The translations under genes were made by a program, and so were the position numbers. From contig CAJNOJ010000392.1 of assembly GCA_905250025.1 (NCBI GenBank), forward strand, positions 19,242 to 83,241: a stretch of DNA of 64,000 nt, written 5' to 3'. Origin of the DNA: Adineta ricciae. Its lineage: Eukaryota > Rotifera > Eurotatoria > Adinetida > Adinetidae. Below, piece by piece: positions 1-64,000 of this stretch. Under the pieces are notes generated by a model. That model worked only from the letters and a program-made list of their open reading frames with translations. It did no database searches and was not told the origin of the DNA. The number at the start of each line of letters is the position of its first letter. The first letter of the stretch is position 1.

Positions 1-170
1 TTTTCTATTATCTGATTGAATAGGAACTCATGACCTGGATTAAAGATTGATTGCTTTTTTTTCTCTTTTGTTACACTTACAAAGGTGATCTCTATCATTT
101 GAACAATAAATCTTGTTCAATGCCAGTCGACTCGAAAGACGAAAGATAAAATCATCGATTTTCTTTCTAG
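1..170. other. Probable intron of a gene entering from the left
   Basis: This stretch is AT-rich and ends in a polypyrimidine run and AG at 161-170, directly before the open exon at 171. It reads as the 3' part of an intron of a gene whose upstream exons lie outside the window. No coding potential is visible. Confidence 0.45.
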
Positions 171-578
171 GATCGTATGAACAATACTAATGCGACGACG
201 AATGAAGAAGAATTAGATGAAGAACTCGGTGATTTTCAATTACCACTTTCCTTAACACCACGTGCATCAGCATCGGCTGGTCATATCGTAAATACAACGA
301 ATGTGATACAACATCGCCCATCATCTGCATCGGTACAGCACAATGTCGTACTTCATTCCACTATAAGTGAATCATCAACGAATCGCTTCGATTTAAACGT
401 CCCGCTCGATACAGATGATCGAATTTTAGAAAGACGGAAAACGAACAGTCTAACACCTGTACAAGAACAAGGTTCAACAAATGATCTATTAAACGATGAT
501 TCACATACTACAACAATACCAACAAGTCACAGTGATATCATACATAGACCAACAACCGATGACAAACAAACGGTATGA
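171..578 (+). CDS. Last coding exon of an unidentified gene (partial)
   Basis: An acceptor-like site (ttctttctag) ends at 170 and the frame is open from 171 to a TGA at 576-578, giving about 135 residues. The peptide is low-complexity and polar, rich in Ser, Thr, Asn and Asp. It has an acidic start (EEELDEELGDFQLPL) and no cysteine pattern, membrane segment or catalytic motif. It looks like a disordered C-terminal tail of a larger regulatory or membrane protein. The ATG at 177 is in frame but probably not the true start, because the open frame continues up to the splice site. I do not recognise the family. Confidence 0.5.
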   Translation, partial: DRMNNTNATTNEEELDEELGDFQLPLSLTPRASASAGHIVNTTNVIQHRPSSASVQHNVVLHSTISESSTNRFDLNVPLDTDDRILERRKTNSLTPVQEQGSTNDLLNDDSHTTTIPTSHSDIIHRPTTDDKQTV

Positions 579-1033
579 AAGTGAATATGACAATGTTTGC
601 CAATATCCCTGTGTTGCTGTTTGCAATATATTTTTTTCTTCGATTCTCTTCTCGCGTCCTTGAATACATACCGCACATAAATATGCCACATATCTATGCA
701 CTCTAGTCACCTGTCTTGCGCGAATCCCTGTGTGTAAATAAGACATTTGTCGGTCTGTCTCTTTTTCTTTCTCTTGAATTGACAATCATCGTCTTACGGA
801 AAGAAATTTCAACGAAATGCGTTTCTTTCTATTTTATTTTTATGTATTTGTTGTCTTTTAAATTATTATTTTAATTATTATTATTTTCTTCTCTGTTTGT
901 GTATATGTATCTCAAATAATGAGACTGATTTTTCTTTTTCTTTTGTCTTTTTCTTTTAAAAAACAAAATTACAATACAACGAAAATAAGATAAAATGTAC
1001 TAGTTGAGTAATGAAATACAAACACATCAAGAT
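579..1033. other. Intergenic, convergent 3' flanks
   Basis: This is AT-rich sequence between the end of the left-edge gene and the stop codon of the ligase gene, which converge here. It holds poly-T and poly-A runs around 820-990. The open frames within it are short and show no conserved motif. Confidence 0.5.
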
Positions 1034-2981
1034 TTATTCGGTTTTTACACGTTTCGCGCTTTCTTGATTATCGTCAGTAGTCGAGTTGGATCGTTTTGTC
1101 GTTTTGAACATCTCTTCAAGATAAGCCAAACGCTTACTTTGTTCTTTGACTTTGTTCTCCAGATTGATCCATTCTGCTTTCGGACGCGTGATCATATTTT
1201 GATTATCATCGTTATCATCGTCCATATCATCATCGAATGTCAGACCTTTGTTTTTATCTTTGACTAATAAACTATCGATTGTTGTTGGTGAAACAGGCTC
1301 TTCGGCTTCGATCAGTTCGCGAGTATCGAGAGGTTCTTCTTCGTCCGCTTCCTTTGCATTGGTCTTCGGTGGATGAGAATAAGTAGCTAAATGAATTGAA
1401 CTTGTTCGATAGCACTTAGCACCGAATGTACATGGCGGTTTCGTAGTGGATTCCGGTTCTGCCGTTTTTGTAGGCTTAGGAGTGGATGATGGATGCTGAA
1501 ATTGTTTGAGATGGTCAGCATTTGTTCGATAGCATTTTGCTCCGAATTTACACGTCGGTCGGGTGTCACTAGTTTTTGTCGATGATGATGAAGCTGCTTC
1601 TTCATCTTCGTCGTCCGATGTTACGATTTTCTTGCCACTGTTTGCATCACGTGATGGAATAACGGAAAACAAGACGGAGTGTTGTTTCGATAGTTTGGCC
1701 GATGGAATAATCTTTTGCTGAATACTCATCGGCTTTTTTGTTTTAGCTGCTTCAAGTACATCGTTCCAGGCGAGATCGGTACGAACACGCAGAAAAGTGG
1801 GAAATCGTGGATGACCATTGTTGGATAGTTCTTGAAATTTGAATGTAATCACTGAGCCAATTTTTGGTGGTTTTCGCCGTTGATCCATATTGAGTCCACT
1901 GCCCACATCAAATCGTTTTCCATTAGGTAATTCACATTCCAGAGCACCGGTCATACCAATTAAACTTTTGCTCGGTTTATGACCAATGACAAGTGCTTCT
2001 AAAAAAATGAATACTTGCTTAAGACAAAACTTTCTTCATCAAAAAATAACACTTTTTACCTTCATCATAAAATGTTTTCACTTTAAGTAATGTAGTCGAT
2101 CGTTTATGTTCATACAGACTGCCTGGCTTTCGAAGCATGATACCTTCCCCACCAGCTGTATTGATATCGGCCAAGTACTGTTTCAATTGTGCGATACCTT
2201 CACATTTTTTAATACCAACTACTGTCGCATAGCATTTATCATCATCCTGTGGAATATTTGCTTGTAACCATTTGACCCGATCTTCGTATTTCCCTCCATG
2301 AGTTGGAGCATCGAAAATCAAGTATGTTAAGAGTTTGTAATCATCAGGCACGACTTTATTTGCTTGTTTTTTCACGATGCTAACACATTTTTGAAACAAA
2401 CCTCGACCGCACCTGAAAGAACAACTAAAGGTAGAACTCCATGGATGTGCAAAAAAACAGAAATCTACCATATTTCACCATCGAGTGGAACTTTGGGAAG
2501 TGCAGCTTTAAAGAAATCAGGTGTATGAAAAAGATTTCCTTGTCGTGAATAAAAATTCTTGCCATTCCAGTATGCCCTACAAAAGAAAACCTCCACTACT
2601 TGTACTTTTTTTTTCAAATTAATTCCATACCGAACGCCGTCAAGCTTTTCACTCATCCACCATCCCGTTGGATCAACATCTTCAGTCCATGTTTCAGCAA
2701 GGAGAACTTTAGCTGCTTCGCTACACATTATTGCAAAAATACTGTTCAAACGAGTGTTTTTTTGTGACAAAACTAACTCACCTTCAATGTATATATAGTT
2801 ATTTTTTAGAGCAACATCAACACGTTCTTGCAATCTTGTGGTGTAAGTACAAATCACAGAACAGAACAGAACAAAACGTAAAAAATTCCGCCTACGCAAC
2901 ATGAGGAAAGACATGCGCGACGATACCTTGAATCGAGTTCTTTCTATTAATCAACGAAAATTGTACATCGAATGTGCTCAT
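1034..2981 (-). CDS. LigE: ATP-dependent DNA ligase E/K-type with two PBZ zinc fingers
   Basis: Six exons rebuild a 536-residue ORF: 2981-2927, 2826-2782, 2715-2631, 2576-2469, 2412-2060, 1998-1034. The exon 2-3 acceptor could be 3 nt further on. The protein seals DNA nicks through a lysyl-AMP intermediate. Visible motifs are I SEKLDGVR (nucleophile K57), RAYWNGK and FYSRQGN, III YLIFDAP (about 128-134), IV GGEGIMLRKP (about 185) and V LLKVKTF (about 206), followed by an OB domain with GALECELPNGKRFDVGSG. This arrangement matches compact bacterial LigE and kinetoplastid LigK, not animal ligases I, III or IV. Unlike bacterial LigE, it has two PAR-binding PBZ fingers (about residues 365-385 and 405-425, CxFGxxCYR...H...H), an acidic linker, a predicted helical stretch and a terminal basic KRVK motif that suggests nuclear entry. 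A bdelloid ligase E of prokaryotic origin, strongly induced by radiation, is known; this is likely its orthologue. Weakest point: the first two exons. Confidence 0.88.
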
Positions 2982-4073
2982 AGTTCACCGTCAATGTCTG
3001 ACCGACAGCGATCTGCTCATTCATTATTATTTATTAATGAAACAAACTATAATCGAGAACGTACACGGCAATTATCAGGTAAATTATATATCCGATCAAC
3101 AACGGCATAGAATGACCAGCAATATTATGATTGAATTCAGTCTCGTTTGTCTATATACTTAGTAGGCTAGTATTTAATCTCAATTCGATTTCTTTTCTTG
3201 TCTGTATACGAGCAAAAAGAGAGGGAGAGAGAGAGAGAGAGAAAAAAACCAAGAATCATTATTGATGTATTCGTCAAGCGAATTGAATATGGATCTGTTA
3301 CAAGACGAAGGTTCGTTTATGCACTTGCTTTTTTCACGTAGTTCTACAGATCACTAGATAAGCTTTTGTTTGTCTATTTACTTTGAATAAATCGTTCGCT
3401 TTCATTTTCTTTCGAGGAATATTTACTTTTGCGTGATTGTTTGTACAAAAAACGCTTGTCTTTTCAATCAACTTTTCTTCCCTATGGAAGACTTTAAATT
3501 AGACATACAAGCATACATAATCAAATCTCTTGATGTTTGTTAAAGTGATTCAAATCGACAGACTAGTTTTTTTAATAATATACATCAATGTCAATCAATT
3601 CCTGCATCATCATTCACTTCAGTCAACATTTTTCTCTTACTTGGTCTTCAGCTTTATTATAAAAGACAGATAGTTCTTGGAGATGATCGATTCCAGTCTG
3701 AAATATCTGGATGAATTCATCGTTTTGTGTGTACAGAAAGTTAGACATGTCTTATCTATTGACGCTCGACAGAAACAGTGTTATGATTAGTGTGTCATTA
3801 GTATCAAAACATCGTTTGGTTTATTTATTCAAGATAGCAGAAATCTGAGATAGTATTTGCAATCTTAATAGTCCTAAAGATCTGTTAAAGAAGGACAGAA
3901 AAAAAGAGAACCGATGACATCAGCTTTTATGATTACAACATACATAAATCATATTGAATATAGACATACGAAGAAGAAAAAGATGACTAGATGCATACAG
4001 CCGTTATAAAATGTCAAATAAGTAGGTGGTTTCAATTGCGATATGTTGAAATTATCAAACTAATCGAGTTACA
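2982..4073. other. Intergenic, head-to-head spacer with GA microsatellite
   Basis: About 1.1 kb separates the divergent starts of the ligase gene and the phospholipid phosphatase. A GA-rich simple repeat lies at about 3222-3242. Short open frames on the + strand at 2901-3162 overlap ligase exon 1 and have no recognisable domain. The region probably carries both promoters, but I cannot point to a specific element. Confidence 0.5.
3226..3242. repeat. (GA)n microsatellite
   Basis: This is an uninterrupted GA dinucleotide tract next to further purine-rich sequence, in the spacer between the ligase and the phosphatase genes. Confidence 0.85.
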
Positions 4074-6726
4074 ATGAATAACATTAGTTTAACAAACGAC
4101 ATGAAACCTGTTATTTATATGATTTCACCAACGAGTGAATCCTCTGAATGTAAGTAAATGTTAATGACATTCGATATGTGTATACAGACACTAGATTCGA
4201 CTCATTCGATTGTCGGTTCGAGACGAAAAGCATGATTTTCTCCATTCCTGAAACTCCACGTCATTATGGATCTGAATTTTTCCTTTGTTCAGCTACAAAC
4301 AAAAGATATGTTCTCGAACGGTATCCTTCACGAAAACGTGGCACCGCTGAGTATAATCCATTGTACGACACATTTCAACCATTAACGTCACAGTTCAATT
4401 ACCAACGACAGCATCGATCAGGGAATATATATGAAAAACCAAACACAATCTATTATGATAACGATCAACGACAACAAGTATTTTCACGACCCAGAAATAC
4501 TGGTAAGTGCTGAATGATCGATTCTTTTTTTACTTTTTATGTCTTACGTGCATACCTGGTTTCCTCTTATCGGTAAGTATGTATAGAATATAAAATCTAC
4601 CTTACATTGAATATACGTCAGTTACTTGACGTCCACACAATCTGACTCGGTTTCTACAGAAGATAACGAAGTAGGCGTATGACATTTGATAAAAATATCA
4701 TTGTTGTTTATCAAAATAAAAGGAGCTTTTCATAGTGAATATCATTAGTCACTAAAACGAAAAGATTTTAATGTTTCGTTCAGGTTTGTTGCTTCGTTTT
4801 TCGTCATGAATAGTCGCATAAGAGCATGTCATCGTTGCTTAGATATGTTACAAGAGAACAATGTTTGTAGACAAAGAATTTATTTTTCCAGAATAAACGA
4901 TGATGAAAAAAAAAAGAAGTGTAAATGTAATATACTTTAGTAAAACTTTTGTAAAAAAGAAAATTATCACGAGTGTGTTATAAGTAGGCGTTATTTTCCC
5001 AAAACTTTCCCCATTTTTTTCTAGAGAGAATGTTCCGCCAGTTAATTTTCTTTCTTTGTTTTTGTAAAAGTACAGCTCATAATCAAAATTCTTTTCAGCG
5101 TCATCTCCGACGAGTGAAATCGAATTTATCATGGATAAATTGGGTGGGGATAAAAATGTCAATCAAGATTTGGAACGTGGACAGCAACCACAGAAAACCA
5201 AACGACGGACTTTACTGCATAATCTCTTCGATTTTATCGCAATCGCAGCAAGTATGAAGAAAAAATATTTGATTATTTGCTTTTTTACATCTCGCTAATC
5301 TATCTTACAGCCTGTCTTATTTTTGGTCTTATCTATTTGTTAATCAAACCAACACAACGTGGTTTCTATTGTGATGATACATCAATTCAATATCCAAACA
5401 AACCTGACACTATTCCGATGTGGTTGTTAGGCATCTATGGAGGAATAGGTCCGGTTGTTATTGTAAGTACTTGATAATGAAATTGACCTTCGAAGAAAAT
5501 GTTTGTCGAGACGATGGAATGATTGTCTTACATGGTCTTTCAATATCGATCATGATTGTCAATCGGTATTGTATTTCTTGTTTTGTTTTTATAGTTCTTC
5601 ATCGTGGAAATCTGGGTAGTGCGTCCATTTCATTGTGGCCGAGGACCAAGTAGAAAAAGCCTCAAACAGCGACGAGTTGATTATCTTAAAACAATTCTGG
5701 AATCAACCTTTCTGTTTCTTCTCGGTATTGCAATTTGTTTTCTTATCACTGAAGTTGGCAAACGTAAGGGATTCGAGAAGGAAAACCAATCCTATTCACT
5801 GTTGATTCTTCTTGGTAGGCACTATCGGTCGATTGAGACCGTACTATCTGACTATTTGTAACCCTATTTGGACGGATATTCAATGCACAAAGAGCGTCAC
5901 AACAGCCAGCGGTGTTATACAAATTCCTCAGTAAATTTATTTGTTCAAATCGATGTGCTCGCTCATTCATATCTTAGGTATGTCATTGATCATCATTGCA
6001 ATACAACGGCATCTGCTACTCAACTTCAAGAAGCAAAATTATCGTTTCCATCAGGTCATTCAAGTTATTCAACATTTGCTTTTGTTTTTCTCTTTGTAAG
6101 TTTACTTATGATGGTGGAGATCGTTCTCGATTGATTCTTATGTCATGTTCTTAGGTTTATTTTGAAGCGCGTCTGGTTTGTCCAAAAATTCAGTTTTTGA
6201 AACCATTTCTTCAATGTTTATGCATCGCTGTTGCTTTCTTTACATGCCTGTCACGTGTCACTGATTTTAAACATCATCCGACAGATGTTATTGGTGGAGC
6301 AATTATCGGTTTTTGTATTGCAGTTTTTGCTGTAAGTGATTTACAAAAAATCGATGAGAGATGAATAATTAAACTAGCTTTTTGCTTTCTACCATCCAGG
6401 CGGTTCGCGTTGGAACATATTTATGGAGTTTCAGTGTCTACTGTGAAACAGAAGATGAAACAGAAAAGGATCGTTTACCAGATGAAGAACGTATTCCAGT
6501 ACCCGCAGTTAAAACAAAACAAAATGGCTCCCTACGTGTCGATGATCATCTGCAATTAGAATCGATACATCAATCACCAACAATGTCACGTGCTCGTAAT
6601 AGTATTTCAACTCGATCGACCTACGACAACAACTCATCTATGCAACCAAATCAACATCATAGAAGTGGTCCATATCCAATGGGAAGTAATGGGCGACGCA
6701 TTGCACCTGAAAGTGCCAATATGTAA
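4074..6726 (+). CDS. PLPP: Phospholipid phosphatase (PAP2/LPP family)
   Basis: Nine exons give 532 residues: 4074-4149, 4188-4502, 5099-5251, 5311-5462, 5595-5763, 5819-5930, 5978-6095, 6155-6331, 6400-6726. All phases agree. The family dephosphorylates phosphatidate, lysophosphatidate and sphingosine-1-phosphate on the outer leaflet or ER lumen. All three phosphatase motifs are visible: C1 KRTIGRLRP, C2 PSGHSS, and C3 SRVTDFKHHPTDVIGG, which keeps the catalytic His and the charge-relay Asp. Hydrophobic segments are consistent with the usual six helices. The N-terminal ~185 residues (exons 1, 2 and start of 3) are a polar extension not present in typical ~290-residue LPPs, and the C-terminal ~95 residues are Ser/Asn-rich and disordered. 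A shorter isoform might start inside the 596-bp intron before 5099; I see no decisive start there. Confidence 0.9.
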
Positions 6727-7275
6727 ACAATTTCGGATGATAACACTACCTACAATGGTCTGGTCAGATAGAAGAAAAAGAAAGACACATCGTATACTTT
6801 GTTTGTTTTTCATGCTTATTGTCACTCATTTTCTAAGCTTATATTCATGTGCTTCAAACGCGTTTGATCTATTTTTATCAATGTTATACTATGACATATT
6901 CCTTCTTATCTACAAACAATTGCCTTCAAAAAAAACATTTTGGAAACTCAATTGTATTCTTATCATCGACAACTCGCTAAATGAAAAGCAACGCTTGATC
7001 ACGAATCGTAGAAGTGCAGTTCTGCCAGATGGTAAATGGCGCATTGCAAACACATTACTTACATTACTAGTTGAAGAAAACATGATTTTATTTAATGATG
7101 TCACATTTCGCAAAACAGAATTAACAACTGTCTGGTTTCTACTAAAGTTTATATTTTACTGTAAAAAGAATGACTTCACCACGATCAAGCATGAATATAT
7201 GTATATAAGAGGAAAAATTATCACCATATAGTACGAAAGCGAGATAAAAGTGTTTATAAAAGAAAACGGCAATGT
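6727..7275. other. Intergenic, convergent 3' flanks
   Basis: This sequence lies between the stop of the phosphatase (+) and the stop of the GH27 gene (-). A long open frame crosses from 6590 to 7231 on the + strand, but it overlaps the phosphatase in another frame and its product resembles no family I know, so I treat it as chance. Confidence 0.45.
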
Positions 7276-8919
7276 TCAAAGTTTTTGTGATTTAATCACT
7301 GCTTTTTCAACATAGAATGCGTGAACGTCACCAGCTGGATTGATTGTGAAATTGTATCGATCAGTCTTGTGATATTTACCATGAAATTCATCATGGAATG
7401 TTTCGAAAAAATCATATTCGTCAAAACGACCTAAACCAAGATCAGTTAGTAGGATACTCATGTGAATCGGTGTGCCGTATGGTTGAGGGAAAAGTGCGAC
7501 AAACTAGAAAGCAAATCCAATTATTCATATGTACATGATACTAGAATAATATCTTACAGCTGTACGATCATCTTGTAATGATTTACTCCAAACTTGAACA
7601 TCACCATCTAACTGAAGAACATAAGGAGATACAGTCTGCATGACAACGTTTGTACATTGAATAGAATAATTACTTTAAGAATACGTCGTCCCATGGCTCC
7701 AAGTGGATCTTGATTGATAGCAATTAGATTTTTATTTAGAATAATTTCACGCGCCCAATCACTGATGGTTCTCAAATCAACTGAGAGAATCAAGGGTGCA
7801 GCCATGATTGACCAAAGTGCCATTTGTGCTCGTGATTGACCGGGGCTCAAGCCATAGTTACCCACGACTATCTACGAAGAACAACAGCCTTTTCTTCATG
7901 CCAATCATCATACATTGTTCTTACCATATCAGGATCGTTCCAATGACCAGGACCGTGGAATGGTGATAAACGATCTTGATTATCACCAAACCAATTGATG
8001 ATCGAATAAACGCTATCCCATGAATCATCAATATCGCCCCAATTACGCCATAAATTACACGTTTGAGATATTGCCGAATAGTTCGGCTTTATTTTTGAGT
8101 ATTCTTGATAAGCTGGCCATGAACATGAATATGCAATTGGTCGTCCGGTGGCATTCAAAGCATTTTCCATGGATGGATAACCAGTGTCAAAATCTTTAAT
8201 ATCAGCGTTACATCCATCAAGTTTTAAATAATCAACGTTCCACGACGCAAACGCTAAAATATTCAAAAGGCATGTAGGAACGAAAATATTCGGTTAGTTC
8301 AGATACTTTTAGCATCTTGTTCTAAGTGTCCCAAGACACCTGGAAAACCAGCGCATGTCTGTGTACCATAATCTTCATAAATACCGAATTTCAATCCCAA
8401 TGAATGTACATAATCAGAGAGAGCACGAATACCATTGGGAAAACGATCAAAATCTGGTTGCAATGAACCATCCTATTATGGATAAAACCAAACAAATATA
8501 TATAATTTTTAGGATGTCGATATTATAACTTACAGCTGCTCGCGTTTGATTCAGCCAACAATCATCAATAATTATGTATTCATATCCGGCCGCTAAGTAT
8601 CCACCACTGACAAGTAATTCAGCTTGTGTTCGAATTAATTTCTCGCTAAAGGCAAGCTAAGTATCATTTTGGAAATGTTTATGAACGTACCTAATGCATG
8701 AATCCGGATTTTGATGACAATCAGTAACACAACGAAATCGTTGCCATGTTAACCAACCCTATACACGATCAGAAATGTGTATTCGAAAACGTTGTATGTG
8801 TGATTTACCATTGGTGGCTGTCGTAGAAGTCCATTCTCAAGAGAACTGACTTGATGAAAGCATGAATCACAAAGTATGAACACTATCAAACAGTTGATGG
8901 CATGTTGCGACCACTTCAT
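7276..8919 (-). CDS. GH27 glycosidase (alpha-galactosidase / alpha-N-acetylgalactosaminidase)
   Basis: Eight exons give 429 residues with all phases consistent: 8919-8809, 8758-8691, 8645-8534, 8472-8307, 8253-7925, 7871-7674, 7635-7558, 7503-7276. An N-terminal hydrophobic signal peptide (about residues 1-25) points to the lysosome or secretion. The GH27 signature is clear: PPMGWLTWQRFRC, IIIDDCWL, KFGIYEDYGTQTCAGFPG, nucleophile Asp in DYLKLDGCN, and acid/base Asp in RNWGDIDDSWDS. A beta-sandwich C-terminal domain follows the barrel. The enzyme removes terminal alpha-galactose or alpha-GalNAc from glycolipids and glycoproteins. I cannot separate the two specificities by eye. The length is normal for the family. 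The intron at 7636-7673 is only 38 bp, the shortest one I needed. Confidence 0.93.
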
Positions 8920-10173
8920 TTTTGAAAATCTTGAAAAAAGACTAAATCCTATATCCTAGACAAGCAATAAAAAATTGACAACGTCAATCAGAACAATAGG
9001 AATTATACATCAATGATCGATCAGACGAAAGATGGTAAATTTGTATGTTCATCCTTTTAACGTTCGCTTTATTTCGATAGTGATCGAACAGATAGGTTCG
9101 ATCCGAGGGTTTAGCTCATGGCAATACAAGAAACAATTCGTGTAAATACTTTAAGTTCAAACAAACAAAAGAGCAAATTTCTTTCATCGAGGCATTTATT
9201 ATTCGTAAACATGATCAGTCGACTTTCATATGCCATGGGGTGCTATAGAATCTACCACTTCCGTCTATGATTTCAACAAAACGCTACTTCTTTGTTCTCG
9301 TTCGTCGAGCGGATCTTCCGGTTATTAGGATTAACAAAAAGTCATCACGATACTTCTAACATGCAATAAGATAAACTTAACCATGACGGAACACTGGAGC
9401 CTATCATAGAGAATTTCTTCTACTTAATTTCGTTATTCTCGCAGATCATGACATCGCGACTTACCACCGATCGGCCAACGCGAATGAATTAGAGAAAGAA
9501 AGGATGGGTTGTTTTTAATATACAATAAACTTGGAAAATAAATAAAAATTATTGATTGACAAGACTACGACTTCGTTGCTTTTCACCAATAGTGATGGTT
9601 TGAAATGCATCGTCGCTCGTTCGAAAGATGTCTCTCACGTAATAATTATACAACTGATTTCTTTTGTCTTGACTCTATAAGCAACTCGATTCAATCAACA
9701 ATTGATTGTAACAAGTACTATCAATAGAAAATTTGTCAATATACTGAATAGTCGTACACATTTACGGTTGATGAACAACATATCTCTGTGTATATAATTA
9801 TCAAGTTTTGTTTTGCTTCATTATGATATTTCATTCTATGCATTTGAACGGAGACAGATTTTGCTTCTCTTTCCGATTAGTTTAAATACAAACCAACTAA
9901 GTTGAAAATGACGTCTTTTTTAGCAACAGACGAATAGCGATGATCTTTTGTAATTTCACAAACTCTAAATTTAGATATGCACGCATCTGAGTGAGGTCAT
10001 TTAAAAGTAGCAGATGATGAATAATGTATTTTGTTGGCTGTATTTTTTTTAATAGTTTCGTTCATTATTTTTGCTGCAGACTTTTCTTTATAATGTATAT
10101 GTGCTGAAAAAAAAGAGAAAAAGAAACGAATGGCAGCAAAATGGATATGAAGAAAAGAAGAGAGGATGTTGAG

Positions 10174-10194
10174 GAGAAGAAGAAGAAGAAGAAG
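10174..10194. repeat. (GAA)n tract
   Basis: Near-perfect GAA repeats lie inside a longer purine-rich run downstream of GSK3. Confidence 0.75.
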
Positions 10195-10680
10195 ACAAAG
10201 TGGAGAAGAAAAAACGAGCTGAATAAATGTGCATGTATGTATTAACATCAGAGTGAAGCTGTTGTTGTTGTTTTCCAAGATAGTAAATGAACACTTACAC
10301 GCGCACACATAAAGAACAGCAACACCAACGTGAGAAAAAATAGAAAGAAAGAAATACGCACGCACACAGAAGGAAAGTTCCAGGTTTGAAGAGATAAGGA
10401 TAGAAAAGAGAGAAATAGAAGAGAATAGTGTACAAAAGCATGTTGAAAAACGAAGAAAAAAAAAGGAAAAGAAAAAAAGATGCGGCGGTGAAGATGCATA
10501 CTAAAGCTGAGTGATGATTATTCGCATCACGTACTAAATAGTTGTTGTTGTTTCGTTTGGTTATTATTAAAATTAGAGCAGCATTTGGATTTGATCGTAT
10601 TGGATCTTGTTGTTGATGCTTTTTCTTGTCAATTGAAATGAAGATTTAAAAGAAGCCACTGATACATAGACGCAGAGATA

Positions 10681-10704
10681 CACACACACACACACACACA
10701 CACA
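10681..10704. repeat. (CA)12 microsatellite
   Basis: This is an uninterrupted CA dinucleotide tract about 75 bp beyond the GSK3 stop codon, probably within its 3' UTR. Confidence 0.9.
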
Positions 10705-10738
10705 AACGTATATACGACGATGATAATGAATAAAAGAA

Positions 10739-10754
10739 AGAGAGAGAGAGAGAG
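10739..10754. repeat. (AG)8 microsatellite
   Basis: This short uninterrupted AG tract lies between the CA repeat and the GSK3 stop codon. Confidence 0.85.
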
Positions 10755-10776
10755 TACGGGAGACCGAATCGAACGT

Positions 10777-12694
<1,918 letters not shown>

Positions 12695-12920
12695 ATTTGT
12701 TAGTTAAAGTCTTCGATATTCTCTTGGAACAAATTGATATTGATCAAATAAATAAATAAATATATATATAGACCTATATATATATATTCAGAGAAAGATT
12801 CGTTTTTCTCTCATATTTGATATCTCGATGATAAAAGAGATAAATATTTCAAATCTAGAATAAAGAGATAACATTAAGAAGCATATACAAAATAGATCTG
12901 AGAGAAATTGGTTGGAAATG

Positions 12921-13679
12921 CTAGCGATTAGCTTTGGAGACTGTTTTTATTCGTAGGGAAGGAACTTGGGAACGTTGCGGTTGATTTGACATCTGTTGAT
13001 TTAAATTCGCTTGTTCATTACGTGTGAGAGATGCTGATGTGTCCGGTGTTTTCAGTGCTGTGCCATAATTCATTGCTTCAAGCAATTGTTTCGTATCGGA
13101 TGGATTAGTGAACCGTTGCAAATCAAATTGCTTCTCAGTTTTATCCGTGGCGACTTTTGTTCCTTGAAGGATATCGTGTGTACTATGTAGGGCAGCATTT
13201 AATTCTTGTACACGCATCTGAATCTCATTGGGGTTCAACATTGGACGACCGAATCCATTTCCGGATATGCTGCTATTAGAATTAGTGTTTAATAACCGCT
13301 CGCGTTCATCGATTTCTGGCAGATTTTTTGTTCGCAACAATTGAGGCATGAAATCATGATTGAATACAGATAAACGTCTCTCAGTTAATTGTTCAACAGC
13401 GGCATCAGCTTCAGGTGATAAACACATAGGTATGATGGAATTTATGCGTAATGTTGGCAAGAGATTTCGCACTAGGGCACGTAATGTTGTGACTTGTGAT
13501 GACAGAACATTCATTTGGTCAAGAATTGTTGGCCACGATGGTTGACCTTGCTCGTATTCGATAAAGAAACCAGCGAGAGCTAATTTCACTTCCCGTACTT
13601 TATCTAAAATTTGCTGTAGCTTATCGTATTCTGGTGATCTATTCATTATTGTAGCTGTTGTGCTTGCTGAACGGTCCAT
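12921..13679 (-). CDS. MED8: Mediator complex subunit 8
   Basis: A single open exon encodes 252 residues. MED8 sits in the head module of Mediator, the nuclear coactivator that couples transcription factors to RNA polymerase II. The family pattern is visible: an N-terminal helix (KLQQILDKVREVKLALAGF), the WPTILDQMNVLSSQ block, IPMCLSPEADAAVEQLTERR, and FNHDFMPQLLRTKNLPE, which matches the conserved metazoan VFSHEVVPDHLRTKPDPE region. The C-terminal ~100 residues are polar and poorly conserved. Start choice: the first Met (13679) is used, and a second in-frame Met lies 11 residues on. The gene lies 226 bp upstream of GSK3 on the same strand; I see no evidence that they are co-transcribed. Confidence 0.88.
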   Translation of the reverse strand: MDRSASTTATIMNRSPEYDKLQQILDKVREVKLALAGFFIEYEQGQPSWPTILDQMNVLSSQVTTLRALVRNLLPTLRINSIIPMCLSPEADAAVEQLTERRLSVFNHDFMPQLLRTKNLPEIDERERLLNTNSNSSISGNGFGRPMLNPNEIQMRVQELNAALHSTHDILQGTKVATDKTEKQFDLQRFTNPSDTKQLLEAMNYGTALKTPDTSASLTRNEQANLNQQMSNQPQRSQVPSLRIKTVSKANR

Positions 13680-16089
13680 GTGAATTTGAAAAGGATATCG
13701 TCTGAAAGAAAAATTATATAGAAGATTTATTCATCCATCATCATCTTTTGTTAAGAATCGTGTGGGTGTATTGCTTATTTCTTTCATCTTGTCGATGGGT
13801 GATGATCAAAGGAGCCATATCCATGGTAGGTGAGCAACCGAAGTCAACAAACAAATTATTTTCAAGACATATTTTTTATTTTCCCTATTCATATATTTTT
13901 TTCATATCAAACAGTCATTTTTTAGCTATTTCATTAAAATTTATTTCGACTTACAGATGGCTTCACAGAAAATATACTAGCCGCTACCGCCACCTATCCT
14001 GCATTAGTATATTATACACACTGACGGTTATCAGTTTCGTCTTTTATTATGAAAATGAGTACAAGTCATATTTGGAGCTACGGAAGAAACTCCATAAAAA
14101 ATCATTTCTAATTCCATACAGTGCAAATTGGTGTCATATCGTTCGTTGCTAGATGCTCTTTCATTATAACGATGTAACAGTTTGAATTAGAATGTCACCA
14201 ATGCTGCTTGAATACAAGCTGGCGCGTCAAGTGTGAATGAACTTAATAACTTATGCAATATAGAACAAGAATGGAATTGATTGATTGTCTATCTGCTAAC
14301 ACCAGGGTATTCAAAATTGAATTGTTGAATTTCCTTACTCAGTGATCCATCGAGGATTCTAAGCATTTCTGAATAATAGGATTTACCAGACTAATTCATT
14401 TGACATCTTTGTCGAGAATAGCAGTAAAGATATATGATACACGAGTATCGAGGAAGAAAGTGTTAAAATTCTCGATACATATCTAATATTGAACTATCTG
14501 CTTTGAAGGATCCGAACTGACATTTATTGACATTAACAGTAATTTACAAATATTAAAATGTCCTCTGGTCGAATTATGAGATACGTCTTGTTAGGATATA
14601 AGTAAAATTAGAAGAAAGTCTGATTGCTATGCAATTACTGTATGAATTGTATCTTTCCAACGAGACATTATTACGTCACTGTGTATGTCAAATGAATCCG
14701 ATGGTGATTTTCGTCTATAATATTGATACAACGGCAGCGTGCCATTTCGTAAATCCCATTTATTTATGAGCAAGAACAAGGGCAAGTCGGGATATTGAAT
14801 CCTCTGATAAAGCAACATACTCAAAAGTAATTGCTATCACTACTTGACTTTGCTGAAAAATCAGGAAGAAGATCTCTTTTTGTTCAAAGAATACTTTTTT
14901 TCTCAAGTGTAAGAGAAGATTAATAATAAGATCAGTGTGAATTATACTCTGTAGACTAGTCATTCAAATACAAAGCAAATATTGACAATATTCAGAAAGC
15001 ATCCGCATGATATATTGAACAAAGAAGTTCAAAGCATTTGATCCAAGGTATAGGGATATCTAGAATAACTTGTTATTGTTTTACACTGGGAGTATTTAAA
15101 CAAATGAGTTTCAGATTAATTGCTATAGGCATTTCATTTCTTCAAGAATATTTTGTTCAGAGATACACAGTACAACGATGATCTGGGATGAGCGTGGTAT
15201 TTTAATTAGCTTTGACACTTTTATACGCACTTCTACTTGGAAATCTTGTTCCAGAATAATACGGTATTTCGATTCAGAACAAAATGACGTATATACTATT
15301 GAAGTAGTCGCTGAGCGGGAAAGGCAGACGCCAGGGATGAATGTAGAAAAAAAACTTTTCTAACTTCAGTTAATTGCCAGCATTTTAATCAGAATTTATG
15401 CTTCATACATTCATCTCGAAGAATATTGAAGAAAGGTTTCTAGCGGAAACGAGCACGTCAGTTCACTTCTATTCTGTTTACAACAATTCTCTCAGCGTTT
15501 TATCAATTGTTGGTATTTGCCGATGTGTCGGACACTTACAGAGTATTCAGAAACAGAACATTAAAGTTCTATACTATCTCATACATAGAAACCATGTAGA
15601 AGTAAACGTACTTTAAAGCTACCTTTTCTGGATCCGTAGTAGAAGACTAGATTGACGTATTTACTCAATAACTGTTACGAGGATCATGTAGTGCAGTCTT
15701 TTGAGAAAAGATACTAGACAAACCATATGAAATAAATGAATATTCGTAACTGTCTTAGATACATTTCTATCGGTCACACAGAAGATAGTCGAATGGTCCA
15801 TCAACATAGCCGGTGTTAGTGAGTATTATACTCAAATAGAAAGGTATTTTCGTTGTTCAGTTTGGAGCGAGTTCTTTCTAAGTGTTAGCAACAGAATAAT
15901 TGACAATAAAGTATCGAGAGATCTTTTCCGCGATAAAATAAAAAAGTATGTTGTTTCGTCCCAGTGTCTCGATCTAGGTCAAATACATCTTTTGGATAGA
16001 AAAATTTAGTGGAACTACTTTCATCTAAATTTTCTTTTTTTTAATTTTAGTTGAGTATTTTTTGATAACACCTAATTGAAAAAAGAAAA
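13680..16089. other. Long intergenic stretch, no convincing gene
   Basis: About 2.4 kb lies between the divergent MED8 and glutamate receptor starts. Open frames at 13748-14152 (+), 14627-14963 (-) and 15178-15616 (+) give peptides without family motifs, and I could not chain them by splice sites. Promoters of both neighbours should lie here. A polypyrimidine tract with AG at 16049-16050 precedes the receptor start. Confidence 0.45.
16049..16050 (+). promoter_or_regulatory. 3' splice site upstream of the glutamate receptor ATG
   Basis: A long T-rich tract (16029-16048) ending in AG lies 39 bp before the start codon of an otherwise intronless gene. It fits either a 5' UTR intron or a spliced-leader acceptor. 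No upstream exon could be identified. Confidence 0.5.
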
Positions 16090-18705
16090 ATGCAGTTTTG
16101 GAATGTGCGATATATATTTTTACTTTTTGTATACGGATCTCACCTCGATATACACAACGTAAAAGCCGATTGGCCATCGCTGGATTCCTCCAACAGTCAA
16201 CTACTGGGTCTTTTTCCAGATGCCGCAAATGCCACTAACCCTAGCACGCTCACTATTCAAGCACGTGCTATGTTCAAAGCAGCAGTTTTACTTTCTCAGC
16301 AATATAACATACGGATTGGTGGAGAACTTATCAATTGGCGAACATCACTCACTGGTGGTATTGGCATCGATGCACTTAGTAGTACTTGTCATATGCTTTC
16401 TGATTCCAATATTGTTGGTATCGTCGGTCCAGCATTGTCTCGAGAAACTCCAATAGTTGCTGATTTTGCTGCTAAAATAGGTATACCAGTCGTATCGTAT
16501 GCCGCAACCGCTCCTGAACTATCCAGTAGAAAAGTATACCCTACTTTATATCGTACCATTCCTTCGGATTATTCAGCAGCTTTGGCTATAGTAAAACTAT
16601 TCGTACGATTTAACTGGAATAAAAGCGACATCGTCTATCAAAATGACGCATTTGGAACGGGTGGTGCAAAAATAATTGAAGAAGCATTCCTTGCGAATGG
16701 CTTATCGATCGAAAATACAATTGTATATGACATTGGTTCAGGCAATTTTAAAGGTGATTTCAGAAATACCTTAACCAACAGTTCGTCACGAATTATATTA
16801 TTATGGGCAACGTCGTCAGTTACAGAGATCATCCTGCAAAAAGCTCTGTTTCACGATATACTTGGTCCGCGATTTACATGGATATTGAGTACAAGTATTT
16901 CATTTGCTTCTTTCAATCAATCTTCCTATTCAAAATTAATCGGCATTTTAACAATCGAGCCTGTCGTAGCAACAATGGTCGGCGTGCCTGTAAATAAAAC
17001 TTTGTTAAATGCTGCCTATGATCTATGGAAAACGTATGAGCCAGAAACATATCCTGCATCATCTGAAATCAATTATTATGCATTATTTGCCTTTGATGCT
17101 GCTTGGTTGTTGATTCAATCATTACACAAACTCTGTTCAGGAAATAGCAATAATTTGTCATCATGTGTTTCATTTACAAATCCATCGGTATGTTTTGATC
17201 GACGTTTTCTCAACACACGTTCGTTTCTTGATACAATCAATAATATGAGTTTTCTGGGTGTATCTGGTTTGCTGAAATTTGATTCCGGCGTAACAGATCG
17301 GATTAATGGCAGTTATTATTATGCACAGAATATCGATACGTATGCCGGTGGTATCAACTTCATACCAGTCTTGGGCTATTCGGATGCAAATGGCTGGGAA
17401 AGATATGCTGGGGCGAGTCCAATCATCTGGCCGGACGGGACGTTAACTGCTCCCTCTGGCGTTGCTAAACTGAATGGCGTACATTTAAGAATTGGCGTTA
17501 TCATATCAGCGCCGTTTACAATTCTTACCACAGTAACCGATGAATTAGGACAACCGAAACAAACAGTTACTGGTTATATGCCTGATCTTATTGCTCTTCT
17601 ACAAGATCGAATGGGATTTATACCGGATATTCAAGTGGCACCGACAAATTTTAGTTATACAACACTTATTCAAGCAGTAGCATCTGGCTTGTATGATATT
17701 GTCGTTGGTGATGTAACAGTCACTTCTTCTCGCAGAGAAATTGTTGATTTTAGCAATGCTATATACGACAATTCTCTACGAATTGTTATGGCAAGAAATA
17801 GCGAAACTAACGTTGACTTCCTATCATTCTTAAAGCCATTTTCAAGTAACCTATGGCTGATGGCATTAGCTGCTATGATTGTTGCCGGCGTCCTGTTCGC
17901 CATATTAGAAAGATCAGATAATGAAATCTTGCAACAGCGATCCACCGTTTCCTTGCTGACAATGAGTATATGGTATTCATTCGGTAATATCGTTGGATAT
18001 GGTGCAGATTTTGAAGCAAGAACAGGTTCTGGACGTCTAATAACTGCGGGTCTATACTTGTTAAGTGTAGTATTAGTTGTATCGTATACTGCAAATTTAG
18101 CTTCGGATTTGACTTTATCCCGATCACGTGCAATCATATCTGGACTCGATGATGTTAAGAGCGGAAAAATTCCCTTTAATCGTATTGGTATTCGTGTTGG
18201 TTCAGCTAGTGAAGACTTTTACTTACGAGAAGTGTCAAATGGTCGTCGAAATTATTATGCACTGAAAAACAAACCTGAAACGTATGCATGTTTGTTGAAT
18301 GGTAGCATTGACTTAACATTTATGGACGTTGGTGTTGCTGAATATATTACTAATAATGTTTACTGTAGTTTAACATTAGCTGGTGAAGAATTTAACAAAG
18401 GTGTTATGAGTATTGTCACGCCAAAACAATGGATATATAAACAAGAATTGGATATCAATATCTTAGCGCTGAGAGAAGCTGGCGAATTAGATCGACTAAA
18501 ATCAAAATGGGTAGATGCAAAAGATTGCCCAGCACCATCGGAAATATCTACTGCAATGGAAGTCGAATCAATGGTTGGCTTATTCTTAGTGTTCGCAGTG
18601 ATCTGTCTCTTATCGGTGTTACTATCTATTTGGAAAAAACGAATTATCGTATGGAACTACATATCTCGAAATAGGAAGGAACCAACAATTCAACTTAAAA
18701 TCTGA
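16090..18705 (+). CDS. Ionotropic glutamate receptor with K+-channel-like pore motif
   Basis: One uninterrupted exon encodes 871 residues. Order of parts: signal peptide (about 1-25); periplasmic-binding-like amino-terminal domain (to about 430); ligand-binding lobes around LRIGVIISAPFTI and YDIVVGDVTVTSSRREIVDF; M1 (about 588-606); pore loop with GNIVGYGADF; M3 with SYTANLAS; second lobe GSIDLTFMDVGVAEYITN; M4 (about 826-848); short cytosolic tail. By alignment of motifs, R548 would bind the ligand alpha-carboxylate, Thr544 is kept, and D746 stands where Glu/Asp contacts the amino group. The Pro usually found before that Thr is Asp here. The pore G636-Y637-G638 resembles K+ channels and recalls the K+-selective AvGluR1 of Adineta vaga and bacterial GluR0. 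No intron occurs in 2.6 kb, unlike most neighbours. Confidence 0.93.
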   Translation: MQFWNVRYIFLLFVYGSHLDIHNVKADWPSLDSSNSQLLGLFPDAANATNPSTLTIQARAMFKAAVLLSQQYNIRIGGELINWRTSLTGGIGIDALSSTCHMLSDSNIVGIVGPALSRETPIVADFAAKIGIPVVSYAATAPELSSRKVYPTLYRTIPSDYSAALAIVKLFVRFNWNKSDIVYQNDAFGTGGAKIIEEAFLANGLSIENTIVYDIGSGNFKGDFRNTLTNSSSRIILLWATSSVTEIILQKALFHDILGPRFTWILSTSISFASFNQSSYSKLIGILTIEPVVATMVGVPVNKTLLNAAYDLWKTYEPETYPASSEINYYALFAFDAAWLLIQSLHKLCSGNSNNLSSCVSFTNPSVCFDRRFLNTRSFLDTINNMSFLGVSGLLKFDSGVTDRINGSYYYAQNIDTYAGGINFIPVLGYSDANGWERYAGASPIIWPDGTLTAPSGVAKLNGVHLRIGVIISAPFTILTTVTDELGQPKQTVTGYMPDLIALLQDRMGFIPDIQVAPTNFSYTTLIQAVASGLYDIVVGDVTVTSSRREIVDFSNAIYDNSLRIVMARNSETNVDFLSFLKPFSSNLWLMALAAMIVAGVLFAILERSDNEILQQRSTVSLLTMSIWYSFGNIVGYGADFEARTGSGRLITAGLYLLSVVLVVSYTANLASDLTLSRSRAIISGLDDVKSGKIPFNRIGIRVGSASEDFYLREVSNGRRNYYALKNKPETYACLLNGSIDLTFMDVGVAEYITNNVYCSLTLAGEEFNKGVMSIVTPKQWIYKQELDINILALREAGELDRLKSKWVDAKDCPAPSEISTAMEVESMVGLFLVFAVICLLSVLLSIWKKRIIVWNYISRNRKEPTIQLKI

Positions 18706-19520
18706 ACATCATGTTTCTTGACGTTGTTTTTGCTTTAAGCTCGCTTTTGTCGTTGTATTGCAAATAATCTGTTAGGTTAAAACGTTCGCTATTATATATA
18801 TACTAACGGGCGTACCCGGTGGGCAATAAGAAATATCTATGTCGAACGTCTCACATATTGAAAATCTGTAGCAAATAGAAAATTCAATATACTTCAAGTT
18901 TGTACGCTAGTGGTGTTAATTTTTCTCGTTGTGCATCGCACAAAACGATAATTTCAGTTATAGTTCTTCATGCAAAAGAGTTACCCAAGCTGATTTCTGC
19001 CTAAGAACTTGTTCAAATTTCCTCTCTCTCTCTAGTATTCATTCTACACTCCAGCTATTCATTCATCGACTTTTTTCTCACTCTCACGTCATCTCATACC
19101 TTATATTCTTCGCTTTCACCCACCCTTAACATTTATCCTAATCGTTCTAAATCCTGTAACGCTATTGGTGAGTTTCATAGATTTCCTATACCAGCCACAG
19201 GAGTCTCCTGCACAGGTAGAGTATGTGGATTGTTGTCTATGAGTGCTCAGACGGTCTTCGCTACCAATTTTCTCCATTTTTTAAGTACTGTAATCCTATT
19301 GGTCAGATGCATATATCGCCCGTAGCAAGCGTAGGATTGAGTTTTTCCCGGAAAAAAGTGCACGTCGACCTTTACCTGGACGTCAGGAAGTATCGTGGAA
19401 AGTTTAGTGGCGATAGCTATTACAGGGACTGAATGCATAGCGAACAGACAACAAACTTTCTTCTTTATATATAAAAAAATATATATATTAAACATCCAAA
19501 AAGGGAGTCAGAAAATCTTG
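18706..19520. other. Intergenic, convergent 3' flanks
   Basis: About 0.8 kb lies between the stops of the glutamate receptor (+) and the three-unit membrane protein (-). It contains a short pyrimidine-rich run at about 19020-19035 and an AT-rich run at 19465-19490. The open frames here are short and without motifs. Confidence 0.5.
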
Positions 19521-22500
19521 TCAAGATGATTCTGTCGACAGACATCGTCGTCTCAGATATTGATAAAGCTTGATAAATCCGGCTGTTATCCATAAAGAGA
19601 TAATAATCAAACCGCCAAAAAGTTCGATTACTAGTAGTGTTGTATCCATAAGATTTCCGTTACCATAATATGAATAACTACAAGTAGACACGTGACATTG
19701 ATTAAAATAGTTCTCATAGGATACATTAGTGAGATATTCTTCAACAAAAAGTTTTTCTAGCAGAAATTTTACTGTTGAATTGTAATTGAACTGACTTTGA
19801 TAAAACGATGCGTTCAACGCTTGAAACTCTTCATTGGAATCAACATATTGCTGATCGTACAAAAATCCGATTGTCGATTGAAGGAGTCCGTCTAGAGGCA
19901 GACAACCGAGAGTAATATTTCCTATCGATTGAGTGCATGTCGATGACAGACCGCAGTCACATTGATTGTACTGAAGAGAAAACGTGTGATAATTCCAATA
20001 CCGACTGTTGAATTTAATTGGCTCGTATTTCCAATTGGTTGAATACATATTCAACAACGTATTCTTTGCGGTCATATGTCGAATAAAATCGAGAGTATCT
20101 ATGAACGATTGAGCAGTACTTTGACCGAACTGCTCGACTAGTTGCTGAATTTGTTCATTCAATGCATCCGAAGACATCAATCGTGTATTGACATAACTGC
20201 TTGTAATAAACTGTGAAAGTGTATCATTAACTGTTCGCTCAGATAGTTGACAGAATGCAGATAGTAACTGGTTTTGGGCAAGAACAAAACTTTCGTTAGT
20301 TCTTTTATATACGTACATAATCCAGTCGTCCGAAACGAGCTCACTAGAACATAATGGATGGAAACGTGGTTGAATCGTAATGAAACTTCGATAATCAATT
20401 GATATTTTTGAACAGGAACATTCTAATGTATCGGAGTACTTTTGTAATAGATCTTCATGTAACAGACGCGAGGGCTGGTTTATAAGAGTTGTCTTGGTTT
20501 GCACGGGAAGGTATGAAATAAGGTAAACAATCATCGTGATACTCAATAGGAATATAAAATGCAATCGATTTGTTCGTGTTTGATCATCATGAACATCGAA
20601 AATACATTTGAAAAATTGAAAGATTGAATTGAACGAATTGATTTTCATTATATCTTCGATAAAGGTGATCAAAATCGAAATGATGAGTTTCAGGCATCGC
20701 GATAATCCACCAAAGACACCGATAACCACCGAAAGCACGACGATCGCACTACGATAGCTTGTGTATTCGTACGTACAAATCGGGGAACAGGAATTAAAAT
20801 ATGCTGGAAATGAGACGGTTACATTCCACGAATTGATCATCAGGCGGTTGACAATCGATCCAACTTGTTCGGTTTTTTCCTGATCTGTTAGATCCAACGC
20901 TGTGAAATTTTTCGGTGGAGTATAATCAAGTAAAACTGTCGATAGAGAGTCAACTATTTGATCTACGTAAGTTTGATTGGTCAAACCAATTAGTTCTGAT
21001 TGGAAAAGCGCTGCGACAGGAAAACAACCGACAAGAAGATTTGGGTATTCTAGGTGTCTACCAAAATTATCGAACACGCTGCTACGCGCTGACGGATATT
21101 CTATTGACATGGAACATAATCCAGATAATTCACAGGAACAATTGGAATAATTCAGAGGTTGATAAAACATTTCTTTTGTCGTTAAATTTAATCGAAAATC
21201 AACATTCTGTAAGTAGCTAGCAAGTCGATTTCCTTGAGTGGTTTGTTGGATAAGTTCAATCAAACGTTGGTATTGATTTTGTGTTGTTAGTTTCCATTGT
21301 TCAACTAGAGATGAGAAATGTTCTTGAAAGGTGCTTCCATCAACAACTTCCGACGTAACATAACGGTTTTCAAGAAAAACACCTCGAGCATCTTCGACAG
21401 TTTGTGCGGCGTTCGTACAAAATATATTAAGAATACTAAATTGTGTGACGAAATTTTTTTGATATCTCAAGCCAGATATGGTCATGTAAGATGTAAATAG
21501 CGCTAGAAAGTTAAGCCAATCGTCGGAAACAAAATCACTCGAACATATTGGATGATATGTTGGTGTAATTGAGATGAACTTTCCAAAAGATGTGGATAAT
21601 TGCGTGCAAGAACAAGTAGCATCGTCATTGTATTTTGTTTTTAACTGTAAATATACCGATTCGGTAGGATGAGGAACTGTTTTTTGGTAGATATCTTTCG
21701 TCGAGAGAAAGTAAATGACCACAACTGTAAATGATATTCCGAGAAGCAAGACAAAGATGCGTGTAATTCGACGTTCATGATGAATATAACGATCATCATT
21801 TGTCCTCGTTTCGAAGAAGTTTAGTTCAGATAAAATATGACTCAGCCGAGATTTGTATTCAATGATTTTATAACGGACTGAAACGAGTGAATGTGTGAGG
21901 TGAGAATTTTAATAAGAAATTCAATTCAACTTACGACTGGTACGATGTGCAGATTGAATTGCTAATCGCCGATTACGAATGTAGCGAACAGTAGCTGGAA
22001 CAAGTATCCCTAACGTTATGGTTAATCCACCAAGTAAGCCAATAATTTTCGTAAGAATGTAACCGAAACTGCGTCGTTGGACCATGATATAGGTGCATGA
22101 CAAAGGTATGCATTGATTGAAATATTGTTTATAGGACACGTTGTATGTCAGTTGCTCTAGCATTAGACGATTGACGATGGATTGTACTGTTGAATTCAAT
22201 TGAAACTGACTGGATTCTGGTATGGGCATAGCTGTAAAATTCTCTTGAGTATCAAAGTACGAAACAGTTGTATTAAGACATGTTTGATTGTAAAAACATT
22301 CGAGTGTGGATTGGAGAAGTGAATGCATTGCTGTGCAACTGGAAACTAAACCAGAAATGTTCCAAATTGACACATCAATGTATTCAGGGTAGCTTGAGTT
22401 GGCTACAGCGACAGGATAAATTCCCATTTGTTCAGTACAGGAATAAGTCCTTGTGCAATAGCAATAAGAACCATTTGCTTCTAAAAAAGCTCGTTCCAAA

Positions 22501-23189
22501 ATTGACAATTCGGTGCTCTCAGCGTAGATTTGATCATAATAGTAAAGACTTAATGTTGAATCCAGTGCAGGTATCAATTGATTTGCAAACATCATTTCAC
22601 CAAATAAGTTCAGTTCAGATTGAAATAGAAACGAAAGAGTTAATTGAAATTCCAGAATGTAGGCTTCGATCATAGACTGAAGTAAATTATCATAGAGTAC
22701 TGATGGACTAATAAATTGACTAGTATAGAGAGAATCTAACCCAGTTTGAAATCTTTTCTCTGATAGACGGCAGAGACTGGCAAGAATTTGAAAAAGTGAA
22801 TTGCCTATTGATCGAATATCAGATGAATAAAGATCAGTGGCGTTAGAGGCGGAAAAAAGCATTTGAATCCATCGATCGGATACGAAATCGCTTGAACAAA
22901 TCGGATGAAATGTTCCATTAACTGTTACGAATGTTCCATAGGGAAACGATAATCGAGAGCAAGGACATTCAGCATCATGAGGTAGAGTACGCACTTGTTC
23001 TTCCGTTGGATAAGCTATCATCAGACTGTTTGTCTCAGGAGTTAACCAAAGGCCAATGATAATCATCGTGAGAGTGACTAGAAATGTTATTATATATATT
23101 CGTGTAGCAATTATATTTGATCGCTGTTGATATTCGTTATCATCAGGATTTTCAAATATGCTAAGCTGACGTAAATAGTTAAACACCAT
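19521..23189 (-). CDS. Membrane protein with three tandem 2-TM/Cys-rich ectodomain units
   Basis: Two exons (23189-21935 and 21877-19521, intron 57 bp, donor gtaagt, acceptor tttcag) join in frame to 1203 residues. The protein has three copies of one unit, starting near residues 1, 420 and 820. Each unit has a short cytosolic lead with an acidic DD, one TM helix, a ~330-residue ectodomain and a second TM helix ending in a GG-containing motif (IGLLGGLTITL, IGVFGGLSRCL, IELFGGLIIIS). Shared ectodomain signatures are CSC..L...FG.F......HP(I/L)CSS(D/E)(F/L)VSD.W, a CxCxxS.xC block, a GC(F/L)P...LLQS block and YFNxCxxxxCxY just before TM2. Many N-glycosylation sequons support an extracellular location. 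I do not recognise the family. The unit topology resembles DEG/ENaC and P2X channel subunits, but sequence similarity to them is not evident to me. It may be a receptor or channel. Confidence 0.82.
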
Positions 23190-23482
23190 TGTCTGGCAAA
23201 CAAGATAGTTAATTAAACAACAAGTATTTCATCTGTTTTATCAAACACAGCTCTTTGTGTCGATTTAGAATGTCTGATTAGAAACAGCGAAACATTAAGA
23301 AAAGTAATCTGGGAGATTAAAAAGAAGACTTGTCAGCAGTGTTTATCATTTGCATGTTTTCAGTCGAAAACAAATTAATCTGTGTATCACCGGTGTGTTT
23401 ATCGTTTATTCAGAAATGAGAAAAATTAATATACAAAAAAGCCACCCAGTTCTTTTTTCTTTTCTGTTAAAAGAGCTTTGTT
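23190..23482. other. Short intergenic spacer
   Basis: This AT-rich spacer lies between the FAM221A stop and the start of the three-unit membrane protein, both on the - strand. No gene is seen. An AG lies three bases before the downstream ATG. Confidence 0.45.
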
Positions 23483-24938
23483 TTATTTTTTAGCACCAGT
23501 TATACGACGAGGTGGGGATCGATCATGTCGAGTGCCCGTTGTTAGCTGAGCATTCGTGTCGTACGGATTACGTGCAGGGCGAATACCGCGGGAAAGACGT
23601 TGCTATAGAAATTCACAGATATTTGATACGGTTGCAATAAAAAAAAGGAATGATTTACTCGTTCTTGATAACGGCGTTCATAATAGTCAAGTTCCGATTC
23701 ACCAGGACGACGCAACTGGGATTGTGCTTCCGCGCCTTTTAATAGCAAAAGAAAATCAATCAGATTATGAACGATTTTATGTGGGGGAAAAGCGCGTTTC
23801 ATACTATTAGGATCGAGAGATGCATGAGCACGGAGAATTGGATGATCCATGGCTGTGATGGGTTGGTTGAGAAAATCATCATCCGGTCGACCTACAAAAC
23901 AAAACATATGAATTGCAAAATAGAACAGATACATTCTTTTTCTCTCTGACCTCGACCGCTTGGATCAAGTCTTAGATAGCCTTCGGCTAATGAACTGAAG
24001 CCTGTCAACCCGCCCATAGCTTTATAGGGTGTAGCATAACCAGTTGGATGACCGCGTCTTTCTCTTTCTTCTTTCGTTTCCACTAATGTTATATGTCTAT
24101 TAGCTGATTCACCACATGTACATGTAAATGGCGCACTGAATCCCGTACAATTACAATCTATGAACAAATGCATCGATGATATATGTTTCACGATCTGGAA
24201 TTTATACTTTTTTGACATTTGTAAGGTGGTCGTGTGCCGTGTGTATCAAGTGAATGTTTACAACGACAGTTGGGATCACTTGTGCCAGATGCATTTGCAA
24301 CGTATTCGAATGATACACAACGACAACCTGGTTGACGACATGAAATTAGAATAGGTCGTTCTCTTGGAATTTCGGGAAAATCAGTTTTGTGTTCTGTAAA
24401 TCTTGTTTAAATGAGTAAGAGAAGAAAAAACTATATTCGATAGATCTTATTTCAATTTACTTGTGTCGACAAAGACACTTATGTTGAGGACCTATAAGAA
24501 TACAATCCATTCCTTGTGGATTGACCCATGCAACGAACAATCGATTGTGTAAACGCTTAAAATATTCAAAATAGAACGTGACTTAATTGACGTCCAAGTG
24601 AATCATTTCAAAACTGAGAGGTAAAACAATGCCTCTTATCAAATATTGATTGATCATTTTTCTTTTTGTGTAATTCAATATTTTCAATTCAAAATCAAAC
24701 AAATCAATGCTTACCATCGGTAAAACTCGTTTTTTATACTCTTCATATTCTTCGGGTGTAAACAATTTGCCTCCATCATCATCACCCACGATTCTGCAAT
24801 AAAATAAATCGTAGACTTGTTAGTTCAACGCAGAGATTCTTACGCTCGATATTCAAAATAGGCATCGACATGTGCAGCAGCATTCGGAGGTAAACTGATA
24901 TACTCACCCGGTGCACGTCCACGACCACTTCCTGCCAT
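23483..24938 (-). CDS. FAM221A: FAM221A-like cysteine-rich protein
   Basis: Seven exons give 340 residues with consistent phases: 24938-24844, 24793-24715, 24555-24461, 24401-24208, 24157-23951, 23891-23659, 23602-23483. The match to animal FAM221A is plain along the length: YFEYRAIVGDDDGGKLFTPE, EEYEEYKKRVLPM, LHNRLFVAWVNPQGMDC, RHKFTEHKTDFPEIP, CRCKHSLDTHG, FTCTCGESANRHITLVETK and PYKAMGGLTGFSSLAEGY. Many CxC and CxH pairs in the middle suggest metal binding. The molecular role of the family is not established to my knowledge, so I propose none. The C-terminal ~110 residues, beginning with the RPDDDF block, are less familiar and end in a basic, disordered tail. Confidence 0.9.
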
Positions 24939-25330
24939 ATTCGTTTTGTTCTATACGTCTGACGACTTATCGAAATGGTGATATATAGGAATGGAAGTCG
25001 TCATTCATTTTCGCTACTTGGCAACTTAGTTATAGATGTCGCAAACAAATACATGAGAATAGTTCAAAGTAACATTCATTTCTTCTACTTATTCAAGGAA
25101 TACTTTCGTTTACGGTTCGTCTCAATTATCATTATTATAGCCCACATTAAATAATCTAATGTACGTCTTTGCATAAAAACAAACTCATCAATTGTTGACT
25201 AATACATGACTAATTTACAGAACGCTACGACTGAAAAAGTCGAATGCATGTAGTTTAAACGAACTTTTTTTCTCTTTTATTTATCGAAATGATAATCTTT
25301 TCCATTCTGCATGAAAATATCGTTCTTTTT
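24939..25330. other. Intergenic spacer
   Basis: This AT-rich spacer lies between the EGF protein stop and the FAM221A start. It has no coding potential beyond a short minus-strand frame that overlaps the EGF gene's last exon. Confidence 0.5.
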
Positions 25331-26034
25331 CTACCAACGTGGGTTGTGATATAAGTAAACATAATTACGTCTGTCATGTCGAAGTTCACATCGTCGACCA
25401 CGATAGTTTTGTCCACAAGAACAGTATGCTTGACCATATGCATTCACACATCGACCACCATTGTAACACCTACAATTAACAACACGAGAAAATCGATTCA
25501 TTATTACTTTGTTGATTAATCTTACCAGTTGGAATCACAGGCTGGACGGCATGAATACGAACAATTGTTACCGTAGGTACCTGGCGGACAAACGCAAACT
25601 GCTTGAAGAGTTAATTGATTGACAACACAAGTTCCACCATTTAAGCATGGATTGTTTGTTAAGCAGGGATTGTTTGGTAATGGATTTACTGGACAGTCAG
25701 GATTGGCAATAATATTATTTGGACATAGACAAATATAAAGAGCTGGATTTTGATTTGTTGGTATACATGTCGCACCAGCCGGACAAACAGCATTAGCACA
25801 TTGATTTGGGATGACAACGGGCGATTGTGTTGTTGTGATAACAACTCCACCGGTACATTGTGCTGCTGTTGGCTGTAATGTCATGTCTGGACAAAGACAG
25901 GAGAAAGCCGTACCTGTTTGAACACATGGATATGCTCCACACGTTGCTTGAGCTGCTGCCGTACATTGGTTTTGTCCACGAACTGTGGCTAGCAATGTAA
26001 CAAGAAGAACAATCGCACTTTTAAGAAACAACAT
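25331..26034 (-). CDS. Secreted EGF-domain protein
   Basis: Two exons (26034-25526, 25469-25331) give 215 residues. The start at 26034 was chosen because MLFLKSAIVLLVTLLATVRG is a textbook signal peptide; an in-frame Met further upstream would bury it. The mature protein is Cys-rich throughout. Two imperfect Cys clusters (CGAYPCVQTGTAFSCLCP and CPAGATCIPTNQNPALYICL) are followed by two clear EGF modules, NPCLNGGTCVVN...CVCPPGTYGNNC and CYNGGRCVNAYGQAYCSCGQ. The intron splits the second module near its first Cys. A basic tail ends the chain. It is probably an extracellular matrix or ligand-type protein; function unknown. No membrane anchor is visible. Confidence 0.8.
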
Positions 26035-28653
26035 GATCGAACGTGTTCGATAGTTTCTCGTTGAGATAAATACTTCCAAATGGAAGTCAACGTCTGATTT
26101 TATATTGGCAATGGGATTAACAAATGTTTCTACCGAATCATGATATTGAAATGCTGCTATTTGATATGGGTATGATTGTGTCATATTAATTAGAAAACGG
26201 CACCGGCAGCAAGCTTATCATGAAGGCCAATGTGCATTGAAAATCTCTCAAATCAATATAGAACCAATCGTACACCAACGTCTTAGATAAAACCTGCATT
26301 CATATTAGTTATGAATGTACTATTATCATCTAACAGGGGTCGTATACATAGAACATCAGATATAGTCCTTTCCATATTTCGACATTCATAGATTGAATTT
26401 CATCAATACATTAAACATTAATGCAAGTGTGATCGTGCTATTTACATATGAAATAGAACACATTTCTTTTTGTCAGTGTAAAACTGATGATCATTCATCA
26501 ATGATTGAATGCACTGTCACGAATCGTTACAAAAAAAAAACAACAGTATGCCTCGATTATCATAATCGCTATGCAATCTATAATATTTCGCGATAGTCGT
26601 CATGTATGAAGTATTTGTAAATAATATCACGCACGAAATTTTATCTGCGCAATTGGATAATAAACAATTAAAGGTTAAATATACAATTAAACGCGAAAGT
26701 AAACCGGTTATTTTTTCTCCACTTATGCCTACGTATGAAGAAAAATGTTTGTAACTTAATCTTGTTTTTCCTCTATTTGATAAGCTAAGAATAGAACGAA
26801 AAATTTCTATTGTTGGTCAGACTTTCTCGTGTGATCAGTCAGTCATGATTTACCTCGAAAAAATCTCTTTCTCCTAGTGTCAAATTGAAACATGGTTTTT
26901 TCATTGTCAATAAGATAATTGTTCCTGTTCATTGGTAGATTTGTTTTCAGAAAGAACCTGTCACTGTCGAGTATTATTAATAATCTCGACAGTTTTGTTG
27001 TTGCAATGCCAAAGAAAAACAAACTTGTTTGCAAAAGAACAAAATACTCATATTTGAAATCGAGGTGGCAAATCAATTTACGCTCTTTCAAAGTATTCAA
27101 TTCATAACGATATTCTATACAAACAGACTAATAATATGTCGTCTAGGTGTGACCGACAATCTCAAGATTTATTACTAGTCCGAACGGTAACAATTCCTTC
27201 CTTTTTTTTTCTTTTATGTTTTCATTGCATTCTCTATAAACATGAGAAAAGGCAACAACATCAGCGAAATACTGAAGTACCCTCGTCTATCTCGTTTAAT
27301 AAACTAAAATAATTATTCTTTCTGTTGATATTTTTCACCTACGCAATACACCTATTACTTCGTCTTATCATATAAACATGTGATATGGCTTGTTTGATAA
27401 TTATACTCCTATAAGTAGGTCAGTATGATTCTTGATAAAGAAATAAATAAACATGTCTGTTTGAAGAGAATTGATAAGAAAGAAGACTTCGGCATTTGTT
27501 AGTCCTATATTTCTTTCTTTTATTTGCCTTTTTTCTTAAATGTTAACTTAAACTAAATCATGATAATAATAATAATAATAATCCCGTTTACTCATCTGTC
27601 TGGTTACAACAAGTTGTTTTCTCTTATTCAATACATCTCGTATGTTGTACATCAAATAACTCGAATAGTCTACGTACAAAAAAAAAGAGAATGAAGACGT
27701 GAAGAAGAAGAAAATTGAGAGAAAGAAAAAGACAAAATGACGACAAATCACACATAATGCCGCACATGGCCTTTGGTCATCATTACGCAAAAAGAACTTC
27801 TCTGTCCGCTTGAATTTCATCCTGGACATGAGAAGAGAAGAAACATCAATACAAGTTTATAACAAAAGAAGATCAAAAGACCGGTATAGGTGAAAACAAA
27901 CAAGAAGAAAAAGAGAGGAGTAGATATTCACAAGTTATATGAATGTGTGATGCTTCGCAAGAATGAATCCAAATACATAAAGATACATATATATAGATAT
28001 ATACACAATGAAAATATCATATCATCGCTGCCTAACTACATTTTGATGCTTCGAGCAAGAACAAGAAAATGGCACAAAAATGGCAACGAACAGAGAGAGA
28101 AAGAGCGCACGCACGCAAGGAAAAAAAACGTTTTGAAATATATACAATAGATATGGAACAAGACTATAACAGATATATATAATGTCGGAGTGCGCACTAC
28201 AGAATGAATGAGAGACACATCGAAGAAATAATTGGAATCTGAAACTTAACGTCTCAAATTGAACAATAATTCACCTCCTTATTCAAGTGTACAACCCAGC
28301 CTTTCAACTGCGTAAAACGCATCACGACTACCCTGATGTTCACAAATGAAGAAAAAGAGAAAGAAAGAGAGGGAGAGGGAGAGAAAAAAAACCATGTAGT
28401 AGAATAACAATACTGAAAGTCAGATCGAAATAATGCGTAGAACGGAAAAGAAAAGTAGGCGAAGACGAAGAAGAAAGAAAAAAAAATCATCACTGGGTAA
28501 GATAAATAACCTATCCTACTCAAGTTGTGTATGGATGTAAGAAAGAGAGCTCTTCTAACTACAGATTATATCAAAGGAAAAGTTTATAAAAGTAAAACAA
28601 AGAAACAAAATGACATATCAACAAAGATCTTCCCCTATGTTTTTTGTCTAGCC
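26035..28653. other. Long intergenic stretch with purine-rich half
   Basis: About 2.6 kb lies between the MNK stop and the EGF protein start. From about 27660 to 28500 the + strand is A/G-rich with GA and GAAA runs, again pyrimidine-rich when read in the direction of the upstream - strand gene (MNK). Frames at 26393-26596, 26843-27107 and 27548-28523 lack family motifs. An AAT microsatellite lies at about 27563. Confidence 0.5.
27563..27582. repeat. (AAT)n microsatellite
   Basis: This is a short uninterrupted ATA/AAT trinucleotide tract in the intergenic region downstream of MNK. Confidence 0.8.
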
Positions 28654-31688
<3,035 letters not shown>

Positions 31689-31814
31689 TTTTCTTTCGTT
31701 TTGTTTAATTATTTTGGAATAATAACTGAATTAAGTTTTCGTATCGAATAAATTTAGTCCCATCAAATATTTGTTAACTGATGGACGATCTTCTTTTTTC
31801 TTCTTCTTCTTCTT

Positions 31815-31932
31815 TCACTCACTCACAACACACACACACTTTCGTTAGTCGCCGTGCCCGCGCACGATAGAAATAAAAGCTAAATAGAACAGAGCGCTTG
31901 CCATTTATATCGGCGTCAGTCGTGATGTACTC
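31815..31932 (+). repeat. 118-bp direct repeat, left copy at gap
   Basis: This sequence recurs at 31963-32080 on the other side of the N gap with one mismatch that I could find (cccg against gcgc in the middle). Both copies begin with tcactcactcacaacac and end with gtgatgtactc. The arrangement is typical of two contig ends that overlap but were scaffolded with a gap. Confidence 0.9.
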
Positions 31933-31962
31933 NNNNNNNNNNNNNNNNNNNNNNNNNNNNNN
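31933..31962. other. Assembly gap (30 N)
   Basis: Thirty undetermined bases. Both sides carry the same 118-bp sequence, so the real distance is probably zero or negative, and one copy may not exist in the genome. Confidence 0.98.
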
Positions 31963-32080
31963 TCACTCACTCACAACACACACACACTTTCGTTAGTCGC
32001 CGTGCGCGCGCACGATAGAAATAAAAGCTAAATAGAACAGAGCGCTTGCCATTTATATCGGCGTCAGTCGTGATGTACTC
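31963..32080 (+). repeat. 118-bp direct repeat, right copy at gap
   Basis: This is the right-hand copy of the sequence at 31815-31932, almost identical to it. See the gap entry for interpretation. Confidence 0.9.
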
Positions 32081-33115
32081 TGTTCCTCTTTTTTCTTCTC
32101 TCTCCCTTCTCGTTCTTTTTTTTTTCTTCTTTTTACCCGGGCAAACTGATGCCCGCTCAACGATTTGCTATTGCTCGGCGTCATAAGACTATTCGTTGGA
32201 ATTTTGTATGTAATATATCTCTCGTGTGGTACACATGAGAAAAAGATAAATTGAGAGACATGCCTAAACACGTGGTTGATTGTTTATATATACATATATA
32301 TCAGCTGATCAGAAACGATAGCGCACTGTATTACGCATATGACAAAATATAGTCTGATGTTGATGATGATAGGAACATGGATGAATTGATTGCGTACTCT
32401 ATAGTTAGTAGAAGAAAAGTCTAATTAGTTTGCTCGTTACATATATAACGACGACAAGCAGATGCACCAATGATGATTGACACAGAAAAGTTATTCTCTT
32501 GGCTCAAACTTTCCATTATTAAATATTAGCTTTCGAAATAGACAAGAAGATTGGTCGGCGGCCTCGTTTTTGTGTCTTCTGACAATAACGAAGCAACCGC
32601 CTGCTTCCCATCTGGTTTCGATGGTTAGTAAATTGAACATGATTTCATGAGTTGAAATCAGACGGACAACAGATGTTTTCAATTGTTATGGCGTTTTTTT
32701 CTGTTCCTTTTCTTTCATTTAACTGCGATGATCGAATCACGCAGGAGAAGAAGCCCTCGAGCATGTTGACCATTTTCTCACATATCTTCAAGTGTGAAAA
32801 AAGGATTAGAGAAGCTACAAATTGTATCGAGATAAAAGAAGTGAATCAATTAGAAAACGAAAAGAATGCTATACGATAGAAAGTTATGAAGTTGCACACG
32901 ATTATAATCAATAATAGTGTAGATGCACGTTTACGCATACGGCACCTTTCGATACTTACTTTCAATGACAAGATCGGCATGAATATCAGATAAACGTCAT
33001 GTGTCATTGACGTTTTTGAAAATCCATCATAGTTTCTTGGTACATATTTGATAATGAAACTATGTCTAAGTTGACTTACTTCCTATTTATAGCAAATCAA
33101 CCTTGATATGGACAT

Positions 33116-33138
33116 TAGACTCTAATGATTAGAGTCTA
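33116..33138. repeat. Perfect 9-bp inverted repeat
   Basis: The arms tagactcta and tagagtcta are exact reverse complements separated by five bases. The repeat is isolated in intergenic DNA between MNK and ROCK. It has no T-run after it, so a terminator-like role is not suggested. Confidence 0.7.
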
Positions 33139-33898
33139 TCGACTTATATAGAGCAGAAAATCGGGGTGAAATAGTATTGTGACATCATGTGTAAAGACAT
33201 AATCATTTAGCTCTTACAAAATAAATTTATAAGGCGATGCTCCGATGTGAAAAGTATCGCAAAGGAATATATGGGTCGAATTTGATTAATAATTTGCTAA
33301 AGCAGCTAGTATTTACGTTCTTTAATATTTACATAATCAGATACTCTTTCAAACGTTTTGCGTCTCACGCAATTCTATATAAAGAAAAAACTTAAGCATA
33401 CAGGAGCTTTCCTCTTGGTTTATTATTAGAAAGAAATAGTAATTGTCGTGCGTCATTGGAGTCTATCTTGCACATGATTTTATCGTTGATAAACTTCCGG
33501 CATGATTTATTAGGTTTGCTATCGAATAATCTTCTACTATGAACGATATTCTTGAATTTATTTCATGTTTCGCGACTAAAAATACATATTTGCACGCACA
33601 ATTGTTCATCATACCATTCAAATCTCAATCTTATTTAAAGAAGAAAGGAAAACCAAATCAGAACATGATAGAAACGACGTATTATGACAAAATGATCATA
33701 GAAAAATAGTATAAAAACGCAATGGAGTAAGCACCAACGACGCAGTAAAAACAACGAAATAAAAACATATTCACACATGCATAAGATTGAATGAAGAAAA
33801 GAAAAAACAGAGAAAGAACTCTATACAAAGATAAGAACCGGATTAGAAAAAAAGTATTGAAAAAGAAAAGAAATAGAAGTAAATACTGAAAAATTCGT

Positions 33899-40899
<7,001 letters not shown>

Positions 40900-42288
40900 A
40901 CTATTTCACGAGTATTAAATATTATTCATGATTGAGTATCTATGATACCGTTTAGTCTTGCACATTTACTCATCATGGGAGAGAGAAAATCTAGAAAGAA
41001 AACAAGCATGTACTTTACTGATATCTAATCAAAGGAATTTGATTAAATCAACAAAGGAGCGGCGACGTAGAAGGATGAAAAAACAACAAACTCATACTCT
41101 CTGCCTACACTAAAACAAACAAGTAGGCAACACTAAATATATAGTGATATATCATATATATATTATATGACTCAATTTAATATCTAGTCAAACGTCAAGT
41201 GGATAATTTAGAATAGCCAATAGTAAAACAGTTCTAATAATTACGATCTAATGACATCTACTACTCGTTAGAAATAGCACTAAGTAGGAACACGCCAAGC
41301 GATCATCGATTTACGGATATACATAGACGGAAGAATTGAACTTGTATAGGATAATTGGAAAAAAAAATTCGCCGAATGATATAAAAAAGATATATTATTC
41401 ATACTTCCGCACAACAAATGTTTTGAAAGATAAAAGCGGATAATAACTGTAGAGGCGTTTGTTGATTTCAGACAATGTTAAATTGTTTTCTACATGATCG
41501 GTAATAAATCGGACGTGTATGTGGATTGAATTCTATTGTCTGCTCGAAAAGAACATGCACTGCGTGTGCTGATTGTATACTAAAGAAAAACATGATTGAC
41601 GCTGTTGTGAATGAAACCATGGTATGCAGCTCGTATAAGTCTATGTTGGATCATGGACTCATTCACACAGTGAGATGTCTCGCGGATTGACGACTTGGAG
41701 TAGTTGCATTGATCAACACTGCTCGACAGTTCATATTCACGTTTGCACACAAATTCGTATACGAATTAACAATATGATCAGTTTTCATTATGATACTTTA
41801 CTAACTCTAGCGTAGAAATATTTACCGTCTGTGATTTCGCATGGGACGACAGCAGTTTCCGCGTTTCTCCTGTGTATATGAGAAAAAGTTGCTGGATCAA
41901 GTAATATTTGCGGTGTTGTTCTCTAATGTGTCTATTTATTATCGAATGTACATAGTCAAATAAAGTGAATTTGACAACATCTAATGCATTGTAATAAGTG
42001 AAGCTCTTCTTTTACATGTGTATATATTTATGGATTTTGTCATATTGTTAATGGTACAACCGTTAGTATAAGAGGAAAACGTTTTTCGACGTACTGATTA
42101 CACTCTAAAAATAGTTCTCAATTTCATTGATCAGCAGCACGTACTCACTATAGATCGAGCTATTCCTTACTTGCTACTGCTGACAATTAGTTATTACATG
42201 TGTCGAATGATCGATAAAAATGAAATGTTATACTTTTGGTCGAAACAATATTTTTTTATTGATTAGTTATCTTTAGTCCGGTTTATCT
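40900..42288. other. Intergenic, AT-rich
   Basis: About 1.4 kb lies between the Kv-like stop and the ROCK start. It contains short ATAT runs around 41130-41170 and no open frame of note. The ROCK promoter and any 5' UTR exons should lie in the left part. Confidence 0.5.
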
Positions 42289-43808
42289 TCAGAATTCACC
42301 TTGTTCTATAAGAATTTCTGGTAAACTGGCATTCCTCGTTTCATCCACATTAACCAGACCAACGGCTTTACTTCCATATTCATCTTCAATCATGACAAGG
42401 TGGGTCATACAACATATTTCTTCGTTGATTTTCTGCTTGTCAATTGTATCTGATACCAGAGTATAAATAATCTGTGCCAACTGTGGAATTGTTAAAACAC
42501 CGATAACACACGTCAGAAATTCAATAATTAAACCTGCCAACGTGGCTGGTCGACTCGTTCCTTCTCCTAACGATGTAAACGCATTCGCCGATATCCAAAT
42601 GATTTCACTCAACGGTTGGGTATGATTCGTATTATTCAGAGCAGGATTTGTTAAAAATTCGACAGGCGATGATAGTTGTTCAAAAGCAAGCAGAAATAAT
42701 GCCCAGAAAAGAACGATTAAGCCGATGGATTGAAATGACTCATAATATATTGATAATCGACTTGTTAAGACATTCATAATCTGATAAGCACGAGCAGATA
42801 TTCGAACACTTCGAAATATACGAGTGGTACATTGTATCACCAATAGAATGTATAACCACATAGGTGGAACAGACTAACAAACAGATAGAAATATGTTACT
42901 GACGAAATAGGCAACGAACTTCGTTTCTTTTACCCAAATGAAGAGAAAGAAAGCGATTGGTATTAGCGAGAGAATGTTGATGAGAATTAGAAACGGTGTC
43001 ACATGTTGAAGTTTTGGCCGAATGAAGTAGTGTATACTGAGTTCGACGTATGAAAATAATAAAACACCTATTTCTATAACTGATGTTTTGCAAATGAGGA
43101 TTCTTTCTTTAGCATCGTTTTTAAGAAATAGAATGTTCGATAGTTCGAGAAGTACAAATGATGTGATAATCGAAGAAATCGTTATCAGTCCACTGGTAAT
43201 TCTTGTTAAATAGAAGCTTTTCCTCGAGATATCACTTGCGAATGTCGCCCAAAATGCTCGACGATATTTTCCTGAAAAAAAAACAAACACTCGCATGCGA
43301 ATAAAATCAAGAAGCCTTTTTTCGTGCTCGACAATGACGTGACTAATCACAAGTTAAAAACACTCGAATCGATTTACATATTTATTACAACACTACACTC
43401 GAGTGACAAAACTCGATCAAATTTCTCGTCTAACAGTATACTATTACCAGAAGGTATATAATATTCAACGGTGATCAGATTTGAAATGATATCATATACC
43501 ATTTGTATGTTAAAACCAAAAAATACGAGTTCATCGTAGAGAATTTCGGGTGGATAGTAGATCTCTGTCGATAAACATCCTTGATAAAGATAATAGGTAA
43601 TTATGTAGTTGATTATTCCAGGTGTTCGATGAAAGTCATATTGTTCTGTGACAGGATTGAAATATTTCAAGCGTTGAAAAGGATTTCCTAAAAGTGTATG
43701 ATAGTATTGGTTGAGTTGATGAGCATATATAATTATTGGAGTTTTTTCATTTGGTTCATTGATTTGCACAAAATCCGAGCGTTGATGTAAGTTTTCTTCT
43801 TGCGCCAT
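42289..43808 (-). CDS. Kv-type channel homologue with aberrant GEG selectivity filter
   Basis: Three exons (43808-43448, 43271-42934, 42873-42289) give 427 residues with consistent phases. An N-terminal T1/BTB-type tetramerisation domain is visible (RLKYFNPVTEQYDFHRTPGI, YLYQGCLSTEIYYPPEILYD, ELVFFGF). Six hydrophobic segments follow. S4 is weakly charged (RIFRSVRISARAYQI) and leads into S5 (FQSIGLIVLFWALFLLAFEQ). The pore loop reads ANAFTSLGEGTSRPAT where Shaker-type channels have TTVGYGD. S6 reads VLTIPQLAQIIYTLV in place of the PVP hinge. It is therefore an evident Kv descendant that lacks the Tyr of GYG and the following Asp, so K+ selectivity is doubtful. It could be a silent or modulatory subunit, or a channel with other selectivity. 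The donor of exon 1 at 43448 (gtaata) was chosen because it alone keeps frame. Confidence 0.8.
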
Positions 43809-43903
43809 ATTATATATTCGAATGCGCCAAGCAAAGGTTTCTTTTCAATTTTCAATATAACAAAAAATGAAAGAAAAAAGAAAGACGAAATCAATAATCA
43901 AAG
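43809..43903. promoter_or_regulatory. 95-bp spacer between divergent starts
   Basis: The Kv-like gene (-) and the coiled-coil gene (+) start codons are only 95 bp apart. A shared bidirectional promoter, or 5' UTR sequence of one or both, must occupy this AT-rich spacer. No specific element is recognised. Confidence 0.5.
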
Positions 43904-44788
43904 ATGACGAAGGGTATGAAGGGAGAAGTTGTTTTAAGTCCGTGCCAGATGCAAGCTATACGGCTGAATAGTTTGGAAAACCGTCGATTGCAAATTCAAA
44001 TCAAAGCTATGCGTGAAGATTTACAAACGTACCTTACTCGATTACATCGAGAAGAGCAAGGTTTGAAATACCATTTTAAAAATGTAGTTCGGGTGATTAA
44101 ACCGAATCCAGCATATCAACGATGGAAACAAGCACACATGCAGGAAATAGCACAAGAGGAAACGAAAGATCTAATCGGTTCGACTGGATAAGATGTCTTT
44201 TTTTTCTTCAATTATCTTTTATTTTTTCTCATAGAATCGATCAAAATGAGGGCAAGAATCAATTCAATCAGTGGCGAACGATCTACTTCTTCTTCATCAA
44301 ATAAAGCTCCAACAGAACCCGTCCGACCTATGCTTTTACTAGTTGATCACGATGATGAAAAACACAACGATTCTAACAATGGTAAAAGCAAGCACTTACT
44401 TCGACCACGTACAACACCAGTTCAAAAACGTTCCACTACTCAATCTCGAACGAATCCTTTGATAGCTCTGCTTGACGGATATCCGAGTAATTCGAATCCT
44501 GCTTGTCAATCACAGTCGCCACCCTATCTATTTGACTCTCCTTCGTTTAACTCATCAATAGGTACCATGGGTTCACGCAGATTGTTTCCCAGTAAATTAC
44601 TCGATCAACAAAAATCAGCGAATATCGATGTTGTCTATCGAATCGCTTTGCAAAATCAGATCGCGTTCAAAGAAATTGACCAGAAAGTTATCGAAGAACG
44701 TAAATTACAAGACAGAGACTTTGCTTTACAGCATCGTGCACTCAAAGGCAGCATACGAATGGCTCGTCTTATAAATAAAATTAACTAG
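43904..44788 (+). CDS. Unrecognised protein with an N-terminal coiled coil
   Basis: Two exons (43904-44177, 44235-44788) joined by a 57-bp intron give 275 residues. The donor (gttcga) is weak, while the acceptor (ctcatag) is good and the phase fits. Without splicing the first frame stops at 44191. The N-terminal ~70 residues are a charged helix (LENRRLQIQIKAMREDLQTY) followed by IKPNPAYQRWKQAHMQE. The middle is Ser/Pro-rich and disordered. The C-terminus is again helical (QIAFKEIDQKVIEERKLQDR). There is no signal peptide or membrane segment. I do not know the family. It is divergent from the Kv-like gene, but nothing else links them. Confidence 0.55.
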
Positions 44789-46217
44789 AAGTTTGTTTCC
44801 ATCTCATCGATGAATGGGTGTTCTCTTTTTTATTTGATACAAAGTATTAAAAAATTGCGTTAAGACACAAAATACAAACGAAATATCAAAATTACTATGT
44901 GCGTCATATTATCAGCGAGATAATTAAGTTTTAGTAGCTTATTTCCTCATATTTCCTATTGTTCCATACTAAGTCAAGAGTTCTGTTCATTCATAATTGT
45001 TACACAGACTGAATGACACTTCTATAACATAGTCAACTCCTCACGATTGCATCATTAGCAAGATCAATGTACACAGGGTATATCTCAGACGAAGAAACAT
45101 AATAATATAATGCTCACTGCAAGAAACAAGTTATACTCGCTGAGTCTAAAGCTTTTCTTTTATTCTAAGTTTTCCTTTCATGAATACATGTGTTAATAAT
45201 TAGATAAGACACGCCTTTGTCTTGCAATACAATTACGAGTGCGATCTCATTTTTGTAACTACTTCAAAGACATGAAAGATCGAAATGAAAAAGATTCACG
45301 AGTGCGTACAAAAGCTCGATTGAATGCGAGAATACTGTTCGACATCGACGCTAAATGATTAAAGTTAATTAATGGCAGTGAGCTTCATTTAAAGAACTTA
45401 CTAGCTTTGGAAATAGGATTAGATTTTTTTAATGTAATACAACATGCGTTCCGTTTCTAATTGTAGAAGAAAAATACAACCGAAGAATTTCAATGAGAGC
45501 ATCTTGCAGCGAAAAATCATGCGCGTTCATATTCACAGATCTTTTAGGACAAAAGAAAACAGTAACTCGTCTGTTTATATTCACCACTCGCTAAGAAAAA
45601 CAAGAAATTGTTAATCAACAGCAGATTTCTCTATACTTTTCTTTTCGTTGAGATTCATTGAAACTAAGTCAATGTATCACTTTGAAATTGTTCAATACAT
45701 TGACCAACTAATCACTCATACGCATTGTATGCCCTTCGATAAGCCTAAATCTTTGTTTATCACGAATAAGGCGCAGTAGATGCTATTGAAAAATAATCGC
45801 ATTAGTATAACGACTGTGTTTTTCATCTTTCTCTATCACTGCCTTATATTCTTCACTTCCATTTCATTCGTCATCAACAATCCGATGATTTGCAGCATCG
45901 CTAAATCTTTTCATGTTTGGGATTTTATATAAGTACGTACATATACTCTTATTCTTCTTTGTTGCTATTCGATGAAAGAGTATCTTGTTTCGATGCGTCG
46001 AACCCAAGGTTAAATTATCTCTAGCTGAAAGAAACGCCTGGATGCCAAAGAAATTTATGTTCCAAAGAGAGCTTTCAGTTGCTGGTGTTCTTTTCGAGGA
46101 CCAGAATTCATTTCCAGAGAACATATGTTAAAGGAAATAATATTATTTACTTTCTAGGTCGTGCTCTTATTTTCTTTCTTTATTCTTTATCAATTTCCAT
46201 TTGACAAAACATTCATC
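44789..46217. other. Intergenic, no gene seen
   Basis: About 1.4 kb of AT-rich sequence lies between the coiled-coil gene and the GPCR. A minus-strand frame at 45864-46124 has no family motif. The GPCR promoter should lie in the right part. Confidence 0.5.
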
Positions 46218-47476
46218 ATGAATTTAACAATACTCATCAATATTCCAAATCAATACTCGTCAAGTCTCCGTCTGATTCTCACAATTATCTTTGTTATCAT
46301 TACTGGAATTGGTTTATTCGGCAATAGTCTTGTTTTCCTTTCCATAATGACTAACCGATTGAAATTTCGTCATTCACCAACAAATCTTCTTCTTGTTAAT
46401 ATGTCTTGCGCAGATCTACTGATTCTTGTTTTTAACATCTTCGATATTGCACAGTTTGCACTGGACGATAATTGGCCAACCGCTTGGCATCTTGGTTTAT
46501 CTATGTGTAAAATCGTTCGATTCATTCAAGTATTAGGCTGCTATGTTAGTGTACAAACGCTACTGATTATTAGCATTGAAAGGTATGAACGCATGATGAG
46601 CTTCAAAGATAATTTCATAGTTGTTGTTTTTCTTTAGATATATTGCTATTATTCATCCAGTCAAATCGTCTCAAATTAATCGTCATCGACGTGTTTGTTT
46701 CATATTTATTTTAATATGGACCATAGGGTTTCTTGCTGCTACACCAAATCTTTATCTACTACAATTACATTCGTTTTTCAATCGTTCGCATTATTTTATA
46801 TGTGGTTTATCAGATGATCGAGCAGATTCACAATTCATTATGTTCTATAAGTATACCGAGTCCGTGTTCTTCTTCTTTTTACCAGCCGTTGTACAAGTAA
46901 GCTGCTCCTTTGCTGAATTGTCTAGTTTTACTGCTCGTATTCTAGACGGTTGCCTACATGTTTATTTGCTATAAAATCTTTTTGGTCGATCGCGTTGTTC
47001 AAGCCCACTCTTTCGCCCAGCACACACAAAAGACAAAGATTTCTAATGTTCATAATCAATATTCGCATTTCAAATTAAGTTCTTCCTTTCAATCGCCACT
47101 CAATGCGATCGTGTCAACAACATCATCACCACGTTCTCCCACTCATATTATCACAACGACAACTACTCACGGAAACATTGCACGTAAAAAAGCAGTGATT
47201 ATGTTAGTCATCATTACTATATTTTATTTTATCTCATTTTCGCCAACACAGATTAATTTCATCTATACCCAAATGAATCGATCCCATCATCTGTATGAAT
47301 ATCGTTTGTTTTTCGTCATTACTATTCTATTAGCACTGTCATCAACTGCGATCAATCCGATTTTATTTTACATATTCAACAACTTTTTTCGGTATAAATT
47401 CAATGTTTTACTACGTTGTATTTGTCCACGGTGTCGTTTGCCATCGCACATGCATCAGAATGCTCCTATGATTTAA
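46218..47476 (+). CDS. Rhodopsin-family GPCR, probably a peptide receptor
   Basis: Three exons (46218-46582, 46638-46896, 46946-47476) give 384 residues. Seven hydrophobic segments carry class A landmarks: GNSLVF in TM1, NMSCADLL in TM2, a Cys at the top of TM3 (MCKIVRFIQVLG), ERY (DRY equivalent, split by intron 1), a second extracellular loop Cys (YFICGLSDD), TM6 FYFISFSPTQINF and TM7 STAINPILFYIF. TM6 lacks the usual Cys-Trp (CWxP becomes FSPT), and NPxxY is NPILF, so activation switches are altered. A long Ser/Thr-rich third cytosolic loop and a Cys-rich tail (CICPRCR) that may be palmitoylated are present. The overall look is that of neuropeptide receptors. The ligand cannot be told from sequence. 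The NPF gene lies about 8 kb away, but proximity is no evidence of pairing. Confidence 0.88.
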
Positions 47477-48574
47477 TAAATATGAATGCTTTCCTGGTAA
47501 CTTATGCCTTTTTACAGTTCTCTAACAATTATCCAACAAAAATCACATATGTACTACATGTCAGAATGAATTCCAAGTGAATGAGTACTGATGTTTTGAA
47601 TCGGATGTAACCTAATTATTCGAAAGCGCCGAAACATTTGTCAGTGTGCTTTCACATGCACTTAGAGTAGGTTAAAATTCTACCATACATCGTTTGTACT
47701 TCTCTCGTCAGTCAATATACTCGGATAAGTTGCTGCTTTAAAGTTTTAAAGGATAATAAGCAGACGTTCGTGATGTATGCTTACGTCTGAAAAATAGAGA
47801 AGAAAGTAAACTTTTTTAGTATGAACGTCTCTGCGAGAGCTCTAATGTTCTCTCAAAATAGCAGCTGTCGAAGGATAAGAAAACTATTCGTGTTCTTTGA
47901 TCCTTTCTCAAGATAGTTAACGATTCTTCGAAACTATCTATAATTCCCAATGGTAAATCACAATTTATATTTTAGAAAATTCTCAATAGTCCGCATCCTC
48001 AATAATCGCTTTCACAAACTTGAGATACACCATCGTTGTTTCATGTTCGCAGTGTACTGACAGTCATTTGACGGGACGTGAAAAGACATAATGAGAACTT
48101 TTCTGCAGTATGTTTTATTTCTAAAAATGTACAGGTGCTAAAATGGTTATAGATATTTTTCGACAGATTTCTTCCTGCATGCCAATAGAATTCGCACGAG
48201 TTGATTTCTCTTGAAGATCAAATATATCTCAAGAACAAATATATTTAACTGGTGCGAATTGAACACGCGTGTTATCCAACGATAACACGATTTTAATAGT
48301 GACAACAACTCCTTAAGTTACCACTCGTCATCCTAGATTGTTCATCTTCCTTAAATAAGAAACTAATTTGCAAAAATCTGCAATTCATCAGATGCTGACT
48401 ACCGCGTTTGATGCAGAAAAAGACGTTCGAAAGATTTGCCATCAATAGTTAACGCCATCTGTGTGTTTAAATTAAATCCACAGTTGGTAACTTTTCCATA
48501 TTTTACGTTTGATACAGTCAGTCAGATAGAACGAAAATTTAATGTAAGAAAAAACGAATAATTAAATAGAAACA
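47477..48574. other. Intergenic, no gene seen
   Basis: About 1.1 kb of AT-rich DNA lies between the GPCR and the first Maelstrom gene. It has no open frame with a recognisable motif. Confidence 0.5.
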
Positions 48575-50389
48575 ATGCCATCGAAGAGAAAATCACAGAT
48601 AAATAGAACAGGTGTCTATTATTTAGCAGATGAACATCGAAAACTGCATCCGGCTTATTCTCGAATGCACATTCAAGATTTAATTTTACATTTACTACCA
48701 CAGTGGCGTTCGATGACACTTGTCGAAAAGAAACCTTACGAAGAGTAAGTTGATCTATATTTACGAAGACCATTCAATGATTTGTTTATATTTCTTTCTA
48801 GTTTAGCTAAACAATATAAACGTAGTCGCATGTTAAAGAATGAACATGTTGTCACACCGGTAATACCTTCAAGTGAAGAAGTGTCATTTCTCGAACAAAA
48901 TAACAGTGAAAATAATTTCTTGGATTCTTATTTATCAAGGAATCTCCTAACAGTATTCAAACAAGACTTCTTGTTTATTAGTTTTCAAATCTTTTGTCGA
49001 ACCGACGATGAAGACGGGGGAGAATATTATCCAGCTGAAGTGGCTATTATGAGATATTCATTTGCAGAAAATATCAAACAAGAATATTATACTATAATGA
49101 AACCAGAGAAATTTCCCGTCGGATATACCGGCACGGCGATTGATTTATCACGTGACACGCATCAAATTCCACCGTTTGACTTTATCGGAGCTAATGGGGA
49201 CTATGCACAAATATGGCGAGAAGTTAGGAGAGTCATTGGTGGTAAGTAGAATCGTTCGAAGTTGTTTGTGGTTTGATTATATATTCGCGTACACTCTTCT
49301 TTGGTTTTACTGAAAGTATTTCTTAATTAGAGTCAATCGTCGATGCATCAACCATACAACCGATTGTAATCTTCTGTAATGCATTTGATCGCGCTCAGAC
49401 TACTTATCTTCTTAAATGGCTGGTTTCAAAAGATGAGACACAAGTACAGAAACCTTCGTTTCGTGTATGCTCCTTTGAAGCTTTGGTCGCGGCGCTCCTT
49501 CGTCGACTTGGTATTGGTGATTTTGCTCATCAAAGTGTTCGCGAACAGCTACGTCGTCCTATTTATACATTGCAAATTAAAGATCGATGTATCTATCATG
49601 ATTCTCTAGCAATTCAATATTGTTGTCGCGCAATTAATCACGGTTTCAGTCTTCTTCTCGATGGATTTGTTCGAGAACGTTTTATTCAAAAAATACCGGA
49701 ACATGCTCAAATTAAATTAACTGAAACGAAATCAGTTCAAACGCTCAAACCTGATAACGTTAAACACGAAGCACACTCAATTAGTGATGACACCACAGCA
49801 TCTGTTGATGATTCAATCAGTTCAACCTATCTTGAAAAACATCGAGGTGGATTACGTCGTTTAACACAGCTACGCAAAATTGAAGAACAGAAAGTAAAAC
49901 AACACTGACGAAGTTAGTTTCATGAAATATGATGATTGCTTTTGTTTTCTGTATATTAGTCAAGTACTGATAAATTGCAAGCAATCGGTGCAAATGTATT
50001 CATTCAATCACCTTTGCCGAATCCTCCCAGCACAACGGTTCAACGAATGAGTGTTCTATCAATTGAGAACAAAGTATCTCGCCACCATTTTGTTTTACAG
50101 AATATCTTACAAATGCGTTTGTTTACCTTCTTCGTAGTTATCAAAAATCATCAAACCAAGAATCTTATCTCCAATTGAAGTCGATTGTCGTTGGCCAATT
50201 TCTTCACTCTATAACAACAATACTGATGACGAAGATCAATATGTGATGACCGGTCGTGGCTTACGAAAAGCAAATAGCTGTGTGTCGACTGCAGGCGGTA
50301 CCAATTCCGAATCTTTAATATTCACTACCGGCATCGGCCGTGGACGTCGGCTTCAGCTCATTGCTCCGGTACCTGGTTTTCCAATGTGA
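48575..50389 (+). CDS. MAEL: Maelstrom-like protein, copy 1
   Basis: Five exons (48575-48744, 48802-49241, 49331-49893, 49960-50073, 50138-50389) give 512 residues with consistent phases. An N-terminal HMG-box-like domain (YLADEHRKLHPAYSRMHIQD, WRSMTLVEKKPYEDLAKQYK) is followed by the Maelstrom domain, an RNase H-like fold (SFQIFCRTDDEDGGEYYPAE, YTIMKPEKFPVGYTG, THQIPPFDF, RCIYHDSLAIQYCC). The Cys-His-Cys cluster at the end matches the family's ECHC zinc motif. Maelstrom works in the piRNA pathway of animal germ cells, linking transposon silencing to chromatin. The last two exons add a polar tail with GRG and GRGRR motifs that could be methylated and read by Tudor proteins (inference). The tail is found only if the donor at 49894 is used; otherwise the chain stops at 49908. 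Confidence 0.87.
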
Positions 50390-50732
50390 TAGAATATATT
50401 ATTTTTGAAACTCTATTTAACTTTATTATATCTTTCATTGTTTGTCTGATAGTCTAGTCTAGTCTTTCTTTTTGTTTGGTTTGTATATGTGAATGCATGT
50501 TTGCAAAAAAAATCTATTTTGTATAACTGTCGGTCTATTTTTCCAGTGTAAATTTTCATTGACCAATTTTCATTATTTTCGTTTTTCTTTCTTTGATTTT
50601 GAAGACAAAAATTGGAAAAGAAAAGATGATATATTTCTCTTTTTTTTAAGACAAAGTTTGATATCTTAGTGTCTTTTGCATTTGAACTGATCATATATAA
50701 AATTTTAGATTTGACTTCTCTAAAGTGAAAGT
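50390..50732. other. Spacer between Maelstrom copies
   Basis: This T-rich 343-bp spacer has an acceptor-like tttag at about 50704-50708, 25 bp before the second copy's ATG. No gene is seen. Confidence 0.5.
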
Positions 50733-52385
50733 ATGCCAAAGCCAAGTCGGTCACCATTGTATTTCTATGCTGTCGAGTATCAAAGACGTCAACAAACTCA
50801 CCGTCAACATATGAATATCAGCGAAGCTATTGCCGCATGTTATGACGACTGGAAAGCCCTCTCCGAGGAAGATAGACAGCCGTATAAAAACCAATTTCAA
50901 GAATGGCGTCTTCAGTCTCGACTGAATCCAGAATCTGCTCATGTTTCTCAGCAACATACAAAACCTAAGAAAGGAATTTCCAATGACAATGTATTGCAAA
51001 AACGTGATATACCGTGTGCTCAATTGAAACACCATTATGATCGTTTTACTATGGAACGAACTTTTCTCGCATGTGAATATCTACCATTAGATAAAAGTGA
51101 ATTGTTGGCCATGCCAATTTATATACTTAATTTTCAAATCTTCTGCAAACTTGATGAAGAAGATGGTGGAAAATATCTTCCGGCAGAAATGTGCATTTTA
51201 CGTGTACGAAATCTTTGTTAAGTATGGATCAATTATGTTTCCTTTTGTTGTAGTATACTTTAAATGATGGTGTAACAACGTATAAACATAGATTCATCAA
51301 ACCTGAAATGATTCCGACAGGTTACATGTCGTCATGTCTCGAGCACGCAAAGGAAACACATGAAATTCCACTGAAAGATTTCGGTGAAGCATCAAATAAT
51401 TACAAATCGATTTTTCAAGAATTGAAATCTTTTCTTACAACTACGACGATGAATCAATTATCTGACGGTGAAGATGAACGAACGCGTCGAAGATATTCTC
51501 GAATGATGAAACCATGTGTATTTTCTCCTGCTGTGGAGCACGAACAGACAAGTAAATTATTCGACTGGCTGCAAGAAAAGAGCGAAGGTAAAGTCTTCTC
51601 GATGAGAAAGAATATATCCTAACCATTTCTATCGATACATTTAGGGCAAAAACCAACGAAAGAGTCACGTTTGGTCAATTTCGCTAGTATTGAATCTTTA
51701 ATCATGGTTTTAGCAGATTTGAAAAAACATCATGTCTCACGTGATGATATTCAGCGAACATTTGAAAATGCATCTTATTCCTATTTAATTGATCAGCGTT
51801 GCCCATATCATTCTCATTTGGGTATAAGGCATTGCTCTGTAGTGCGATGTCATGCAGCAGCTAAACTTATATCAGCTTATTTAAATCAATTATATGTACC
51901 GGAAAGACCAGCATCCTCCGTAGCTATGATAGGCAAAGCGACTCCGAATCCATTTGTAAATACTCCCAGTCCACCACCCACGACTGCAATGCGTACTGAC
52001 CCTTATCAAGTACAACAGCACGTAGTAAAACAGTACGTGACTCTTTCGAGAAAGAGTAGTTCTTCCTGTTGATCAAATTCTACTTCTTCTTAGACCTACA
52101 CTGAGCTTCCAGAAATATCATCAAAATCACGAGTCTTCAAGTGATTCTTTAGCGTCATGCTACAATCCAATTAAACATGAACAACGTCATAATTCGCATC
52201 AATCCGATGATGAAATTGTTCGATTACAACGGCAAAATTTTCACCGTTTACTTTCTGATGCTGAGTCATCGAACAGAGAGCATCGAACTGATAATCAACG
52301 TGATCTTCTAAATCAACATAGGCAGGTTTTACTTCGAGCACTTCAAACGATCGAACAACAGATCGAGGAACTTGATCTTGAATAA
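50733..52385 (+). CDS. MAEL: Maelstrom-like protein, copy 2
   Basis: Four exons (50733-51203, 51254-51587, 51645-52032, 52094-52385) give 494 residues with consistent phases. An HMG box opens the chain (SPLYFYAVEYQRRQQT, ISEAIAACYDDWKALSEEDR). The Maelstrom domain then runs parallel to copy 1: NFQIFCKLDEEDGGKYLPAE, ILRYTLNDG, FIKPEMIPTGY, THEIPLKDF and RCPYHSHLGIRHC, with the same Cys-His-Cys spacing. The first intron sits after the same ILR/IMR motif region that is uninterrupted in copy 1. The two copies are clearly diverged, so the duplication is old. The C-terminal tail is unlike that of copy 1: polar, then helical (RQVLLRALQTIEQQIEELDL). It lies 77 bp before COX5A, suggesting a shared primary transcript. 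Confidence 0.88.
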
Positions 52386-52460
52386 TTTTAGTAGCTTCCA
52401 TTTTTCTTCATTTTGATCAATTAATGAATTTTAAAAATCAATCATTTTACTTGACATTGT

Positions 52461-52462
52461 AG
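52461..52462 (+). promoter_or_regulatory. 3' splice site abutting the COX5A start codon
   Basis: The AG of gacattgtag is directly followed by the ATG. With only 77 bp after the previous gene's stop there is little room for a promoter plus UTR exon, so a spliced-leader acceptor is a natural reading. Confidence 0.55.
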
Positions 52463-52969
52463 ATGGCTTATCTACTTCGTTCTGCTTTGACTCAATCAGT
52501 CAGCAAAACAACGCGAACAATGTGGACGACAGTTCAACGAAATATGTCATCACATAAAAAAGAAACTGACGAAGAGTTCGATCAACGATGGAAAGCTTAT
52601 TTTGACCGTCCAAATATTGATGGTGAGCGAACAAGAGAAGCATAGATTGAATTGAAAACAGCTTGTCGTTCTTTCATTGCAGGATGGGACATCCGTCAAG
52701 GAATTAATCATATGAACCGTTTAGATTTAATTCCCGAACCAGAAATCATTTCCGCTTGTCTCCAAGCATGTCGTCGTGTGAACGATCATTCATTAGCCGT
52801 TCGATATTTAGAAGCAATTCGCCACAAATCGAACGCTGTTTCTAAGCAAGTTTGGCCTTGGATTCTGCAAGAAATTCGTCCAACATTAGATAAATTAGGT
52901 GTTTCAACACCAGAAGATCTAGGTTACGATAAACCTGAACTAGCCCTCAAATCCGTTGATGATATGTAG
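52463..52969 (+). CDS. COX5A: Cytochrome c oxidase subunit 5A, mitochondrial
   Basis: Two exons (52463-52622, 52683-52969) give 148 residues, normal for this nuclear-encoded subunit of respiratory complex IV. The N-terminal ~35 residues are basic and hydroxylated without acids (AYLLRSALTQSVSKTTRTMW), a mitochondrial presequence. The mature part carries the family blocks EEFDQRWKAYFDRPNIDGWD, MNRLDLIPEPEIISACLQAC, RRVNDHSLAVRYLEAIRHK and LQEIRPTLDKLGVSTPEDLG. The intron falls between DG and W. A splice acceptor touches the ATG, and the gene follows the second Maelstrom copy closely. Confidence 0.95.
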
Positions 52970-54716
52970 AATGAACTTTTGCTAAACTGGTACATCTCGT
53001 GTTTTTTATACCTTGAGCGTTTGTTTTTCTAAAACAAATATAGATCCACTCCTTTCAGATCTTTTCTTTTCTTCCGAATAAAATATATAGCTTGTAACTC
53101 TTTAGATATACCTTTCAGGTAATCAAAAATCATCGATATCAACACGAAAACAATTGTACAGTCTACGAACTAATCAAACAAGATACGCTACCTCTATCGA
53201 TGCATGTCGCCCTATTATAACCATTGATGTACCACTTCGAGCGAATCAGTCTTCTACAGGCGTGCGATGAAGTACGACGAGTGTCTTTTTCTTACAGTTT
53301 AGGGTAAGGTAATCAAATAAACAAATACTTATGTCTGATGTTAAGACTAATAACACAATTTATTTTTAATTCACAGTAATATTTGACGTAATCTAGGCTG
53401 CCTGATATTTAGAGTGACGTAAATGAATAATATAAATAGCACGGAAAAGCACAAGACTGACACGTATCTATCACAGAAACTCCTAAATTGATCGATGGAA
53501 ATTAGTCATTCTATTCAAATGTAAATGTTCATTTTGAGATAGCTTTGAATAATTCATAGACGCTACTTTAACCATAGCTTTGACTTGTCGAACTTGCCTT
53601 TTTTCTTTGCTGCTCGTCAGCTACGTACCCAAACTACGTACTCGACGAACAGAAAGAAAGTATTTCACAGTAAACAATTATTAATCCAACCAAATGTGTT
53701 TTTCATGTTAAATTCGAAAAATCACGTAGCCAGTGAAAACACTGCATCGTGTACAATTTTTTCATTTATTCCTATAACCACGTCTCGATTTCGATTTCTT
53801 CGTGTAAGTTTTTTACTCCATGGACAATAACATATAGTGTTAGTTGTTATAATCATGCTTTCGGCGCGTGAAATGTGGTCACAAACATTATAGAAATTCT
53901 CTTATACAGCTGTGGTCGTCTGCACAAGAATTTTACATAGTTACATGAAACACTTTTCTTCAATTATATCGTCGTGTAAGATAATGCTTTCTCGTCGGTT
54001 AAAATATCATTTTACTTGCGTAATAAATGAGTGTTCTCACGTAGGCACGCTCGCATTTAACCGTATGCTTTTTCTCTCGGTGTTATATTAAGAAAACTTT
54101 GTACCACGAAAAACTCATCTTGCATCTCTCACGTGATGTGCTACGTTAAACGATGGAGAATTAAAGCGAATCCGCCCTATCAAAGTTTTTAATAGAGATG
54201 ATCTAGAAAAGTAAGAAGCTACTCTAATTCTGATTGAAATTTAAATTGAATTTCAACAACGTTCATATATCTCAAAACTTGCAGTTGACGTCATTGAAAG
54301 ACGCCCGCAAATAATTAAAGATTTTCTCGCTCTTGTTCGATAATGAGATGAAAAGTACAATATATCTTTAGCTCTATTTGCTGAATAGTTATTTATGTAT
54401 AATATATATAATGAAAAAATTTTCATGATTCCGTATACATGCTTTTCTTTCTTTTTTTTCAGTTACAAGAATTCCGGAACGGCCAATTTTATTGTATTTG
54501 TAATGTCAGATGGTAGATAGATAGATATATAGTATACATAGATAGTTTATGAAAGAGAAAAGAAATGTTCACTTTTTTTTTGAAAACAACATGGATCATA
54601 ACCGGAATGACAACTGTATTCATCTATAGATGAAAAAGAAAAACGATAAAAAATCAAAAAAATTCTCCGTGTTTGAAATGTATTGTGTTACACTCCACAT
54701 ACGCGATCGGTTGGGT
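52970..54716. other. Intergenic, no gene seen
   Basis: About 1.75 kb lies between convergent COX5A and NPF. A small open frame at 53585-53830 lacks motifs. A short GATA-like run (tagatagatagatat) lies near 54515. Nothing else stands out. Confidence 0.5.
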
Positions 54717-55154
54717 CTATTTTCCGAAGTGTTGGTCAAACTGCTCATCACTTATTGAATTGCCATCGTTGTTATCAAACATATAAAGGAGATGTGTATC
54801 AAGTGGATCGATATATCGTTTCATAAGCGCGCGACCGAAACGTGGTCGACCTATAATCGCATAGTACTCATGCACCTTAAAATAGAAGACAGTTGTATGA
54901 GAGAAAGAGGAGGTTTTCGTTAGTGAAATACTTCTTGCAAGTAACGTTTGAGTTCTTCACGAGAATGAAACCGTTCTGGACGCTTTGGTGGTGCTAGAAA
55001 TAGGAGGTTAAAGTAGAGATCTTTATTTTTCTTTTCGAAAAGATTTACGTGGAACATCAGTAAAACTTGAAACGGCATAAGCTATTTGTATAGCCAGAGA
55101 AAGAAATATGAGCCACGATATAAGACATCTGAGTTTATTGTTGATAGAAGACAT
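54717..55154 (-). CDS. NPF: Neuropeptide F precursor
   Basis: Three small exons (55154-55049, 54993-54932, 54875-54717) give a 108-residue prepropeptide, found by reading splice sites rather than long frames. The first ~27 residues are a signal peptide (LRCLISWLIFLSLAIQIAYA). The peptide then runs through PPKRPERFHSREELKRYLQE to VHEYYAIIGRPRFGR, the invertebrate NPF pattern (Pro-rich start, amphipathic helix, RPRF). Gly-Arg supplies amidation and cleavage, predicting RPRF-amide. The second intron lies between QE and VHEYY; many NPY/NPF genes have an intron in the C-terminal part of the peptide. A C-terminal flanking peptide follows, with a possible KR site. NPF acts through GPCRs on feeding and stress behaviour. 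It is a secreted neuropeptide. Confidence 0.92.
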
Positions 55155-56277
55155 AGTTCGGATGAAAATATCAATGTCGACAATGAGAGGTTTGTTTGAA
55201 TAATGTGAAGATGGATATTCTTTGTTTATTGACGCGTACGGGACGAGAGAGGAGAAAAATGAGAATGAATGGATAAGAATCTAAAACTTCTCTTCAAATA
55301 GTGCACATCATAGATGAAAGAGAAAAGAAAAAGAAAAAGAAAAAAAAAAGAAAATGCTTGCCTCTTTGATTTTTTTTCCGAGAAGTTTTTACGCATGCTT
55401 AAGATTTCTCATCTTGAGCATTGCTTACCATTGTCTTATTTTTTTAATTAAGAAATATGCATGTTTTTTTGATTAATCTTTAATTATTTATTCAAATTGT
55501 TTATCGGGGGGAATAAGATAGCGAACACATCTTTTATACATCATTTGTTGTTCTTTATCATTCTGCTCGAAATTATCCAAAAACATTTATCACCGATCGC
55601 TTAGAGCATTTTGGTCGTCACTCATCCAGCTTTTCTCCTCTTAAACAGATAATTCTGATTTGACTTAAGTTGAATATGTTCATCTTACCCTCAATTAGCT
55701 GACCCTCTTACATTTTTAATCTTCAATTAAACTGCGCAAATATCTCTTGACATATCTCGATGAATTCGACTACAAACAACAACAATAACAAACTTTCTTA
55801 TTCGCAATGACATTGAAACTTTTCGATGCATTACATATTCATTAAAATCAGAACAAATCTATCTCTGAAAACGATGATTGATCTGATCGTGGTCTCATAG
55901 GATATTCATAATAAATCAGTTTTATATGCAACTATTCAATATCTCAAGAGAGTTGACTCTCCCTGTAGAATCGTATAAGAAAGACTGAGGTTCGTCGCTT
56001 TATCAATGAACACATTAAGTTTTCTTCGAAAGCAAAATTTGCTCGCGGACTAAATGTTACTATTGAAAAAAGCAGCTGTTCTATAACGAATTACATCGTA
56101 ATACATACACTGAGCCTTCTTACAACTTTGGAGAACTCTGTTTACTCTATGCTGAAGATGTTATTCGTGTTGAGGAATAAATGAAACTAATTAGAAAATC
56201 AAGAAACGTATTTTTATCCGTTATTTCTGCTCATCAATTCGATTCGATTTCAGATCTAGTCAGATAAAATCATCAAG
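55155..56277. other. Intergenic, divergent spacer
   Basis: About 1.1 kb lies between the divergent NPF and malic enzyme starts. A purine-rich AAAG run lies at about 55318-55355. An acceptor-like tttcag at about 56248-56253 precedes the malic enzyme ATG by 24 bp. Confidence 0.5.
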
Positions 56278-59771
<3,494 letters not shown>

Positions 59772-59851
59772 TTGAATAAAATCTCGTTCTTTTTGCATTT
59801 ACATTGCTAATGATAATTTTTTTATACTAATAAAAACCTATTTATTATTCC

Positions 59852-59853
59852 AG
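59852..59853 (+). promoter_or_regulatory. 3' splice site abutting the DHRS7B-like start codon
   Basis: The pyrimidine-rich tttattattccag ends exactly before the ATG, 82 bp after the malic enzyme stop. This is the same arrangement as at COX5A. Confidence 0.55.
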
Positions 59854-60768
59854 ATGAAGTGGCTGTTAGCCGTTTCGCTAGGTTACTGTTCATTTTTAAT
59901 TCTTCGTTACATACTGCGCAAACGAATTCTTATTCGAGGAAAAACAGTTTTAATTACTGGTGCTTCATCAGGTCTCGGTGAAGCTTTAGCACGATGTCTT
60001 TTCAGAAGACAATGTCAATTAATTCTTCTAGCACGACGTTATGATCGTTTGGAGCGATTAAGTCAAGAACTGATGGAATCACATCCAACATATCCAAAAC
60101 CAAAGCTCGTTCAAATCGACCTGTCACAATTTGATCAAATAGCGTCGTCGGCAACCTTGATGAATATTCTTCAACAAGAATCGATCGACTGTGTAATCAA
60201 CAATGCTGGTATCAGTCAACGTTCATCTGTACTTAGTACACCTATTGAACTTGTGAACGAGATATTTCGTTTGAATTACCTTTCATTAGTTGCATTGACA
60301 AAATTAATTCTGACAAAAATAATCGAACGGAAACAGAAGAACGCAGTCATTGTAAATATATCAAGTTTACAAGGTTTGATAGCTGTACCTGACCGCAGTT
60401 CTTATTCAGCATCAAAACATGCTGTACAAGCATTTAGTGATTCGTTAAGAATGGAACTTCGAGAAGAATATCCCGAACAAAATCTTCATGTTTGTGTTGT
60501 AAGTCCATCGTATATACGCACGGAACTCGGTCAACAAGCAATGAGTCGTTTGAATACAAGTGAAAGCCATGCACAAGACAACCATTCATCAGCATATGAA
60601 GCAGATTATGTTGCAGAAAAGATTATTAAAGCAATTGAATACCGCGAAGATGATGTTATAATCGCACCATTTCAGCAGAAGATTGGAATTTGGTTAAGAA
60701 GATTCTGGCCTGAAGGATTTTTCAAATTGATGATTGCAAGAAATAGACGATTAAAAAGAAAAACCTAA
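59854..60768 (+). CDS. DHRS7B: Short-chain dehydrogenase/reductase, DHRS7B-like
   Basis: One exon of 304 residues. An N-terminal membrane anchor (LAVSLGYCSFLILRYIL) precedes the Rossmann fold. The cofactor motif TGASSGLGEALAR, the NNAG motif (CVINNAGISQRS), the catalytic Ser in VNISSLQG and the YSASKHA Tyr-Lys pair are all present. So is the SPSYIRTEL segment after the active site. The basic residues after the Gly motif (LARRYDRLERL) favour NADPH. DHRS7/7B enzymes reside in ER or peroxisomal membranes; DHRS7B is linked to ether-lipid synthesis. I cannot exclude DHRS7. No intron is needed, unlike most neighbours. The C-terminus ends in basic residues (RRLKRKT). Confidence 0.88.
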   Translation: MKWLLAVSLGYCSFLILRYILRKRILIRGKTVLITGASSGLGEALARCLFRRQCQLILLARRYDRLERLSQELMESHPTYPKPKLVQIDLSQFDQIASSATLMNILQQESIDCVINNAGISQRSSVLSTPIELVNEIFRLNYLSLVALTKLILTKIIERKQKNAVIVNISSLQGLIAVPDRSSYSASKHAVQAFSDSLRMELREEYPEQNLHVCVVSPSYIRTELGQQAMSRLNTSESHAQDNHSSAYEADYVAEKIIKAIEYREDDVIIAPFQQKIGIWLRRFWPEGFFKLMIARNRRLKRKT

Positions 60769-61026
60769 TATCCTTTTGGTTTCTATTTTTAACAAAAAGA
60801 AGATTAAAAAAGTTAATGAAGCTTTTTTCTTTTGGAAGGCACTGAGTTTATCTTTACTAAATAAATTCTTTGAAATTCATGTAGTTTATTAAATGCACAC
60901 ATGTTCTTCTGTCAAGTTAAGAAACATTGCATTGCTATGAATAGGAAAATATGTACACATATTGACATACAATGATCAGACACGAAAAATATGTCCGTCG
61001 AAACGAAATAATTACGATCTGACAAT

Positions 61027-62711
61027 TTAGAATTCACTAATCACCTGAGTAATCTGCGAACACAATCGCTGTAGATCTTGACATTGAGCTGATATTGTTT
61101 GATTGAAATCATTGGATTTAGTTTCAAATATATCACGAAGACGTGATAATTGTTGAAGATTTCGATGTGGCGAACGAGAAGGTGTACGACTCGAGGCAGA
61201 ATTGGATACTGTTCGTTGATGTAGTTGACTACGAAGATCTTGATTAATCGTTTCACTTCTCTGAAAAAAGTAATTTTTCGAACAACATAACATCAACGAT
61301 TTTCTTGTCTCATACTGATAGACGATCTTTCAATGAATTAATTTGCATTGTATATCGTTGAATTTGACTTTCTAATTGAGAAATCTTCTGAAATACGTAT
61401 GAAGAAAGACTATTTTCATCTGAAAAACAGTTACAAATACTTGTTCTTGCTGTTTGTTATGAAATTCGATGTCATTCAAACGATTTTTCGTTTCTTTCGC
61501 GTCATTGACTTGTTCATGATCAGATGAATGAGGAGTACAGATCTAAATAATTGCATATAACAAACTCTTTTATTCTTTTATTAAAATATTCTTTCATATC
61601 TATGTGATTCCCAATATACCATCACGTTCAATATACTCGATTGTGTGCATAAGCTTGACATCCGTCACGTATGTCAATCTTCTACTTGAAATTGAATGCT
61701 TTTTATCAAGTATGATAGCATAACAGTTATGCTCAAGGATTACTATGAATAACTATTGAGACTGACTTCTGAACGGCATATTCGATATTTATAAAATGCT
61801 ATTATTTTACCATTTGACGTAAACGTGAACATTCTTCACGATAAAATTGTAATTGTCTTTTCCACTCTTCCACATTAGCATGACTTTCTTGTAATGCTGT
61901 TGTCAATTTAGTATTATTATTGCGTAAAATTTCCAATTCTTCTTGCCAAACTTTCGCATTATTTGAACTAAAATAAATAGCAACAATAACCAACGATGTT
62001 TCATTAAAATTCATTGCCTTTGAGCAAGTGCTAATTTTAGATGAGCATTCTCCTGTTTTAGATGCATCGAACGATCCGATCCAGAAGATTTAGTCGACCA
62101 ATCAGTTTCCGACTGAAAAATGACAATGAGTCCTATTCATGTAAATTAAAGAACAAGACTGATTTTACTCGAGATATACGTCGAACATTGAGACTGTGAC
62201 TTCGTACCGTATTTCTTGATGCTTCCTTAATTGTAATGAATTTGTTGATAAACTAATAAATGAAAGCAAATGGGAACAATTCTGAATAGAATCTGCGGCT
62301 TACTCGAGTTAGTTCAAATTCATTAGCAAATCCCAAGCCATAAACTTGATTCGCTTTTGAATCCACCCATTGACAAAATTTTTCGGATGTTTTAGTGAAA
62401 TTCATTCGACTAGTTATAACTGTGTTGATGAGTATTTTTGAACCATCAACAGATATGATGCGGTAAACATTTTTAACTGAGTCATAGAATATTTGAACAT
62501 TGACTAGTATTCAAAGCGCAAATATTGGTGGTAATCCAATCAAAGAATAAGGTTCTTACCAGCACCTGTTGATAACTGATTCCAAGATTTTCGTGTTTCG
62601 GGATCAACTTGAAATATAATGGCTTTGCATGTGTATAATGGAGCTTGCACACTAAGGTAAACGACAGTCATTTAAATCGAAAGATTTATTGTGTCTTGGC
62701 GCTTACCCCAT
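61027..62711 (-). CDS. HOMER: Homer scaffold protein
   Basis: Nine coding exons give 346 residues: 62711-62707, 62651-62560, 62503-62304, 62252-62169, 62112-62018, 61967-61811, 61542-61441, 61387-61316, 61260-61027. Homer links metabotropic glutamate receptors, IP3/ryanodine receptors and Shank at synapses. An EVH1 domain opens the protein (KAIIFQVDPETRKSWNQLST, VQIFYDSVKNVYRIISVDGS, MNFTKTSEKFCQWVDSKANQ, VYGLGFANEFELTRF), and a coiled coil for tetramerisation fills the rest (WQEELEILRNNNTKLTTALQ). The first coding exon is only five bases (ATGGG) and completes MG, the standard Homer start. One intron (61968-62017) seems to use a GC donor (AAAG|GCAATG). A Ser/Arg-rich linker interrupts the coiled coil near the C-terminus. 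Its presence near a glutamate receptor is coincidence as far as sequence shows. Confidence 0.92.
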
Positions 62712-63899
62712 ATTTGTATTGAGATGCATATTTGATTATCTGTAATGAAAGAAATATTGAACTTCTTATCGTATAACGAACCGCAAAGGAGAAAAGATTA
62801 ATGTAACGAAAGAGAAAAAGAACTTTTCGAACATACGTATATATATATATATATGTATGTGTATGTATGTGGCTGTCTAGCGTATTCAATACGTAAATAA
62901 ACATTGCTTCGAGCAAGAACAGAAAGAGAGAAACTGGAGCTGAAGTGAATTGAACACTAAACGATTATCCATCCTGTTTTGATTGTTTCGGTTACGTTCA
63001 AAGTTAACGACCTGAATTATGTAATGAGTGACATCTGTACAGTATCTTCCGACAATAAATAAAGAATAAAAATATAAGAACTAGTTTGTCAGATCAAAGT
63101 AAAATGAAAGAAGAACATTCGAGTCTATTCAATTATATGAAAAGCACATTATTTGATTGAGTATAATTAACCATTCCGGAAAAAGAAACATTAATGATAT
63201 GAACAACACAGTTTTTAATACCAAGAGGTGAATGAGTGACATGAAAATGAAATCTCGTGATAACATTGACATGCGATAATTGATGTAAAATCGCAGACAA
63301 TGAAGTAGTGTATTTCAATACATGAATCGAAAATACGAAATCAACCTACAGCAACTAAATCGTATGATACACTGTGCGACATAAAAAATCCATTCTAACA
63401 TCGCAACTTCTTATCTTTATATAAACTTCTATCATTCAGATGAAATAATAAATTATTCTATTCAGTTTACTTCCGAAAAAACAACTGTCAAATCATTTGG
63501 AACTGTTCTTTGTATTCTACGAATTAAAATTCTAATATCATCGAAAACAATATACAGATAAGCTGATACCATTCCATATTACATTCGAAACTCGATGACC
63601 TCCATAAAAAAATTAATCAAACACAACAAAACTACTAACTCCATCAACTTCACTAATCATATATACCAGTATCAACACTTACAACAGCATGACTGCATGT
63701 GTGACACTATAAAAAAAAACCTTAGAAAGACCAACTTTCGTACTACACCAAGCTGAATGAGACTGACGAACATAGTCGTCGATCTCATACATATTTATTC
63801 AAACTAGGAAGAAAACAAACAGATCTACCCAGTGCTAAAAACCGAATTAGTAGATAAATTCGATTCATTTCATACTCCATATGACGATGAAGAATGATT
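62712..63899. other. Intergenic, Homer 5' side
   Basis: This holds a possible non-coding Homer leader exon ending at the ATG (acceptor tttcattacag, about 62740-62750), a TA repeat at about 62838-62855, then AT-rich DNA without coherent open frames. Confidence 0.45.
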
Positions 63900-64000
63900 A
63901 AGACGGACTACACTCGCAGTAGAGAACGAATCAGCACGTGGATTGAATCCATTTGATATTACATATGAAATTGAAATGATTGTCGATACAGGAACTAGTG
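63900..64000 (+). other. Possible fragment of an aspartic-protease-like frame
   Basis: After a stop at about 63897 the + frame reads to the window end and finishes in YEIEMIVDTGTS. DTGTS matches the active-site motif of pepsin/cathepsin D-type and retropepsin-like proteases. The upstream frame is interrupted by stops, and the expected IGTP segment before the motif is missing. It could be an exon start of a truncated gene, a decayed copy or chance. Confidence 0.25.

Follow-up and report, generated by a model that had tools for sequence, protein, structure and literature searches.

DNA ligases with C-terminal PBZ zinc fingers have been described in bdelloid rotifers, and the combination of LigE with PBZ in these animals is therefore already known (PMC10665377 and the accessible text of PMC6264785). 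Hecox-Lea and Mark Welch in 2018 described the bdelloid enzyme as a ligase K with C-terminal PBZ (PMC6264785, accessible text), and Nicolas et al. in 2023 named it LigE (PMC10665377). In the available parts of the latter article, all bdelloid ligase E genes carry either one finger (LigE-A) or two (LigE-B). LigE-B is nuclear and X-ray-induced in both Adineta vaga and A. ricciae, its depletion cuts ligation 1.6-fold, and ligase activity was shown for the A. vaga B copy (PMC10665377); these data confirm the radiation induction that a reading of the present DNA from its sequence only (the sequence-only reading) had cited as known. The accessible part of PMC10809525 places rotifer LigE among the most strongly radiation-induced genes, with a log2 fold change of 7.32 after desiccation and X-rays. 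In human cells, bdelloid ligase E improves radiation survival, with one-finger A exceeding two-finger B both in ligation (5.4-fold vs. 1.9-fold) and in survival at higher dose (2.8-fold vs. 1.7-fold) (PMC10665377). Reading of poly(ADP-ribose) (PAR) is implied in both papers, for PMC6264785 in its accessible text; a test of PAR binding or of PARP-dependent recruitment was found neither in that text nor in the Results and Discussion of PMC10665377, whose main text does not use the words olaparib, PARP inhibitor, PAR binding, laser or micro-irradiation.

We analysed a stretch of 64,000 nucleotides from A. ricciae (the window), which contains a ligase gene of this kind. Its product shares with A. 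vaga LigE-B (formerly LigK ohnolog B; PMC10665377 and the accessible text of PMC6264785) an N-terminal LigE core, two PBZ fingers behind it, and a one-finger A paralogue, the architecture being the same when compared by published description rather than by sequence alignment. The gene matters as a strongly radiation-induced ligase of an extreme animal, going by the partly accessible expression reports, and the candidate PAR reading by its fingers is easily testable.

Gene model and domains of the window copy

The ligase gene has four exons and encodes a 507-aa protein on the minus strand, where all motifs named in the sequence-only reading lie (Table 1). Its three introns (GT..AG; 54, 56 and 61 bases) occur at the same positions in the other allele and in a one-finger paralogue. 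The start ATG at 2728 is conserved in the second allele (contig C78), whereas an upstream ATG at 2914 is absent there, leaving 2729-2981 unsupported as coding; the originally proposed span of 1034..2981 thus holds for 2728-1034 and extends too far at its outer edge. The OB domain and both PBZ fingers are encoded by the same exon, so exon skipping cannot split them, and a tail exon outside the ligase mRNA, which had been raised as an objection to the fusion, is unlikely. The window also contains a Mediator Med8 gene and a glutamate-receptor-type channel; together with the three introns, these neighbours indicate an animal chromosomal gene and no bacterial contaminant.

Table 1 Features of the ligase gene in the window and of the bacterial fusion locus (aa, residues of the encoded protein; L213 is L039 again).
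Feature	Position	Strand	Support
DNA ligase E gene, two-finger (B-type) copy	1034..2728	-	exons 2728-2631, 2576-2469, 2412-2060, 1998-1034
ATP-dependent DNA ligase (adenylation) domain, aa 16-181	2076..2683	-	PF01068; alignment with 4d05, 8u6x
LigE-type OB domain, aa 201-259	1781..1957	-	PF14743, 88.0 bits
Linker, aa 262-331	1565..1774	-	paralogue comparison, genome and structure searches
PBZ finger 1, aa 333-357, CKFGAKCYR...H...H	1487..1561	-	PF10283, 49.7 bits
PBZ finger 2, aa 373-398, CTFGAKCYR...H...H	1364..1441	-	PF10283, 44.8 bits
Acidic stretch GLTFDDDMDDDNDDN, aa 438-452	1202..1246	-	sequence
Possible short coiled coil, aa 458-484	1106..1186	-	by eye; inference
Basic C-terminus KRVKTE, aa 502-507, possible nuclear localisation signal	1037..1054	-	by eye; inference
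LigE-PARP fusion frame, then macrodomain gene	L039 2207-5101; L213 5528-9160		Pfam

Pfam analysis of the whole protein gave PF01068 at 40.0 bits (cut-off 26.2), PF14743 at 88.0 bits (cut-off 28) and PF10283 at 79.8 bits in two stretches (cut-off 22.7), and NCBIfam PRK09125 scored 296.5 bits (cut-off 200). The compact ligase core recognised earlier from its motifs is thereby borne out, as are the two CxFGxxCYR...H...H fingers, each of which exceeds the PF10283 cut-off and belongs to the PBZ family. SEKLDGVR (aa 26-33) lies within the adenylation domain, whose coding stretch is interrupted by two introns. Among solved structures, the core aligned with 4d05 (7.4e-52), 8u6x (2.6e-48) and 6gdr (9.5e-46), which are listed as DNA ligase and which we take to be LigE-type ligases, and more distantly with PBCV-1 ligase (4.6e-13); this ranking, with both core families above their cut-offs, assigns the protein to DNA ligase E/K. 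The tail was nearest to human APLF in this comparison. Pfam found no WGR domain (PF05406) in it at E values up to 1, placing it outside the WGR-bearing LigE, and the linker matched nothing in the genome beyond the paralogue and nothing among solved structures. The acidic stretch and basic C-terminus reported in the sequence-only reading are both present, each as a sequence feature without family-model support. The possible coiled coil is unaligned in the one-finger paralogue, whose C-terminus reads KRAKKS in place of KRVKTE.

Human APLF, a non-ligase protein, likewise carries a pair of CYR-bearing PBZ fingers spaced at about 40 residues (2kqb, 2kuo). Searched alone, the tail matched this tandem PBZ in one stretch across both fingers (2kuo, 4e-10; 2kqb, 4.1e-10), and the domain and APLF-alignment scores exclude chance resemblance. 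Neither allele has lost a C or H ligand or the CYR motif from either finger; in APLF, the Tyr and Arg of this motif contact PAR (PMC6264785, accessible text). The window protein differs from human APLF at the first aromatic residue, Tyr381/Tyr423 in APLF and Phe in both window fingers. Derivation of the tail from APLF was considered; the window fingers are identical at 14-15 of 26 residues to the nearest HPF1-like or APLF-like fingers of the genome and at 14 of 26 to each other, and alignments of this kind are too short for a decision.

Relatives and origin of the ligase core

Scanning prokaryote genomes with the rotifer core yielded at least 568 confirmed relatives. The best 80 of these at least 568 (L021-L100) include many from Planctomycetota, Myxococcota and Verrucomicrobiota and reach 54% identity over the core. 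We ran Pfam on these 80 from the core match through the stop codon and found ten families. All 80 shared PF01068 and PF14743 with the rotifer protein; behind this core, 41/80 carried a C-terminal WGR domain (PF05406) and one carried PARP catalytic and PARP_reg domains, whereas PBZ was found in 0/80. A simple script pattern gave 38/80 for WGR in the same set, and the Pfam count is preferred. The earlier statement that bacterial LigE lacks PBZ therefore stands for the best 80 of at least 568, in which N-terminal stretches also matched no family (0/79); a pattern search behind the core detected nothing PBZ-like in these 80 or in 77 viral-contig relatives.

The WGR domain occupies the place taken by the linker and fingers in the rotifer protein. 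When seven bacterial LigE were scanned singly, six showed WGR behind the OB domain without a PARP domain, WGR occurring three times in one of them and five times in another; the seventh was a LigE-PARP fusion (L039). Blastopirellula marina LigE (L031) has WGR. In the accessible parts of the PARP literature, WGR is described as essential for DNA binding of PARP1-3 and, in PARP2, as recognising DNA breaks. A further difference from the rotifer protein, which lacks it, is an N-terminal CxC..CxH stretch, present by pattern in 73/80 of the same best 80; identification as a SWIM zinc finger was not upheld by Pfam (0/79 stretches), and the stretch is SWIM-like by motif only.

These results connect the LigE family with PARP-type modules in organisms other than animals as well. 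They bear on the idea in the sequence-only reading that a plain ligase gained PAR-readers and so joined PARP signalling: the LigE core, the two PBZ fingers and the lack of PBZ in the best 80 of at least 568 bacterial relatives agree with it, but the account is incomplete because 41 of those 80 carry WGR and one a PARP.

We constructed a quick maximum-likelihood tree of the core with 154 rows (2 rotifer, 2 solved, the 80 bacterial, being the best of at least 568, and 70 of the 77 viral-contig sequences), in which the rotifer pair were the only eukaryotic LigE and from which seven viral-contig rows shorter than 225 residues were excluded. The two rotifer copies were paired with a star, their shared stem measured 1.71, and they joined an unresolved fork together with L166, a viral-contig ligase, and 45 grouped rows; this position carries a long-branch warning. 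The phylogeny with bacterial LigE proposed in the sequence-only reading thus pairs the rotifer copies and gives them no supported nesting among bacteria, so it does not demonstrate a bacterial donor or an ancestor with WGR. The nearest relative of bdelloid LigE is reported to be a non-animal eukaryote, and the LigE of Mortierella and Thecamonas also carry C-terminal PBZ (PMC10665377). Planoprotostelium, Saccoglossus, Lottia, Biomphalaria and Capitella are named there as further eukaryotes with LigE. Given this report and the unplaced rotifer pair, direct transfer from bacteria is unproven.

The viral-contig relatives (L101-L177) include several on contigs longer than 300 kb, and 16/77 have the N-terminal CxC..CxH. 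The LigE of L060, whose record title gives a Klebsiella pneumoniae metagenome assembly, falls at an open fork with Planctomycetota rows around it; the record is perhaps a mislabelled bin.

A LigE-PARP fusion in one metagenome assembly

The L039 fusion, found in a Thermoanaerobaculia metagenome assembly on a contig of 104,756 bases, reads through 964 residues in one open frame, in the order SWIM-like motif, LigE, WGR, PARP_reg and PARP catalytic domain, followed downstream by a macrodomain gene (PF01661). In its protein (P0001), the motifs LLFHG, GIYF and DEYVVY presumably mark the sites of the PARP triad at H848, Y887 and E956. These residues fit the H, Y, E catalytic triad given in the accessible text of the 2018 bacterial PARP survey (PMC5966428). 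The PARP-macrodomain pair occurs without the ligase in four more genomes, three Myxococcota and one Planctomycetota (L205, L207, L208, L209), and thus at 5/5 loci with the near PARP type, the fusion locus (L213) included. This recurrence indicates that the surroundings of the PARP half are the normal ones and that the ligase half was added at its front.

The fusion is a single case, resting on one metagenome assembly. Protein queries were used to look for the PARP and the fusion in further genomes, with no more than three or four candidates scored in each. Among 396 genomes of the same phylum, only the one that contains L039 matched its WGR-PARP part. PARP family matches were obtained in two more phyla (8/195 and 4/392 genomes); the ligase part was absent from those PARP loci (L185-L202, flanks of about 1.5 kb) and from ten wider stretches around them, covering 8/12 genomes (L203-L212). 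In two further phyla, the PARP-protein search returned one distant match in 386 genomes and none in 367, an empty outcome that is uninformative given the lack of a known positive. Besides the fusion's own genome, 13 had a PARP match; leaving out three with weak matches, 6 of the 10 others also encode a LigE core, 5 of these 6 with a match into WGR or an adjoining WGR, from which no association is concluded, there being no background rate.

The link between LigE and PARP-type modules in bacteria is likely new. No title or abstract among the open-licence papers listed describes a LigE-WGR or LigE-PARP link, and the word "ligase" does not occur in the main text of PMC5966428 as far as it was accessible. 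The main text of PMC10665377 lacks the words WGR and SWIM, and that of PMC6264785 lacks WGR; according to their accessible parts, both articles show domain models in figures, one of them of Blastopirellula marina.

The bacterial link suggests a wider LigE-PARP partnership. We tentatively propose, as one possibility that we hold to be less than even, that LigE is an old partner of PARP systems, in cis in bacteria (through WGR, and once through a full PARP with a downstream macrodomain gene) and in trans in bdelloids, Mortierella and Thecamonas, where a PARP would sense the nick and write PAR and the ligase would read it via PBZ. If LigE is indeed coupled to PARP-type modules in both bacteria and eukaryotes, nick sensing would be coupled to sealing beyond the PARP pathway of animals, and the fusion would offer a compact model, made of one chain, for the repair of single-strand breaks. 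More boldly, the PARP part of the fusion may attach ADP-ribose as a cap to the 5' phosphate at a nick, and the ligase part may take this as an activated end, making an NAD-driven nick sealer; ADP-ribose seems to let ATP-dependent ligases join single-strand breaks without ATP (PMC8053099, accessible part).

Alleles, paralogues and the role of the fingers

We searched the genome (130.5 Mb, 1033 contigs) and found three LigE loci: the window copy (C392), its allele on C78, with 98% identity across aa 69-507, and a paralogue of 453 residues (C28). The first two encode two fingers and the paralogue one. Window copy and paralogue are identical at 214/261 core positions, at 50/69 aligned linker positions and at 30/74 in the rest of the tail, and finger 1 is conserved (20/24 positions identical, or 20/26 in a second comparison). 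Between the alleles, simple counting of synonymous and non-synonymous differences gave 25:1 for the core, 4:2 for the linker, 4:2 for the two fingers (small counts) and 7:2 for the rest of the tail, the latter on about 65 synonymous and 265 non-synonymous sites; the tail thus looks to be under constraint. The one-finger A occupies a single locus, compared with two for the two-finger copy, and its second allele is perhaps missing or collapsed in the assembly. A degenerate second finger (HCNFKSKRTRG) in the one-finger paralogue was considered and proved no better than shuffles, 1093/5000 of which reached its score; if real, it would contradict the preference for repeat expansion or contraction in the accessible text of PMC6264785. 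The same genome encodes PARP, APLF-like and HPF1-like genes, with exon-level matches numbering 125 for the PARP catalytic family and 34 for PBZ.

The window gene probably encodes a functional ATP-dependent, nick-sealing LigE, the bdelloid B copy, whose tandem PBZ most likely holds the enzyme on PAR-marked chromatin at breaks. PARPs would mark chromatin at strand breaks with PAR, the tandem tail would retain LigE-B on this freshly marked chromatin, as that of APLF does, and LigE-B would then seal the nick at the expense of ATP. The domain scores, the intact ligands and CYR motifs, the constraint between alleles, the retention of finger 1, the PARP and PBZ genes of the genome and the published data on the B copy all argue for this PAR-holding function. 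The tail would bind PAR and bring the ligase to breaks, and a second finger may add some advantage over a single one. The Phe at the first aromatic position of both fingers counts against it, an objection softened by the occurrence of Y423F in APLF of some other animals (PMC6264785, accessible text). The PAR-reading mechanism is plausible for rotifer LigE-B, although the better performance of one-finger A in human cells (PMC10665377) speaks against a simple model in which fingers equal recruitment.

That same Phe substitution would also fit fingers that serve chiefly as a docking platform for repair proteins or as chromatin or DNA binders, with PAR minor and the proline-serine-threonine-rich acidic tail holding chromatin. 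Docking and chromatin binding by PST repeats, a close variant, were proposed in the 2023 discussion (PMC10665377), and the identity retained between paralogues in the non-finger linker, set against that of the core, is in line with such a role; the intact ligands and CYR motifs of both fingers in both alleles and the one-stretch match of the pair to the APLF tandem PBZ weigh against it, and we consider it rather unlikely. Still less probable, to the point of being improbable, is a tail that is a passive relic of a ligase working through sheer abundance upon induction, without targeting. The human-cell advantage of one-finger A (PMC10665377) and the varying finger number between paralogues could be read this way, but few protein changes separate the alleles in the remainder of the tail, finger 1 has been kept between old paralogues (20/26), and the one-finger A and two-finger B pattern extends to all bdelloid ligase E genes in the available parts of PMC10665377.

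The search also located an APLF-like tandem-PBZ gene adjoining an HPF1-like gene on the opposite strand, at about 4021-6540 of L012 (C110) and about 3836-6274 of L013 (C84). The HPF1-like neighbour scored 63.6 bits for PF10228 (scanned on C110 only) and has a PBZ finger of its own, so that a PAR reader lies next to a PARP cofactor. Two similar open frames at 3651-5911 of L017 (C124) encode divergent PBZ-like fingers of the form CRDGRSCRD...H...H, without the CYR motif.
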